Program-made: the position numbers and the translations under genes | Source: Glycomyces algeriensis | GTDB lineage: Bacteria; Actinomycetota; Actinomycetes; Mycobacteriales; Micromonosporaceae | Assembly (NCBI RefSeq): GCF_027622855.1 | Contig: NZ_JAPZVR010000001.1 | Coordinates: 110,664 to 174,663 of the forward strand | Length of the DNA stretch: 64,000 bases | Direction: 5' to 3' | Shown here: piece by piece, positions 1 through 64,000 of the stretch | How positions within the stretch are numbered: the first letter of the stretch is position 1 | Layout: each line of letters starts with the position of its first letter | The notes under the pieces: model-generated | What the model was told of the DNA's origin: nothing | The model's database searches: none | What the model saw: the letters and a program-made list of their open reading frames with translations, nothing else

Positions 1-53
1 CTACCCCCCCGCTGAATAAAAAAATGGGCGTGAAACCACCCTTCGCAGCAACC

Positions 54-89
54 ATTGAGGTGCCGGGCCCGCGGGCCCGGCACCTCAAT
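54..89 (-). terminator. Hairpin terminator after the lectin remnant
   Basis: A perfect inverted repeat with 17-base arms and a 2-base loop lies just downstream of the stop codon of the lectin remnant on the minus strand. The same arrangement, with a different stem, follows the related esterase gene at 42242-42271. It is most likely the original terminator of the lost gene. Confidence 0.75.
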
Positions 90-106
90 TCAGTTGTCGC
101 CGAGGG

Positions 107-345
<239 letters not shown>

Positions 346-425
346 TCCGTCGATGGTCGCTTGAGAACTTCGACGAGTCCGGGGTCGCCTGCGGGAGAGT
401 CGAAGCGGGGCAGTTGATCGCACCC

Positions 426-465
426 GGAGACCGCGGGTCGGATGCAGGTCCGACCCGCGGTCTCC
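426..465 (-). terminator. Hairpin terminator of the GH43 gene
   Basis: An inverted repeat with 17-base perfect arms (426-442 and 449-465) and a 6-base loop starts 8 bases past the stop codon of the GH43 gene. Confidence 0.8.
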
Positions 466-473
466 GTCAGCGG

Positions 474-2648
474 TTAGTCTGCCGCCTGCGCGACGTCGAG
501 GTAGTCGACATTGGGCAGACCGTCTGCGGTCGTCGGGTCCCACCGGACGGTGTTGGCGCCCGCCCGCAGCTGAACGGTGACGGACTGCGTGGTCCAACCC
601 GTCCACGAACCAGTTGACGCGAACGCGGTCGTGGCCACTATGGACCCGTTCACGATCAGGTCGCCCGGCCGCCCGGTGGTGCCGCCATTGGCGTACCGCA
701 GGCTCAGGGACGCGGTCCCGGCGGCCGAGGCCTGCACGGTGAACTCGGCGTAGGCGTTGTCGGCATTGGCGCCGTTGCAGAACCCGGACCCGGAGTAACC
801 GGTGTGGTTGGCGTCGATGGTGCCAGTGCAGGTAGCTCCGGATCCCTCGGCCTCATGGCGGGTGGCGCTGCCGGGATCGGTCCCGCCCTGCCTGACGAGC
901 GAGAACTGGTCGGCGATGAGGTTGCCGCTCCCGCCGGTGACGGTGACCGTGGCGGTCCCGGCCGGCAGTACGATGCCGGTGAGCTCGCGCTTGGTCCAGC
1001 CGCTCGAGGACGAGACATTGAGGGTGTGCACCGTGCCGTCGGCGCCAGTGACCGTGACCCGCCCGGAGCCCTTGGTGTGCAGGCCGAGCGTGTAGGTCCC
1101 CGCGGGCACTTGCATCTGCTGCCGGACGCCCGATCCGTTGCTCACCTGCAGTGCGAAGCGGCTGCCGTTCGCCCCGCCGTTGACGTTGGTCACGCCGCCC
1201 GAACCGGTCCTGGTCCACCCGACCACGTTCGAGACGATGATCCGGTCGGCCTGGATGTCGGGGTTCAGGATGTAGTTGTTGCCGGGCGCGACGCGGAATT
1301 CACCGGTCGTGGCGTTGAACTGCCACTGGCTCATCGAGTGGAAGCGGATCCCGGTGCCCTCCTTCGTGATCGGGACCCACTGGTTGTAGCCGATCCCGTT
1401 CCACGCGAAGTCGGCCCAGCGGTCGCCTGCGTAGATCACCGTGTCCTGCACGGTCCCTTCTACGGTGATGAAGAACCCGGTCTGGGTCACGTGGCTGTAG
1501 TCCATCTGGGTACCCGGCATCGTGTAGTAGTCGGTGTAGTCGCCTTGGATTCTGTCCTGAGTGGAGTCGAGGCAGTAGTTCACGGAGGTGTTCCAGCCGT
1601 GCAGGTCCGAGGCACACATGTAGTACTTGCCGTCGAGCTTGAACATCGCGTTGCCCTCGCGGCCGCTGGAGTCGCGGCCGATCTCGACCGCCGGCTCCGC
1701 GTAGAGCGAGTCGGACGAGCGGAGCTTCGAGACGAAGGCGCGGGCGCGACCCTCGCTGTTGGAGAAGATCAGGTAGTCCTGACCGTCTTCGTCGGTGAAC
1801 ACGGTCTGGTCGCCGGTCGCCTGCGTCGGTGAGTTCACGATCTGCGGTTGGAAGTTGCCGAAGGTGAAGGCGCCGGTGGGGGAGTTGCCCTGCAGGAACA
1901 GGACGCCGCCTTCGTGCGCGGGGTGCCACATCTGCACCGGGAGGACGTACTTGCCGGTGTTCTCGTTGTACGCGACGCCCAGGCGTCCGATCCAGCCGGC
2001 GTCGCCCATGGTGCCGCCCAGCCGACCGAGGCTGGTCGAGGTTGTGGCTATGTCGTTCTCGAACTTCCAGTTCACCAGGTCCTGCGAGGAGTAGACCGGG
2101 ATCGACACGAAGCTGACCTGGTCGTCGTACTTCTTCGTCGGGTTGGCCAGGTAGGACTCGGCGCCGCGGTAGTGCACGCCGTACCAGTAGTAGGTGTCGC
2201 CGAACTTGAAGACGCCGCCGCCTTGCGAGTAGATGGGGTTGCCCGCGGTGTCCTTCCAGAAGGTGTTGTTGGTGATCGTCGCGAACGTCGACTGGAGGAC
2301 TTCCAGCTCTTCGGCGGCGGTCTGGAGCTCCGTCTTCGCGTCCGCAACCTCGGATTCGGAGGCCGAGTCGTCTTCGACGACATCAGCCGCGGCGGTCAGG
2401 GCTTCGGCGAAGGGCTCCCAGGAATCGATGGTGTACTCGGTCGGGATGCGCGTCTCGTAATCCGAGACGAGTGTCTCGAGGCCATCGGCGTTGGTCACGT
2501 CGGCGGCGGTCTGGAGCTCCGGCTGTGCCTGGGTTTCATCGACGGCGGCGGATCCGGGACTTGCGTGCCCGGCCGACGCCAGGGCGAACAGCGTCGCGGC
2601 GACGAGGGGTCCCCACCGGCGCGGCGATCTGCGGACGGTGAATGTCAT
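474..2648 (-). CDS. Secreted GH43-like glycosidase with FIVAR and CBM35 modules
   Basis: A 724-residue secreted enzyme. The start is placed at MTFTVRRS because AGAGG lies about 8 bases upstream; an open frame runs 25 codons further but adds no signal-like sequence. A basic stretch and hydrophobic segment (about residues 7-34) form a signal peptide. Residues about 45-120 resemble a FIVAR helical module. A five-bladed propeller follows (about 125-450), with the GH43-type opening TFWKDTAGNPIYSQGGG and the block FGDTYYWYGVHY. A beta-sandwich comes next, and a C-terminal CBM35-like module starts at RHEAEGSGATC. From family knowledge it should act on galactan or arabinan side chains; the exact substrate is not visible. 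It has no ricin lectin tail, unlike the other enzymes here. A strong hairpin follows the gene. Confidence 0.85.
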   Translation of the reverse strand: MTFTVRRSPRRWGPLVAATLFALASAGHASPGSAAVDETQAQPELQTAADVTNADGLETLVSDYETRIPTEYTIDSWEPFAEALTAAADVVEDDSASESEVADAKTELQTAAEELEVLQSTFATITNNTFWKDTAGNPIYSQGGGVFKFGDTYYWYGVHYRGAESYLANPTKKYDDQVSFVSIPVYSSQDLVNWKFENDIATTSTSLGRLGGTMGDAGWIGRLGVAYNENTGKYVLPVQMWHPAHEGGVLFLQGNSPTGAFTFGNFQPQIVNSPTQATGDQTVFTDEDGQDYLIFSNSEGRARAFVSKLRSSDSLYAEPAVEIGRDSSGREGNAMFKLDGKYYMCASDLHGWNTSVNYCLDSTQDRIQGDYTDYYTMPGTQMDYSHVTQTGFFITVEGTVQDTVIYAGDRWADFAWNGIGYNQWVPITKEGTGIRFHSMSQWQFNATTGEFRVAPGNNYILNPDIQADRIIVSNVVGWTRTGSGGVTNVNGGANGSRFALQVSNGSGVRQQMQVPAGTYTLGLHTKGSGRVTVTGADGTVHTLNVSSSSGWTKRELTGIVLPAGTATVTVTGGSGNLIADQFSLVRQGGTDPGSATRHEAEGSGATCTGTIDANHTGYSGSGFCNGANADNAYAEFTVQASAAGTASLSLRYANGGTTGRPGDLIVNGSIVATTAFASTGSWTGWTTQSVTVQLRAGANTVRWDPTTADGLPNVDYLDVAQAAD

Positions 2649-3024
2649 GGTCTTGCCTCTCACTGAATTCACCGGCAGCAGGACAGCGGAGACAGCGCTG
2701 TCGCCGCCGCCGGACATGAACACGGACGTTCACCCGATGGCCGGGAAGCTCGAACGGAGCCCCGGAGACCGGGCACGCGCCAGTCGTTCACGATCACAGT
2801 GCCGGGTGGGATCGTGAGGCGGTGGCGTCGCCAATCACCGCCATAGGGGACAACGCGGCCCCGAACGGTTCGATTGACTTGCAATGGACCGTACAACTTT
2901 TCGAAGCGAGTGTCGATGGTCGATTCGCTGGGATGCATGGACGAATCCACGGTCATGGACGGCCTGAGCGCGGGTCCGGTTCGGCGTTCCTGCACTCCTC
3001 GATCCGGTCCAGAGAACCTTGAGA
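2649..3024. other. Upstream region of GH43, no gene
   Basis: About 375 bases separate the GH43 start from the ROK remnant. Short open frames here show no recognisable protein. It presumably holds the GH43 promoter on the minus strand, but I could not assign clear -35 and -10 boxes. It does not contain the conserved block seen upstream of GH27. Confidence 0.5.
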
Positions 3025-3305
3025 TCAGGCCGTATCGGGGGACTCGAGGAGGTTTCGGAGGATCACGGTTGCGGCTCCCACGGCGGCCGCCTGCGTGACG
3101 TCGGGCGCGAGTTCGACCTGGACGGTGTGGACGTGTCGCATGAAGATCGCATCATCGAGCACGGTCTGGAGGGCGTCTCGGTAGACCGGCCCGATACCGC
3201 TGAACGCCCGCCCGGCGAGGACGACCCGGCCGCGTGCGCGCGGATGAGGTCCAGGACCACGGCCAGCGTCGGCATGCGCGTGTTTGCCCCGAACGAGCGC
3301 AAGGC
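3025..3305 (-). pseudogene. ROK-family regulator, C-terminal remnant
   Basis: The minus-strand frame from about 3225 to 3025 encodes VVLAGRAFSGIGPVYRDAL, then a valine-rich strand and GAATVILRNLL. This is the typical end of ROK-family sugar-responsive repressors. The preceding part, MPTLAVVLDLI, lies in another frame (about 3302-3231), so at least one frameshift separates the two. The DNA-binding and sugar-binding parts are missing. ROK regulators often control neighbouring glycosidase genes, and a truncated GH42 gene lies divergently next door. The pair therefore looks like a dead sugar-utilisation locus. Confidence 0.7.
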
Positions 3306-3437
3306 GGCCTCCTGCTGGGTGGATGCTCGGCAGCCGGTGTGTGGCTGGGGTCACTGTACTGATCGGTTGAACCCTCGTGTGCTTGCGATTCTGAGGCGCG
3401 CGTGACCCGTCACGGCTTCGGAGTCTCATCAGGATTA

Positions 3438-3471
3438 ATGCTTGACAGCATAAATCGACGTTTGCGGATAC
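3438..3471 (+). promoter_or_regulatory. Promoter and small operator of the GH42 remnant
   Basis: TTGACA (3442-3447), an 18-base spacer and GGATAC (3466-3471) form a plausible sigma-70-type promoter for the truncated GH42 gene. The -35 box sits in the middle of a short inverted repeat, ATGCT-TGAC-AGCAT (3438-3451), which could be a repressor site. The boxes are seen directly; their use is inferred. Confidence 0.45.
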
Positions 3472-3563
3472 GCCTCCGTGCCGCGGGAGCAGGAGCCCGG
3501 GGTCGGCAGTCGGCATGTCCCGCGAGACTGAGGCGCCCGCCCCTGATGAGGAGTCAATCCACA

Positions 3564-4307
3564 GTGAACTATTCCAATTCGTGGCACAGCGGCGAACCCG
3601 GGAGCGCCGTCCGCGCGAACGTCCCGGCCGCCGCGCCGCGACCGCCCGTGCGCCTCACCGAAGGCCTGACCTTCGGCGGCGACTACAACCCCGAGCAGTG
3701 GGCTCCCGACGTCTGGAAGGAGGACGTCCGCCTCATGAAGGAAGCGGGCGTCAACCTCGTCTCGCTCGGCATCTTCGCCTGGGGCACCATCGAGACCGCC
3801 CACGGCGTCCGCGACTGGACCTGGCTCGACGACGTCATCGAACTGCTCCACAAGGGCGGCATCGGCATCGACCTCGCCACCCCCACCGCCGCTCCGCCCA
3901 GCTGGCTCCTCGCCGCCCACCCCGAGATCGCCCCCGTCCTCGCTGACGGCTTCCGCGAACCCCCGGGCGGACGTCTCGCCTGGTGCCCGGCCAACCCGGT
4001 CTTCCGCCGCCACGCCCTGCGCCACGTCGAGGCGCTGGCCGAACGCTACGGCCGCCACCCGGCGGTGCGGCTGTGGCACATCGGGAACGAGTTCGGCGGC
4101 GGCAACGCCCGCTGCTACTGCAACCTCTCCGCCGAGGCCTTTCGAGACTGGCTGCGCGGGCGCCACGGCACCCTCGACAAGGTGAACGACGCCTGGGGTA
4201 CCGCCCAATGGGGACACCGATTCGGCGAATGGGACGAGATCCTACCCCCGCGCGGGACTGCACTACCGGCGGCAACTCGCCTTTGCCGAATAAAAACCCG
4301 AACCTAA
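3564..4307 (+). pseudogene. GH42 beta-galactosidase, truncated after the N-terminal third
   Basis: The start is the GTG at 3564, which has GATGAGGAG about 10 bases upstream. The sequence is typical GH42: GGDYNPEQW near the start, then SLGIFAWGTIE, and HIGNEFGGGNARCYC, whose Glu is the acid/base residue of the family. Homology runs to about FGEWDEILPPR (near 4250). The frame then leaves the family and ends after about 17 unrelated residues. GH42 enzymes are normally about 650-700 residues, so the nucleophile and the trimer and C-terminal domains are lost. The lost 3' part is replaced by the end of an oppositely oriented hypothetical gene, pointing to a deletion or recombination junction near 4250-4310. 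It is almost certainly inactive. Confidence 0.85.
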
Positions 4308-4815
4308 GCCTGGTTTTCCGCGGATCGGGTAATGGTGTTGTCGAAGGCGAACCAGTGCTTCGCAGTGACGCCTCATACTGCCGCCGGTCGAAAACGAACG
4401 GACCCAACTTCCCAAGATCCCAGGACTTCCGCGTTCCGTTAAAGAACCCCGACCAGGTCACGCTCACATCGGTCACGTCCACGCGCGCAGACAGCGGCCA
4501 GCAGCCCCACACCCCGCACATGCAGCCGAGCAGCACCGTGTCACCGTCGTCGGAGTACGACAGCTCCGGCTCCCCAAGAAAATGCAGGCTCGGCCAGAAG
4601 ACCCCGTCCAACGAGTCCAGACCAGCGTAAGCCCCGGCCGGAGGGGCCTCATCTTCGTCGCCGTCGACCTCCGCCAATGCGAACGAACGCTCGATGGGAT
4701 ACACCAACTCCTGCAGACGCACCCCATCGATCAAGATCGCCAACCGCGGCTCCCCCGGCTCCTCAGGATCAAGGGCATCGACAACAACTTCGACTACGAA
4801 CTCGATCCTGTTCAC
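3835..4815 (-). CDS. Hypothetical protein with a run-on C-terminus
   Basis: The GTG start at 4815 has GAGGG about 10 bases upstream. Residues 1-155 form a coherent acidic protein containing ELVYPIERSFALAEVDGDED, GDTVLLGCMCGVWGCWP and FVFDRRQYE. I recognise this as a conserved actinomycete hypothetical family without known function. Beyond about residue 155 (position 4350) the frame has no natural end. It continues through the junction and antisense through the GH42 remnant until 3835, giving arginine-rich sequence. The native stop was probably lost in the rearrangement that truncated GH42. The conserved part may still fold, but the 326-residue product is likely abnormal. The IS630 element starts about 90 bases upstream and may separate the gene from its promoter. 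Confidence 0.6.
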   Translation of the reverse strand: MNRIEFVVEVVVDALDPEEPGEPRLAILIDGVRLQELVYPIERSFALAEVDGDEDEAPPAGAYAGLDSLDGVFWPSLHFLGEPELSYSDDGDTVLLGCMCGVWGCWPLSARVDVTDVSVTWSGFFNGTRKSWDLGKLGPFVFDRRQYEASLRSTGSPSTTPLPDPRKTRLRFGFLFGKGELPPVVQSRAGVGSRPIRRIGVPIGRYPRRRSPCRGCRGARAASLERPRRRGCSSSGRCRRRTRSRCATAAPPGGGRSVRPAPRRGAGRGGGRPGWPGTRRDVRPGVRGSRQRGRGRSRGGRRGASWAERRWGWRGRCRCRPCGAVR

Positions 4816-4903
4816 CGGTCACATCCCTCAGTAACTCAACGCGTACAGGTCGAATCTACAGCTGGAGTATTAGAACTGGTTTCAAGTTCATCGACGAAGG
4901 TTA

Positions 4904-5991
4904 TTGATCCGAAACTTATTGGTTGATCATCGCGTGTAGTTGGTGTGGGCGATGATCTGAGGGTGGACGTGCGCAGGCTCTCGCCGCAGCAACAGGAAGT
5001 GCTGCGGAAGCGCGTGATGGCCGCGGTCAGGGACGGCATGAGCTCCGCCGACGCGGTGCGAGTGTTCGGGGTCTCGCGCGGGTCGGTCCGGAACTGGAAG
5101 GCGCGATTCAATACCGGTGGGGCGGTCGGTCTGGATTCGGGGACGCCGGGGCGGCGGGTCGGTGAGCAGACGAAGCTCTCGACTTCGGAGGCCGAGGGTC
5201 GATCGTGGACTACGAGCCCAACACCCTCGACCTGGGCGGGAAGCTGTGGACTCGCCGCAAGGTCTGCGTTCTGGCCGAGCGGCTGTTCGGCGTGTCGTTC
5301 ACCGAGCAGGGCATGGGGAAGCTGCTGCGGTGCATGGGATTCAGTTTCCGGCTTCCGGACAAGCGGGCGATCGAGGCCGATCCGGAGGCGATGCGCGAGT
5401 GGGTGGAAGTCACCTCCGGCGTTGCGCGAGCGGGCTCGTTCCGAGGGCGCGGTCATCCTGTTCGGCGACCAGGTCGGGGTCCGCTCCGACCAGCTGTCCG
5501 GTCGGACCTGGGGCCGCAAAGGCCAGACTCCGACCATGGCGCGGATCGGGAACCGGTTCGGGCTCAGCGCGATGTCGACTATCTCGACCAGGGGTGAGCC
5601 GCACTTCACGGTCCTGCGCGAGTCGTTCAACGCCGAGGTCTTCATCGCGTTTCTCGACCGGCTGCTGGGCCAGTTCGAGGGGAAGATCCACCTCGTGGTC
5701 GACGGGCATTCGGCCCACCGGGCCAAGAAAGTCCGGGAGGATCGCGAAGCGGCCCGACCGGATCGAGCTGCATTTCCTGCCTGCCTACGCCCCGCATCTC
5801 AATCCCGATGAGTTGGTCAACGCCGACTTGAAGCGCACCCTCGCTGATCAGGTCATCACCGACCGCGCCCAGATGGAGCGATCGGTCCGCGCCTTCTTTC
5901 ACCGCGTCCAGCAGCTCCCCGGCCATGTGCTCGGCTACTTCCAAGCGCCGCATACGAAGTACGCCAGCTCAACCATCTAACCTCGGAGCAA
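4904..5991 (+). mobile_element. IS630-family insertion sequence, about 1.09 kb
   Basis: Imperfect terminal inverted repeats are visible. The left end reads TTGATCCGA... and the right end, reverse complemented, TTGCTCCGA..., with a second matching block (GGTTGA) further in; about 20 of 30 positions match. Both ends are flanked by TA (4902-4903 and 5992-5993), the target duplication expected for IS630. The length is usual for the family. The only gene inside is the frameshifted transposase. Confidence 0.8.
4945..5980 (+). pseudogene. IS630-family transposase with three frameshifts
   Basis: The N-terminal helix-turn-helix (SSADAVRVFGVSRGSVRNW) is in one frame up to about 5200. The next segment (LFGVSFTEQGMGKLLRCMG) is in a second frame to about 5430. 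The frame then returns to the first for the DDE core: GAVILFGDQVGV carries the first Asp and LVVDGHSAHRAKKV the second. It shifts again near 5750 for the end, where LPAYAPHLNPDELVNADLK carries the Glu. All three catalytic residues survive at the DNA level but lie in different frames. One programmed frameshift is known in this family; three imply an inactive copy or sequencing error. Confidence 0.85.
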
Positions 5992-6082
5992 TATCCAGCC
6001 CTGGCTCCGAGCTTCGCTGCAGATCGCAACCGCCGCTCGGCGGCGCAGTGCCGAGTTCGAGGGCGCATTTCGGAGTCTGTGG

Positions 6083-7213
6083 TCAGGGTCGTCGCTTGAT
6101 CAAGTCCATGACGGCGTCGGCGAGCTCGTCCGGGGTTCGGTCGCTCGTGTCCAACCGGAATTCGCCAATGCGGTCCCTTTCCAGCTGGGCCGCTTCCACC
6201 TGCGCCGCCTCGATGCGGCGTTCGAGGTCCGCCTCGGGCAGACCGCGCAAGTCGTCGCCCGGAAGCTCCACGCCGATACCCTTGCCCCGCAGGCGGATCC
6301 GTTCGGCGAGGATCTCGGGTCGGGCGTCGAGGCGTACGACCGCGGGCTCGCAGTCGGGTACCGCGTCCAGGTAGTGCCGGGCCGTCGCCGCTCCCCCGCC
6401 GGTGCCGGACACCACCAGGTACTCCGAACCGGCCTCGCGGTGCGCCCGCCACAGCGCCGCGAGGTTGCGGGCCTTGAGGCGGTGGCCGTCCGGGTCGTCC
6501 TCGGCGGGCGGCCGGACCCAGCCGACCTGCGCAAGGTCGACGTACGACGCCTTGACACCGGATCCCAAGAGCCGCATGAAGACCCCGAACGCCACCGTGG
6601 ACTTCCCCACGCCGGTGGCGCCGCAGATCCACGCCATCGGCATCCGGTCGCTCTCGACCGGGGACGGAGCGTCGAACGCCCGCAAACTGCCCGCGGTGGG
6701 GCCGGGCCAGTCGCCGAGACGTCCTCGAACCAGCTTCACCACGTCCTCGACGCTCCTGCCGCCGGTGTCGACGCGGTGTTCGGTGAGCGGCTCGCGTTCA
6801 AGCTGAGCGGCAAGCGCGAGCGCCGGCTCGATCAGGTACGCCGCGCCGCGCCCGATCAACCGGTCCCGCAACTCCTCGGACCCGACCCTGAGCTCGACCA
6901 AGGTCATCGCCGTGTCGGGAACCTGCGCGGCGTAGTCCGCGACCGTCGCCGCGCCCTCCACCGTGCCGGACACGATGAGGCACTGCGCCCCGGCTGCATG
7001 GAATCCCGGCCATACCGCGCCGAGCCCCCGCGCCTTGACCTGGTCCTCGTCAGGGTCCCCGGGCCGGGCCGGATACGCCATCCCCACCTGGTCGCAGTCG
7101 ACGAACGCGACCTTGACGCCTTCATCGGCGAGCTGCGAGAAGAGCGCCCACGCGGTCGTGGTCTTGCCCGAACCGGCCGTGCCGATGAGCCACAGGAGAG
7201 GAGTGTCTGCCAT
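6083..7213 (-). CDS. Tandem P-loop NTPase/kinase-like protein
   Basis: A 376-residue protein made of two homologous halves. Each opens with a Walker A motif: LIGTAGSGKTTTAWALF near residue 10 and ICGATGVGKSTVAFGVF near residue 195. Both halves share a following block (VKVAFVDCDQVGMAYP and VKASYVDLAQVGWVRPP), an LVVSGT-type strand and a C-terminal xxRVDTGGRS or xxRLDTSDRT motif. The layout resembles small-molecule kinases of the adenylylsulfate or shikimate kinase type, duplicated and fused. I do not know the substrate. No good Shine-Dalgarno is present at the ATG, but TACGCT lies 6 bases upstream, so the mRNA may be leaderless. The gene lies between IS630 sequences. Confidence 0.75.
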   Translation of the reverse strand: MADTPLLWLIGTAGSGKTTTAWALFSQLADEGVKVAFVDCDQVGMAYPARPGDPDEDQVKARGLGAVWPGFHAAGAQCLIVSGTVEGAATVADYAAQVPDTAMTLVELRVGSEELRDRLIGRGAAYLIEPALALAAQLEREPLTEHRVDTGGRSVEDVVKLVRGRLGDWPGPTAGSLRAFDAPSPVESDRMPMAWICGATGVGKSTVAFGVFMRLLGSGVKASYVDLAQVGWVRPPAEDDPDGHRLKARNLAALWRAHREAGSEYLVVSGTGGGAATARHYLDAVPDCEPAVVRLDARPEILAERIRLRGKGIGVELPGDDLRGLPEADLERRIEAAQVEAAQLERDRIGEFRLDTSDRTPDELADAVMDLIKRRP

Positions 7214-7244
7214 CGGGCGAGCGTAGGACCAGACGATCACCCCG

Positions 7245-7385
7245 GCAAACGCATTTCGCACCGGTCCGGCTGTGGCGGAACCATGTGGCCGAACAAGACC
7301 GCCGCGCCCTCGGATCGGGCCCGTTCGCAAAGCACGATCCGCGCGAGACCCTGAACACCCTCACCGCCTCAGCGGCGCTCAAGAC
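7245..7385 (-). mobile_element. Internally deleted IS630 scrap
   Basis: On the minus strand the helix-turn-helix piece (AEAVRVFRVSRGS) of an IS630 transposase runs straight into a piece matching the first-Asp region of the copy at 4904-5991 (compare SEGAVILFGDQ). The roughly 350 bases between these parts in the complete element are missing. The rest of 7386-7659 shows nothing recognisable. Confidence 0.6.
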
Positions 7386-7659
7386 GTCCTGACCGGGGCC
7401 ATCACCCGCCTCCGCAAGGTCTCCAGCTAAGACGATGAGAACCTGCGCATGTCCGCCCTCAGATCGTTACCCAGACCAACCAGGCCTGCCGGTAGTAATC
7501 AGCAAAAAACAACGCAAAGGCCCTGTCGGACAAGGGCACCGATCAGTGGGTGCGCGGGCGGGTAGGTTCCCGAGCCGTGAGCGCACGACATGTTTTCTCC
7601 GAGGCCGAGCTTGACCAGCTTCCTCGACGTCGGGCTCGGCGAGATTGAACTGGTCCTGT

Positions 7660-8310
7660 TCACGCCTGCTCCTTCGCTTCCAGCTTGCGCGCCAGGGCCG
7701 ATCCGAGGCGCGGGCGCATCTCGGTGTAGCCCTGTCGGAGCTGGGCGATGACCCGCTCGACGGCCTCTTCGTGCAGTCCGGCCAGGAGCGGCCGCAAGTG
7801 CGCACCGTCGTTGGCGAGCAGGTTCTTCCGGGTCTCGAGGTCGACACCGTCGAGCAGGCTGCGCAGGTTCGCCATGGCGGCTTCCTCTGGGCTTTCCTGG
7901 GTCTTCTCCCGCGGGGCCGGGCCGATGAGCTCGGCGACGGCGTCGATATCGGCCTGCTTGATGGAGCTGCGCACGGTCGATGCGGGCTTGCCCGCGGCAC
8001 GGCCGAGCACGTCAAACGAGTACGGGCGGCCGCGGACATGCTCGCGGGCGTAGGCGAACAGCAGCTGACGCTGCTCCTCTTGGGCATTGATGATGTGGCT
8101 GGCCTCAGCGATGGCCTCCAGCAGCGGGTCGGTGCCGGAAGCCTCGAGGGCCTCCTCCATCTGCCTGGCCAGTTCCTCGCGGGCGTCGTAGGTCGCGTCG
8201 AGCGTGTTCTGGTGCTCCTCAAAGTACGTGGCATCGGCAAATACAGCCAGCTTGCCCGGCAGCGGCATCAGGATCGCGACAAGATCGCGAATCAGTGGAT
8301 CTTTAACCAT
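7660..8310 (-). CDS. Hypothetical protein, helical, possible HTH segment
   Basis: A 216-residue soluble, mostly helical protein without signal peptide or membrane segment. It starts MVKDPLIRDLVAIL and is rich in Glu, Ala and Leu. A middle segment, FDVLGRAAGKPASTVRSSI, has the spacing of a helix-turn-helix, so it could be a DNA-binding or partner protein. I do not recognise the family. TAGGCT lies 7 bases before the ATG and there is no Shine-Dalgarno, suggesting a leaderless message. It stands alone between transposon scraps. Confidence 0.65.
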   Translation of the reverse strand: MVKDPLIRDLVAILMPLPGKLAVFADATYFEEHQNTLDATYDAREELARQMEEALEASGTDPLLEAIAEASHIINAQEEQRQLLFAYAREHVRGRPYSFDVLGRAAGKPASTVRSSIKQADIDAVAELIGPAPREKTQESPEEAAMANLRSLLDGVDLETRKNLLANDGAHLRPLLAGLHEEAVERVIAQLRQGYTEMRPRLGSALARKLEAKEQA

Positions 8311-8589
8311 AGAAGCGAGCCTAGCAGGCTTAGCGAATTTTGCATAGAACGTGAAATCTGATTATATGGCGAAATCCTGTTGATTCAGCGACATCAACTC
8401 GTCAGGAAACGATCGATTTCTGACCCGTCCGGCCGAGACGCGCCGACTGGCCCGCGCTCGGGGCCGGAGAGCGGTCAAAAACTCGTTCAAAACCTACGGG
8501 TCCCGTTCACTCATAGTGACCAGAGCTCAGCCAGCCTCCTGGAATACCGACTCCTTAAACAGCGGGCGCTACCAGTCCGGTAGGCCAAC

Positions 8590-8740
8590 CACGGCAGGTG
8601 ATCCCACCCGATCCCGTATGCAGCACAAACAGGACTCCCTGCAGGCACAACCGGTCTGGAATCGGCTTCCGCCCAGGACGCCTCGAAGGCCAGACCGGCA
8701 ACAGCGGCTCGATCAACGCCCACAGCTCATCGTCGACAAT
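8590..8740 (-). mobile_element. IS5-like transposase N-terminal scrap
   Basis: The minus strand encodes DDELWALIEPLLPVW, then RRPGRKPIPDRLCLQGVLFV, the characteristic start of IS5-group (DUF4096) transposases. A frameshift near 8610 moves the next conserved bit (IGWDHLP) into another frame, and the sequence then degenerates. No catalytic residues remain. The flanks 8311-8589 and 8741-8824 show no gene. Confidence 0.7.
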
Positions 8741-8824
8741 CCAAGGTCTGCTCACCCTCCCAGGAAACAAGCAAGAGCCCAACCCGAGTCACCAGTACCC
8801 ATGCACCGCAATGTGTTAGTGGTT

Positions 8825-9364
8825 CTAAGGAACGCGCGTGCGGAACCGGGTGAGGGAAATCCTGGGAGGGACATGGTGGAGCCGGGCCGTCGCGTCCTTG
8901 AGCATCTCGGCCTCGAGCGTGACTTTCGGGAGGCCCTCGGTCACCACCCAGAAGACATGCTCTTGCTTCCTGGTCACGGTGTGAGGACCGACCATTATGT
9001 GGCCGATGTTCATTTCGTCGCTGCTGCTAATGGGCAACAGGCCCACTGCTGAGCTGACCCGGATTCTCTCGCTGAAGCACACGCGGATGGGCAGGCCATC
9101 GGGGATGTTCGCTTCGGTGAAGTCGAAACGGCCCGTGCTGCGGCACCGCACCTCGGTGATGTAGGGGTCTTTGAGATCCTGCCCTGCAATGGTGATGCCG
9201 AGATCAGGCGACTGGAACGGGATCAGCCGGCGCGGGCGCGATGCGATGAACCGCATATGCCGCTTCGGAGGCCGTGTCGAGGCCATGATCCCCAGCACGG
9301 CCACAAGGACGCTCACGATGGACACCGTCAACGCGACAAGATCGGTGTTGGTTGCGGAAGTCAT
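8825..9364 (-). CDS. Hypothetical single-pass membrane protein
   Basis: The start is taken at MTSATNTDLVALTV, since the open frame upstream (to 9544) is not protein-like. The 179-residue product has one N-terminal membrane helix (about residues 8-27, LVALTVSIVSVLVAVLGIMA). A soluble, strand-rich domain follows, with FQSPDLGITIAGQDLKDPYI and VRCRSTGRFDF. A short cytoplasmic N-terminus with an outside or membrane-proximal beta domain is likely. I cannot name the family. It is read in the same direction as the kinase genes upstream of it but is separated from them by transposon debris. Confidence 0.6.
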   Translation of the reverse strand: MTSATNTDLVALTVSIVSVLVAVLGIMASTRPPKRHMRFIASRPRRLIPFQSPDLGITIAGQDLKDPYITEVRCRSTGRFDFTEANIPDGLPIRVCFSERIRVSSAVGLLPISSSDEMNIGHIMVGPHTVTRKQEHVFWVVTEGLPKVTLEAEMLKDATARLHHVPPRISLTRFRTRVP

Positions 9365-9589
9365 GGGGGTGCTGGCGAACCTGTTCACTCGTCGGGGCTC
9401 ACGGAAGCCCAGGTTAGCAATGTCGTGCTTCAAGCCATCACAGACAGCGAGGCCCGAGGCGTTGCTCCAAGGAGTCTCGTTGAGCTGTCCTGGCACGGTC
9501 ACCCGCTTCCAGGCAAACCTCCAGCCCACCTCCCGTCTGATCACCCGGCACCGGGACGCGATCGGCAGCTACTGACGGAAGCTCGATCC

Positions 9590-9840
9590 GGGCCAGCAAG
9601 CGCTCCTCGCCCTGTGGGCCGCGGTCTCGTGCGGACTGCGCAGGGTCCTGCTCGAGGCCACCTGCGCCGAGACCGACCGCGTCCGCGACCGACGCTACCC
9701 CGATCGGCCCTGGAAGGAGCAGGTCGACCGGTACTGGTGCGCCAAGCACCGCCACCACGCGGTCTGCCTGATGGACTCACCGACAGCGAGGGCAACCTGA
9801 TCTGGATCGGACCGGCTACCCCGGGCCCCTCGTGGAGAAG
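9590..9840 (+). mobile_element. Transposase scrap, IS5-type DDE fragment
   Basis: The plus strand encodes VLLEATCAETDRVRDRRYP, then a KHRHHAV segment, and in another frame TDSEGNLIWIGPATPGP. This is the order expected for the DDE region of IS5-type transposases. It is frameshifted and truncated on both sides, ending at the 3' end of the kinase-WD40 gene. The rest of 9365-9589 holds nothing I can identify. Confidence 0.5.
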
Positions 9841-9842
9841 GC

Positions 9843-12800
9843 TCAACCCTGGGGATCGGCGCTGCCCCAGTCGATCGTCCAGATTCGGATCGCGCCGTCG
9901 TCGCCTGCGGTGAGGAAGTGCTGGCCGTCAGGGCTCGCGGCGATTGCTCGAGCGCCGCCGGGAGGGCTGTCGATCTGCCCGAGCAGCCGGCCGTGGGCGG
10001 GGTGCCAGACGCGGACGGCATCTGATTCGGCGGTGAGGGCGTAGGCCGTGCCGGGGATCGCGGCCATGGACAGGTGCCCGGCGCTCCGGCTGTGTTCGAG
10101 GAGTCCGACGAAGCGTGCGGTCGACAGGTCCCGCACGCGAACCTTGGCTCGGTCGGGGAACTCGAACGTGAGCAGCATGCCGTCTGCGGTGACGGCGGCA
10201 GCCGCCAACCCTATGCCCGTCAACCGCTCCGGAACGGACGTGCAGCGGCCGGTGGACAGGTCCCATCTGGATACCGAGGCCGTATCGGCGACGAGCAGGT
10301 CGCGCCCGTCCGGGGTGGTGCTGAGCGCCACAACTCTGCCGAAATGGTCTGCGAGGGAGTGGACCAGGGACCCGGTCGCCAAATCCCACAGCCGGACGGT
10401 CGCCTCCGATCCGGCGGCCGCCACGAGCCCATCCGGGGTCACGCACACCGTCAGCACCGATCCGTGCGGCTCCGTGAGCAGTCGTACCTGCTCGCCGCTG
10501 CGGAGATCCCACACCCGCACCGTCCCGTCCAGTCCGCCGGTGATCGCGAATCGGCCCGTTGGGTCTGCGCGGACGGCGAGGACGGTGTCGGTGTGGCCGG
10601 TGAGCTCCGCCTCCAACTCACCTGAGTCGAAGGCGTGCACCCGCACGGCGTTGCCGGGGCCGGCCGTCAGGACGTGCGCGCCATCGGGCGTCACGCAGAT
10701 GTCGTTCACACGGTCGCCGTCGCTGCCCGGAATCAACCGGCTCACCCATGCCGTCCTGAACGCGCCCGGGCCCGTGGCCGGGACGACGCGGTGCCAGGCG
10801 GCCATGATCTCGGCGGTGCGCTCGTGTCCGGGCTGGCTTCTGGCGGTCTGCAATATCGTCAGGGCCCGTTCGACGTCGCCCTTCTCATTAGACTGCAGTG
10901 CTTCCCTGATCAGACCGCCCACCAGAGCGTCCGTATCGGACAACTCGATGGCGGTGCGGCTTCGGCACGGCTGGAACGGGGCCGTGCCTGAGGCGGTGAG
11001 CTTCCAGGCGTCGACGGCGCCCCGGCCGGCGCGCACGACAAGCCGTCCAGTGGCGCTGACCAGGACCTTGGAGATGGTCGCCGCCTCACCCGAGACGGTG
11101 CGCAGGCATCGGCCGCTCGCCAGTTCCCAGATCCGGGTCGCGCCGGCGGTGTCGGCGGTGACGGCGATGCCGCGAGCGGCATCGGCGAGGTCGGCCGAGA
11201 CGACCGTATCGGTGTGGCCGGTGAGCAAGCGGAGGCAGACGCCTTCGGCGAGGTCCCAAATGCGGACGGTCCCGTCTCCGCAGCCGGTCAACGCGATCGT
11301 CCCGTCGGGGCTGACGGCGAGTGCGCTGACCGGGGCGCGGTGGCCTGCGAGCACCGCTGCGAGGCGGCCTTCACGCAGGTCCAATACCCGGGCGGTGTAG
11401 TCCTCGAAGCCCTCGGCGGTGGTCACCGCGTACCTGCCGTGCGGGTCGATGGCGATGTCGTCGATCGGGTGGTCGTGCACCCGCAGCGCGAAGCGTCTGC
11501 GGCGCTCGATCAGATCCCAGGCGGCGACGCCGCCGGATTCGTCGGCGAAGAGCGCCCAGCGCGCGTCGGGGGTGACGGCCGCAGCCGTGGTGGGACCGGT
11601 GACCGCGAGGCGGTGCGCGGGTCTGGAGCGGTCAATGCGCCAGACGCGGGCTCGACGGCGGGTCATGGAGAACGTCTCGATCGCGAGCCGTGCGTCCGCC
11701 GCGACGCAGATTCGGCTGTCGATCGCGCCTGTGCCGCCCTTCCCGCCCTGGCGGAGACCAGTGGCGAGCTCCCAGCAGTTCACAGCCCCTCTGATGGAGG
11801 CGGCGAACACGTGCCGCCCGGTCGAGTCCACGCGTATCACTCGCACCGGATCATCGGGACCGAACCATGTTCGTACCGCGGTGCCGGCCTCCGTGTCGAT
11901 GGACCTGAATTTCCCAGTGCTCTCGCCGATCACGAGGAGCGCGCTGTCGGGGGACAGCGCCGCCTCTGGCTGCAGCAACTCGCGGGTGACCGAAGTGGAG
12001 AACCAGGGCGAGGACGGTCCGCGTTCGCGCTCCACGAGGTCGATGAAATGGCGCACGCGGGTGGGCTCGGCCCCGTTCGCCTGTGCGGCGCGCAGGTCCG
12101 CTACCAACACGTCATCGGTGGCCTCGCCTGCGCGCCAGCGCAGGAGCCCCCGGTTGAACGATGCCTCCAAGTGCCTGGGGTCGGCGGCGAGCGCTTCGTC
12201 GAAGGCGTCGCGAGCCTCATCGGGCCGTCCCAGGTCGAGCAGCGACAGGGCCCGGTTGTTGAGCTCATCGGCGCGCGGCCGGGCCGGCGCGGGCGGAGTC
12301 CTGGGGTATGGTCTGCCCGCCTCGGCGGCGAACAGGGCGAGCAGCGCGGGCAGCACTTCGCTCATGTCCCCAGGCCGCCGGTCCGGCTTCCACGCCAGGC
12401 ATCGCGACAGCAAGTCGGTGAGCGCCTCAGGGACCGCGCCCAGGGGACCTTCCGATCGCCGCTCTGTGAGCGCCAGTCCCGCCGCCGGACCGGCGAGCCA
12501 CGTGACCCCGCCGACGACCATCTCCAGGACGCTGACCGCGAAGCTCCAGAGGTCACTGGCCGGCCCGAGCGGTTCGCCGGCCGCCTGTTCCGGTGAGGCG
12601 TAATGGCGGGTGCCACGGTATGCCCGGTTGGTGCCGCTGGCCGACCGGTACGCACCGGCTATTCCAAAGTCGCAGAGCTTGACCGTATGGTCGGCCTCGA
12701 TGAGGATATTGGCGGGCTTGACGTCCCGGTGCAGGACGCCGTTCGCATGAGCGTGCTCCAGTCCTCGGGCGGTCTGAATCGCGATGTCAAGGACGCGTGC

Positions 12801-13202
12801 GAGTACCTGCCGTCGATCGCCCTGATACAGGCGGCCGTCCCTGATCCAGTCCGCGAGGCATCCCATGTCGACGTACTCGGCGACGATGCTCGGGAGGCCG
12901 TCGATGGTGCGCACATAGTGGCAGTGGCACACGTTCGGGTGCAGACCGAGGCCGACCCAGGTCCTCGCCTCGTGGACGAACTGGCGGGTGTCGATGTCGC
13001 CCCGGTGCGGCTGCGGGCGTTTCACCGCGACGTCGATGCCCCAGCCCAGGTGCCTGGCACGATAGACGATTCCCATGCCGCCCCGGCGCGAGCCGATGAT
13101 CTCGTACTGGTCCAGAATGCGGTCGCCCGCACGCCATTCGGCGGCGTCCAGGGGATCCGAGGCGGCCGTGGTCTGGCCGTTGGTCTCGGGGGCATCGGTC
13201 AC
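9843..13202 (-). CDS. Ser/Thr protein kinase with TPR and WD40 repeats
   Basis: A 1119-residue cytosolic signalling protein; no membrane helix is apparent. The start is the GTG at 13202, four bases after the stop of the upstream gene; the longer open frame overlaps that gene. Kinase domain about 33-310: Gly loop GSRRGGMGIVYRA, Lys61 in VAVKRP, HRDVKPAN at 158-165, DFG at 178-180, then GTRHYASPEQ. A TPR-like pair follows (about 330-400), then repeated WD40 blades (for example VRIWDLAEGVCLRLLTGHTD and VRVWDLRSGEQVRLL) to the end, probably two propellers. It is the last gene of a three-gene unit with an FHA kinase. Such kinases are thought to phosphorylate partners recruited by the propeller; no substrate is visible. 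Confidence 0.9.
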   Translation of the reverse strand: MTDAPETNGQTTAASDPLDAAEWRAGDRILDQYEIIGSRRGGMGIVYRARHLGWGIDVAVKRPQPHRGDIDTRQFVHEARTWVGLGLHPNVCHCHYVRTIDGLPSIVAEYVDMGCLADWIRDGRLYQGDRRQVLARVLDIAIQTARGLEHAHANGVLHRDVKPANILIEADHTVKLCDFGIAGAYRSASGTNRAYRGTRHYASPEQAAGEPLGPASDLWSFAVSVLEMVVGGVTWLAGPAAGLALTERRSEGPLGAVPEALTDLLSRCLAWKPDRRPGDMSEVLPALLALFAAEAGRPYPRTPPAPARPRADELNNRALSLLDLGRPDEARDAFDEALAADPRHLEASFNRGLLRWRAGEATDDVLVADLRAAQANGAEPTRVRHFIDLVERERGPSSPWFSTSVTRELLQPEAALSPDSALLVIGESTGKFRSIDTEAGTAVRTWFGPDDPVRVIRVDSTGRHVFAASIRGAVNCWELATGLRQGGKGGTGAIDSRICVAADARLAIETFSMTRRRARVWRIDRSRPAHRLAVTGPTTAAAVTPDARWALFADESGGVAAWDLIERRRRFALRVHDHPIDDIAIDPHGRYAVTTAEGFEDYTARVLDLREGRLAAVLAGHRAPVSALAVSPDGTIALTGCGDGTVRIWDLAEGVCLRLLTGHTDTVVSADLADAARGIAVTADTAGATRIWELASGRCLRTVSGEAATISKVLVSATGRLVVRAGRGAVDAWKLTASGTAPFQPCRSRTAIELSDTDALVGGLIREALQSNEKGDVERALTILQTARSQPGHERTAEIMAAWHRVVPATGPGAFRTAWVSRLIPGSDGDRVNDICVTPDGAHVLTAGPGNAVRVHAFDSGELEAELTGHTDTVLAVRADPTGRFAITGGLDGTVRVWDLRSGEQVRLLTEPHGSVLTVCVTPDGLVAAAGSEATVRLWDLATGSLVHSLADHFGRVVALSTTPDGRDLLVADTASVSRWDLSTGRCTSVPERLTGIGLAAAAVTADGMLLTFEFPDRAKVRVRDLSTARFVGLLEHSRSAGHLSMAAIPGTAYALTAESDAVRVWHPAHGRLLGQIDSPPGGARAIAASPDGQHFLTAGDDGAIRIWTIDWGSADPQG

Positions 13203-13206
13203 GGGG

Positions 13207-13845
13207 TCACCGTGGGTCGACCATCGCCATGTCGCAGGCCCAGGAGAGCATGGAGGGGACCCATAGTTCCTCTTCCGGTGCCTGGGGCCAGTGGTACGCG
13301 CCGGTGTCGATGTTGAACAGCACTGCGAAGGGCACGCCGGCCCGGCACAGCTCAGGGTCATCGCCCCATTGCCGCAGACCGCTGCGCGTGCGGTCGCACA
13401 TGCTCTTGCGCAGCGACATGAGCCGGCGAATCAGCCGGTATCGGTCTCGGCGCAACCAGCCCAGGCCTTGCTCGCGGAGTGCTCCGCGGACGCCTGCGGC
13501 CAGGTCGTCCCAGCCGTACCCCCGGTTGCGCTGGGCGATTCGGATGGTGCGGGCGTCACCGAACAGCAAGTCGACGAGCTGGCGCTCATCTGACCGGAGG
13601 TCGTCGGCCGGGTCGGGAAGCAGTCCTGCTTGGAGTCCCCTCGGGCCGCCGTACTCGCCGCCATAGAAGAACCAGAGATGGCCGCGGGATGCGAGTGAGG
13701 CGAGCTGCGCCGCCACCACGCGGGCGTAGCTGCCCCAGCTTTCTTCCACCATGGCCGGGACGAAGGCGCCGCCGAGCTCGAGCATGCTGTGTCGGTTACT
13801 GAGTGCGGTCATCTCCGCGCGCAGTGGGTTGTCGATGGACGTCAC
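13207..13845 (-). CDS. Hypothetical protein between two kinases
   Basis: A 212-residue soluble protein whose GTG start overlaps the stop of the FHA-kinase gene (GTGA) and whose stop is 4 bases before the next kinase gene. Translation of the three is therefore probably coupled. It contains WFFYGGEYGGPRG, a basic helical middle (RRDRYRLIRRLMSLRKSM) and an aromatic C-terminus (NIDTGAYHWPQ). There is no signal peptide, membrane helix or motif that I recognise. Its position suggests a partner or substrate of the kinases; that is inference. Confidence 0.7.
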   Translation of the reverse strand: MTSIDNPLRAEMTALSNRHSMLELGGAFVPAMVEESWGSYARVVAAQLASLASRGHLWFFYGGEYGGPRGLQAGLLPDPADDLRSDERQLVDLLFGDARTIRIAQRNRGYGWDDLAAGVRGALREQGLGWLRRDRYRLIRRLMSLRKSMCDRTRSGLRQWGDDPELCRAGVPFAVLFNIDTGAYHWPQAPEEELWVPSMLSWACDMAMVDPR

Positions 13846-15038
13846 CTCGCCAAGAGCAGGGCGCGCTTGAACTCATCCGCGGTGCGGAACACCGCTCCCG
13901 AATCGTCCGACAACGCGTGGTCGATCAGCGCTGCCAGACCCGATGGCACCGGCACACCTCGGTCCCGAAGGGGTACAACCGATTCGCGTAGTACGACTAT
14001 ATACGGGTCGATGCCTGGCGGAAAGTCCCGCGGAGTCACGCCAGAGACCATCCAGTACAGGCAGGCCGCCGCGGCCCAGACATCGACTTCCGGGCGGGCG
14101 TACTTGTAGTTCACGACCTGTGCGCGCGACATGAACCCGAGCGTCCCGCCTCCCGCTCCGGTCGGAGTGTGGCCGGTCCGACCCGCGAGTTCGAACGCCT
14201 TCGCGAGGCCGAAGTCCGCGAGCTTCACCACCGGGGTGCCTGAGACGCGGTCCAAGAGGACGTTCTGCGGCTTGATATCTCGGTGCACCAGCCCCGTCGC
14301 CGTCCCGGTCTCGCCTCCGGCCAGCCGAACCTTCGCCACTTCGGCCCGGTGCAGGTGGTCCAGCGCGTCGAGAACCTGACCGGTGATGGCGACCGCCTCG
14401 TCGACCGGCAGCCTGCCGCCTCGCCGGGCAGCCAGGTCCTGGAGGCTGCCTCCCCGGCAGTACTCAGTCGAGAGGAACAGTGTTCCTGCGGTCTCGCCTC
14501 CACCCAGGTATCTGACGATGTTCGGGTGCCGGATCCCGCTGACAGTGTCCATTTCCCGCAGAAAGCCACGCTCCATATCGGAGCGTACAGTCCCGGAGAA
14601 GAGGACCTTCACGACCGCCTCCGCGCCATCGGGTTCCACGATTGCCAGGTAGGCGATGCCCTCGCCTCCTCGCCCCAGCTCGCGGACCAGCCGGTAACCA
14701 GGGCAGGTGGGGAGTGCTTCCGGCTGACCGCGCACGCGTATCCGGATCCCGCCCGCGGTGACCTCGTCGCCGCCCGAGAGGAGATGCTCGCCGATGCTGA
14801 CGCCGTTGACCCGCGTGCCGTTGGTACTGCCCAGATCGATGACGCGCACCGCCGGCGGATCGATCTCGATCCTGCAATGGTGCCGTGACACCTTCCTGTC
14901 GTGGGCTGCTGGCCGGATATCGCAGTCCTCGGCGCGACCTACCAGGAGTGTCGTCGGTGCCACGAGGGGGTAGATCGTCGCTTGCGCCGCGGTGCCGCTC
15001 ACCGCCAACTGCAATCCTGAGGGCTCGGTCTCAGCCAT
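13842..15038 (-). CDS. FHA-domain Ser/Thr protein kinase
   Basis: A 398-residue protein. The start is the ATG of MAETEPSG; the open frame runs far upstream but antisense to the next gene, so it is not used. FHA domain about 25-103, with VGRAEDC, SRHH (51-54) and STNGTRVNG. Kinase domain about 115-395: LGRGGEGIAYLA, Lys144 in AVVKVL, HRDIKPQN (252-259), DFGLAK (275-280). The usual APE motif is replaced by SRAQ, as in some divergent actinomycete kinases. FHA domains bind phosphothreonine, so it can read phosphorylation as well as write it. It heads the three-gene unit and is divergent from the DUF7019-like gene, which shares the 183-base intergenic region. Confidence 0.88.
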   Translation of the reverse strand: MAETEPSGLQLAVSGTAAQATIYPLVAPTTLLVGRAEDCDIRPAAHDRKVSRHHCRIEIDPPAVRVIDLGSTNGTRVNGVSIGEHLLSGGDEVTAGGIRIRVRGQPEALPTCPGYRLVRELGRGGEGIAYLAIVEPDGAEAVVKVLFSGTVRSDMERGFLREMDTVSGIRHPNIVRYLGGGETAGTLFLSTEYCRGGSLQDLAARRGGRLPVDEAVAITGQVLDALDHLHRAEVAKVRLAGGETGTATGLVHRDIKPQNVLLDRVSGTPVVKLADFGLAKAFELAGRTGHTPTGAGGGTLGFMSRAQVVNYKYARPEVDVWAAAACLYWMVSGVTPRDFPPGIDPYIVVLRESVVPLRDRGVPVPSGLAALIDHALSDDSGAVFRTADEFKRALLLAR

Positions 15039-15221
15039 GGATATGCTCTGTCCAGGAAGTCGGTCGACCGGGCTCACGCTGCGGCCGTCCGGCAATGCTA
15101 CCCACGGGGGACAGATCGGTTCCGTCTGCTGCGCGGGACACCGCTCAGTGCACGATTTCGGTAGCCTCAGAGCCTGGCACCGCGAAAGCCCGCATCGCCG
15201 CTCAGCAGGAAAGGTACCGCC

Positions 15222-15854
15222 GTGTCCTTCAAGTACTACCTCTATATCTCGGGTGCGAAAGTTGACATGATGCTGCCGCAGTTCGATCCGCGACCGGCGG
15301 GGGAGCGGCATACCGAGCTCGCGTTCAGTCTCAAAGTGCTCAGTGCCAAGCGTTCGACGACGACCAATGGCGGCGGCAACGTCGCGCGGCTCGAACGCGT
15401 ACTGCGTCATCTGCAGGACAACGACATGCTCGGCACCGTCGAGGAGCACTCCGCGTTCTTCTGGGCCCTGATGCCGATGCGGTGGGATATCGTCCAGACG
15501 GAAATCGGCGGACGCATTGCCATGTTCGGAGGCTTCCTTGACGAAATGACGATTGCGCTGGGCGGGTCGAGCCGCCATCTGATCGGGTGGCAGGAAACCG
15601 ATGGGGCTGCTTCGGGTTCGAACACTCCCGCACTCCTGCAAGGGATCAAGACAGCCGCTCCTCTGGAAGAAGAGCAGATTCTCGAGGCGGTCTCGGACGA
15701 GCTCCACCCCGAGCTCGACGCGTTCACTACCGTTCAGCGTGCGGTTTCGCGGATGACAGGCCCTGAACAGCAGCTCGAGTTCGTCGCCAAGACCCTGATC
15801 CGAGATTCGCACACGATTCTGGCGAGCCCGCTCTATGTGGCGCTCGTCGACTGA
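15222..15854 (+). CDS. SAVMC3_10250/DUF7019-like protein
   Basis: A 210-residue protein. The GTG start at 15222 has AGGAAAGG at good spacing. The opening, SFKYYLYISGAKVDMMLPQ, with LKVLSAKRSTTT and ALGGSSRHLIG, matches what I remember of an actinomycete family annotated SAVMC3_10250 or DUF7019, whose function is unknown. There is no signal peptide or membrane segment. It is divergent from the FHA kinase and followed 52 bases later by a frameshifted membrane protein gene, probably on the same transcript. A role with the kinases is possible from position only. Confidence 0.65.
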   Translation: MSFKYYLYISGAKVDMMLPQFDPRPAGERHTELAFSLKVLSAKRSTTTNGGGNVARLERVLRHLQDNDMLGTVEEHSAFFWALMPMRWDIVQTEIGGRIAMFGGFLDEMTIALGGSSRHLIGWQETDGAASGSNTPALLQGIKTAAPLEEEQILEAVSDELHPELDAFTTVQRAVSRMTGPEQQLEFVAKTLIRDSHTILASPLYVALVD

Positions 15855-15906
15855 CTGGCATCTCGCCCGGGTTCCGGTCCCGAACCGATAGGGCGACAAT
15901 GGAACC

Positions 15907-16454
15907 ATGCACGAGGAGCAGGTCCCCGGGTCGATCCGTGTATACCGCTGGATCTTGCTCGCCGTCCTCCTGGCAGGCCCGATCCTGTGGTTCACTACCG
16001 GTGACTGGCAGTGGAACGTGACCGTGGCGTCGGCGGCCTACGCATTGGGCACGATCCCCGCGTTCGCGGGAAACTGTCGAGCTGGGAACGTGGGGCCACC
16101 CGTCCGAGCATGCCGAGCCTGCGGATCAGGGATGCATTGGGGCGAGACCGGGACTGGTTGCGGTCGGTACTCCGACGGTTCTACCGGGGTTCAGATGAGT
16201 TGGCCCATGTTGAAGCCGGTGAGCGCTGGGCGCTGGTCTGGGGCCTTGTCGACACCCAAGTCGGCTCATCGGAGGAGAGCCACATCGAGACGAGTCTGGT
16301 GCGGGCGTATCGCGAGTTGGCATCTGGGTCGGCGCGGAAGTTTTGGGGAGCCGCCGAGTTTGAGGATCTCCGCCAGGTCGGGGGGATGGCGCTACTGCGG
16401 GCGGTCCGCTGCTCGAGAGGACATGACAACAGGACGAGTGATACGCGACCGTGA
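15907..16454 (+). pseudogene. Frameshifted hypothetical membrane protein
   Basis: The ATG at 15907 opens a frame with one or two membrane helices (WILLAVLLAGPILWF and VASAAYALGTIPAFAG). Near 16072 protein-like sequence moves to another frame: KLSSWERGATRPSMPSLRIRDAL, GRDRDWLRSVLRRFYRG and RWALVWGLVDTQVGSSEES. Restoring one base in the GCGGGAAAC stretch would join them into one protein of about 180 residues. It could be a real mutation or a sequencing error. It shares orientation with the preceding DUF7019-like gene and ends about 100 bases before the convergent caspase gene. Confidence 0.55.
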
Positions 16455-16555
16455 GGCCCGAGCGCTCAGCAGCTTGAAAATCTAGCTGAGGGTGCGCACG
16501 GGGTCTTATCTCGAATGCGGCCGGGCCCCGTGCGACCTCAGTACACGCCGACGAT

Positions 16556-18430
16556 TCAGTTGACGGCGATGAATTCGGGTCCCTTCCGAATCGCCGGGAT
16601 CCGCAGGATGAGTAGGGCCCCATAGGTGCACGCTGCGATACACGGCACCCCGCCGACGAGGAAGTAGACCGGACCGGAGCCGATCCACAAGAGGCCGACC
16701 GCCCCTTGAGCGCAGACACAGACGAGCCCGAAGATGCGTGGACCTCGCGTGCGCGGGGCACTGACGAGCATGATGCCAGGCACCAGCATCGGCAGAAACA
16801 ACAGAATCAGCGCCACTCCGAGATTCGTGGTGTACGAATGCGGTTCTCGCACGTTGTTGAGACCGAACGCGACGAATGAAAAGATCAGGCTGAACATGCT
16901 CGTGCCCACCAGCATCCAACCTGCCGTCCGAAGGGACCTCTGCGCGATGGGATTCGATTCGTGCGTGGCGGCGGCCATCGTGGGCATGGTTGGAGACATC
17001 GAGACGAGCGGCGGCGAGACCGGGGCGTGCATGGGCGGGTAGGGCGGCGGTTGAGGGATCGGATTCATCGGCACCGCACGAGGTTCTCGCTCCCCGATCG
17101 CGTTGGCCGCGGCGCGGCGCACGTTGAGGCTGTCGTCGGTGTCCCTCATCCGAGCCAGTTCTGCGATCACTGCCGCCTTCAGTCCGGTCTGGGTCGACTC
17201 GCTCAACCGTCGCAGTTCCTCCACGGCCTGCGCCCGAACCATCGCGTGGGCGCTCTGGGAATCCGCGACGATGTGCTCGGGAAGTCGGGGCGCTCTATTG
17301 CTCTTCGCAATCACCAACTCGCCCTCGACTCGGCCAGACTTCATCGGAATTTGTGCCGGCGTTCGCAAGCGGACGGCTTGATGGACGTATTCGTAGAGCT
17401 CGTCCACGCCGATCACCCCGTCCGAGTCGAGATCGGCATCGCCTGACTCGATGCCTTCGACCAGCGCTCCGGTGAAGAACGACGGCTTGCCTTCGTCCTG
17501 CGCGATCGTGTCGCCTTCGAATGCGTACTCAGTCGCACTCGAAGCGGTGAGCACTACATGGCCCCGGCCGGCTCCGAACGTGTCGGCCACCGATACATCC
17601 GTGCCGCCGCGATGCTGGGCGCCGGCGGGGAACGCGCCGCTGTAGCAGCAGTCGAGGATCAATACGATGCGTTGTGACGCCGAGTGGTCGATGCGATCGC
17701 GGATGAAGTTCGATGGCACCGCTGTCGAGCTTAGCCGTCTCATGTCAGTGTCTCGGGCGGCGAGGTGCAGGTGTCCATTCTGGTCCTTGATCCCATGGCC
17801 CGAGAAATGCAATAGCAAGAGATCGTCGTACCGCCGTTCCGAGAAGAAGTCGTCGATGCGGCGGCGGATCGTGGTCTCGTCCGCGTCCTTGAGGAGTTCG
17901 ACGTCGAACCCGCCGACTGCTGGGGTTCCAAGAACCTTGCTCAGCGCCTCCGCGTCCCTGCTGGGCGCCCGCAATCGTGCCAGCCGAGTGTCATGGAACT
18001 TGGAATTGGCGATGATCAGCGCTTTCCGCGCTCCTGACGACGTGCCCGCGAGTTTGGAGCGCACGCGGGCCGCGATCTGTTCCGCGGTCTGACGAGAAAG
18101 GTCGATCTCCTCTCCGGCCATTCGGACTCTCAGCAGGCGCCCCGTATTGGCGGCGAGCGCCTGCAACTGACGCAGCGCTCGCACCAGTGATTCGGATTTC
18201 CCGTACACGTCTCCTGCCAGAAGGAGTACTGACGCGACGGCGATGATTTCACCGATCACCTTGGCCCCCTGCGGCTCAGGCTGAGCTGGAGCCTCCTCTA
18301 TCTGAGACATGCCGCCACCGGTGAGCTCGGTTTTGACAGTGTGCGCGAAGTCGACTGGAGGTGCAGAGGAGACACCGGTGCCAACAAGACTGATTTGCAC
18401 ATGGATCTTGGAGGGGGTTGATTCTTGCAT
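16556..18430 (-). CDS. Caspase-like protease with EACC1-like N-terminus and membrane tail
   Basis: A 624-residue protein; the ATG at 18430 has GAAGG 7 bases upstream. Residues 1-128 hold strands, a hydrophobic helix (GEIIAVASVLLLAG) and then RVRMAGEEIDLSRQTAEQI. This resembles the effector-associated component EACC1 described for bacterial conflict systems. The C14 caspase core is about 130-375: HFSGHG with His212 and LDCCYSG with Cys262. An acidic DADLDSDGVIGVDEL stretch (331-345) looks like an EF-hand calcium loop, fitting calcium-dependent metacaspases. HEAT-like helices follow (about 385-450), then a proline-rich linker and about four membrane helices. The protease is therefore membrane-anchored, probably facing the cytoplasm. 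It is divergent from the nSTAND1 gene. Confidence 0.88.
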   Translation of the reverse strand: MQESTPSKIHVQISLVGTGVSSAPPVDFAHTVKTELTGGGMSQIEEAPAQPEPQGAKVIGEIIAVASVLLLAGDVYGKSESLVRALRQLQALAANTGRLLRVRMAGEEIDLSRQTAEQIAARVRSKLAGTSSGARKALIIANSKFHDTRLARLRAPSRDAEALSKVLGTPAVGGFDVELLKDADETTIRRRIDDFFSERRYDDLLLLHFSGHGIKDQNGHLHLAARDTDMRRLSSTAVPSNFIRDRIDHSASQRIVLILDCCYSGAFPAGAQHRGGTDVSVADTFGAGRGHVVLTASSATEYAFEGDTIAQDEGKPSFFTGALVEGIESGDADLDSDGVIGVDELYEYVHQAVRLRTPAQIPMKSGRVEGELVIAKSNRAPRLPEHIVADSQSAHAMVRAQAVEELRRLSESTQTGLKAAVIAELARMRDTDDSLNVRRAAANAIGEREPRAVPMNPIPQPPPYPPMHAPVSPPLVSMSPTMPTMAAATHESNPIAQRSLRTAGWMLVGTSMFSLIFSFVAFGLNNVREPHSYTTNLGVALILLFLPMLVPGIMLVSAPRTRGPRIFGLVCVCAQGAVGLLWIGSGPVYFLVGGVPCIAACTYGALLILRIPAIRKGPEFIAVN

Positions 18431-19153
18431 TATTTGGCCTTCGCGCCTCGATTGATGGAAATGATCTTGGAGTCGTATCGCCATTCCAATCTATATATAC
18501 CATTACATGAAGGATCGCGTGGGCGAGCTGCCACGTCCAGAATGGTACATTCTCACTTCAATGCCATATGGAAGCGTATTCCTATAGCTCTCGATTCACT
18601 CGAATGAGCGCATTAAATGAAACGGTCTCACGGGCATTGAGGGCTCGGCTACGGCAAGGGGGTCAGGTGACCCCGGTCCGCGGCAAACCCGGTGGTCGCT
18701 TCGAGGAGTTAGTCGAGTCAGCCATTCGGTGAGGTGGGGAGAGATTGTTCAGGGTGTAGGGGTCGACGTTGATGCGTCCCTGACTGGCCTAGCGGTTACA
18801 TGAAGTGGGTGCGGCGGATGGCGATACCACACTGGAACTGAAACAGGCCCGGTCCTCACCAGGTCTGGGAGACCGGCGCTGAGTAGGGATCCTTGCGCCG
18901 CCTTGGAGTGCTCCTGCTCGTAAACGGTCGCTCAGAGTTCGTCTCAGTGCATCGGCTAAATCGTAGGCATTGGAATTGCCTCGGCCGTCGATGATGTCGA
19001 GGATCTGTGACCTGCCTTCGTGTGCGCTGCTTTGGTGGTAGAGGCGCAGGAGCCGAACCGCGCGCCCGGCAATTTGTTGAACTGTCGCAGACCGCAGAAT
19101 CGAATATGATTCCGATATGCCCTGAACACCACCCCTTGCGAAGGCTGGACTCA
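18431..19153. other. Divergent intergenic region between caspase and nSTAND1
   Basis: A 720-base gap between two divergent genes. It contains AT-rich DNA at 18480-18620 (lower GC than its surroundings), suitable for promoters on both sides. On the minus strand around 18870-19090 one frame gives protein-like sequence (RSQILDIIDGRGNSNAYDLA, then LRRTLSDRLRAGAL), possibly the remnant of a small effector-associated domain gene. No convincing start or full domain was found. Confidence 0.4.
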
Positions 19154-22100
19154 ATGAGCCCTGAAGCGCGGCATGAGAACTCCGACACCACCCCCAACGC
19201 TGGGGGACACCCCCTCCCTGAAGCGTTCGGACAGGCGCAGCAGGGACTGCGCAGTGCCGTTCATCGTGCGCCACGGAAATTGGTCTCCGGCGCCAGGCCC
19301 GTGGTGCTGGGCCTGCTGTGCGCCAGTGCCTTCGCTCCGGTCGCGGCCGCGGCGATCGGTGCGGGCGTTCCCGTCTCCTCCGCGATTGGTGTGATCGGCG
19401 GTGTGGGCGGCGGACTGATCACGCAGTTCGTCAGCGAGTGCTTGGACCGGCTCAAACTGGAGCGACCTGGGAAGGATCCCGTTGTGAGCGACATCGAGGC
19501 CAGGTTGGCGGATGATCTCACCGCGGTGTTGGAATCCCAAGCGGCGGAAGCGGTCCAGCTGGAGCAGGGTTTCGCCGCGATGATGCGGAATATCGACGGG
19601 ACCGCCCATGCGATGGGTGCCGCGCTCGGGACCGGGAATCGGGCTCTCGCCGAAAACTTGGAGTTGCAGCTGCGTGGAATCGAGTTGTTGGAGGGGATGC
19701 GTGAAAGCCAAGTTCGGCAAGAGGCTGGCCAGCGAGTCCTCCTGGAGGAAGTGCGCAACCAAGGCGTACTCGTCGAGGCGATCTGGCGCAGAGAAACTGG
19801 CGATGCCGGCAGCCGCCCTGCGGCATCGAGTCCGTGGCAGGGCAACCCCTACCTCGGGCTGTACCCCTTCGAGGAATCACACGCGCAGGTCTTTTTCGGA
19901 CGACGTGTTGTAACGGCTGATCTGCTGAGACGTGCTGACGAGCATCATCGGTCCGGCCAGATGCTGATGGTGACCGGTGCGTCGGGCTCGGGCAAGTCCT
20001 CGCTGCTGCGCGCCGGGTTCGCGCATGCCTTCAAACAGTCAGGCTTCGCGAGCGTGCCAGGTTCGAAGCGGTGGCCCTTCCTGGTCATGCGGCCGGAGGG
20101 CGACCCCCTGCGCAGCCTGGCGATAGCGGTCGCCGGGATGGTCGGGTTCGGTGCGGCGGAACTGGAGTCTGCGCTGCGGGCGGCACCTGATCGCTTCGGC
20201 TCGGAGGTTGAGGTGGCAGTGCGGAAGGCTGGAGGGGACGACTCGACCCGGCTCGTGCTCGTCGTCGACCAGTTTGAGGAGCTGTTCACTGCTGGTGCAG
20301 CCTCCGGGGTCCAGCAGGCTTTTATCGACGCGTTGGGATCCATGGCATGCACCGGGACGGGGTCCGGTGACACTCGCCCGCCGGCGCTGGTGATGCTCGG
20401 AATGCGGGGCGACTTCGTCGACCGCTGCGCCGAGTTCGAGCTGCTCGGCCCGGCGCTCCGCCAGCTGTTCGTCCTGGGGTCGATGAGCAGGGAGGAGATG
20501 CGGCAGGCTGTCACTGGCCCGGCGAAGGAAGCGGGCATCGCGATCGAAGTGGGCTTGGTCGACGACATCCTCGACGACGCCCGGGATTCCTCCGGCGATG
20601 ATAGCCGCAGCGCTGGAGCATTGCCACTGCTCTCGGAAGCCCTGCGCCAGATGCTGGAACAGGGTGATGGGCAATGGCTCACTCGGGCCAGGTATGAGGC
20701 GGTCGGATTCATCTCAGGGGCCGTGCGCAACAATGCGGAACAAGCCCACGAACGGTTGAGCGACCGTCAACAGGCCGTCGCGCAAGGACTCTTCCGACAC
20801 CTGACCACCTTCGACTCGGGGAAGGCCACCCGCAGGGCCGAGGGGCGCGGCAGGCTGCTGGAACTGCTCGGCCCGGAGGTCGACGCAGTGATCGAGGCGT
20901 TCACCAGGAAGCGACTGTTGGTCATCGGAGGGCGCGGGATTGAAACCGAAGCGTCCGTGGAGATCGCGCACGAGTGCATGTACACGAGATGGAAGCGTCT
21001 GCACGGTTGGATCGAAGCCGACCGGGAATCGCTGGCTCGTCGATCCCTGCTGCGGGACGCGACCGCCGAATGGAGACTCCGCGGCGGCGACACCTCGCTC
21101 CTGTTCCAAGGCTCGCGGCTGAAGGACATCGTGGACGAGAAGCGAACCGTCTGGGACCGGGACCCACTGAAGTATCCCCTGAACCAGGAAGAACTGGATT
21201 TTCTGGAAGCTTCCGAGCGATTCCGTCGGCGCCGGTCTCGGATGCGCCAGGCCCTCGTATCGGGTCTCGCCAGTCTCACCGCGGTCTCGGTGACGCTAGC
21301 GGCACTGGTATTCAACTCCAATCAGGATTTGACGGCAGAGCGCAATCAAGCGCTGTCAAAGGAACTGGCTGCCGAGAGCGAAGCGCTGCGCGGCAATGAA
21401 GGCGAACTCGCGATGCTCCTAGCTGCGGCTGCCTGGCGACTGCATGAGACAGACGAGGCGTTCGCCGCGATGACGGACGCGGTGAACGACCCATCGGTCG
21501 GCTTGCTGTCGAACGACAGGATGGGCACACCCGCCGCAGTAGCCTTCAGTCCGGACGGCTCCCGGTTGGCTGGACTGGGAGAGAACGGCGTCGTCGCGAT
21601 CTGGTCCACCGCGACATGGGAGGTCGAGGTGCTCGACGATCTGGCGCAGGGCGGCGGGTACGCCGACGTCGAGTTCAGTCCGGATGGCACGCGGCTGGCG
21701 GCCAATTCCAAGGAGGGCGTCAAGATCTGGGACCTTGACTCAAGCGAGGTCGTGCAGCAGTTCGGGCCGGCATTCTCCCATGACGTCACGTTCAGCGCTG
21801 ACGGTTCGATGCTCGCGGTCGCCGACGGCGATTCCTTGGGCGTCTGGGACCTGCAAGATGCGAAGGAAATTGCGAGGTTCGAGGGCTACTACATGACCTC
21901 GGCGGCATTTTCCACGGACGGTTCGACACTCATCACCGGGACCGGCGACGGTGTCGTGTCACAGTGGGCGATCGACTCCGGGGACCTGGCCGCGACGGAT
22001 ACGCTCGGCGATATCGGCCAAGCGGAGGTCTGGACCAGCCACGACGACCCGGCATACACGGCCGCCTGCAGCGACCTCGGTTGCTCGATTCTGGACAGCG

Positions 22101-23377
22101 AAGGACATTGGGAGCCTTGGCTGCAAGGGCAGGCGGTGAAACCTGCGGCAAGCTCCGACGCGACAACCGTCGCCGCGATCCACGGCACTTACGGCGCGCT
22201 GGCGCTGTGGGACGGCGAATCGGGCCGACTCCTCGTGCAGCTGCCTATGGACCACGTCAGAAACTTGAGTTTCCAGCCTGGTGACACGATCCTCGCCGGC
22301 GTAGTAGGAGAAGGAATCCGGCTCTGGGACACCGCAAAGGTCGCTTCCGTCCCGTGGGCGTTTACCCTTCCTGAAGGGACAGCATCGCCGACGACCCTAG
22401 AGTCGGCGCGAGACTCCGCAGCGGTGATGGGAGTGAACTCAGGCGCGACCATGGTTTGGGAGGTGCCAACAGAAGAGGACCTGGAAGTGCCACCGAGTGC
22501 CATTTTTCCCGAAATTTTCGGCTACGCGATCGCCATGCATCCGAGCGGCTCGATGGTCGCAGGCAATCCCGAGGCTGAGGAGACGGGGCGGATCGAGCTG
22601 CTGGACGTCCGCACTGGTCAGGTCATCGACGAGCTGGACGACGGGGGAGGCCCGGCGATCGACCTGGAATTCTCCGCGGACGGCTCGATGCTCGCCGTCG
22701 GTCGACTCGACACCGACACCACGAGCCATGACACGGACGAGGTCGTTGTCTGGTCCGTCGCGACCGGCCAGACGCTCTTGCGAATCCCCACGGGCGCTGG
22801 CGAGGTTGGCTTCAGCCCGGATGGCAAGTCTTTGATCACAGTGGATTCTGATGGGAGGATTCATCTGTGGAATGTGGATTCCGGAAAGCGGTCTGACACG
22901 CTCGAAGGGGGAATGGGGCTCCCCTACGACCTAAAGTTCAATAACGACGGCAGCGTACTCGCCGCGGCAACAACGAACGGTCTCGCACAGTGGGATATCG
23001 ATTCGGGAGCGGCGGTCGGCCCCGCTGTGGTCCATTTGCAGGGCCACGACTTGGCTGGGGATCTGAGCTTCTCCCCAGACGACCGGTTCGTCGCGTTCAT
23101 GATTGCCGAGGAACTCGTGTTCTGGGACCGCACCCTTGGGCGACAGATAGCCTCGGAGTCAGTCGATCTTCCGTGGTACTCGAAAGATGTAACGTTCGTC
23201 GCCGACGAATGGAAGGTCGCCGTGGTGACCGACGAGGGGGCGAACATCTTCGACGTCGGGTTTCTGGAGGACCCGTACGCCGCTGTCTGCGAGCAGGCCG
23301 GGCGGCACCTGACTCGTGAGGAATGGAAGACCTACCTGCGCAAGATCGACTATGGCTCGATCGAGGTGTGCACCTGA
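19154..23377 (+). CDS. nSTAND1 NTPase with WD40 repeats
   Basis: A 1407-residue STAND-type signalling ATPase. The ATG at 19154 has GAAGG about 10 bases upstream; an ATG at 19106 is possible. An N-terminal Ala/Gly-rich hydrophobic region (about 45-100, VVLGLLCASAFAPVAAAAIG) is followed by a coiled-coil-like helix. The nSTAND1 module starts at NPYLGLYPFEESHAQVFFGR, with Walker A TGASGSGKSSLLRAG and Walker B-like LVLVVDQFEELFT. A basic helix and one membrane-like segment (LVSGLASLTAVSVTLAALVF) precede about 13 WD40-type blades (FSPDG, LAGLGENGVVAIW and others), probably two propellers. In such proteins the propeller senses and the NTPase oligomerises. No enzymatic effector is fused, so the divergent caspase is a plausible partner. 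Confidence 0.9.
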   Translation: MSPEARHENSDTTPNAGGHPLPEAFGQAQQGLRSAVHRAPRKLVSGARPVVLGLLCASAFAPVAAAAIGAGVPVSSAIGVIGGVGGGLITQFVSECLDRLKLERPGKDPVVSDIEARLADDLTAVLESQAAEAVQLEQGFAAMMRNIDGTAHAMGAALGTGNRALAENLELQLRGIELLEGMRESQVRQEAGQRVLLEEVRNQGVLVEAIWRRETGDAGSRPAASSPWQGNPYLGLYPFEESHAQVFFGRRVVTADLLRRADEHHRSGQMLMVTGASGSGKSSLLRAGFAHAFKQSGFASVPGSKRWPFLVMRPEGDPLRSLAIAVAGMVGFGAAELESALRAAPDRFGSEVEVAVRKAGGDDSTRLVLVVDQFEELFTAGAASGVQQAFIDALGSMACTGTGSGDTRPPALVMLGMRGDFVDRCAEFELLGPALRQLFVLGSMSREEMRQAVTGPAKEAGIAIEVGLVDDILDDARDSSGDDSRSAGALPLLSEALRQMLEQGDGQWLTRARYEAVGFISGAVRNNAEQAHERLSDRQQAVAQGLFRHLTTFDSGKATRRAEGRGRLLELLGPEVDAVIEAFTRKRLLVIGGRGIETEASVEIAHECMYTRWKRLHGWIEADRESLARRSLLRDATAEWRLRGGDTSLLFQGSRLKDIVDEKRTVWDRDPLKYPLNQEELDFLEASERFRRRRSRMRQALVSGLASLTAVSVTLAALVFNSNQDLTAERNQALSKELAAESEALRGNEGELAMLLAAAAWRLHETDEAFAAMTDAVNDPSVGLLSNDRMGTPAAVAFSPDGSRLAGLGENGVVAIWSTATWEVEVLDDLAQGGGYADVEFSPDGTRLAANSKEGVKIWDLDSSEVVQQFGPAFSHDVTFSADGSMLAVADGDSLGVWDLQDAKEIARFEGYYMTSAAFSTDGSTLITGTGDGVVSQWAIDSGDLAATDTLGDIGQAEVWTSHDDPAYTAACSDLGCSILDSEGHWEPWLQGQAVKPAASSDATTVAAIHGTYGALALWDGESGRLLVQLPMDHVRNLSFQPGDTILAGVVGEGIRLWDTAKVASVPWAFTLPEGTASPTTLESARDSAAVMGVNSGATMVWEVPTEEDLEVPPSAIFPEIFGYAIAMHPSGSMVAGNPEAEETGRIELLDVRTGQVIDELDDGGGPAIDLEFSADGSMLAVGRLDTDTTSHDTDEVVVWSVATGQTLLRIPTGAGEVGFSPDGKSLITVDSDGRIHLWNVDSGKRSDTLEGGMGLPYDLKFNNDGSVLAAATTNGLAQWDIDSGAAVGPAVVHLQGHDLAGDLSFSPDDRFVAFMIAEELVFWDRTLGRQIASESVDLPWYSKDVTFVADEWKVAVVTDEGANIFDVGFLEDPYAAVCEQAGRHLTREEWKTYLRKIDYGSIEVCT

Positions 23378-23420
23378 ACCTCTCGTCCACGCCGACCGGA
23401 CACGGCGCAACCGAAGCGCC

Positions 23421-23448
23421 TCGGGGCCGCGTTCAACCGCGCCCCGGA
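23421..23448 (+). terminator. Hairpin after the nSTAND1 gene
   Basis: GC-rich arms (CGGGGC-CGCG and CGCG-CCCCG) around a TTCAAC loop, about 45 bases after the stop. The stem has one bulge. Confidence 0.5.
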
Positions 23449-23498
23449 TCGCTGTACCGACACGATCGCTGAATTCGCGAAAAGAATCTTGCATCCCG

Positions 23499-23524
23499 TG
23501 TCGAAATCACGGCTTATCGAACGA
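23499..23524 (+). promoter_or_regulatory. Candidate ECF42-dependent promoter
   Basis: TGTCGA (23499-23504) is followed by CGA at two positions, after 13 and after 17 bases. As I remember, reported ECF42 promoters have TGTCGA at -35 and a CGA/CGT-type -10. The site lies 75 bases before the first gene of the operon that ends with the ECF42 factor, so it fits autoregulation. Confidence 0.5.
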
Positions 23525-23578
23525 AGGTGAGATGACAGGCCGGAATGACCGGCCCCGAACCTCGAGAAGGACACGGAC

Positions 23579-24124
23579 ATGCGACGCATCATCGCCTCCA
23601 CCTACACCACCCTCGACGGCTACATCGACGACCCGCACGAGTGGTCCCTGGCCTACAACGACGCCGCGGCGCAGCAGTACGCCTTGGATCTCACCCTCGG
23701 CGCGGACTCGCTGCTCCTGGGGCGAGTGACCTACGAAGGCATGGCCCAGGCCTGGCCCCACATGGGCGGCAACCCTTACTCCGACCACGTCAACGGCATG
23801 CGCAAGTACGTCGTCGCCACCGAGCCGGTCGACACCGGCGAGTGGAACCCGACCACCGTCATACCCGGCGACCAACTGACCGGTGCGGTCCAAAAGCTCA
23901 AGGCCGAAGCCGGCGGCGACGTCCTGGTGTGGGGCGCCGGTCGCCTCACCGACGCGCTCGCGACCGCCGGGCTTCTCGACGAGTACAAGGTGTGGACGTA
24001 CCCGGTGCTCAAGGGCGGCGGGGTACCCATGTTCCGGCCCCAGAGCCGCACCGGCCTCGCCCACGCCGACACGACCGTGTTCGACTCCGGGGTGGTCGTC
24101 TCGACCTACCGCGTCACCACTTGA
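23579..24124 (+). CDS. Dihydrofolate reductase-like (RibD C-terminal) protein
   Basis: A 181-residue cytosolic protein; the ATG has AGAAGG about 9 bases upstream. It opens RRIIASTYTTLDGYIDDP, with LLLGRVTYEGMAQAWP in the middle and VWGAGRLTDALATAGLLDEY late, the usual pattern of the RibD_C/DHFR-like family. These proteins bind NADPH, but most have no proven substrate. It is the first gene of a four-gene operon ending in an ECF42 sigma factor, a context in which such small enzymes are common. Confidence 0.85.
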   Translation: MRRIIASTYTTLDGYIDDPHEWSLAYNDAAAQQYALDLTLGADSLLLGRVTYEGMAQAWPHMGGNPYSDHVNGMRKYVVATEPVDTGEWNPTTVIPGDQLTGAVQKLKAEAGGDVLVWGAGRLTDALATAGLLDEYKVWTYPVLKGGGVPMFRPQSRTGLAHADTTVFDSGVVVSTYRVTT

Positions 24125-24140
24125 GGACGGGGAACCGATT

Positions 24141-24488
24141 ATGACTCACAACGGCGAAGTCACCAACTACATTGCGAAAGCCCCCTGGCAGCAGCAGACC
24201 TCGAACGCATTGCGCGAGATCGTCCACGACACGCTCCCCGGTGTGGAGGAGGCGTTCCTCTACGGCAAGCCGCATTTCGTCCTGGACGGGCGGAACATCG
24301 CAGTCCTGCACGTGGCCGCGGCGAAGATCTCGTTCATGGTGTTCGACGCCGGCGCCATCGAACCGATCAAGGGCGTGCTCCAATCCCTCGGGTCCGGTGA
24401 CCGCAAAGCGGTCGACCTGAAGGAGGGTGACACTGTTGACGCGGCGTTCATCGCAGACCTGCTGCGCCGCACCACCGGCCAAAACTGA
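24141..24488 (+). CDS. DUF1801-type protein
   Basis: A 115-residue cytosolic protein that follows the previous gene by 16 bases. It contains HDTLPGVEEAFLYGKPHFVLDG and ISFMVFDAGAIEP, typical of the DUF1801 (YdhG-like) fold. No catalytic residues are known for the family. It is part of the ECF42 operon. The Shine-Dalgarno (GAGGACGGGG) is moderate. Confidence 0.8.
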   Translation: MTHNGEVTNYIAKAPWQQQTSNALREIVHDTLPGVEEAFLYGKPHFVLDGRNIAVLHVAAAKISFMVFDAGAIEPIKGVLQSLGSGDRKAVDLKEGDTVDAAFIADLLRRTTGQN

Positions 24489-24504
24489 CCAGGAGGAACG
24501 TGAT

Positions 24505-24930
24505 ATGCGCGTGATGGTGATGACGAAGGGCGACGGCGCCGACGAAGGCAAGGGCGAGCCCACCACCGAGATGTTCGAGCAGATGCGGATCTTCAACGAG
24601 CAGCTCGTCAACGCCGGCATCATGCTCGGAGGAGAAGGTCTTCAGCCGTCAAGCGTCGGCGCGAAGGTCGCCTTCTCCGCCGCCGGGACCTCGATCGTCG
24701 ACGGACCGTTCACCGAGGCCAAAGAGGTGATCGCAGGCTATTGGATCTGGGAGGTCAGCTCTCTGGCCGAAGCGGTCGAATGGGCGAAACGGTGCCCGTT
24801 CGACCCCGCGTACGGCCAGTCCCAGGTTCTGGAGATCCGGCCTCTGTTCGACATGGCCGATCTCGCCCGAAGCGTCGACGAGGAAACCCTCGCCCGCAGC
24901 GCCGAGCTGCAGGAACGCCCTCCGGAGTAG
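24505..24930 (+). CDS. YCII/DGPF-domain protein
   Basis: A 141-residue protein; the ATG has a strong AGGAGG 8 bases upstream. It carries the signature DGPFTEAKEVIAGYW that gives DGPF proteins their name. DGPF proteins are the typical genomic partners and known targets of ECF42 sigma factors. Their biochemical role is not established; YCII folds resemble dehydratase or lactone-cleaving enzymes. The gene ends 5 bases before the sigma factor start. Confidence 0.9.
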   Translation: MRVMVMTKGDGADEGKGEPTTEMFEQMRIFNEQLVNAGIMLGGEGLQPSSVGAKVAFSAAGTSIVDGPFTEAKEVIAGYWIWEVSSLAEAVEWAKRCPFDPAYGQSQVLEIRPLFDMADLARSVDEETLARSAELQERPPE

Positions 24931-24935
24931 CCGCC

Positions 24936-26201
24936 ATGGATCTTCAGGAATCGGTCGAAGCCCTGTGGCGCATAGAGGCGCCGCAACTGATCGCGACGCT
25001 CGCCCGACGTATCGGCGACCTCGACGTCGCCGAAGACCTCACCGCAGAGGCGTTCGCGGCCGCCATCGAGCAGTGGTCGGTCGACGGCATCCCGCCCCGG
25101 CCCGGAGCGTGGCTGATGTCGACCGCACGGCACAAGGCCATCGACCGAGCCCGGCGAGAGGAGACCGCCCGCACCAAGGCGCCCCTCCTCGCCGCCGGGC
25201 GTCCTGAGGAACTTCCCGACATCGCCGACCAGGCGCTCAACCCGATCCCCGACGACCTGCTCACGATGCTCTTCACCACCTGCCACCCGATGCTCTCCCC
25301 CGACGCCCGGGTCGCACTCACCCTGCGCCTGTTCGGAGGTCTGACCACCGACGCGATCGCCCGGGCCTACCTGGTCCCCTCGCCGATCATCGGGCAGCGG
25401 ATCACCCGCGCCAAACGCACGCTCGCCAAGGCCCGTGTGCCGATTGAGCGGCCCTCCGCCGAAGATCTTCCCCACCGCTTCGAGACGGTCCTGGAGGTCC
25501 TGTATGCGATCTTCAACGAGGGGTACTCGGCCTCTTCCGGAGACCGGCTCGTACGCACCGACCTCGCCATCGAGGCCATGCGAATGGGACGCATCCTGGC
25601 CGGGCTCGTCCCGACCGAACCGGAAGTCCTAGGCCTGGTCGCGCTCATGGAGCTCCAGGCCTCCCGGTTTCGCACCCGCACTGACTCCCAGGGCCTCCCG
25701 GTCCAGCTCCAGGACCAGGACCGCCGCCGCTGGGACCGCACCCTCATCGACCACGCCCTGAGGATGCTCGATCGCGCCCTCGAACTGAGCCGGCCTCTGG
25801 GCCCCTACGCGATCCAGGCCGCGATCGCGGCCTGCCATGCCCGCGCGGCCACGTTCGCCGACACCGACTGGGCGACCATCCTCGCCCTCTACGACGCACT
25901 GCTCCAGATCACCGGATCCCCTGTCGTCGAACTGAACCGAGCTGTCGCCGTCCTCTACCTCGACGGACCGCAAGCCGCTCTCGACGCCGTCGAACCTCTC
26001 CGCGGCGACCCGAGGCTGGCCCGCTACCACCTCCTCGGCGCCGTCCGCGGCGATCTCCTCGTCCGACTCGACCGCCACATCGAAGCCGCAGCGGAACTCG
26101 AGCATGCCGCTGCGCTCGCTCCGACCAGGCAGGAGCGGCAGCTCCTCCTCACGCGCATGGCGGCCTGCCTCGACGAAACCGCATCCGAGACGAACACCTG
26201 A
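24936..26201 (+). CDS. ECF42-group sigma factor with TPR-like C-terminus
   Basis: A 421-residue sigma factor; the ATG has GGAG 9 bases upstream. Region 2 is at about 10-80 (LTAEAFAAAIEQW, GAWLMSTARHKAIDRAR) and region 4 at about 115-170 (LTLRLFGGLTTDAIARAYLV). It is followed by about 240 residues of helical repeats (DUF6596/TPR-like), including ELNRAVAVLYLDGPQAALDAV. The long C-terminal part and the upstream DGPF gene identify group ECF42. No anti-sigma factor is encoded nearby, as is usual for this group, whose C-terminus is thought to control activity. It is the last gene of its operon. Confidence 0.92.
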   Translation: MDLQESVEALWRIEAPQLIATLARRIGDLDVAEDLTAEAFAAAIEQWSVDGIPPRPGAWLMSTARHKAIDRARREETARTKAPLLAAGRPEELPDIADQALNPIPDDLLTMLFTTCHPMLSPDARVALTLRLFGGLTTDAIARAYLVPSPIIGQRITRAKRTLAKARVPIERPSAEDLPHRFETVLEVLYAIFNEGYSASSGDRLVRTDLAIEAMRMGRILAGLVPTEPEVLGLVALMELQASRFRTRTDSQGLPVQLQDQDRRRWDRTLIDHALRMLDRALELSRPLGPYAIQAAIAACHARAATFADTDWATILALYDALLQITGSPVVELNRAVAVLYLDGPQAALDAVEPLRGDPRLARYHLLGAVRGDLLVRLDRHIEAAAELEHAAALAPTRQERQLLLTRMAACLDETASETNT

Positions 26202-26487
26202 CGGCAGCCCGGCCGCAGGCGTAAGAACGAAGGCCGCCGCCGTTGCGCCAGGCCCTCGGCAGCGTCGGCGCGAAACTCACCGCCAAGATGGCCGAACAGC
26301 GCTCAGCCCCTCCGAAGGACAGCGTCGCCGACGCATTGGCCATGCCTCGGGCATCCCCGCAGGAATGATTTCGGCAAACTGCACGATTCACAGTCCCAGA
26401 ACACCAGCTGCCTGGCCGCAGGTCGGGGGGACGGCGCTGAGCCGCTCGGCCGCGGCGACCAGGGACTGCGCCTGGGTTCGTTGATTC
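26202..26487. other. Convergent intergenic region
   Basis: About 285 bases between the sigma factor and the convergent MerR gene. I see no gene, only short frames without protein character. Confidence 0.5.
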
Positions 26488-26898
26488 CTATGTGGGAGAC
26501 CAGACTCCGGCCGCGGTTCCTTCGGCGACATGACGCTCGTACGTGGCGACCTTGCCGTGGATAACCGCGAGACAGGCGTGGAGGTCGTCGATCTTGGCCC
26601 GCACCTCCGCTTCGTGCTCTCGAAGCAGCTGGAGCCGTTCGGACTCGTTGCCAGTGCCCGCTCGGACGAGTTCGACGAACCTCCTGATCCGGGCGAGCGG
26701 CATACCGGATTCGCGGAGCCGGTTGCACAACCCGAGCCATTCGACGTCCTGCCGCTCGAAGACACGCCTGCCGCCCGCGTTTCGAGGAATATCGCGCAGG
26801 AACAGGCCTTCCCGTTCGAAGAACCGGATCGCGTGCACGCTCAGTCCGGACGTTTGGGCGACCGTGCCGATAGTGAGTTGTTCTACACCCTCTGCCAC
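26488..26898 (-). CDS. MerR-family transcriptional regulator
   Basis: A 136-residue regulator. The start is the GTG of VAEGVEQLTIG; the longer frame would overlap the operator and the divergent gene. The MerR winged helix opens at LTIGTVAQTSGLSVHAIRFF, followed by GGRRVFERQDVEWLGLC, the RIRRFVEL helix and a coiled-coil dimerisation helix (REHEAEVRAKIDDLHACLAV). There are no metal-binding cysteines typical of MerR or SoxR; the effector is probably a small organic molecule. It is divergent from an SDR gene, and the shared operator (26917-26934) implies it controls both. Confidence 0.88.
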   Translation of the reverse strand: MAEGVEQLTIGTVAQTSGLSVHAIRFFEREGLFLRDIPRNAGGRRVFERQDVEWLGLCNRLRESGMPLARIRRFVELVRAGTGNESERLQLLREHEAEVRAKIDDLHACLAVIHGKVATYERHVAEGTAAGVWSPT

Positions 26899-26912
26899 CC
26901 GGAAATCATAAC

Positions 26913-26943
26913 TTGACCTAGAGCTCACTCTAGGATCTAGGGT
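26913..26943 (+). promoter_or_regulatory. MerR-type promoter and operator of the SDR gene
   Basis: TTGACC (26913-26918), a 19-base spacer and TAGGGT (26938-26943). In between lies the perfect inverted repeat CCTAGAG-CTCA-CTCTAGG (26917-26934). The long 19-base spacer with a palindrome inside it is the hallmark of MerR-activated promoters. The -10 box ends 7 bases before the ATG at 26951, so the transcript would be leaderless. Confidence 0.8.
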
Positions 26944-26950
26944 CGCTCGC

Positions 26951-27892
26951 ATGACCACGAAGCAACACAAGCTCAACTCGGGATTCAACGCCGACTCCAC
27001 CGCTGACGAGGTACTTGCCGGCATCGACCTCACCGGCAGGACCGCGCTCGTCACCGGAGGCTATTCAGGTCTCGGCCTCGCGGCTACGAAGGCGCTGACC
27101 CGGGCCGGGGCGCACGTCATCGTCCCGGCGCGACGGCCCGCCGAGGCCACGGCTGCCCTAAAGCACGTGCCCCGCACCGAAGTCGACGCGCTCGACCTGG
27201 CCGACCTGGACAGTGTGCGGGGTTTCGCCGATCGCCGCATCGACGACGGACGCCGTCTCGACATCGTCATCAACAGTGCCGGTGTGATGGCCTGCCCCGA
27301 ATCCAGAGTCGGCCCGGGTTGGGAGTCCCAGTTCGCAATCAACCACCTCGGTCACTTCGCCCTCATCGGGCGGCTGCGACCGGTACTCGCGAGTGCCGCC
27401 CGAGTCGTCGCCGTCACCTCGGGAGCGCACGGTCTAACTGATATCCGGTGGGACGACCCGCACTTCAACGCTGGCTACGACCGATGGCTGGCCTACGGGC
27501 AATCGAAGACTGCGAACGTCCTCTTCGCACTGCACCTCGACCGCCTTGGGCGCGAAACGGGACTGAGGGCCTTCGCCGCCCATCCCGGCAGCATCCTCAC
27601 ACCACTGCAGCGCCACTTCTCCCGGGAGGAGAAGGAATCGCTCGGTTGGATCACGTCGGACGGGACTGCGGCCGCAGGGTTCAAGACTCCGGAGCAGGGG
27701 GCGGCGACGGCGGTCTGGGCGGCGACCTCGCCGCTGCTGGAAGGCCATGGCGGCGTCTATTGCGAGGACTGCGATATCGCCGATCCCGCTGACGAGGCGG
27801 CGGACGGCGGTGTCAAGCCGTGGGCCATCGATCCCGAATCGGCTGCCCGTCTGTGGGAGCTCTCGGCAGAGCTCACCGGCGTGAACGGATAG
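26951..27892 (+). CDS. Short-chain dehydrogenase/reductase
   Basis: A 313-residue NAD(P)-dependent oxidoreductase. It has the cofactor motif TGGYSGLG (about residues 36-43), NSAG and the catalytic YGQSK (YxxxK) with a Ser upstream in VAVTSGAHG. The arrangement fits the classical or atypical SDRs related to retinol dehydrogenases and light-dependent protochlorophyllide reductase. The substrate is unknown. No Shine-Dalgarno is present because the MerR-controlled promoter places transcription start at or next to the ATG. Confidence 0.9.
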   Translation: MTTKQHKLNSGFNADSTADEVLAGIDLTGRTALVTGGYSGLGLAATKALTRAGAHVIVPARRPAEATAALKHVPRTEVDALDLADLDSVRGFADRRIDDGRRLDIVINSAGVMACPESRVGPGWESQFAINHLGHFALIGRLRPVLASAARVVAVTSGAHGLTDIRWDDPHFNAGYDRWLAYGQSKTANVLFALHLDRLGRETGLRAFAAHPGSILTPLQRHFSREEKESLGWITSDGTAAAGFKTPEQGAATAVWAATSPLLEGHGGVYCEDCDIADPADEAADGGVKPWAIDPESAARLWELSAELTGVNG

Positions 27893-27999
27893 ACAGGTTG
27901 CGCGGCGACAAGGTTCTAGCAGCAAAGCGGCGCGCCTGATCATCGAAATCAACCTGGCGACCGGCCGTCGATGAAGGACCGATCACGGTCCGCCCCACG

Positions 28000-28232
28000 G
28001 ACGCCAAGCGGCGAATCTTGGCGGTGCACCCGCGCTGCACACGGCGGTCGTCAACGGCTCACCCGCGATCATCGCGGCACTCCAGGACCGCGTCGTCGCC
28101 GCAGCGGTCTTCGAGCTCGACGGCTGCAAGGTCGCCCACGTGCACAGCCTCGCCGCCACCTCCCGGCTGCGCCGACTCGATGCGCGCTGGCGCACGGCCG
28201 ACCACGGCGAAGCCGTGGTCGAAGCATGGTGA
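28000..28232 (+). pseudogene. C-terminal scrap of an ECF sigma factor (SnoaL-like domain)
   Basis: One frame encodes LGGAPALHTAVVNGSPAI, then VVAAAVFELDGCKVAHVHSL, and ends VVEAW with a TGA. This is the end of the SnoaL-like domain found in SigJ/ECF41-type sigma factors. A stop at 27972 and the lack of any start or sigma regions upstream show it is only a fragment. The rest of 27893-28334 holds no gene. Confidence 0.55.
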
Positions 28233-28334
28233 CGCCGCCACGGTGAGCGCCCGCCGCCAGGCGTCCGAACGAAGACCACTATGGAATCGTGGCCCAGTTC
28301 GGGCGGCGGGGGCTCCCCGGTCGGTGGTGCCGCT

Positions 28335-29336
28335 TCAGCCTTCGCTCCGTCTGGTGCAGGCGCGCAATAGGAGTGCCAGTATCGACACACCCGCAGCCAT
28401 CGCGACGAGGTGCTCCGCGACGGCGATGGCCGGTGTCTTCAACGGCGCTTGGCCGGTGACCGGGAAGATCACCCACAGGATTCGCCAGGCGTTCCAGGAA
28501 AAGAGGGACCCCGAGGCTATGAAGCCGACGGTGACGGGCATCCAGCGAGGGAGCCGTGCGAGGCCCGGGCCTGACAGTGCCCACGCGCTCCAGCCTCCGA
28601 GTACCGCCCACATGGCGCTCGTGGCCATCAGGAGTCGCACGTCGAGGTTCCACAGCTCTCGTGCATCGGGGTTGAGGCCGGCGGTTCCGCCTGCCGCCCA
28701 GTACGTCCACAGGACCGCCGAGACACCGGCCGCCGCCGCCAGAGCGGCAACAGGAAGCACCCGCGGGGGCCGCATTGCCCTGCGGAGGTCGCCGGTGGTG
28801 CCGGTGAACGCGTGAGGCCAGCGTTCGCGCATGTAGAGCGGCACGGCGACGAGCAGTCCGAGCGCCATCCCGGCGAAGCCGACGCTGATCAGCGACGTCT
28901 CCCATTGGGGAAGCACCGGCTCGCCCGCATCGGTCCCGCTCGGAACCTCCGCTCTGATCCCGGCCGCGTCGAGGAGCGCGGAGAGCGTCGTATACGGCAG
29001 CATGGAGACGAGGAACCCGCTTGCGGTCCATGCGAAAAGGATGACCAGTGACGCGGGGACCCGCATGCCCCATGGTTGCGCCAGCGCCAGTCCGAGCGTC
29101 ACGCCGAGAGCTGCCATGGCGATGGTGACGGTGTTGAGAGTGATCCACTCGGGCAGGTGCGACTCCAGTTCCTGCGGCGCGGCTCCAGCAAGGGTGCCGA
29201 GGACCCATGTCACCTTGACGGCCAGGTACAGGGACATGGTCGCGGCCGCAGCGAAGCCCGCGGTGCGGCGGACCCTGACCTGCCGCCCCTGTGATGCCGT
29301 ACGGGCCGCTGCAGTGTCGATGCGCTTGTCGCTCAT
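28335..29336 (-). CDS. Multi-pass membrane protein, function unknown
   Basis: A 333-residue protein starting MSDKRIDTAAART. About eight hydrophobic helices can be counted, for example ITLNTVTIAMAALGVTLGLAL, WTASGFLVSMLPYTTLSALL, LLMATSAMWAVLGGWSAWAL and AEHLVAMAAGVSILALLL. A loop after the third helix is acidic, and the C-terminus is short and basic. There are no transporter motifs that I recognise. The gene is divergent from the Hsp70-like gene 266 bases away. Confidence 0.75.
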   Translation of the reverse strand: MSDKRIDTAAARTASQGRQVRVRRTAGFAAAATMSLYLAVKVTWVLGTLAGAAPQELESHLPEWITLNTVTIAMAALGVTLGLALAQPWGMRVPASLVILFAWTASGFLVSMLPYTTLSALLDAAGIRAEVPSGTDAGEPVLPQWETSLISVGFAGMALGLLVAVPLYMRERWPHAFTGTTGDLRRAMRPPRVLPVAALAAAAGVSAVLWTYWAAGGTAGLNPDARELWNLDVRLLMATSAMWAVLGGWSAWALSGPGLARLPRWMPVTVGFIASGSLFSWNAWRILWVIFPVTGQAPLKTPAIAVAEHLVAMAAGVSILALLLRACTRRSEG

Positions 29337-29601
29337 GACGATGAGTCTTGCTGCTGGGCCGCGTTCGGACCTCACCCCGGCGAGGGGCCCCGCTCACTCC
29401 CACGGGGGAGGCGATCACCGAAGCGAAGCAGCCGCCGCTCGGATCATCGCCTCCGCAACAGCAGAAGCCGACCCGAGCGAGCAAACCCAGGGAGGATCAC
29501 AGCCACCCTTGAGGAGACCGTTCGACGTCCGTGCATGCTGCCTTCCTGCAGCTGTTGCATGGTGAGCGCATGACTGGCGTGGGGAAAGTAGGGTTTTCGG
29601 T

Positions 29602-31206
29602 ATGTCCATGGCCTCTCTCCTGAGCATCGACTTCGGCACCTCCCACACCGTCGCCGCGCTCCGCCACGCGAGCGGGAACCCGGAGTCGGTCCTGTTCGAC
29701 GGCTCGCCCCTGCTGCCCTCGGCCGTATTCGCCGAGGCCGACGGGCAGCTCACCGTGGGGCGTGACGCCCGTGATGCGGCACGCCGCGACCCGGCCCGGT
29801 TCGAGCCGCACCCGAAACGACGCGTCGACGACGGGACCGTGCTCCTGGGCGACCTGGAGTTCCCCGTGTGCGACCTGTTCGCAGCCGTGCTCACCAAGGT
29901 GCGCACCGAGTGTGCGCGAATCCTCGGCAACGCCCCGGCCACCGTGACATTGACTCACCCAGCCGCCTGGGGCCCGACCCGGCGACTGGTCTTGGAGGAC
30001 GCGGCGAAGGCCGCGGGGTTCGCGACCGTGAGCATGCTGCCCGAGCCCGTCGCCGCGGCGACCTACTACGTCGCCGCACTCGGCCACCTGGTCCCGGTCG
30101 GCGCCGCCGTCGTGGTGCATGACTTCGGCGGCGGCACCTTCGACGCGAGCGTGGTGCGACGCAGTGAGACCGGATTCGAGTTGCTCGTCGTCGACGGTCT
30201 GGACGACCTCGGCGGCATCGACATCGACGCCGCGATCATCGGCCACTTCGAAGCGCACTTCAGCGCTGAAGCGGTCTGGCGGGACCTCCTCGCTCCGACC
30301 ACTCCCGTGCAGTGGCGACAGTGGCAGCACCTCTACGACGAAGTGCGACAGGCGAAGGAGCGGCTGTCCCGCCACTCCAGCGCGGACCTGTTCGTCCCGG
30401 GGATCGACCGGGAACTCCACCTCACGCGCGACGAACTGGACGCGCTCACCCGGCCCCTACTCGCCCGGGCGACGAGAACTGTCGCGGCGGTGATCCGCAG
30501 CGCGCGCCTTCCGGAGTCATCGGTGGTCGGCATCTTCCTTGTGGGCGGTGCAAGCCGGATGCCGCTGGTGGCCACCATGCTCCACCAGGAGACCGGACGG
30601 CCGCCGACGATGATCGACCGGATGGAACAAGTAGTCGCACACGGTGCCCTCCTGACTCCGCCGGACGCGAGGGCGGCCGATACCTGGTCCGCTCGCCCAC
30701 GGGGGGATTACCGGCCCGCTCTGCCGCCTGATCAGCCGATGCAGCGGCGGCAGTTGACAAGCCCGCCGGCGGCGAGTGCGCCGCTGCTCGCGCCGAAGCG
30801 GGAGCGCCTGCCATGGGTGCTATGGATGTTCGGGGCGTTCTTGTCCCTCCAAGCGATGCCGCTGACGGCAGGGCTGTACGCCGAGTACTACGCCGGCGAC
30901 GAGCACTTGGCCTACTTCCTCAATACCGGAAGGTTTCTCGTCCTGGCCTGCATCCCGCTGCTGTGGGTGCGCCGGCCTTGGGCGTGGCAGGTACTCATCG
31001 CGGCGCAGTCGGTCGTGATACCGCTGCTTGTGCTCGTACCGGTGCTACAGGCACTCGGCTGGTTCGGTCTGGAAAGGGTCACCACGGCGCCGATTCTCGA
31101 ACCGCCCGCGGCGGTGGCGGTGTTGCTGCTGCTCACCGCGTTCACTGCCACGGGCCTACTGCTCCTGTCCAACCACGCCCCCCAGCGCTGGTTCAAACGC
31201 CGCTGA
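29602..31206 (+). CDS. Hsp70-like protein with a C-terminal membrane domain
   Basis: A 534-residue protein. The actin-like ATPase (1-355) has SIDFGTSHTVAAL (phosphate 1), HDFGGGTFDASVV (phosphate 2) and GIFLVGGASRMPLVA (adenosine). The peptide-binding domain of DnaK is missing. After a proline-rich linker there are about four membrane helices, including LVLACIPLLWV, SVVIPLLVLVPVLQAL and AVAVLLLLTAFTATGLLLL. A basic end, QRWFKRR, follows. It is therefore a membrane-anchored ATPase, not a classical chaperone. TAGGGT lies 7 bases before the ATG, so the message may be leaderless; MASLL (29608) is an alternative start. A related protein with WD40 repeats is at 55612-57897. Confidence 0.85.
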   Translation: MSMASLLSIDFGTSHTVAALRHASGNPESVLFDGSPLLPSAVFAEADGQLTVGRDARDAARRDPARFEPHPKRRVDDGTVLLGDLEFPVCDLFAAVLTKVRTECARILGNAPATVTLTHPAAWGPTRRLVLEDAAKAAGFATVSMLPEPVAAATYYVAALGHLVPVGAAVVVHDFGGGTFDASVVRRSETGFELLVVDGLDDLGGIDIDAAIIGHFEAHFSAEAVWRDLLAPTTPVQWRQWQHLYDEVRQAKERLSRHSSADLFVPGIDRELHLTRDELDALTRPLLARATRTVAAVIRSARLPESSVVGIFLVGGASRMPLVATMLHQETGRPPTMIDRMEQVVAHGALLTPPDARAADTWSARPRGDYRPALPPDQPMQRRQLTSPPAASAPLLAPKRERLPWVLWMFGAFLSLQAMPLTAGLYAEYYAGDEHLAYFLNTGRFLVLACIPLLWVRRPWAWQVLIAAQSVVIPLLVLVPVLQALGWFGLERVTTAPILEPPAAVAVLLLLTAFTATGLLLLSNHAPQRWFKRR

Positions 31207-31382
31207 GTCGAGTTCGAGAATCGAGCAAGCGACCGGTCGAATCGCCGGCGCTACAACGAGACCCGACTCCCCATTCAAATCACGGATCGGCCCGACCTCC
31301 GGTGCAAAGGTTTTACCAGGTCGGGCGCGGGTACCGTCTCCAGCGCCAGTGAGGTGGCGTTCGCTGCCGCCGGCACCGCGGT

Positions 31383-31762
31383 ATGCCCTCGAACGCGCGG
31401 TCGACCGCCGCTCCATCGAGAACGCGCGGTAATTCGCCACCGCTCACGGACGTCACCAACGGACTCAGCGGAAACCGGCTCATCGACCTGGAGATCGCCG
31501 TAACCGAACTGGTCACCAACAGCGTCCTCCACGGCGGCGGATCCGGGCTCTTGCGGATCTGGACTGAACACGACCAGCTGGTGTGCGAGGTCAGCGATGC
31601 CGGGCACATCTCCGACCCGCTCCTCGGACGCCGCCCGGTTGACTAGACCATCCGCGGCGCCGGTCTGCCCTGGTCAACCACGCAGTAGACCTCGTCCGCA
31701 TGCACACCACCAGTCTGGGCACCGCCATTAGGATCCATCTGCGACGCGATGCCGGATCCTGA
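31383..31762 (+). pseudogene. RsbW-like ATP-binding protein, broken
   Basis: The frame encodes LIDLEIAVTELVTNSVLHGG and LRIWTEHDQLVCEVSDAG, the N and G1 boxes of the histidine kinase-like fold used by anti-sigma factors. A TAG stop follows PVD (about 31646). The rest of the domain (LVNHAVDLVRMHTTSLGTAI) continues in another frame to a TGA at 31760-31762. The N-terminal part expected for this family is absent. It is probably inactive. Between here and 32051 I find no gene. Confidence 0.7.
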
Positions 31763-32051
31763 TACTCCCGGTCAGGAGGGCCGGTCTCCCAAGCGCTCAA
31801 CTCGGGGACATTGGCGACCACGACCACCCAGTAGGGTGCTCACTTCGCGGTGTCCTCAGGCGCGCCGGACCACGGATTGGACCGGCTCATCCTGCGCCTG
31901 TTCGCCCGCAACAAGGAAGGCCGTATCGTCGCCGCACAGACGCTCCCGCCCGCGGGCGGGATCGCCCGGACCTCCGGTAGGACGCTGCCGCCGCCGGGCT
32001 CGGCAGGAGCGGAAATGAGGCCGGCCCATTTGGCTGAACCAGACGTGGCAA

Positions 32052-34853
32052 TCACGCGCCGTAGTGGATCAGAGTCGCCCAAAGGTCGGGCCGGCCGGGG
32101 TGCTCCGCTCTGATGTCGAGGCTGACCTGCCGCAGCGTCTCTGCCGCCGAATCCGGACTCGGCGACCGTTGGACCCGGTCGTAGAAGGCCTTTGCCGCGC
32201 GCCTGGCGATTTGGTCCTCAAGGGGCCACAGGCTCGCAACCACATGCCGGAATCCGGCCAGTTGAAACGCGGACGCCACATGGATGGCCTCATCGACGTT
32301 CAGCGCGCCGCCCTGAGCGGTGGAGCAGGCCGACAGGTAGGCGAGTTCGGCATCCCGGAGCCACAGGCCACCGATCGCGGCGCTGGGGAGCGCCCCGTCG
32401 TGGAGTCGAAGGCCGCTCTTGGAAGGCGACTGCAGGTCGGCCGTGGCGTGGCAGGCGAAGTGCGCCCAGGTCGAGGCGGGCAGTGCCTTCAGCACTCGTT
32501 CGGCACTCGCCTGGCCGTCCTTGAACGCCAGGGCCTCCGGGAGCTGTTCGAGCAGCGATGCGGCCTCGGCGGCGGCCCCGGGCAGGTCGATCATGCCGGG
32601 CGTGCGCGCAAGGGCGACAACCAGTTGCCGCCGCTGCGCCGCAGTCGAGGGCCGGCGTGCGAACTTGAGCATCCGCAGACTTGTCGTGTAGGAGGAGACC
32701 ATCGCACTCAGCGCACCGGGCTCGCCGGGCCGGCCCGCGGCGTGCAGAGGCAGCAGGCCGAGGGCGCCAATAGGCAGCCACCAGACTTTCGGGGCCGTGC
32801 CGGTCTCGGGTAGGGCGTCCACGACCGGGCCGGCGGCCGTGTCCCACAACCAGTCCAGGACTTCCGTCAGCTCACGCGCCTGGTTCCGGCCAGCACCGCT
32901 GCGTGCGCCCTGGGTACAGGCGAGTACGTCGGCCGCGCGGTTCCTTGCGTCCTCGCCGTTGAGGCCTGGCAGGGGCACGGTCCGCGGTTCCCCTTCGGCG
33001 TTCACGATGATCGCGTGTCCTCGCCGTTCCCCGGCGTTGACGAGGACGACATGCCCGCCCTGTGCCGCGCTCCGGAGCTGCTCGATCGGCGCGGGACGCA
33101 GGAAGTACTGGAAGTCGCGCCGGCGGCGGATCTGCTTCAGGAGCTCGTCGTACTCCGCCCATCGGCGGCGCCGACCGCCGTCGGGGCCCTCGAGTCGCTT
33201 TCCGCTCTCGCGAAAGCGCCGGGCCAAATCCGGGTGCGCTTCCTCGAGATCGGTCAGGTCGGTTCGGGCGTCGAGTTGCCTGCCGGCCTGCAGTCCGCGG
33301 CCCGCCTCGGCGATCGCCACCGCCGCGGCGGGGTCGCCCGCGACGCAGTGGGCGGCGACCGCTTCACTTACCACCCCGAACTGACCGCTGATCAGGTATT
33401 CCTGATCGAGGGGGGCGATCTCGCGAGCGGATACGAGCGGTAGCAACTCGACCGCCGTGTCGAGATGCTCGATCGCAATGTCGAACACGCCCATGTCGAG
33501 GGCCAGGCCTCCGACCACGTAGTGCGCTCGCGCCCGCTCGTACGGCGTCGAGGACGAGCAGCCGTGCGCCAGCGTCGCCAGCCGGTCCAAGACCTGCCGG
33601 TCGACGGTGCGCCCCGGCTGCCCCAAACGCAACAGGTGGGCGACTGCGAGGTTGGTGAGCGCGCCCGCGGCGGCCGGGTGGCCCTCCTCGGCAAGGGCAA
33701 GCGCTGCCGCTCCCCGGTCGACCGCGCGGTCGAGGTCGGCTTCCGCCCCGTTCCTGCGGTACCGGCGCCGGTAGGCGAGGCCGAGATTCGACAAAGCGGT
33801 GAGCTTGTAGTCGCCTTCGAGTCCGTTCAGCGACCGTTCGCCGAACGCGATCGCCCGATCCCCGTCGGTTCGCGATCCCGTTGCCGCATAACGCGTCAGA
33901 TACGCGATGGCGAGATTGTTCAGGTGGTCGGCTCCGGGCTCCTGACCACGCACTGCCCGTTCGCCGTATTCGACGGCTCGATCGAGGTCCTGTTTCAGAC
34001 TCAGCCGCTCATAGCGCAGCCGGTGAACTTCACCGAGGACCGAGAAGCATTGTGCCCGAATCGGATCGCGCTTGGGAAGGATCGTCTTTGCCCGGTCGAG
34101 CAGTTCCAGCGCGCGATCGAGATCGGCCATGATGCCGGTCAGGGTGTACCGGGTCAGGTGCGCGATTCCTATCTTGGTGGCGAGGTCCGCCCAGTTCGCG
34201 TCCCACCGGGTGATCAGGACCAGTGCCCGCTCCCAATAATCGACGACGTGGTCCATCGACTCGGCGGCTCCGGTTCGGACGTATTGCAGCCGGTGGGCGT
34301 AGCCCAGGTCGACAAGCACACCGGCGTAGTCCGGGTCCCTTTTGGGCAGCGTCGCTAGCAGCTGGTCGAGGTGGCCCACGGCGCGGTCCAGGTCGGCAGG
34401 GTCCTTGAGCGCCTCATACTGTCGCACATACAGGTCCGCCAGCGACTTGAGGGCGTCCGAACGCTTCGGCGAATCGGGCGAGATCTGATTGATCAGCCGC
34501 TCGGATTTCGCCAGTTCGGCCGGATTCGGTTCGGTCTCGCAGAACTCCATCCGGGCGAGAGCGAGGTACCAGAGCCGCGTATCCCGTTCGGGGTGACGCG
34601 CCGGTGTCGCGGCGCACGCCGCTTCCAGGAGTAGGACCGCGGCGTGCAGGAGTACCGCGTCCCCGCCCGACATGGCCATGCCCAGGAACTGCCGTGCGGA
34701 CAGCACCTGGAGATCCGTGTCCGCGTTCGGTCCGACCAAATGCGCTTGGTGGACCGGCACGCTCTGCGTGCCCATCCTGCCGGTGCCGGACACGATCGCT
34801 CTGGCCGCTTCCAGGAATATGGCGTCGTCGCCGGAACCTCGTCGTGGGCTCAT
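32052..34853 (-). CDS. TPR-CHAT protease
   Basis: A 933-residue protein. The ATG at 34853 overlaps the stop of the upstream gene (ATGA). Residues about 60-560 are tandem TPR-type helical repeats with the pattern ADLDRAxxxLDRA and LxxLGxAYRxRY. The C-terminal CHAT (caspase HetF-associated) protease is at about 640-933. WAHFACHATADLQ carries the catalytic His and AYLSACSTAQGG the catalytic Cys, both intact. There is no signal peptide. CHAT proteases with TPRs act in regulated proteolysis and in several conflict or cell-death systems. The partner is probably the small membrane protein translated just before it. Confidence 0.9.
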   Translation of the reverse strand: MSPRRGSGDDAIFLEAARAIVSGTGRMGTQSVPVHQAHLVGPNADTDLQVLSARQFLGMAMSGGDAVLLHAAVLLLEAACAATPARHPERDTRLWYLALARMEFCETEPNPAELAKSERLINQISPDSPKRSDALKSLADLYVRQYEALKDPADLDRAVGHLDQLLATLPKRDPDYAGVLVDLGYAHRLQYVRTGAAESMDHVVDYWERALVLITRWDANWADLATKIGIAHLTRYTLTGIMADLDRALELLDRAKTILPKRDPIRAQCFSVLGEVHRLRYERLSLKQDLDRAVEYGERAVRGQEPGADHLNNLAIAYLTRYAATGSRTDGDRAIAFGERSLNGLEGDYKLTALSNLGLAYRRRYRRNGAEADLDRAVDRGAAALALAEEGHPAAAGALTNLAVAHLLRLGQPGRTVDRQVLDRLATLAHGCSSSTPYERARAHYVVGGLALDMGVFDIAIEHLDTAVELLPLVSAREIAPLDQEYLISGQFGVVSEAVAAHCVAGDPAAAVAIAEAGRGLQAGRQLDARTDLTDLEEAHPDLARRFRESGKRLEGPDGGRRRRWAEYDELLKQIRRRRDFQYFLRPAPIEQLRSAAQGGHVVLVNAGERRGHAIIVNAEGEPRTVPLPGLNGEDARNRAADVLACTQGARSGAGRNQARELTEVLDWLWDTAAGPVVDALPETGTAPKVWWLPIGALGLLPLHAAGRPGEPGALSAMVSSYTTSLRMLKFARRPSTAAQRRQLVVALARTPGMIDLPGAAAEAASLLEQLPEALAFKDGQASAERVLKALPASTWAHFACHATADLQSPSKSGLRLHDGALPSAAIGGLWLRDAELAYLSACSTAQGGALNVDEAIHVASAFQLAGFRHVVASLWPLEDQIARRAAKAFYDRVQRSPSPDSAAETLRQVSLDIRAEHPGRPDLWATLIHYGA

Positions 34854-35242
34854 CGTGTCAGTCCCCTTACCGCTTCGAGCGAGGTCGGGCCCGCGGTCGC
34901 TAACAGTGCGTACAGATAGGAGTCGATCAGCGAGTACTGCGCGGCCGAGCGCGTGGCCGTCGGCGGGCTCGTGCGCTCTCTTCCCTTCCGCACCATGGTG
35001 TTGACCAGGACCGGCGTCGACACGCCGACATACAGCGCGCCCCAGTACGTGGTCGCCGGCAGTGCCATTGCCAGTACGCCCCCGACCCCCGCGAAAGCCA
35101 GCGAGACCGCGAGATAGAACCACGACCACCGGAAGCGCTCGGGCGCGCTGCGAATCGCGTAGAGGCGCACGATCTCCGGAGCCAGCGCGCCGACCATGCC
35201 GAGGAGGAATACGACCGAAAGACTCACAGAAACACTATGCAC
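34850..35242 (-). CDS. Small membrane protein coupled to the CHAT protease
   Basis: A 130-residue protein with a GTG start at 35242 and AGGAT about 12 bases upstream. Three membrane helices are visible: SVVFLLGMVGALAPEIVRLY, WFYLAVSLAFAGVGGVLAMA and YWGALYVGVSTPVLVNTMV. A soluble C-terminal tail of about 45 residues follows. The family is not recognised. Its stop overlaps the CHAT start (ATGA), which implies coupled synthesis in similar amounts. It may anchor or gate the protease at the membrane; that is inference. Confidence 0.7.
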   Translation of the reverse strand: MHSVSVSLSVVFLLGMVGALAPEIVRLYAIRSAPERFRWSWFYLAVSLAFAGVGGVLAMALPATTYWGALYVGVSTPVLVNTMVRKGRERTSPPTATRSAAQYSLIDSYLYALLATAGPTSLEAVRGLTR

Positions 35243-35599
35243 GAATCAGACGATCCTGGCAATCACGAGAAGGCCTGAGCGCCAACGCCAGAGCATTCCT
35301 AATCCTGCAGTGCTGGCATGTCTGACAACCCTGGAAACTCACCCCCCGCGATCCGCCAGCGAGCATTGCCTGGCGCGGGAATCCACGGTCTGCAGGCTGG
35401 TGCTTCGGGTTCGCCGATGCGGATCGCCCGCCACCGCTGCATCGCATTGGTGGTCCCACCTCCCGCGAGCGCCGCAAAAGTCCCACTCGTAACCGACCAT
35501 CTCGGGGTGGCAATGCGTCTGCGGTAGGGTGTGGCCTGGTGTGCCGGGAAGTCTGGTCGGCGGAATTTTGACCCTGCCCTCTGATCGGAGCTCCCGCCC
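35243..35599. other. Divergent intergenic region, no gene seen
   Basis: About 355 bases between the small membrane protein and NhaA. Short frames here have no protein character. Promoters for both directions are expected but were not resolved. Confidence 0.5.
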
Positions 35600-36979
35600 G
35601 TGCAGTCCTCGAAAGAGCCCTGGACCTCTCCGTTGTGGCGTTCGCGCCCTGCGTTCCTGTACTCCAGCAAGCCGCTCGCCCGCTTTGTCGGGCGACCGGC
35701 CGCCGCGTTCCTCCATATCGAGCCCGCTTCGGGGATCGTGCTGCTGGCGTGCGCGGTCATCGCGATGGTCTGGGCGAACTCGCCGTGGGCCGCTTCGTAC
35801 GAGTGGCTGTGGGGCCTGGACATCAGCCTGCACATCGGCGGCTTCGAGCTGCACCACTCGCTGCGCGACTGGATCAACGACGGTCTCATGGCGATCTTCT
35901 TCTTCGTGGTGGGCATGGAGATCAAGAGCGAGATCGTCTCCGGAGAACTGCGGAGCATCCGCAACGCCGTCGCCCCGATCGCGGGCGCGATCGGCGGCAT
36001 GGCCGTCCCCGCACTCGTCTACGCAGCGTTCAACGCCGGCGGTCCGGGCGCGGGCGGCTGGGGCGTCCCGATGGCCACCGACATCGCATTCGCCGTCGGC
36101 GTGCTGGCGCTGTTCGGCTCCCGCATCCCTTCAGCGGCGCGGGTATTCTTGCTGACCCTCGCCATCGTCGACGACCTCGGCGCGATCGCGGTCATCGCCG
36201 TCTTCTACACCGAGGAGGTGTCCCTGGGCTGGCTCGCCGCCGCCGGGGTCATTCTGGTGATTGCGATCGGGCTGCGCCTGCTCAACGTCTGGTCCGCGCC
36301 GGTCTACCTCATCGTCGGCCTCGCCCTGTGGCTGGCCATGCTCGAATCCGGCGTCCACGCCACCATCGCGGGCGTCGTCATGGGCTTGATCATCGCCGCC
36401 AAGCCCTTGTTCGACCCGGCCGCCGCGCACGCGCGGGCCCAGGAGCTGGCCAAGGAAGGGCTCACGGCCGAAGAGACCGAACAGTTGGTCCGGTTGCGCC
36501 GCGACGCCCTCGCACCGACCGACCGACTCCAGGCAGCCAACCACCCGTTCTCCTCGTTCGTGGTGCTCCCGCTGTTCGCACTCGCCAACGCCGGCGTCGT
36601 CCTCTCCGGCGACCTGCTCGCCACCGCCGCGACCTCCGCGGTGACTCTCGGCATCGTCCTGGGGCTCGTGCTGGGCAAGACGGTCGGCATCACGCTCGCG
36701 ACCTGGATCGCGGTGAAACTCGGCGCGGGCCGCCTGCCGACCGGCACGAGCTGGCCGCTGCTGGTAGGCATCGCGGCGGTCGCCGGGATCGGGTTTACGG
36801 TGGCGCTGTTCATCACCGAGCTCGCCTTCCGCGGCGAGGGCACCGAGCTGCTTACCGACGAGGCGAAGATCGGGGTCCTCGCCGGATCGCTCATCGCCGC
36901 ACTCCTGGGCGCCGGCCTCGTCGCCCTCACCGCGCCCAAACGCCCGTCTCGACAGGACGAGTCGAAGCAGCTCTCCTGA
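35600..36979 (+). CDS. nhaA: Na+/H+ antiporter NhaA
   Basis: A 459-residue inner-membrane antiporter that exchanges sodium for protons. The GTG start has GGAG about 10 bases upstream. Family signatures are clear: FFFVVGMEIKSEI, MATDIAFAVGVLALFG and LAIVDDLGAIAVI; the paired Asp in the last are the ion-binding residues. About eleven membrane helices can be counted. A hydrophilic insert of about 40 residues (AHARAQELAKEG to RDALAPTDRL) sits between helices in the C-terminal half, as in other actinomycete NhaA proteins. The gene stands alone. Confidence 0.95.
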   Translation: MQSSKEPWTSPLWRSRPAFLYSSKPLARFVGRPAAAFLHIEPASGIVLLACAVIAMVWANSPWAASYEWLWGLDISLHIGGFELHHSLRDWINDGLMAIFFFVVGMEIKSEIVSGELRSIRNAVAPIAGAIGGMAVPALVYAAFNAGGPGAGGWGVPMATDIAFAVGVLALFGSRIPSAARVFLLTLAIVDDLGAIAVIAVFYTEEVSLGWLAAAGVILVIAIGLRLLNVWSAPVYLIVGLALWLAMLESGVHATIAGVVMGLIIAAKPLFDPAAAHARAQELAKEGLTAEETEQLVRLRRDALAPTDRLQAANHPFSSFVVLPLFALANAGVVLSGDLLATAATSAVTLGIVLGLVLGKTVGITLATWIAVKLGAGRLPTGTSWPLLVGIAAVAGIGFTVALFITELAFRGEGTELLTDEAKIGVLAGSLIAALLGAGLVALTAPKRPSRQDESKQLS

Positions 36980-37220
36980 TCGACTTCCAATCCGCGTCAT
37001 GCCGGGCCTCACTGAGCCGTTCGCAAGCCAGCCATCTTCATCCATCATTGATGGTGGCCGTAGGCCTGCTTGTCCGCTAGGTCGCGGCTGCGGTCTATAT
37101 GCTCGCTGCCGCGCTCGAGTTCGCCAGCGCCGTATTCATCCCGGCGAGACCATGCTCCACTGGCTCCAAACCCGCCGCAACATCAATGCATCGCAGCAGT
37201 TGGAGCGTGGTGGAGTCATC

Positions 37221-37652
37221 CTATTCCTCGACCCGCTGTTGCGCGCGCTCCGCGGCAGCCTGCTCCATGAGGCGGTGTGCGAGGTTGCGGGTCCGCGCGT
37301 TGTGGTCGACGGCGCCCTCCACAAGGTCACGGGTGCGTTCGCGGGCTGCGGCCGCGGCTCGGTCGTAGGTGTCGACGACCAGTGCGGCGAGGTCGATGGG
37401 AGCGACCGACGCTGCGGCCGGCAGGAACTCGACGTCGACGAGTTCACCGGAGATCGTCGCGGTCACGGCGACCTCGCCGCCGTCGGATACGACGCGGACG
37501 CTCATGGCGTCGATGAGGGCCCGCGCCGGCTGTGCCTGTCGGCGCAGCACCGCCATCTGCTTTTCGAAGTCGGTCATGAACCCGGCGAGGTCGAACGCCG
37601 CTGCCTGGTCGGCGCCGGCACCGCCGATGTCGCCTTGAGGGGTCTCGCTCAC
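37221..37652 (-). CDS. YbaB/EbfC-family protein
   Basis: A 143-residue protein with the YbaB pattern: an N-terminal helix (FMTDFEKQMAVLRRQA), strands (VRVVSDGGEVAVTATISGEL) and a long C-terminal helix with many Ala, Arg and Glu. YbaB proteins dimerise and bind DNA, but in actinomycetes many paralogs sit beside WXG100/ESX genes, as here. It is read in the same direction as the WXG operon, 157 bases after it. Confidence 0.75.
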   Translation of the reverse strand: MSETPQGDIGGAGADQAAAFDLAGFMTDFEKQMAVLRRQAQPARALIDAMSVRVVSDGGEVAVTATISGELVDVEFLPAAASVAPIDLAALVVDTYDRAAAAARERTRDLVEGAVDHNARTRNLAHRLMEQAAAERAQQRVEE

Positions 37653-37809
37653 TGGTGCTCCTTCGGGAACGCGCCGTGCTACAGGAGTAGCGGCATGCTT
37701 GACTGCCGGATGTCAGTCCCTTATCAACACCACAGTAGTTCCGGTTCACCTTGTGTCGCAAGGCGAGTGATTCGCGACATGACAGGCAACCATCAATCGC
37801 GCCTACTGG

Positions 37810-38376
37810 TCAGCGGTTTTTGCGCTGCGTTTTGCGGTGTGCGGCTTTTGCGCCTTCGAGCAATGTCATCGCAGCGACGGCGATCCACAACGGCGCTACG
37901 AGAACGTAGACAGGGAACAAGATCTCGACGCCCTCAGGTATCAAGGCTTCCTGCAGAGGTCTCGTTATTGCAAAGATCAGCGACCAGGCGCCCCCGCACA
38001 GCAGCGCGAGGTACGCATGCCGTGCGGGGTAGTGCTCGTGGTAGCGCCGTCGCACCTCGGCCTTGAAGCCGGGATCGCTGTGCCAGGCCTGCCAGACGAT
38101 GCGGCGGCGGCCCTCACCCTGGGACGAGGCGAGCGCACGCAGCTCATTGTCGATGACCTGCTGCCGCAGTGCCGATTCCGTCCGGGGATCGTCGTAGTGC
38201 TCTTCCTGGTTGAAGAAGAGCCCGCGCCGCTCGGCCACTTCGAACTTGATGTCGTCCAGTTTCACGCCGGGCAGGACGAAGCCGCGGTACAGCACGGTCA
38301 GGACCCCTGCCAGCCATAGCACGATCCCTCCCGCGATGACCGCGACTTCGACCAGACCCGTAGTGGCGGCGCTCAT
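37810..38376 (-). CDS. Hypothetical membrane protein of the WXG operon
   Basis: A 188-residue protein whose ATG overlaps the stop of the upstream WXG gene (ATGA). An N-terminal helix (VEVAVIAGGIVLWLAGVLTVLY) is followed by a charged domain (about residues 30-115). Two membrane helices then follow, ALLCGGAWSLIFAI and LFPVYVLVAPLWIAVAAMTLL, and a very basic tail (HRKTQRKNR). The family is not recognised. It is probably made together with the WXG protein and could be its membrane partner or immunity-like component. Confidence 0.7.
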   Translation of the reverse strand: MSAATTGLVEVAVIAGGIVLWLAGVLTVLYRGFVLPGVKLDDIKFEVAERRGLFFNQEEHYDDPRTESALRQQVIDNELRALASSQGEGRRRIVWQAWHSDPGFKAEVRRRYHEHYPARHAYLALLCGGAWSLIFAITRPLQEALIPEGVEILFPVYVLVAPLWIAVAAMTLLEGAKAAHRKTQRKNR

Positions 38377-39458
38377 CCGCCGTCCTGCACCGCACCTGGT
38401 GTGCCGCCCAGTAGGCTCTTGAACCCGGTCATCGGGTAGCCGGTGATGATGTCGCCGAGGCCCTTGCCGAGCCCGTCCCAGTTGAAGAGGTCGGTCGCCC
38501 CCTTCGTCGGTAGGTTCCCCGAGCCCCAGGGGTTCGAGATGGTGTCGAAGATCGATTTCGCGTTGTCGGCCTGGTAGCCGGACTTGAAGCCCTGCGTGCC
38601 CGGGCTGGGAATGTCGTTGCGGATCCGGTTGATCAGATCCGCGAACTTCATGTCCGTGCCCTTGGCGAGCGAGCCGAACGAGAGGTCGATCTGCTTGGCC
38701 GAGCTGAACTTGGACAGGACCCGGCCGAGGTCCCCGACGATCTCGTTCAGCTTCGTGAAGCGGGTGCCGAGCATCTGCATGGCGTCGCCGAGCTTGGTGA
38801 GGTGCTTCATGATCTTCGCGCCCACGCTCATCGCGTCCACGATGATGCCGCCGATCATCGCAGCGAACGAACCCCCGAGGGTGATCCACGATGAGGCCAG
38901 GGCCGCGAGGGCGTACATGATCGCGCGGGAGACGAAGTCGCAGATCAGCTCCAGGATCAGGCCGCGGGTGACGGCCGTCCAGATGCCCATGACCATCATG
39001 TAGCCGCCCATGACATCGGCCGCGGTGCCCGCGCCCTTGATGGCGTCGCCGAAGTCGTTCAGCAGCGCCCGGTAGGCGTCGGCGGCGTCGCCTTCCCATT
39101 CGGACAGCGAGTCCAGTTCGGACTTGAGGTCCTCGCCGGCCTGGTCGAGCACGTCGGCGATGTTGCCCCAGGTGTCCTTGGTCGCGTTGATCGCGCCAGG
39201 GTCCCCGGCCACCCATTCCAGCGGCTCTTTCAAGAAGTCGACGTGCTCGATGAGGAACCCGACCCCGGCCATGAGGAACTCTTTGAACGGGTTGGCGACG
39301 AAGGCGAGCAGGTCGAGCGCGGCCACGGTCCCGTTGAGGGCGTACTCCAGGCCCGTGTCGGAGTTGAGGAGGTCCTGCGCACTCGCGGCCGCGCGGGCGC
39401 CGTCGAGCTCGGTCAGAGGCGGATTGTCGGCGCTGTCGTTGACGATGATGTCGCTCAT
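38373..39458 (-). CDS. Large WXG100-type (ESX-like) protein
   Basis: A 361-residue protein. The start at MSDIIVND overlaps the stop of the gene before it by one base. A WXG100-like helical hairpin lies at about residues 85-140, with the turn EWEGDAADAYR carrying the W-x-G motif. It is followed by hydrophobic Gly/Ala-rich helices (about 145-215) and a soluble C-terminus rich in Gly and Asn. Such proteins are exported by type VII (ESX) systems or form part of polymorphic toxins. No known toxin motif is visible at the C-terminus. No ESX ATPase is encoded in the window. Confidence 0.75.
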   Translation of the reverse strand: MSDIIVNDSADNPPLTELDGARAAASAQDLLNSDTGLEYALNGTVAALDLLAFVANPFKEFLMAGVGFLIEHVDFLKEPLEWVAGDPGAINATKDTWGNIADVLDQAGEDLKSELDSLSEWEGDAADAYRALLNDFGDAIKGAGTAADVMGGYMMVMGIWTAVTRGLILELICDFVSRAIMYALAALASSWITLGGSFAAMIGGIIVDAMSVGAKIMKHLTKLGDAMQMLGTRFTKLNEIVGDLGRVLSKFSSAKQIDLSFGSLAKGTDMKFADLINRIRNDIPSPGTQGFKSGYQADNAKSIFDTISNPWGSGNLPTKGATDLFNWDGLGKGLGDIITGYPMTGFKSLLGGTPGAVQDGG

Positions 39459-39784
39459 CAGTTCCCTGCTCGCAGATACTGGTTGAAGCTTTCGGCCACC
39501 GAGGAATCGCACTCCTCATAGGCATCGCAGGTCGCCTTGACACGGACCGACGCCTCTTTCGCGGCCTCCCTGGCGGATTCGATGAGGCTCGTGGCGATGG
39601 CAGCGATCGCCATGGCGCCCAGTGCGAACGGCTGGTTGACGATCCCGTAGTCGAGCGCGCTCCCGGCGCCTTTGGCCTCGGCGGCCGCGTGCGCCTGCGT
39701 GACCGGCCCGATCACCTTGGCGTCCAGGCCGTCCACGTGGGTCTGGAACGCCGCGGGGTCGGGAACGTTGAATCCTTCTCCCAT
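39458..39784 (-). CDS. Small ESX/EspC-like protein
   Basis: A 108-residue helical protein beginning MGEGFNVPDPAAFQ. A short hydrophobic stretch (LGAMAIAAIATSLI) in the middle is followed by an amphipathic helix with VRVKATCDAYEEC. The size, helix content and position between YbaB and WXG genes fit the EspC/WXG100-like helper proteins of type VII secretion loci. It starts 3 bases after the stop of the YbaB gene and is translationally linked to the following gene. Confidence 0.65.
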   Translation of the reverse strand: MGEGFNVPDPAAFQTHVDGLDAKVIGPVTQAHAAAEAKGAGSALDYGIVNQPFALGAMAIAAIATSLIESAREAAKEASVRVKATCDAYEECDSSVAESFNQYLRAGN

Positions 39785-39787
39785 GGC

Positions 39788-40165
39788 CTACTCCTCGCCC
39801 TGCGACCGTGCGCGGGCTTGGCGCACCAGGTCGTTGTCCTCACCGAACACCGACGCCAACGCGCCGGTGGCGCTGCGGCCTGCCTGCTCCGCCGCCTCGC
39901 GGTAGGTCTCCTTGATCAACGCAGCGAGCGCTTGGGCCGACATCTGCCGACTGGCAGGGCTCAACTGGAGATCCTGCAGCGACCCGCCGATACCGACGGT
40001 CACCGTCACCTCCCCCTCCGGGGAGGACGCGGACGCCTGCGCCGCTTCCATCGCCTCGCCCAAGGACGAGGCCTTCTCCACCATCGAGGCCATCCGGCCC
40101 TGGAACTCTCGCATGTAGCCTTCGGGGTCTTCGAAAACTGAGGGCAAGACGCAGCCGCCTTCCAT
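39788..40165 (-). CDS. YbaB/EbfC-family protein, first gene of the WXG operon
   Basis: A 125-residue protein with EFQGRMASMVEKASSLGEAM as first helix, EVTVTVGIGGSLQDLQLSP as strands, and a long final helix (ALAALIKETYREAAEQAG). This is a second YbaB-like gene in the same locus. The ATG has no clear Shine-Dalgarno; a TTG six codons in, preceded by GGAAGG, is an alternative. It leads a four-gene unit running to 37810. Confidence 0.75.
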   Translation of the reverse strand: MEGGCVLPSVFEDPEGYMREFQGRMASMVEKASSLGEAMEAAQASASSPEGEVTVTVGIGGSLQDLQLSPASRQMSAQALAALIKETYREAAEQAGRSATGALASVFGEDNDLVRQARARSQGEE

Positions 40166-40631
40166 GTCTAAGGGGTGAACTCCGCAAGGCTAGCAGGGGA
40201 ACTCAAACACTATGGACCGCTTGGGATCTGGGCATCGCCCGCTCCAGAGGTTCACGCCCCGTGAAACACCGACGGCACTGGAATCCGAAATGGCCGCCCA
40301 AAGGCGTTCGGGGGGCGGCCTCGCACCCTCCACCTCCCCGTGAACTGGTTCGCCGAGTCCTGGAGATCGGGAATTCTGGCGCGATTGCGCTGGGTGGATG
40401 GTGGCCGCGCCGGTCGCTCAGGTCCGGGTGGTACGAGCGGGATCATTGCGGCTGTGCGGGCCGCTGCCCATCCGGATTTGACCTGCGCAGACGCGTTCAT
40501 CGGCATACCCGTGTGCGGAATTCCTGCCGATTTCCCGCCGGTTCACCGCCTCGATATCGCTGCCGTTCGCTGTTGTACTGGAATCTCGAACACCGAGGCG
40601 GCCTCGCGCCGCCCGAACGACTGGAGCGAAC
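40166..40631. other. Divergent region upstream of the peptide-P450 pair
   Basis: About 465 bases between the YbaB gene and the small peptide gene. A GC-rich hairpin with 8-base arms (40292-40299 and 40313-40320) is visible. Frames through it are open on the plus strand but have no protein character. The promoter of the peptide-P450 unit should lie in the last 150 bases; I could not fix its boxes. Confidence 0.5.
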
Positions 40632-40718
40632 ATGGCAAGTCTGATCAAGGCATACCTGCTCAGCGCCCTCGGCGGGTCGGTCCGGCCCGCCGACTACCGG
40701 CTGCCCTACCCCAAGTAA
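40632..40718 (+). CDS. Candidate RiPP precursor peptide (28 residues)
   Basis: A tiny ORF with an excellent ribosome binding site (GGAG, 7 bases before the ATG). It ends in TAA only 2 bases before the ATG of the P450 gene. The peptide starts MASLIKAYLLSALGG, a short amphipathic leader-like helix ending in a Gly-Gly pair, and ends ADYRLPYPK. The end is enriched in residues that P450s cross-link (two Tyr four residues apart) and in Pro. P450-modified RiPPs such as the biarylitides, cittilins and tryptorubin have just this layout, a very small precursor immediately upstream of one P450. I do not recognise this core sequence. Peptide and P450 pairing is seen directly; the RiPP function is inferred. 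Confidence 0.75.
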   Translation: MASLIKAYLLSALGGSVRPADYRLPYPK

Positions 40719-40720
40719 CC

Positions 40721-42043
40721 ATGGATCCCAACGGTCGCGGCGCCGACATTCGGACGTCCCCCGCAGCCGAAGGCGGCTCGCGGGCGTCGACGACCCGCCC
40801 CCCAGGACCGGCGCCGCGACCGTTGGGACTGCCCCCCAAAGACTTCGACCGCGACCCTGTGGCGTGCCTGGCGCGACTGCGGGACGAATACGGCGACGTG
40901 TGCGCCTTCGCCACCGGCAAGGTTCTGCTCTCCCGTCCCGAATGGACGCACTGGGCGCTTGCCCGCAGCAACGGCGCGACCGTTGCCCAGCAGATCGAGG
41001 AGCCGCGGCAGTTCCAGCGCCCGGACCTCATCCGTGACCACGTCGAGACCTGGATGGCCGCCCGCCGCACCGCGCAATGGCATCGGCTCGGCCGCGACGT
41101 CGCAGAGCGGACGGCCCCGGTCATCCGCCTGCGCCTCCGGGACTTCATGGACGCCTCGGGGGATTCCCCGGCCAGTCTGGCTGATTGCCAGCTCGCCGTG
41201 CTCGACGCCGCCGGAAGCGTGTTCGTCCGGGATCTGGAGGGCTCGCTGCGAAGCGCCCTCATCGCCGCCGCCGACGCGCTCCAGAAGGGGGCCATGGCAT
41301 CGTTCACGTTGCCGTACTGGCTCTCCCCTCGGACGCGCCGCCGCCTGCGCTGCAACACCGTCTGGATTGAAGCCCTCGTCGCGCACGTCGGGGCGCGCCG
41401 AACCTCGCGGGATGCGGCCGAACCGCCCTCCGACCTGCTCGACCTGCTCCTCGACGCCCGCGACGGCGACCGTCCCGCGTTCTCCGATCTCGCAGTAGCG
41501 CAGGCGCTGTCGATCAATCTCGGCAACCTCTACACCGTCGGCGGGACCGGCCTGGCATGGCTGCTGACGGCCTATGGTGAACACGACATCGTCCGACCCG
41601 AGGCGGTCGGCGCCGAAGACTGGGCACGCGTAGTCGTGAAGGAGACCCTGCGGCTGTATCCATCGGTCTCGCTCACCAGCCGAACCTTGTCGGAGGACGC
41701 CGAGTTCGGGGACGTCACGGTCCCGGCGGGCGACTCGGTCTTCCTCAGTCCGCTGCTGCTCCACACCGACCCGCGCTGGTGGCGCGAGGATCCGAGCCGA
41801 TTCGACCCGGCGCGATGGCTCGCCGAGGAGGTCCACGACCCGCACGCGTACCTGCCCTACGGCGCGGGCCCGCGGATCTGCACCGGTGTCCACATCTCGA
41901 ACGCCGTGCTGGAGGCCGCCGCCGACCTGCTCGCGGACCGAGCGGTGACGGGGTACTCGGGTCTCCCCAAGCGTCGGTGGGGATCGATCACGCAGCCAAA
42001 GAGGCTCCGCGTCCGCATAGGCCGCGGCACCGGGTCCAGCTGA
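40721..42043 (+). CDS. Cytochrome P450, probable peptide-modifying enzyme
   Basis: A 440-residue soluble P450. The start is the ATG at 40721; the longer open frame would run through the peptide gene in another frame. Motifs: I-helix region NLYTVGGTGLAWLL, ExxR in VVKETLRLYPS and the heme loop YGAGPRICTG with Cys387 as thiolate ligand. The I-helix lacks the usual AGxxT consensus, with GGTG instead. No ferredoxin or reductase gene is adjacent, as is common for RiPP P450s. Two bases separate it from the peptide gene, so the two should be co-translated. It probably forms a C-C, C-O or C-N cross-link in the peptide; an unrelated small-molecule role cannot be excluded. No export gene is adjacent. 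Confidence 0.85.
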   Translation: MDPNGRGADIRTSPAAEGGSRASTTRPPGPAPRPLGLPPKDFDRDPVACLARLRDEYGDVCAFATGKVLLSRPEWTHWALARSNGATVAQQIEEPRQFQRPDLIRDHVETWMAARRTAQWHRLGRDVAERTAPVIRLRLRDFMDASGDSPASLADCQLAVLDAAGSVFVRDLEGSLRSALIAAADALQKGAMASFTLPYWLSPRTRRRLRCNTVWIEALVAHVGARRTSRDAAEPPSDLLDLLLDARDGDRPAFSDLAVAQALSINLGNLYTVGGTGLAWLLTAYGEHDIVRPEAVGAEDWARVVVKETLRLYPSVSLTSRTLSEDAEFGDVTVPAGDSVFLSPLLLHTDPRWWREDPSRFDPARWLAEEVHDPHAYLPYGAGPRICTGVHISNAVLEAAADLLADRAVTGYSGLPKRRWGSITQPKRLRVRIGRGTGSS

Positions 42044-42195
42044 CGGGGGACCGATGCCCGGCACGGCGGTCACCTCGCGGCCGGCGAACACACGGACTCG
42101 CTTGTCGTTCGCTTGTCTCGATGACCAGGGCGGGGGGAGATCGCCTTGACCAGGCTCAGCATTGCGTTGCCTAATCCGGCGGCGGCCACGGGTTC

Positions 42196-42214
42196 CCCGT
42201 TCGGGCGCCGAACG
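42196..42214 (+). terminator. Hairpin after the P450 gene
   Basis: CCGTTCGG and CCGAACGG arms around GCG, about 150 bases after the P450 stop, followed by further GC-rich dyads. It probably ends the peptide-P450 transcript. Confidence 0.45.
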
Positions 42215-42241
42215 GGCCGGCTTCCGGCGCCGGCTCTGTTG

Positions 42242-42271
42242 AGGCGCAGGGCCCGTGGGGCCCTGCGCCTT
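42242..42271 (-). terminator. Hairpin terminator of the esterase gene
   Basis: AGGCGCAGGGCCC and GGGCCCTGCGCCT arms around a short loop, 20 bases past the esterase stop. The position matches the hairpin after the lectin remnant at 54-89. Confidence 0.8.
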
Positions 42272-42291
42272 GATTCAGTTGTCGCCGAAGG

Positions 42292-45311
<3,020 letters not shown>

Positions 45312-45385
45312 TCAGGTCGCCGTCGCCGAGACAGCAGGACCGCATCGGTTGCATGGCGAGCTCTGGAAAAGCCTCAGGAGATATG

Positions 45386-45435
45386 GCTGCCGCCGGTCCT
45401 CTGGTCCGGATCTGCAACGGAGGACCGGCGGCAGC
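45386..45435 (-). terminator. Hairpin terminator of the GH27 gene
   Basis: Sixteen-base perfect arms (45386-45401 and 45420-45435) with an 18-base loop, 14 bases past the GH27 stop. Confidence 0.8.
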
Positions 45436-45448
45436 CGAGCGCCTGGGG

Positions 45449-47026
45449 TCAGGCGCGGCTCCAGCGTTGGCCGGGTTGGCCGTTGCAGTTCGCGATGACC
45501 GCGCGGGTGCCGTTGGCAGTGGCCCCGCCGGCGGTGGCGAGGCATTTGCCCGAGCCGACGGCCGTGATGGTGCCGTCGGCGTTGAACCGCCATTGCTGAT
45601 TGGACCGGCCGTTGCAATCCCAGACGATCACGGGACTGCCGTCGGCTGTCGCGCCTCCGGAGACGTCCAGGCACTTGTTCCCGTAGACGCGCAGCTCCTG
45701 GACCGCAGTGCCGGTCCAGTTCTGGTTCGCCCCGCCGTTGCAGTCCCAGATGACCACCGCCGTACCGCTGGCCTGGGACGCGCCTTCCACGTCGAGGCAC
45801 CGGCCCGAAGCCCCGCCGCGGAGGGTGCCGTCCGGGGGCTCGACGATGCCGCCGCCGCTCACGATGTACATCGCGGCTCCATGGGCTGGAATCGAAGCGC
45901 TGATGGCGCCGGTCGAGGTGCCGGTGGTGTGGGCCCAGAGATCCCGCACTCGATACGAGGCGGCGCTGCCGAGGCCGAGCGCGTCGGCCGTAGTGGACAC
46001 GGTCGCGGTACTGCCGCCGCGGTTGAGGAGCACGGTGGCGACCGAACCGTCGGACATGGGCTTGCGCCAGACTTCGAGGTTGCCGTTGTCGCTGATCTTG
46101 TGTCCCTGCCGACCGCCCCAGTCCTGGTTGACGCCGATGACCTCGGCGTTCGTCAGGATGGTGCGGGTGGCCGCGGACATCGACCGAAGGTCGTTGCCCG
46201 CCAGCAGCGGCGCATTGAGCAGCGACCACAGACTGAAGTGGGCGCGGGCCTCGGTGTCGGACAGCCCGGGGTTGCCGACTTCCAGCATGTCGGGGTCGTT
46301 CCAGCCGCCGGGCCCGGCGTACGCGTCCTTGCCGACCTGCTGGTCGAGGATGCTCATCACCGAACCCCAGCTGTCGGTGATGTCGCCGGTGGTGCGCCAG
46401 GAGTTGCCGACGTCCTCGCCCCAGGCCCAGACGTTCTCCTGCCCCCAGTTGCACAGGCTGTAGAGGATCGGCCGCCCGGTGGCGGCGAGCGCTTCCCGCA
46501 TCGCGGTGTACCGGGCCTGCGCGGACTGTCCTTGATGGTCACCGCAGTTGTCGTACTTCAGGTAGTCGATGCCCCAGGAGGCCCAGAGGGCCGCGTCGCG
46601 TCGCTCGTAGCCGAGGCTGGCGGGGTATCCGGCGCACGTGGTCGTCCCTGCGGACGAGTAGATGCCGAGTTTGAGTCCCTTGCCGTGCACGTAGTCCGCG
46701 AGCGCCTTCATGCCGCTGGGGAACTTGCCGCGGTCGGCCACGAGGTTGCCGCCCGCGTCGCGCTGCCGTTCCGACCAGCAGTCGTCGATGTTGACGTACT
46801 CGTACCCGGCGGCGGCCATGCCGCTGGAGACGAGGAGGTCTGCGGTCTGGCGGACCAGTGTCTCGTTGATGTCGCAGCCGAAGGTGTTCCAGTTGTTCCA
46901 GCCCATCTGCGGTGTGAGGGCCAGGCCGTTGTCGAGCGCTTGTGCCGGGGACGCGCTGACGAGCAGAAAGGGGAGGGTGACCGCCGTGATCAGTCCTGAA
47001 AGCAACAGGGCGAGGGTTCTGCGCAT
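45449..47026 (-). CDS. Secreted GH27 alpha-galactosidase with ricin lectin tail
   Basis: A 525-residue secreted enzyme. The start MRRTLALLLS has AGGAG 8 bases upstream; the longer frame lacks this. The signal peptide ends near SPAQALDNG. The GH27 barrel (about 30-290) has TPQMGWNNWNTFGCD, YVNIDDCW, IDYLKYDNCG with the nucleophile Asp, and GGWNDPDML with the acid/base Asp. A beta domain with LLNRGG and VRDLW follows, then a CBM13 lectin (about 400-525). It removes alpha-1,6-galactose from galactomannan or oligosaccharides. The promoter region (47060-47180) is shared with the orphan region at 230-345, so the genes belonged to one regulon. Confidence 0.92.
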   Translation of the reverse strand: MRRTLALLLSGLITAVTLPFLLVSASPAQALDNGLALTPQMGWNNWNTFGCDINETLVRQTADLLVSSGMAAAGYEYVNIDDCWSERQRDAGGNLVADRGKFPSGMKALADYVHGKGLKLGIYSSAGTTTCAGYPASLGYERRDAALWASWGIDYLKYDNCGDHQGQSAQARYTAMREALAATGRPILYSLCNWGQENVWAWGEDVGNSWRTTGDITDSWGSVMSILDQQVGKDAYAGPGGWNDPDMLEVGNPGLSDTEARAHFSLWSLLNAPLLAGNDLRSMSAATRTILTNAEVIGVNQDWGGRQGHKISDNGNLEVWRKPMSDGSVATVLLNRGGSTATVSTTADALGLGSAASYRVRDLWAHTTGTSTGAISASIPAHGAAMYIVSGGGIVEPPDGTLRGGASGRCLDVEGASQASGTAVVIWDCNGGANQNWTGTAVQELRVYGNKCLDVSGGATADGSPVIVWDCNGRSNQQWRFNADGTITAVGSGKCLATAGGATANGTRAVIANCNGQPGQRWSRA

Positions 47027-47059
47027 GACACGCACTCCTGATTTCGATGCGAAGGAGCA

Positions 47060-47180
47060 CGCGGGCCCGGCATCGGATCGCCGTCCGCGGAGCACTCCCA
47101 GATTATATCGATATTCTTCTATTTAATTACCCGCGTCAAGTACTTCGGCATGACTTTCTTAACCTGCGCAAGTTTTCCGC
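47060..47180 (-). promoter_or_regulatory. GH27 promoter region with conserved blocks
   Basis: On the minus strand it has AGGTTAAGAAAGTC, then TTGACG, an AT-rich stretch and ATATCGATATAATC, which contains a self-complementary ATATCGATAT and a TATAAT hexamer. The blocks are conserved in the orphan promoter at 230-345, while the DNA between them is not. The ATATCGATAT core looks like a LacI-type operator centre; the regulator is unknown. From here to 47359 there is no gene. Confidence 0.6.
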
Positions 47181-47359
47181 GTCGACCGACGGAGCGGCGT
47201 CCATGCGGGAGGGGACGGAGCGGCAGGGTGTTCGGAATTGATCCAGTGGGCCGCGGGGGCGGACTCGATCCGACCCGCGGCCCCGGCATTCCCTAGCCGC
47301 TCGTCGCCGGCCGGTGCCGGGTCTGCTCAGTTGACAGTGGTCGGTCTAGGGCAGTCATG

Positions 47360-48526
47360 TCAGGACTCCTTTCCCTCGGGCCCGGCGGCACTGGCGATGG
47401 CGGCGGCGAAGCGGGCGCGTTCGGGGGCGTCGAAGGCGAACGCGGCGAGACTGCGGGTGTAGCCGATCGCGATGCCGTGCAAGGGGTCGGCGATGCCGTC
47501 CGATCCGGCCGAGCCGGTGTGCCCGAAGGCCCGGGCGCTCAGGAACGGGTGGATGAGGCCCTTGGCCTCGAAGCCGAGTGCGAACGGGGACCCGTCGCCG
47601 GTGACGAGGTTGGTGCCGGTGGCGTGGACCGAGGTGAACTCGGCGAGCGTCTCGCTCGTGAGCAGCGGGGCGCGGCCGTCGATCTCGCCGATCATCGCGG
47701 CGTACAGCTTGGCGATGCCGCGGGCCGAGGCGACGCCGCCGGCGGAGGCCGGTCCGGCCGCTCTGACGTTGCGCGCGTTGGGGAAGGTCATCACCGTCTG
47801 CGGGGTGAAGCCGCGCCGCCCGAGGTTGTAGCCCATGCCGGCGATGCCGTCAGGGTTGGGCGAGTGGGCGGCGAACGCGGCCTCCTGCTCCGGTGTCGCC
47901 GTCCACGGCCGGATCGGCCGGTAGCGGGGTTCGAGCGCTTCGGGCAGGCCGAGGTGGAAGTCGAGGCCGTACGGCTCCCGGACGCGCTCGCTGTAGACCT
48001 CCTGAACGGTCTGTCCAGTGGCGCGGCTGACGACCGCGTTCAGCAGGGCGCCGACGGTGAAGGCGGCATAGCCGTGGGCGGTGCCCGGCCGCCACAGCGG
48101 CGCTTCGGCGGCGAGGCGGTCGGCGACCAGGCGCTCGTCGACGAGTTCTTCGACCGTGAAGCCGCCCGGAATGCCGATGACACCGCTGTGGTGGGTCATG
48201 ACCTCGCGGACGGTGATGGCGGCCTTGCCGGCCTGGCCGAACTCCGGCCAGTAGCGGGCGACGGGCAGGTCGAGGTCGATCAGTCCGTCTTGGACGAGCA
48301 GGGCCATGACGAGGCTGGTGGCGCCCTTGGTGACCGAGTGGACGCCGGTGAGAGTGTCGCCCTCGGTGCCGTCGCCGGTCCACAGGTCGACGACCAGGCG
48401 GCCGCGGTCGTAGGCGGCGAGCTGCGAACCGGTCTGGCCGTCGGTCTCCTGGGCGAACGCGGCGAACTCGTCGCGGACGAACTCGAAGCCGGGGGCGACG
48501 GTTCCTTCGATGCGGGTGGTGTTCAT
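47360..48526 (-). CDS. Beta-lactamase-family serine hydrolase (EstB-like)
   Basis: A 388-residue protein; the ATG has AAAGGA 6 bases upstream. The SxxK motif is at 64-67 (SVTK) and the second catalytic Tyr is probably in HGYAAFTVG. VMTHHSGVIG is the usual serine hydrolase block. There is no signal peptide, so it is cytosolic. It fits the class C beta-lactamase-like esterases that act on small esters rather than antibiotics. The substrate is unknown. It stands alone. Confidence 0.85.
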   Translation of the reverse strand: MNTTRIEGTVAPGFEFVRDEFAAFAQETDGQTGSQLAAYDRGRLVVDLWTGDGTEGDTLTGVHSVTKGATSLVMALLVQDGLIDLDLPVARYWPEFGQAGKAAITVREVMTHHSGVIGIPGGFTVEELVDERLVADRLAAEAPLWRPGTAHGYAAFTVGALLNAVVSRATGQTVQEVYSERVREPYGLDFHLGLPEALEPRYRPIRPWTATPEQEAAFAAHSPNPDGIAGMGYNLGRRGFTPQTVMTFPNARNVRAAGPASAGGVASARGIAKLYAAMIGEIDGRAPLLTSETLAEFTSVHATGTNLVTGDGSPFALGFEAKGLIHPFLSARAFGHTGSAGSDGIADPLHGIAIGYTRSLAAFAFDAPERARFAAAIASAAGPEGKES

Positions 48527-49056
48527 GGGTTTCCTTTCGTCGTAATGCTCGGCAACTTCCGCGTACAGGGCGTCAGAGAAAACGCGGTGTGCTGCTCATG
48601 TCGGTCCTTCTCCGGGGTGGTCGTTCTGATTCACCCGCATGACGGATCCGACGTCGCGGAGGTGACCACTGACGACCTGCAGCCTGCAGTGATCCGCGCC
48701 ATCAAGCGGGAAGATCGAGCGCCGGCCGCCGGGAGCTATGGCGACAGGACCAAGGCAAGTCGGTCGGGAGCCGAAACCGGCGGGCTGGCCGCCGAAGGGC
48801 CTAGAGCACGTGGGCTGTGTCTGCAGTCTCGGTGTGCGCCAAGGCGAGGCGAACCGCGCTGACGGTGGTCACGTTCAGGTTCTGCAGCAGCACCCCGGCG
48901 AAGCCGACCAGCGCCCAGAACGCGAGGGGATCGCGCAACGAAGGCCCTCCCGGTGCAGGATTGCGCCGGGAGGGCCTTCGACGCGTCAGGCGCGTCCGAT
49001 GCGGATCTTCACGTCCCACGGGCCGAGGCAACACCTCGCCCCGCGGCCTTCTTCCG
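48527..49056. other. Intergenic region after GH74, no clear gene
   Basis: About 530 bases. The hairpin at 48939-48980 is annotated separately. On the minus strand just past it (48801-48936) one frame gives FWALVGFAGVLLQNLNVTTV and ends soon after. It could be the end of a lost membrane protein, but it has no start of its own. The rest shows nothing. Confidence 0.4.
48939..48980 (-). terminator. Hairpin terminator of the GH74 gene
   Basis: CGAAGGCCCTCCCGG and its complement form 15-base perfect arms around a 12-base loop, about 75 bases past the GH74 stop. Confidence 0.75.
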
Positions 49057-51432
49057 TCAGTCGACGATGTCGCCGTACATGAGGCCGCGGGCGGAGAGGT
49101 AGACGCGGCCGTAGATCTCGGGGTCGCCGGTGATCACAGCCCCGGCGAAGCCCCATTGGTGGGCGTCGTCGTTGATGCGCTGCCAGGTGGCGCCGCCGTC
49201 GATCGAGCGGAAGAAGCCGTCCTGACCGCCGAGGGTCGCCGTCGTGTAGATCGCCGGGTAGCCCTTCCGCTTGGCGGCCTTGCCGAAGCCGACGGCGATC
49301 GCCAGGTCGACGCCCGGCATCTTCTTCCAGGTGGTGCCGCCGTCCTTGGAGTGCCACAGGCCGGTCGCGACCTCGGCTTTGTCGCTGCGGCCGCAGAGCC
49401 AGATGTGGCCCTTCTTGCCAGGCGTGACGCGGAAGTCTTCGACGCCTGCGGCGGGCAGGCCGGTCGCGCCGGTGTCGGTGAACGTCGCGCCCCCGTCGGT
49501 GCTCCGGTAGAACGTGCCGCCCGAGAACGCGTACAGCACCGACGCGTCGACGCGGTCGGAATGGATCTCCGGTCCTGCCGGGAGCCCCTCGACCGGGGTC
49601 CACGTCTCGCCCAGGTCGGTGCTGTACACCGGAGTGACCTCGGTGTCGCTCGGCGACCAGACGATCCTGGACCCGTCCGCGGTGAGCACGGCGATGCCGG
49701 GGTGGCGGTCGCCGGCGAGGCCTTCGATGCCGGTCTTGCGCCAGGTCTTGCCCCGGTCGGTGGAGATGGCGACGTGGCCCTTCTCGTTGCCGTAGTACCC
49801 CTGGCCGGTGGCGACGATGACGTCCGGCTTCGCCTGGGCGAAGTCCACACTGGTGGCCATGGACCAGCTGGTGGGGATCGACGGCTCGGCCCGGTCGAGG
49901 TCGGTGTGGACGAAGCCGCAGACGTCGCCGACGGCGGAGACGAGTGTCCCGCCGAGCGCCGCGAGGTCGATGATCGCCGTCTCCTCCACGCCTTCGGCGC
50001 GGACGCCCACGGTGAACTTCTCCACCGGCAGAGCGACGCGTTCGCCGGCCTCGTTCTCGCCGATCAGCTCGCCCTGCGAGTCCCACTTGGTCAGTTCCTC
50101 GGTGCCCCAGATGGTCGCGCCGGTGCCCCACATGATGCGGTCGGAGTCGTGCGGGTCGATCGCGAGGGCGTCCATCATCCACCCGTGCTTGACCGCGTAC
50201 GCCGGGCCCTGGTCGGTGCCGTTGAACGTCAGCCACGGGCTGCCCGTGATGTCCATGTCGAACCGGTCGGTGCGGTCCTCGCCTTCGGCGTAGTCCCAGC
50301 TGAGCGACCAGGTGGCGCCGGAGTCGGTGGAGCGGTAGATGATCTCGTCGGGGTACCAGTTGTTGCGCGTGACCGTCATGATCGTGCCGGGGTTCTGGCG
50401 GTCGACGGTGATGCCGCCGAAGCCGGGGATCACGCCGCGCGGGTTGTAGGTCGGGCTGACATCGGTCCATTCGCCGGTCTGGGTGGCGAGCCGGACGATC
50501 TTGCCGCCGTTGCCCGAAGCGGGCGGAGCGTTGCCGGGTCCCGGGTCGTGGCAGGTGGCGATGTACAGGTATCCGTTGGTGTCGTCCACTGCGGACTGGT
50601 TGGGGAAGGCGCGGTTCCCGTCGACCTCGCCGAGCGCTTCGGCGGCGCCGGGGACGGCCTGCCAGGTCGCTCCACCGTCTTCGGAGACGTAGAGCGGGTC
50701 GGCCGGGTCGGCCACGCCCACATAGATCTTGCCGCCGATCTGGTCGAAGTCGATCCAGGTCACGCCCTGGTTGTCGCCGAGGATGACGTTGCCGGGCTCG
50801 ATGACGAAGTTGCCGGGGTTGGGGAAGTTCTCGACCGCGGCCCAGGTGCGGCCGTAGTCCTTGGAGCGCCATAGCCCGTTCCCGCCCGAGGTCCCGAGGT
50901 AGAGCTCGGCGTTGTCGGCGGGGTTGACGACGAGGCGCTCGCCCATGCCGCGGCCGGGCATGTTGCCGCCCACCTTGAACGGGAGCTCGAAGGCGCCCCA
51001 GGTCTCGCCCCGGTCGTCGGAGTACAGGACCGCGCCGTTGTTGGGGTCCCAGTCGTTCGTGTAACCGCCGACGGCGGCGTAGGCGCGGTCGGGCTCGACC
51101 GGGTCGGTGGCCATCGAGAGCACGTACTGCCAGCCCCACTTCGCGCGCGGCACCCAGTCGAGCAGTGGCTTCCAGGTGCGCGTGTCCTCCTGCCAGCGGT
51201 AGCCGCCGCCGACATCGGTGCGTGCGTAGATCAGGTTCGGCTCGGTCTCGTTGAAGATGATGCCGGGCACGAAGCCGCCGCAGTTGACGACGACGTTCTT
51301 CCAGGTGTAGGCGTCGGGCTTTTTCGATTCGGAGTGCTCTCCGGCCGAGGCGGAGAGGGTCCCGCCCGCTATCGCGGCAGCCGCCGCGGCGGCGCCCACG
51401 GAGGCGGTTGCGGTGAACGTGCGTCGTCGCAT
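49057..51432 (-). CDS. Secreted GH74 xyloglucanase
   Basis: A 791-residue secreted enzyme; the ATG has AAAGGAG 8 bases upstream. The N-terminus MRRRTFTATASVGAAAAAAA is a signal peptide with a possible twin-arginine character. The rest is two seven-bladed propellers with repeated BNR/Asp boxes (SDDRGETWG, SKDYGRTW, STDRGKTWR, SKDGGTTWK). The family opening IIFNETEPNLIYARTDVGGGYRW carries the catalytic Asp of GH74, and the second Asp is likely in DPHDSDRIMWGTG. It has no carbohydrate-binding module. It cuts xyloglucan. It lies 200 bases after two permease genes of an importer, in the same direction, so the uptake system probably takes xyloglucan oligosaccharides. Confidence 0.9.
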   Translation of the reverse strand: MRRRTFTATASVGAAAAAAAIAGGTLSASAGEHSESKKPDAYTWKNVVVNCGGFVPGIIFNETEPNLIYARTDVGGGYRWQEDTRTWKPLLDWVPRAKWGWQYVLSMATDPVEPDRAYAAVGGYTNDWDPNNGAVLYSDDRGETWGAFELPFKVGGNMPGRGMGERLVVNPADNAELYLGTSGGNGLWRSKDYGRTWAAVENFPNPGNFVIEPGNVILGDNQGVTWIDFDQIGGKIYVGVADPADPLYVSEDGGATWQAVPGAAEALGEVDGNRAFPNQSAVDDTNGYLYIATCHDPGPGNAPPASGNGGKIVRLATQTGEWTDVSPTYNPRGVIPGFGGITVDRQNPGTIMTVTRNNWYPDEIIYRSTDSGATWSLSWDYAEGEDRTDRFDMDITGSPWLTFNGTDQGPAYAVKHGWMMDALAIDPHDSDRIMWGTGATIWGTEELTKWDSQGELIGENEAGERVALPVEKFTVGVRAEGVEETAIIDLAALGGTLVSAVGDVCGFVHTDLDRAEPSIPTSWSMATSVDFAQAKPDVIVATGQGYYGNEKGHVAISTDRGKTWRKTGIEGLAGDRHPGIAVLTADGSRIVWSPSDTEVTPVYSTDLGETWTPVEGLPAGPEIHSDRVDASVLYAFSGGTFYRSTDGGATFTDTGATGLPAAGVEDFRVTPGKKGHIWLCGRSDKAEVATGLWHSKDGGTTWKKMPGVDLAIAVGFGKAAKRKGYPAIYTTATLGGQDGFFRSIDGGATWQRINDDAHQWGFAGAVITGDPEIYGRVYLSARGLMYGDIVD

Positions 51433-51569
51433 GATGTGCTCCTTTGCGTTGATTACTTGAGGCTGTGGCATTTCGAGCCGGACCGCGGGTGCGGTCCAGC
51501 GCGGGTTCGGATGCCGTTCCGGCGCTGGGCATCGCGGAGGTCCAGGAGTGTCGCGGCGGAGTGGGATAC

Positions 51570-51602
51570 GGGCGTCCGGGCCCGACTGAGATCCGGACGC
51601 CC
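51570..51602 (-). terminator. Hairpin after the permease genes
   Basis: GGGCGTCCGG and CCGGACGCCC arms with a 13-base loop, about 30 bases past the second permease stop. It would separate the transporter genes from GH74. Confidence 0.65.
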
Positions 51603-51632
51603 TCCCCTTGCGGACCCTCACAGACCGCGGGC

Positions 51633-52574
51633 TCATCCCTTGATGGCGCCGGTGATGACGGCTTTGGTGAAGTGCTTCTGGATGAACGGGTACATGAGCA
51701 CGATCGGGACGATCGTGCAGACCACGACGGCCATCTTCAGGGCGGCGGTCGGTGCGGCGGCACCCTGGTCCTGGTACTGGGCGGCGGCCGACGCGCCCTC
51801 GGGCAGGCCCTGTGTGGACATGAGCATCCGCTGGAGCACCACCTGGATCGGCTGCGTGTCGAGGCCGGGCGTGTAGAGCACGGCCGAGAAGTAGATGTTC
51901 CAGTAGCCGACGGCGTAGAACAGGGCGATGACGGCGAGGATCGCCTTCGACATCGGCAGCACGATCGTGAGCAGGGTCCGGAACTCGCCGGCGCCGTCGA
52001 TCTTGGCGGCGTCGATGAGCTCGCCGGGGATCGAGTTCATGAAGAACGCGCGCAGGATGATGATGTTGAAGGTGCCCACGGCCCCGGGCAGGATGAGCGA
52101 CCAGTAGCTGTTGAACAGGCCGAGCTTCTGCACGACCAGGAAGCTGGGGTACATGCCGGGTCCGAACAGGAACGTGAGCAGGATGGCCCACAGAATCGGG
52201 CGGTGCCAGAGCGAGCCGGTCCGCGAGAGCGCGTAGGCGCCGCAGATGGTCAAGACCATCGAGATGGCGGTGCCGCCGATGGTGAGGACGGTGGTCAGGA
52301 CCAGCGAGTCGGTGAGCGCGCCGCCGGAGAAGATCTCGGTGTAGGCCTGGAAGCTCACTTCGGTGGGCAGGATCAGGAGGTTGCCGCCGGCGCGGGAGAG
52401 CGCCTCCTCGCTGGCCAGGCTGGTGGCGAGGACGGCCCACAGCGGCAGGGCGATGGCGGCCGCGTAGCAGATCATGAACAGGGCCTTGACGGCCTTGCCG
52501 CCGAGCGAGGGCTCTTCGTCCCAGACGGGGCGGTTGCGGTTGCGGCGCTTGGGCTTGGTGTCGATGGCGGTCAT
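51633..52574 (-). CDS. ABC sugar permease, LplC-like
   Basis: A 313-residue inner-membrane permease. Its ATG overlaps the stop of the upstream permease (ATGA). Six membrane helices are visible, and the EAA loop is SIPGELIDAAKIDGAGEFRTL. The end is the usual LplC/YtcP-type (FIQKHFTKAVITGAIKG). It works as a heterodimer with the LplB-like protein. No ATPase is encoded here, so the transporter presumably uses a shared MsiK-type ATPase elsewhere. Confidence 0.92.
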   Translation of the reverse strand: MTAIDTKPKRRNRNRPVWDEEPSLGGKAVKALFMICYAAAIALPLWAVLATSLASEEALSRAGGNLLILPTEVSFQAYTEIFSGGALTDSLVLTTVLTIGGTAISMVLTICGAYALSRTGSLWHRPILWAILLTFLFGPGMYPSFLVVQKLGLFNSYWSLILPGAVGTFNIIILRAFFMNSIPGELIDAAKIDGAGEFRTLLTIVLPMSKAILAVIALFYAVGYWNIYFSAVLYTPGLDTQPIQVVLQRMLMSTQGLPEGASAAAQYQDQGAAAPTAALKMAVVVCTIVPIVLMYPFIQKHFTKAVITGAIKG

Positions 52575-53554
52575 GACTTCTGGTAGATCCCTTGCTCTCC
52601 GAGGCGGTGCGCGATCTTGTTGGCGACGAGGATGAGGATCAGGCCGATGACGCCTTTGAACAGGCCCGCGGCGGTGCCGAACGATTCGCCCTGGGTGCCG
52701 ATGATCGACTGGTAGTAGACGTAGGTGTCGAGCACTTCGGTGGACTGGTACCCGACGGCCTGGCGCTGCAGCTGGTACTGCTCGAAGCCGACCGAGAGGA
52801 TCCCGCCGATCTGCAGGATCAGGAGCAGGATGATGACCGGCCGGATGCCCGGCAGGGTGATGTGCCACATGCGGCGCCAGCGGTTCGCGCCGTCGGAGGC
52901 CGCGGCCTCGTAGAGGCTCGGATTGATCGAGGCGAGGGCGGCCAGGAAGATGATCATGCCCCAGCCGGCGTCCTTCCACGCCCATTGCATCCACACCAGG
53001 AGGGTGAAGGTGTCGGGGTTGGCGGTGAAGTCGAGCCGTTCGCCGCCGAATCCCATGAGCCAGTTCGAGATGAGGCCGTCGGCGCCCAGGACCTGGACGA
53101 AGACGGTGACGACCAGGACCCAGGAGAAGAAGTGGGGGAGGTACACGATGGACTGGAACGTGGACCGGACTTTGATCGAGATGATGCTGTTCATGGCCAG
53201 TGCCAGGGCGACCGACAGCGGGAACATGCACAGCAGGTTGAGCGCCGCGAACTTCAGCGTGTTCAGCAGGGCCGGAACGAAGTACGGGTCGTTGAAGAGC
53301 CGCTCGAACCACGCGAAGCCGACGAACGGGTTCTCCCAGAACGGCCGGTAGGGGCTGTAGTCCATGAACGCGATGATGTTCCACGCGGTGGGCCAGTAGT
53401 GGAACACCGCGAGGTGGGCGAGTACCGGGAGGGCCAGCACCAGGAGCGGCCAGTCGTGCCGCAGTCGCTGCGCGACCGTGCGCTTGCGTCTGACGATGCG
53501 GCGGGGCGGCGACGGGTCCGCTTCGGGTGGTGCCGTGCTCTGGAGAGTTGCCAT
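52571..53554 (-). CDS. ABC sugar permease, LplB-like
   Basis: A 327-residue inner-membrane permease starting MATLQSTAPPEADP. The longer frame reaches into the solute-binding gene and is not used. It has six helices after a basic N-terminus, an aromatic loop FMDYSPYRPFWENPFVGF typical of LplB, and the EAA loop INPSLYEAAASDGANRWRR. It is followed by its partner with a 4-base overlap. The gap to the solute-binding gene holds a hairpin that may reduce permease expression relative to the binding protein. Confidence 0.92.
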   Translation of the reverse strand: MATLQSTAPPEADPSPPRRIVRRKRTVAQRLRHDWPLLVLALPVLAHLAVFHYWPTAWNIIAFMDYSPYRPFWENPFVGFAWFERLFNDPYFVPALLNTLKFAALNLLCMFPLSVALALAMNSIISIKVRSTFQSIVYLPHFFSWVLVVTVFVQVLGADGLISNWLMGFGGERLDFTANPDTFTLLVWMQWAWKDAGWGMIIFLAALASINPSLYEAAASDGANRWRRMWHITLPGIRPVIILLLILQIGGILSVGFEQYQLQRQAVGYQSTEVLDTYVYYQSIIGTQGESFGTAAGLFKGVIGLILILVANKIAHRLGEQGIYQKS

Positions 53555-53598
53555 CGCTTCAAGATCCAGTCGTCGAGGAATTTGCCTGGGGACGGGGA

Positions 53599-53649
53599 GG
53601 CCGGGCGGCCCTGCTCCGAGGTCTCGATCCGGAACGGGACCGCCCGGCC
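53599..53649 (-). promoter_or_regulatory. Stem-loop between binding protein and permease genes
   Basis: GGCCGGGCGG and CCGCCCGGCC form 10-base arms around a 31-base loop just past the solute-binding gene. Such loops commonly stabilise the first gene and attenuate the next in ABC operons. Confidence 0.5.
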
Positions 53650-53655
53650 GGGGCG

Positions 53656-55350
53656 TTACTCGCCGTTGACGGCCTTGTACGCCTTGGTGTAGTACTCGCG
53701 GGCGGCCTCGCCGCCGTTGTCCAGGAAGGTCTGCACCATGTCCGGGATGGAGGACAGCTCGGCCCGCCCGTAGGCGATGTCGTTCTCCTGGTCGTTCAGC
53801 GTCGAAGCGGCGGCCTTGTAGTCGGCCGGGCCCTCGATCCGCATGCCCTCGAACAGGTTCTTCTTCGCGTACTGCTGAATCGAGGCGTCGTAGTCGAAGC
53901 GGGCCTGGACCACGTCGGGGTCGCCGGTGAGGAACGTCTGGACCTGGCCGCACAGCGCCTTGTAGTTCATCGGGCCCCCGACGATCGTGCTGCCGAGCTC
54001 GGTCATGACCGGGGTGCCGTCCTCGCCGAGGGTGAAGTGCTCGCCTTCGATGCCGTACTGCAGCAGCTCGTACTCGGTGGTGCCGTACGGGGACGCGCAC
54101 CAGTTCGCGACGTCGAGGAACTCCTCGACCTGCTCCCTGGAGAGGTCCTTGTTGAGGAAGGTCCAGCCGTCGACGGAGGAGTTCATGGTGACGGAAGGAG
54201 TCCGTCCCGCCGGGGCCAGCGCCGGGAGCGGGGCGATCGCACCCTCGATCTCACCGGTCCCGACCAGGCGCGCGAACTCGTTCCACCAGCCCAGGCTGTC
54301 CTGGGTGAACAGGACGGACCCGGCCGCCTGCATCGCGTGGGCGTCCAGGGTCCCGCTCGGGGCGTCGGGGTGGATGAGCTTCTCGTCCCACAGGGTGCGG
54401 CGGAACGTCAACCGCTCGGTGAACTCGGGCAGCTCGCTGACGTGGTACATCTTCTGCTCGTCCTCGACCCACTTCCAGCCTTCGCTGTCGCCGGCGGGGA
54501 ACCACTGGCCGATGAACCAGTCGAGGCCGGCGAAGGCCCACTTGCCGTTCGCGTCGTCCGACCAGGCGCGGCAGACCTCCAGGAGCTCCTCGACCGTGGT
54601 CGGCATGGCGAGGTTCGCGGCCTCGAGGTAATCGGTGCGAACGAACACGCAGTTGCCGACGCCTCCGGAGAAGTTGCCGGGAATGCCGAAGATGCGGGCG
54701 CTGTCGGGGTCGGCGGGGTCCTTCGACCACACCGACTGGCTCCACGACGAGGTCGGCATTCCGGCCAGGAGCGGCCAGCGCTCGGCGATGTCGCCCTGCA
54801 CGATGTCGGTCAGGTCGTAGAAGTTGTTGACCACCGTCTCCTGGAAGTTGGAGTGGGAGCCGAGCATCCAGCCGAACATCAGGATGGCGTCGCCGTACTC
54901 GTTGGCCTTGAGCCACTGCACCGAGGTGTCGGCGTAGGTCACGCCGTCGGCCTGGCGGAGGTTGACGGTGGTCCCGCCCCAGGCTTCGGTGACCGCTGCG
55001 AAGTACGGGTCGTCTCCGGACACGGTGTCGCCCCAGACGGGCACGGTCAGTTCGTAAGTGCCGCTGCCCGAAGGCGGTTCGGTGACGGCCTGGACCGGTT
55101 CGGGGTAGGAGGTGAACCCGGAGGGGTGGTTCGGGAGCTCGCCCACCAGGTCGGGCTGGACCGGCAGCGGCCATTCCTTGTACGTGGGCACGAAGTCGAA
55201 CCCCTCGGTCGACTGGACGGCGCCCTCACCGGACTCGATGTCACTGCAGGCCGCGATGACCGGAAGCCCCGCGGCTCCGGCGGCGCCGAGGCCGGCGACC
55301 TTGAACAGGGAACGGCGTTTGAAGGGCGTGTTCGAGGAGTGAACGGGCAT
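53656..55350 (-). CDS. Sugar-binding lipoprotein of the ABC importer
   Basis: A 564-residue solute-binding protein; the ATG has AAAGGACC upstream. The N-terminus has a twin-arginine-like FKRRSLFKVAG and a lipobox LPVIAAC, so it is a lipoprotein anchored outside the membrane. The mature protein is a large type 1 family binding protein, with GFTSYPEPVQAV, PVWGDTV and WLKANEYGDAILMFGWM. Large binding proteins of this LplA/YtcQ type bind oligosaccharides from hemicellulose. It is first in the operon with two permeases and followed by GH74. The palindrome upstream (55418-55438) is a likely operator. Confidence 0.9.
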   Translation of the reverse strand: MPVHSSNTPFKRRSLFKVAGLGAAGAAGLPVIAACSDIESGEGAVQSTEGFDFVPTYKEWPLPVQPDLVGELPNHPSGFTSYPEPVQAVTEPPSGSGTYELTVPVWGDTVSGDDPYFAAVTEAWGGTTVNLRQADGVTYADTSVQWLKANEYGDAILMFGWMLGSHSNFQETVVNNFYDLTDIVQGDIAERWPLLAGMPTSSWSQSVWSKDPADPDSARIFGIPGNFSGGVGNCVFVRTDYLEAANLAMPTTVEELLEVCRAWSDDANGKWAFAGLDWFIGQWFPAGDSEGWKWVEDEQKMYHVSELPEFTERLTFRRTLWDEKLIHPDAPSGTLDAHAMQAAGSVLFTQDSLGWWNEFARLVGTGEIEGAIAPLPALAPAGRTPSVTMNSSVDGWTFLNKDLSREQVEEFLDVANWCASPYGTTEYELLQYGIEGEHFTLGEDGTPVMTELGSTIVGGPMNYKALCGQVQTFLTGDPDVVQARFDYDASIQQYAKKNLFEGMRIEGPADYKAAASTLNDQENDIAYGRAELSSIPDMVQTFLDNGGEAAREYYTKAYKAVNGE

Positions 55351-55417
55351 CGGAGGGGTCCTTTCCAGGATGCTGCCGGAAGGGTTGGGGCAGCGAGGGA
55401 TCTTTAAATTTGGATAT

Positions 55418-55438
55418 GCCTACAAACGAACAGTAGGC
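55418..55438 (-). promoter_or_regulatory. Candidate operator of the importer operon
   Basis: GCCTAC and GTAGGC arms flank a 9-base AT-richer core (AAACGAACA on the plus strand), with an AT-rich patch (TTTAAATTTGGATAT) next to it that could hold the -10 box. It lies about 70-90 bases before the binding protein start. Confidence 0.45.
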
Positions 55439-55611
55439 CGAGGGCCCCTCCTCGCACAAGACTTGTCCCTGAAAAAGATCAGATGAATATGCGACCAGCC
55501 CAGCGTCTAACGCTGGATTATCGGAGATTTTTGGCGGTTTCGAGCCGTAGTATCCTGCTGATCGCAGCTCGACGGTCGGACATAGGACCGATGAATGTCC
55601 AGGCTCCGGGC

Positions 55612-57897
55612 TTAGAGCCGCCAGACTTCGACCCGGCCCTCGCCGGTGCCGACGACGGCGAGGGCCTTGTCGTCGATCCAGGCGACTGCCGTGGAGCGGA
55701 TGGCGCCGTCGCCGGTATGCGGCGCGATGATCTCGCCGACGCGGGCGCCCGCTTCGAGGTCGAACACGCTCAGGCCCTGGTCTCCTTGCAGGAGTGCCAC
55801 GTTCTTGCCGTAGAGGTTGAACACCTGCGCCGAGGTCACCGCCTGGTCGGGCTCGATTCCTGCCGTGCCGTACCGTTCGGCGGTGGCGAGGTCCCAGGCC
55901 TGGACGCCGCCGTCCGTGCCCACGGTGACCGCGAGGCTGCGTTCACCGGCGCCGCCGGCGGTGAACGCGGCGAGGTCTCCGGCGTACTGCTCGAACGGGT
56001 CGCCGAGGAGCGCTCCGGTCGCGAAGTCCGCCACGAACACGGATTGCTCGTAGGTGCCCGCCTGGCGCAGTTCGCCGTCGATGTGGGTCAGGACGCTGGT
56101 CTCGCTGAAGGCGAAGTTCATGTCGCGGATCGGCGCGCCGGTGTACAGGTCCCGGAGTTCGCTTTCGGTGAAGTACACGGGAACCTCGTCGAGCACCCCG
56201 ACCCAGAACACCCAGCCGTAGTCCGGGGCGCGGGAGGCGATCGGATGCTCGGGGTCGTCGAGGTACCAGACGATCTCGGTGGCGGCGTCGCGTGAGAACG
56301 CGACGGACCGTCCGTCGAACTCGATCACCGACAGGTGCTCGATCGGGCCCTCATGGCCGCTGAACCGGGCCCGCTCCACGCCGGTGGCGGGGTCCCAGAT
56401 CCGGATCGCCTTGTCCTCACCGGCGGTGACTGCGACGGGTTCGCCGTCGATCTGACCGGTCCGGACATGAAGGACCGGACCGAGATGGGATCCGCTCATT
56501 TCGGTGACCAGGTCGCCCGCAGCGGCGGCGGTGAACGGGTCTTCGGTGTCGTCCGAGACGGCCTCGACGGTGGAGCTCTCGGTCGATTCGGGGTCCTCGC
56601 CCCCGAATTCCCCGCGGTCCAGAGGCAGGTACTTGAACGCCAGCAGCCCTCCCACGGCCAGGATGAGGGCGGCGGCCACGGCGACGAGGGCGAGTCGGCG
56701 GTGGCGCTTGCGACGGGGAGCGGCCGGCGCCGCTCGTTCGACCGGGGCGGTCCGGGGTGGCAGGGCGGGACTGGGGACGGGAGCGGGGGAGTTGATGGTG
56801 TGCCGGGTGATGAGGCCGCCTTCGGAGACGGCGAGTTCGGGCTGCTCGATGGCGGCGGGGGCGATGCCGAGTTCGCGGTGGAGGCGGGTGGCGACCAGGG
56901 GCATGCGGCTGGCCGCGCCGACCAGGAAGAGGCCGCTGATCTGGTCGCCGTTGAGGCCGGATTCGCGGATGACGCCTTGGACGACGCGGATGGTGCGGGC
57001 GACCAGGGGCGCGCAGACCTGTTCGACCTCGTCGCGGGTGAGGTGGGCGTCGACGTCGAAGAGGGGGAGCGTCAGATCGGTTGCAGCGGTGCGGGAGAGG
57101 CGTTCCTTGGCCAGACGCACCTCCTCCATGAACGCGGTGCGGGCGCGCCGGTCGGCGGCCTCGGCGGGGTGCAGGAGCCGGTTCCAGCGGTCGTCGCCGG
57201 GGTGGACGGTGGCGGCGAGGTGTTCGGCGAGGGCATGGTCGAAGTCGAGGCCGCCGAGGTCCGTGGCGCCGTCGACGGCGAGCAGCTCGAAGCCGGCGGG
57301 CGTGCGCTGCAGGACGGTGGCGTCGAACGTGCCGCCGCCGAGGTCGTAGACGACCACGCCGGACCCGGGCGGGATGTCGGCGCCCAACGCCTCGGCGAAA
57401 TAGGAGGCGGCGGCGACGGGCTCGGCCACGAGGTCCACCGCGCCGAGTCCGGCGGCGGTGGCGGCGTCCGCGACCACATGGCGGCGGACGGGCCCCCAGG
57501 AGGCCGGGACGGTGACAGTGACGGGGCCGAGCGATCCGAGGGTCTGCTCGCATTCGCGCGCGACGCGGGAGAGGACGGCGGCGATGACGCTCACTGTGGG
57601 GATCTCGATGCCGCCCAACAGGAGCGAATCGTCATCGATGCGGCGTTTGGGGTTGGGCTCGTAGCGGTCGGGACGGCGCCGTCCGGAGTGGACGGCGTCA
57701 GTGCCGACGACGGGGCCGTCCTCGCCGAGGAACACCGCGGAGGGCAGCTGCGGCGCGCCGTCGAACAGCTGCTGGCCGACCCGGCCATCAGCGCGCCGGA
57801 CGGTGGCGACGGTGTTGGAAGTGCCGAAGTCGATGCTGATCGCGACCGGCCGAGAGCTGGAGAAGGGCATGAGACCACTGTAGGCTCTGGATTCCAC
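55612..57897 (-). CDS. Hsp70-like ATPase fused to a WD40-like propeller
   Basis: A 761-residue protein. The GTG at 57897 has AAGGAG 8 bases upstream and is preferred; an ATG at 57870 with TACAGT 6 bases upstream could serve a leaderless transcript. The actin-like ATPase is at about 18-375: SIDFGTSNTVATV, YDLGGGTFDATVL and GLFLVGAASRMPLVA. A proline linker and a basic patch precede one membrane helix (LALVAVAAALILAVGGLLAF). The outer part (about 440-761) holds WD40-type repeats such as AVTAGEDKAIRIWDPATG. An outside propeller coupled to an inside ATPase suggests sensing across the membrane; that is inferred. It is a paralog of the protein at 29602-31206. Confidence 0.85.
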   Translation of the reverse strand: MESRAYSGLMPFSSSRPVAISIDFGTSNTVATVRRADGRVGQQLFDGAPQLPSAVFLGEDGPVVGTDAVHSGRRRPDRYEPNPKRRIDDDSLLLGGIEIPTVSVIAAVLSRVARECEQTLGSLGPVTVTVPASWGPVRRHVVADAATAAGLGAVDLVAEPVAAASYFAEALGADIPPGSGVVVYDLGGGTFDATVLQRTPAGFELLAVDGATDLGGLDFDHALAEHLAATVHPGDDRWNRLLHPAEAADRRARTAFMEEVRLAKERLSRTAATDLTLPLFDVDAHLTRDEVEQVCAPLVARTIRVVQGVIRESGLNGDQISGLFLVGAASRMPLVATRLHRELGIAPAAIEQPELAVSEGGLITRHTINSPAPVPSPALPPRTAPVERAAPAAPRRKRHRRLALVAVAAALILAVGGLLAFKYLPLDRGEFGGEDPESTESSTVEAVSDDTEDPFTAAAAGDLVTEMSGSHLGPVLHVRTGQIDGEPVAVTAGEDKAIRIWDPATGVERARFSGHEGPIEHLSVIEFDGRSVAFSRDAATEIVWYLDDPEHPIASRAPDYGWVFWVGVLDEVPVYFTESELRDLYTGAPIRDMNFAFSETSVLTHIDGELRQAGTYEQSVFVADFATGALLGDPFEQYAGDLAAFTAGGAGERSLAVTVGTDGGVQAWDLATAERYGTAGIEPDQAVTSAQVFNLYGKNVALLQGDQGLSVFDLEAGARVGEIIAPHTGDGAIRSTAVAWIDDKALAVVGTGEGRVEVWRL

Positions 57898-57968
57898 GCA
57901 CGGATCTCCTTGTGCGGCATCAGGTCTGTGTCAAGCGCGCAGGTACTGCCAGGCCTCGCAGAGCCCGC

Positions 57969-59741
57969 TCAGTGCAGATCGGTCTGGGTCAGGTGCATTT
58001 CGGCGTACCGACCCGAGGCTTCGAGCAGTTCCTCATGCGTGCCCTGCTCGACGATCCGGCCCTGGTCGAGGACGACGATGCGGTCGGCTTGGCGGATGGT
58101 GGACAGCCGGTGCGCGACGACCAGCGAGGTGCGGTCCCGCATGAGCCGGTTGAGCGCCTCTTTGACCAGCTCCTCGGCCGCCGGGTCGAGGGCTGAGGTC
58201 GCCTCGTCGAGGAGGAGGATGCGCGGATTGCGCACGAGTGCGCGCGCGATCGCGAGCCGCTGGCGCTGCCCGCCCGACAGGCGCGCCCCGCGCTCGCCGA
58301 CCACGGTGTCGAGGCCGTCGGGGAGTTCCTCCACGAACTGCCAGGCGTTGGCGTCGCGCAGTGCGAGCACGATCCGCTCCTCGTCGGCGTCCCGCAGGCC
58401 GTAGGCCACGTTCTCCCGGATGGTGCCCTCGAACAGGACCGACTCCTGCGGCACCACCGAGATGAAGCGGCGTGCCGTGCGCAGGTCGAGCCGCTGCATG
58501 TCGACGCCGTCGAGCAGGATGCGGCCTGAGGCGGGGCGCACGAATCCCAGCACGAGGTTGAGCAGTGTGGACTTGCCGGAACCGGAGGGCCCGACGAAGG
58601 CGACCGTCGTCCCGGGCTCGATATCGAGCGAGACCTCTTGCACCGCATCGGTCTCGGCTTCGGGGTACCGGTGCGAGACGTTCTCGAGGACGAGGCGGCC
58701 GTCCAGGGCGTCCACCTCCTGCTTGCCCGCGTTCTGTTCGACGTCCGGCTCCTCCAGGACCTCGGCGATCGAGCGGACCGATTCCAGTCCGCGCGCGCCG
58801 ACCGGGATCAGCATCATCAGCTGGGTGAGCCCCTGTGTCAGCAGTGCGAAGTAGGTCGACAGCAGCACCACTTCGCCGGCGGTGATCGGGAGGATTCCGG
58901 TGAGCGCGAAGGTCGCCGCGAGTACGAGGCAGCCCACGCCGAGCAGCTGCATGGTGACCCACGAGATCGAGGCCACGTGGCCGTTGAGCATGTCCAGGTG
59001 CAGGCCGGCGTGCCGCACGTTCGCGGCACTGCTGGCGACCCGCGAGACCGCGGTCTGCTCGAGTCCGTGCGCCCGGGTGACCGGCATGAGCGAGGCCATT
59101 TCCCCGACCCTCGCCGCCAGCGACTCCATCTCCCGCCGGAACTTCTCGTTGCGGACCTGGGACCGGCGGCGCAGGCCGGCGCGCAGCCCGATCGCGATGG
59201 GTACGGCGAGGGCGTAGACGGGCAGGAACTGGGGGACGGTAATGGCGGTCATGGTGACGGCGCCGATGAGCACCATGGTCGCCGACAGCAGCGGGTGGGT
59301 GATCTGCTGGAGCATGAGTTCGACGTTCTCGACGTCCCGGACGAGCTTGTTCTGCACGATCGAGGAGCTCATCCGAGTGTGGTAGCCGATCGACAGGCTC
59401 TGCAGCCGGGCGGCCAGGGCGTTGCGGAGGTCGGCGCCCGTATCGCGCACCACCGTCATGAAGTTGCGCGTGTAGAGGATGTGGTTGGGGTAGTTCTGCA
59501 CCAGCAGCACCACCGCGAGGGCGAGCCATCCCAGGACCGCCGTCACCGAACCCTCGGTGACGACGAGGTCGATGATCGCGGCGGTCACCACCGGCAGGAA
59601 CCACAATGGAATCTCTTTGACGGTGAACGCGGTGACGGCCAGGAGCATGCGCCCAGGGCGGCGCATGAGCAGGCGGAACACAGAACGCGCGGCTTGCGAG
59701 CCGCTCAGCGGGGACCGATCGGCAAACGCTTGCACAGGCAT
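57969..59741 (-). CDS. ABC exporter, fused membrane and ATPase domains
   Basis: A 590-residue half-transporter. The start is taken at MPVQAFADRS, with TATCAT 6 bases before the ATG and no Shine-Dalgarno, so it may be leaderless. Six membrane helices (about 20-310) precede an ATPase domain. That domain has Walker A VGPSGSGKSTLLN, signature LSGGQRQRLAIARAL, Walker B ILLLDEATSALD and H-loop VVAHRLST. All motifs are intact, so a homodimer should be active. This MsbA/lipid-A or drug-export type has no visible substrate marker. It lies just upstream of the Hsp70-WD40 gene's start but in the same direction, 71 bases after it. Confidence 0.9.
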   Translation of the reverse strand: MPVQAFADRSPLSGSQAARSVFRLLMRRPGRMLLAVTAFTVKEIPLWFLPVVTAAIIDLVVTEGSVTAVLGWLALAVVLLVQNYPNHILYTRNFMTVVRDTGADLRNALAARLQSLSIGYHTRMSSSIVQNKLVRDVENVELMLQQITHPLLSATMVLIGAVTMTAITVPQFLPVYALAVPIAIGLRAGLRRRSQVRNEKFRREMESLAARVGEMASLMPVTRAHGLEQTAVSRVASSAANVRHAGLHLDMLNGHVASISWVTMQLLGVGCLVLAATFALTGILPITAGEVVLLSTYFALLTQGLTQLMMLIPVGARGLESVRSIAEVLEEPDVEQNAGKQEVDALDGRLVLENVSHRYPEAETDAVQEVSLDIEPGTTVAFVGPSGSGKSTLLNLVLGFVRPASGRILLDGVDMQRLDLRTARRFISVVPQESVLFEGTIRENVAYGLRDADEERIVLALRDANAWQFVEELPDGLDTVVGERGARLSGGQRQRLAIARALVRNPRILLLDEATSALDPAAEELVKEALNRLMRDRTSLVVAHRLSTIRQADRIVVLDQGRIVEQGTHEELLEASGRYAEMHLTQTDLH

Positions 59742-60231
59742 GCATCGATGATACGCCTGGACGCGCAGGCTCCGCGGACGCGGACCGCTGTCGAGCGGTG
59801 ACCGGGGTTCGGATGGTCGGTTCGCGGCCTTCGCCGACGGGAAACTGCAGCGGCGCAACGCCCTCGAACGCCTGAGGGCTTCGAGAATCTGGTTCACCGT
59901 TCACGTTCTCGCTGCGCCGCTGTGGATCGCCGCCGCTGAAATGGCGATCCTGCGAGGCGAGGCGGCCGCAGATGACCGAACGCGGCGCGCACCTCTTGGA
60001 CGAAGCCGCCGCGGAACAAGCGCGAAGGCACAGCGGGGAATCGCAATAGGACACGCGTAACCTCGGCCCGAGTTCGCCATCCGCCCCCGCCTCGCCTCAC
60101 GCGGCCCCGACTGACGGTTGCTGCGAGTGCACGGGCGGCCTTGGCGAAACCGCCCGGGCGGGCTTCGTTTGGCCGACTATGGCAGGGGGGTATTGCCCCG
60201 TCTCGGACCGCAACGAGGGAGAGGGCCCGCC
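59742..60231. other. Divergent promoter region of exporter and catalase
   Basis: About 490 bases without a gene. Frames here are open but arginine-rich and without protein character. It should hold the catalase promoter; no oxidative-stress operator was recognised. Confidence 0.45.
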
Positions 60232-62340
<2,109 letters not shown>

Positions 62341-62494
62341 CCCGACACGCCGGCTGGAGCCGGGCACGGTGGCTCCTGCCGCGTGAGCCTGTGACAGGTG
62401 AAGGCCTCCGGGTGCGTGAGGTGTGTTCGACGGCTGAACGCCACGCAAGCGCTGCGGCATGAACGGACGACCGCCCGCCGCTCACTTTTGAGAT

Positions 62495-62514
62495 ATAACT
62501 CGACCTCGAGTTAT
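62495..62514. repeat. AT-rich perfect palindrome in a convergent region
   Basis: ATAACTCGA and TCGAGTTAT arms around CC form a perfect 20-base dyad. It lies between the ends of catalase and GH26, where no promoter is expected. It resembles an operator more than a terminator because the stem is AT-rich and there is no T tract. Confidence 0.6.
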
Positions 62515-62536
62515 TTGCGCCGTCGAGCGCAGACGC

Positions 62537-62568
62537 CAGTGGCCGGGAGGTGATCCTCCCGGCCACTG
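62537..62568 (-). terminator. Hairpin terminator of the GH26 gene
   Basis: CAGTGGCCGGGAGG and CCTCCCGGCCACTG arms with a TGAT loop, 15 bases past the GH26 stop. It can also stop read-through from catalase. Confidence 0.8.
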
Positions 62569-62582
62569 TTCTGCGGTGGTGC

Positions 62583-64000
62583 TCAGCCGAGGTCGGGGAC
62601 CTCGTCGCGGGTGATGACGTAGTTGCTGCTGTAGACGTTGCGCAGGTGCGCGACGGAGTTGCTGACGGTGAGGTGCTCACCGTGCCAGGTGTTGAAGAGG
62701 ACCCAGCGGGTGTCGGTGGACTGGAGCCGGGCGGGGTCGGGGATGGGGCCGTTCTCGTGCAGGGCGATCGGCATGGTGTTGCCGACGATGCCGCGCATCC
62801 GGTTGTACATCGCGTTCAGCGGGTCGTAGTTCCCGTTGCCCGCGTAGGTGTCGGCGCCTGAGAAGTCGACGTAGGCGTCACCTGGGTAGAAGGCGGCGTC
62901 AGGGGCGCCGTTGAAGGGGTGCAGCCAGATCAGGTTGTTCAGGCCCTTGGTGTGGGTGTAGTAGTCGTACATATAGCGCCACAGGCGGTTGTACTGCTGC
63001 CCGCCTTCTTTGCTCCACCAGAACCAGGTGCCGCCGGCCTCGTGGAAGGGCCGCCAGAGTGCCGCGACGCCGGCGTCCTCGAGCTGCTGGAGTTCGGCGG
63101 CGGCGCCGTCCAGCCGCTCGTGGAAGGAGCGGTTCTCGTTCGTCCCCGGGGTGAGGACGCGGTTGATGGAGACGGTCTGCAGGCTGCCGTCGTAGCCGTC
63201 GGGGAAGGTCGGGGCGCCCATGTGGTAGCCGATCATGGGGATGCCGCCGGCGTTCCACCAGTCGATGGCCCGCTGGGAGAAGTCGGGGGAGTCGCCGCGG
63301 TCGAGGCCGCGGATGGCCGGGTGCTTGCCGGTGTTGTTGTAGATGTAGTTCATCTCGTACTCGGGGCCGCCGATCCAGGTGGACTCCTGCTGCCCGGAGA
63401 TGATGTGGTTGCCGTACTGGCTCTGGATGAAGCACAGCAGGTTCCGGGCCTGCTGCGTGGCGTTGGGGTTGTTCGGCTGGACGGTGCACTGCTGGCTGCC
63501 GCCGCCGTTGGACCACCGCTGGTTGGCCTGGCCGTTGCACTGCCAGAGCTGGGTCGCGGTGCCGTTGGCGGTGGCGGCGCCGACGACGTCGACGCAGAGG
63601 CCCGACTGCTCGCCGGTGATGCTGCCGTTGCTGTTGCGGTTGAACTGCTGGTTGGCGCCGCCGTTGCAGTTCCAGGTCACCAGCCGGGTTCCGGCGGCGG
63701 TCTGGTTGTTGTACGCGTCGAGGCAGCGGGTGCCGCCGAGGGTGCGCAGTTCACCGGCGGTCGTGAACTCCCATTGCTGGCTGGCCGCCCCGGAGCAGTC
63801 CCGGATGACGACGGCGGCGCCGGGGGTGGTGCTGCCGCCCGCGACGTCGAGGCAGCGACCGGAGGCGGCGCTGGTGAGCGTCGCCGTGGCGGCGGACGCG
63901 GTACCGGGATTGAGGGCGAGGCTTGCGGCGACCGCCGCGAGGGCGACGAGGAACGCCAGGACCAGGCGTCGCCATCGTTGCCGGGCTTCGGGCAGGACGG
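62583..64000 (-). CDS. Secreted GH26 beta-mannanase with N-terminal ricin lectin, start missing
   Basis: About 472 residues are visible; the start codon lies just beyond the right edge. The signal peptide is visible (RWRRLVLAFLVALAAVAASL, then TASAATA). A CBM13 ricin lectin follows directly (about the first 170 residues), in contrast to the C-terminal lectins elsewhere in the window. The GH26 domain begins near QQARNLLCFIQSQYGNHIISG. ALWRPFHEAGG carries the acid/base Glu and PIALHENG the nucleophile Glu. It cuts the mannan backbone and fits functionally with the GH5, GH27 and esterase cluster about 16 kb away. A hairpin terminator follows. Confidence 0.9.
   Translation of the reverse strand, partial: VLPEARQRWRRLVLAFLVALAAVAASLALNPGTASAATATLTSAASGRCLDVAGGSTTPGAAVVIRDCSGAASQQWEFTTAGELRTLGGTRCLDAYNNQTAAGTRLVTWNCNGGANQQFNRNSNGSITGEQSGLCVDVVGAATANGTATQLWQCNGQANQRWSNGGGSQQCTVQPNNPNATQQARNLLCFIQSQYGNHIISGQQESTWIGGPEYEMNYIYNNTGKHPAIRGLDRGDSPDFSQRAIDWWNAGGIPMIGYHMGAPTFPDGYDGSLQTVSINRVLTPGTNENRSFHERLDGAAAELQQLEDAGVAALWRPFHEAGGTWFWWSKEGGQQYNRLWRYMYDYYTHTKGLNNLIWLHPFNGAPDAAFYPGDAYVDFSGADTYAGNGNYDPLNAMYNRMRGIVGNTMPIALHENGPIPDPARLQSTDTRWVLFNTWHGEHLTVSNSVAHLRNVYSSNYVITRDEVPDLG

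Follow-up and report, generated by a model that had tools for sequence, protein, structure and literature searches.

A short tyrosine-containing peptide gene beside a cytochrome P450 gene in Glycomyces: a candidate minimal P450-modified RiPP pair

Does the very small open reading frame (ORF) that ends just before a cytochrome P450 gene of Glycomyces algeriensis encode the substrate of this enzyme, and what would the enzyme do to it? The question was raised by a sequence-only reading of the window, i.e. the whole stretch of 64,000 nucleotides analysed here, to which coordinates refer unless a genome is named. It had described a tiny ORF with a GGAG ribosome-binding site that ends 2 bases before a P450 gene and had interpreted the pair as a new P450-modified RiPP. 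The layout was borne out. The ORF MASLIKAYLLSALGGSVRPADYRLPYPK of 28 amino acids occupies 40632-40718 of the forward strand with its stop codon at 40716-40718. A gap of 2 nt follows, then the ATG of the P450 at 40721; the P450 stop codon ends at 42043. The small ORF and the adjoining P450 gene, as first described, are confirmed to be real. The features of the locus are as follows.

40522..40553, forward strand: conserved element TCCTGCCG-n3-TCCCGCCGGT-n4-GCCTCG, aligned in 9 of 9 loci and without mismatch in the window
40570..40582, forward strand: conserved CTGnTGTACTnGA block, from the alignment of nine upstream regions
40597..40613, forward strand: inverted repeat GGCGGC-CTCGC-GCCGCC just 5′ of the ribosome-binding site, read from the sequence, its position kept in alignments
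40623..40626, forward strand: ribosome-binding site of the precursor gene, suitably spaced from its start, read from the sequence, GGAG in 9 of 9 loci
40632..40694, forward strand: precursor leader, residues 1-21 (predicted boundary), with M1, L4, A7, G14 and G15 invariant in eight distinct peptides
40695..40718, forward strand: core YRLPYPK, residues 22-28, and stop codon (predicted core boundary), both Tyr unchanged in all eight distinct peptides
40721..42043, forward strand: cytochrome P450 of 440 amino acids, predicted peptide cross-linking enzyme, from PF00067, homologues and the tree
41534..41539, forward strand: I-helix site with Glu-Thr replaced by Thr272-Val273, from the P450 alignment and genome comparison
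41879..41881, forward strand: heme-ligand Cys387 in YGAGPRICTG, invariant in 20 of 20 aligned P450s

The occurrence of the pair was assessed by searching the window P450 against 151 related genomes, 19 of which contained a match at E <= 1e-30. Close P450s (64-100% identity) were found at nine loci in 8 of the 22 Glycomyces genomes. They comprise the window P450, a second copy in the same genome with 66% identity, and homologues in seven further Glycomyces genomes with 64-88% identity. Distant P450s are carried by one further Glycomyces genome (G011, 33% identity) and by ten genomes from other genera (32-38% identity). The sequence-only reading had proposed two comparisons, namely to look for a small ORF upstream of the closest P450 homologues and to align the peptide ends for conservation of both Tyr and of LPYP. 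A small ORF with GGAG is located directly 5′ of the P450 at all nine close loci. The precursor stop is placed 2 nt before the P450 start at eight of them, and at locus L011 stop and start overlap by one base (TAATG, read from the sequence).

Eight distinct peptides are encoded: that of the window, MALIKAFMLNAFGGSVKPASYPLPYPK, MALVKAFLINAFGGTVRPANYRLPYAQ, MRSLVKAAAVRAVGGKQGTRGWYAWHYWL (at two loci), MKSLFRALVARAVGGKVVTRHYYRLHYPE, MRSLAKAAVARIIGGKVTAGRWYVAYYTE, MRSLAKAFAARVVGGKVAKRSWYSLYYME and MRSLVKAAVARAIGGKVTAGRWYVAYYTD, the last being the precursor of the second copy in the window's genome. The invariant columns of their alignment are M1, L4, A7, G14, G15, Y22 and Y26. The core thus keeps the pattern Y-x-x-x-Y, while all three inner columns vary, with Trp, Ala, His or Tyr occurring between the core Tyr. 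The first core Tyr is preceded by Trp or Tyr in five of the eight peptides. LPYP is present in two of the eight and LPYA in a third, so the expected conservation was found for both Tyr but not for LPYP. The core of the window peptide has no aromatic residue besides the two Tyr, and the same is true of its two closest relatives.

To the peptide profile built from these eight sequences, the 22 Glycomyces genomes gave nine matches at E <= 5.4e-13, which are the nine P450 loci; the next best match had an E value of 0.023. A hold-out profile of five rows, from which the window's subgroup was omitted, was used to rank 1502 translated frames. The three omitted precursors took ranks 1, 2 and 3, with E values (0.23, 0.39 and 1.2) that are individually not significant. 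With profile matches confined to the P450 loci and this held-out ranking, a chance ORF was set aside. The window precursor showed no match in NCBIfam or Pfam.

The sequence-only reading had also named the pattern of synonymous and nonsynonymous changes as a way to refute coding, and here the outcome was divided. The P450 is clearly constrained (pN well below pS), but the precursor shows pN similar to pS in most pairs. Changes by codon position in the window's subgroup were 18, 12 and 10 (three pairs, 78 codon comparisons), without third-position excess; in the pair L013/L026 they were 1, 2 and 7, which is a third-position excess. Differences between peptides were milder than expected from random placement in five of eight tested pairs (P < 0.05), and the other three pairs were not significant (P 0.078, 0.15 and 0.14).

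Two further copies of the locus deserve mention. The second pair of the window's genome (G000:C19:5800-7754; L110, L026) has the core WYVAYYTD, and its nearest relative is the copy in G005. The reading frame of its P450 has no stop and continues into a CBS-domain-like protein (621 amino acids in total); the closest relative of this P450 stops at 445 amino acids. Locus L118 (G012:C20, minus strand) is a decayed copy, in which promoter, untranslated region and ribosome-binding site are joined to the last part of the P450, and neither the peptide gene nor the greater part of the P450 is left.

The P450 matches PF00067 (E 1.1e-31, 110.6 bits against a cut-off of 22.8) and carries ETLR and YGAGPRICTG motifs. 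Its I-helix reads LYTVGGTG, with T272-V273 where E-T is expected, and the acid-alcohol pair is absent. Four other P450s of the same genome were examined and keep this pair, in the form AGHET or AGQET. The earlier observation of a modified I-helix (GGTG) was thus confirmed. At this site the second-copy P450 has A-V, and relatives beyond the genus have G-V or similar. For 20 of 20 aligned P450s the nearest NCBIfam model is ApyO, to which the window P450 scores 85 bits, the cut-off being 525. In a structure model of middling confidence (mean pLDDT 71.5), the P450 resembles P450s in general. Comparison of the fold returned ordinary P450s only, with 7wzl (CYP184A1) as the best match (TM 0.69), and gave no specific lead; a sequence search of solved structures with the P450 likewise gave no specific lead.

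The place of this enzyme among P450s was examined with a maximum-likelihood tree of 36 P450s, which includes long control rows, contains no atropopeptide P450s and has a midpoint root for drawing only. One branch of this tree unites 27 peptide-linked P450s (support 99/99). The nine Glycomyces P450s nest inside it (100/100) on a stem of 1.58 changes per column. A candidate small ORF with aromatic residues precedes each of the 27, and in related genera most of these ORFs end ...GRYPYWFYNY; the 27 include L020, for whose candidate ORF no ribosome-binding site was flagged. The core type tracks the P450 tree. Nine of 11 distant P450 loci follow ORFs such as MARVLRHVAARLMGRSQVSGRYPYWFYGYEQ, and the remaining two have candidate ORFs ending WPPEHFYG and WYYYPIY. 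Some of the distant-clade peptide ORFs end at least 50 bases before the P450 match region.

Within this clade a sister family, found in the same GTDB family but outside Glycomyces, shares with the window a P450 of about 30-34% identity, the gene order, the absent acid-alcohol pair and a similar short leader with ...ARL.G.... Its precursors end GRY[PIM]YW[FLP]Y-x-Y, with a core of Tyr-x-Tyr-Trp-x-Tyr-x-Tyr in contrast to Tyr-x3-Tyr. At the sister-family loci L015-L019, L021-L024 and L052-L071 the peptide ends GRYPYWFYNY or GRYIYWPYHY. A mixed profile of sister-type peptides and four Glycomyces peptides was searched over 250 genomes of the GTDB family. At E <= 1e-7 it matched strongly in 18 genomes from outside Glycomyces, and nine of these genomes were also the source of profile rows or of identical peptides. 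Alignment A3 has 12 members, among them four Glycomyces peptides other than that of the window, and NCBIfam gave no match to any of the 12.

When 197 genomes of the class were searched with a profile, one more member was recovered from beyond the family, L123 with 449 bits; the next score was 216 bits. The L123 P450 likewise lacks the acid-alcohol motif, and 26 of 28 further inspected loci have the canonical motif. A single-sequence search of 396 genomes of the phylum, with four candidates scored per genome, returned the own genome only, a result that says little.

Several individual loci carry other candidate precursors. L123 (G802:C436:21760-22989) has the upstream ORF MTKIMTLTVLRLNRGKMGGRYHWATPTG, with the candidate precursor end ...GGRYHWATPTG. 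Clade P450s are accompanied by the candidate precursors ...GRNQWPPEHFYG at L020 (G011:C1) and ...RGTWYYYPIY at L025 (G056:C1). A weak profile match, L074 (G603:C21:343315-343389, E 0.004), is an ORF ending MKTYARHLTARLFGRTRMGGLYLYWAFGK and looks like a further precursor type. Paired precursor-like matches about 1.5 kb apart were observed at G569:C1:22596-24241, G569:C9:2536826-2538471, G583:C1:2316801-2318430 and G558:C1:1712126-1713758, as if these clusters had two peptide genes each.

How far the conserved locus extends was assessed by comparing window ORFs of at least 70 amino acids, from 30000 to 56000, with five named Glycomyces loci including 6 kb on either side. At E <= 1e-8 only the ORFs overlapping the peptide and P450 genes matched the five loci, and the conserved unit is therefore the two genes with their promoter region. 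A cluster larger than two genes was set aside, since no other window ORF is conserved in the five named loci. Ten neighbouring ORFs were chosen mechanically for a domain scan. The upstream neighbours encode type VII secretion-like small proteins, a YbaB-like protein and a CHAT-TPR protein. Directly downstream, on the other strand (42292-45287), an esterase-like and a cellulase-like ORF follow, both of secreted type and both with ricin-type lectin domains. None of the ten scanned neighbours looks dedicated. The earlier statement that no protease is adjacent has to be qualified: the minus-strand ORF 42292-43617 passes the Peptidase_S9 cut-off (33.7 bits against 22.6), yet its scores as a PHB-type esterase (55.6) and for a ricin-type lectin domain (106.6) are higher. 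It was not found in the loci of the five named relatives.

The element at 40522-40553 consists of heptamer-like repeats with 11-base spacing and is a probable activator or promoter site. This spacing presumably resembles that of SARP-type sites. The CTGnTGTACTnGA block is a possible -10 region. The pattern of the upstream element was found at 23 sites in 10 of the 22 Glycomyces genomes, and the reversed-pattern control gave none. Nine of these sites precede precursors, one precedes the decayed copy of G012, and 13 are located elsewhere, several of them before lipoprotein-like or membrane-protein-like ORFs. The element may mark a regulon of the genus Glycomyces.

Judged by these comparisons of sequence, the two genes probably constitute a minimal P450-modified RiPP cluster in which the P450 would couple Tyr22 to Tyr26, the predicted cross-link sites of the core. 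Precursor and P450 would be translated together. The leader would bind the P450 and the C-terminus of the peptide would reach the heme, where the enzyme would take one hydrogen each from Tyr22 and Tyr26 and the rings would be coupled (C-C or C-O-C). Coupling would give a five-residue ring and a loss of 2 Da, and the leader would then be removed by a protease encoded elsewhere. The calculated [M+H]+ would thereby shift from 3050.686 to 3048.670 for the full precursor, from 936.530 to 934.514 for YRLPYPK and from 1122.594 to 1120.579 for ADYRLPYPK. In the window peptide and its two nearest relatives, whose cores have no aromatics besides Tyr22 and Tyr26, any ring formed between aromatic side chains must join these residues. 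The missing acid-alcohol pair would fit coupling better than oxygen insertion. The interpretation as a P450-modified RiPP is supported by the small ORF upstream of all nine P450s and by the two invariant core Tyr. Several points count against this reading, among them the divided codon test and a structure model of middling confidence that fits P450s in general. Cross-link spacings of one to three residues are reported in the available parts of PMC11002830 and PMC12352619, four is not among these, and the ring size of an i,i+4 Tyr coupling is without precedent in these accounts; in addition, ApyO is a distant match. We tentatively suggest a broader picture, in which the genus-specific P450 family on its long branch would form a Tyr-Tyr bond four apart and a five-residue ring whose interior is free to vary between species, and the surrounding clade, with at least four core types, would be one scaffold re-aimed at different aromatic patterns.

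Of the other explanations, the one that stands best is that the pair belongs, as a core variant, to a P450-RiPP class that has already been listed (one of 11 classes, or the set of cyptide P450s). We regard this as possible, if somewhat doubtful. The available text of PMC12299652 reports 1057 P450-modified RiPP clusters in 11 classes and that of PMC13417212 places 787 P450s in other cyptide classes; with more than 1000 mined clusters in the former and supplementary tables out of reach, a prior listing is quite possible. However, the definitions of atropopeptides and biarylitides do not describe the window peptide (see below), and the long separate stem of the nine Glycomyces P450s (1.58 changes per column, 100/100) also argues against a listed class. 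Six peptide strings from the family and the sister family were not found printed in the searchable literature, a scope outside of which lie supplementary tables and most subscription papers. Within that searchable literature, only unrelated work mentions Glycomyces together with RiPPs, cytochrome P450s and a precursor peptide.

The pair could also be a P450-RiPP system with another chemistry: the P450 would bond a Tyr to the backbone or a non-aromatic residue, or would hydroxylate, and the second Tyr would serve recognition. This appears unlikely. Both Tyr are invariant while the inner residues all vary, a pattern that suits a pair of reacting residues better than a single one, and the usual oxygen-activating pair is missing from the I-helix. 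On the other hand, a conserved Tyr could serve binding instead, and the Trp or Tyr before the first core Tyr in five of the eight peptides means that the bond pattern could differ among members; several P450-RiPP enzymes bond a backbone nitrogen or also hydroxylate, according to the available part of PMC11002830. Very improbable is a translated regulatory leader, where the small ORF would couple translation to a P450 whose substrate is an unrelated small molecule and the peptide would have no further role: stop and start that nearly touch at all nine loci, as in translational coupling, the inverted repeat before the ribosome-binding site and the weak codon test in the window's subgroup would agree with it, whereas conserved residues at fixed positions at both peptide ends, the two invariant Tyr and the distant-clade peptides that share a related leader and differ in their aromatic tails speak against it, and coupling alone does not explain peptides that end at least 50 bases before the P450 match region.

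If the Tyr22-Tyr26 bond of the favoured coupling reading is real, it would add a further ring size to the ribosomal aryl-bridged peptides. The system behind it would be very small, with two genes only, and every position between the Tyr varies in nature. Such an enzyme would be a useful biocatalyst and a model for substrate reading by P450s of this kind. The loss of the acid-alcohol pair, combined with an aromatic peptide gene upstream, could serve as a simple search rule for more systems; it held in the sets examined here and needs a wider test.

One of the closest known systems is that of the aminopyruvatide P450 ApyO, by which two Tyr in a ribosomal peptide are coupled (YLY; PMC13192836 and PMC11002830, available parts). 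ApyO is the nearest NCBIfam model of the window P450, and Tyr-Tyr coupling is also what is predicted for the latter. It joins Tyr two apart, whereas those of the window peptide are four apart, and the window P450 does not reach the cut-off of the model. Aminopyruvatide precursors have a C-terminal Asp, with aromatics second and fourth from the C-terminus; the window peptide ends PK. An MNIO with its partner protein, a B12-radical SAM enzyme and a methyltransferase belong to their clusters, and none of these was found among the ten ORFs scanned around the window pair. Membership was set aside on account of the ApyO score, the peptide C-terminus and the missing MNIO and B12-radical SAM neighbours.

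The atropopeptides (tryptorubin family) likewise need only two genes, one for a short precursor and one for a P450, and they are released by proteases encoded outside the cluster. In the available text of PMC11450843 they are defined by a KSLK leader motif at residues 17-20 and a Trp at core position 2. Residues 17-20 of the window peptide are VRPA, KSLK occurs nowhere in it, and it has no Trp; membership was set aside. A KSLK...AWY DNA pattern gave no matches in 396 genomes. Biarylitides have the same minimal layout of precursor and P450, and their aryl bridge is made by the P450. Their precursor has five residues, encoded by a gene of 18 bp (PMC13417212, available part). Biarylitide membership was set aside because the precursor of the window has 28 residues.

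Cittilin has the core YIYY. Cittilin-type peptides have Tyr-rich cores cross-linked by a P450, and their spacing and leader appear to differ from those of the window peptide. A cittilin-type RiPP class (shandoamide, syrinamides, citreamide) is named in the available part of PMC12352619. Cyptides, in the available text of PMC12299652, is the umbrella term for RiPPs with aryl bridges made by P450s. Two features of P450-modified RiPPs in general are present: a short precursor ORF is conserved beside the P450 at nine of nine loci, and the eight distinct peptides have a conserved leader and conserved core aromatics. The RiPP had been called new, and this is supported for the precursor as a new subfamily but not for the arrangement of peptide gene and P450, which is an already known kind of P450-modified RiPP layout.
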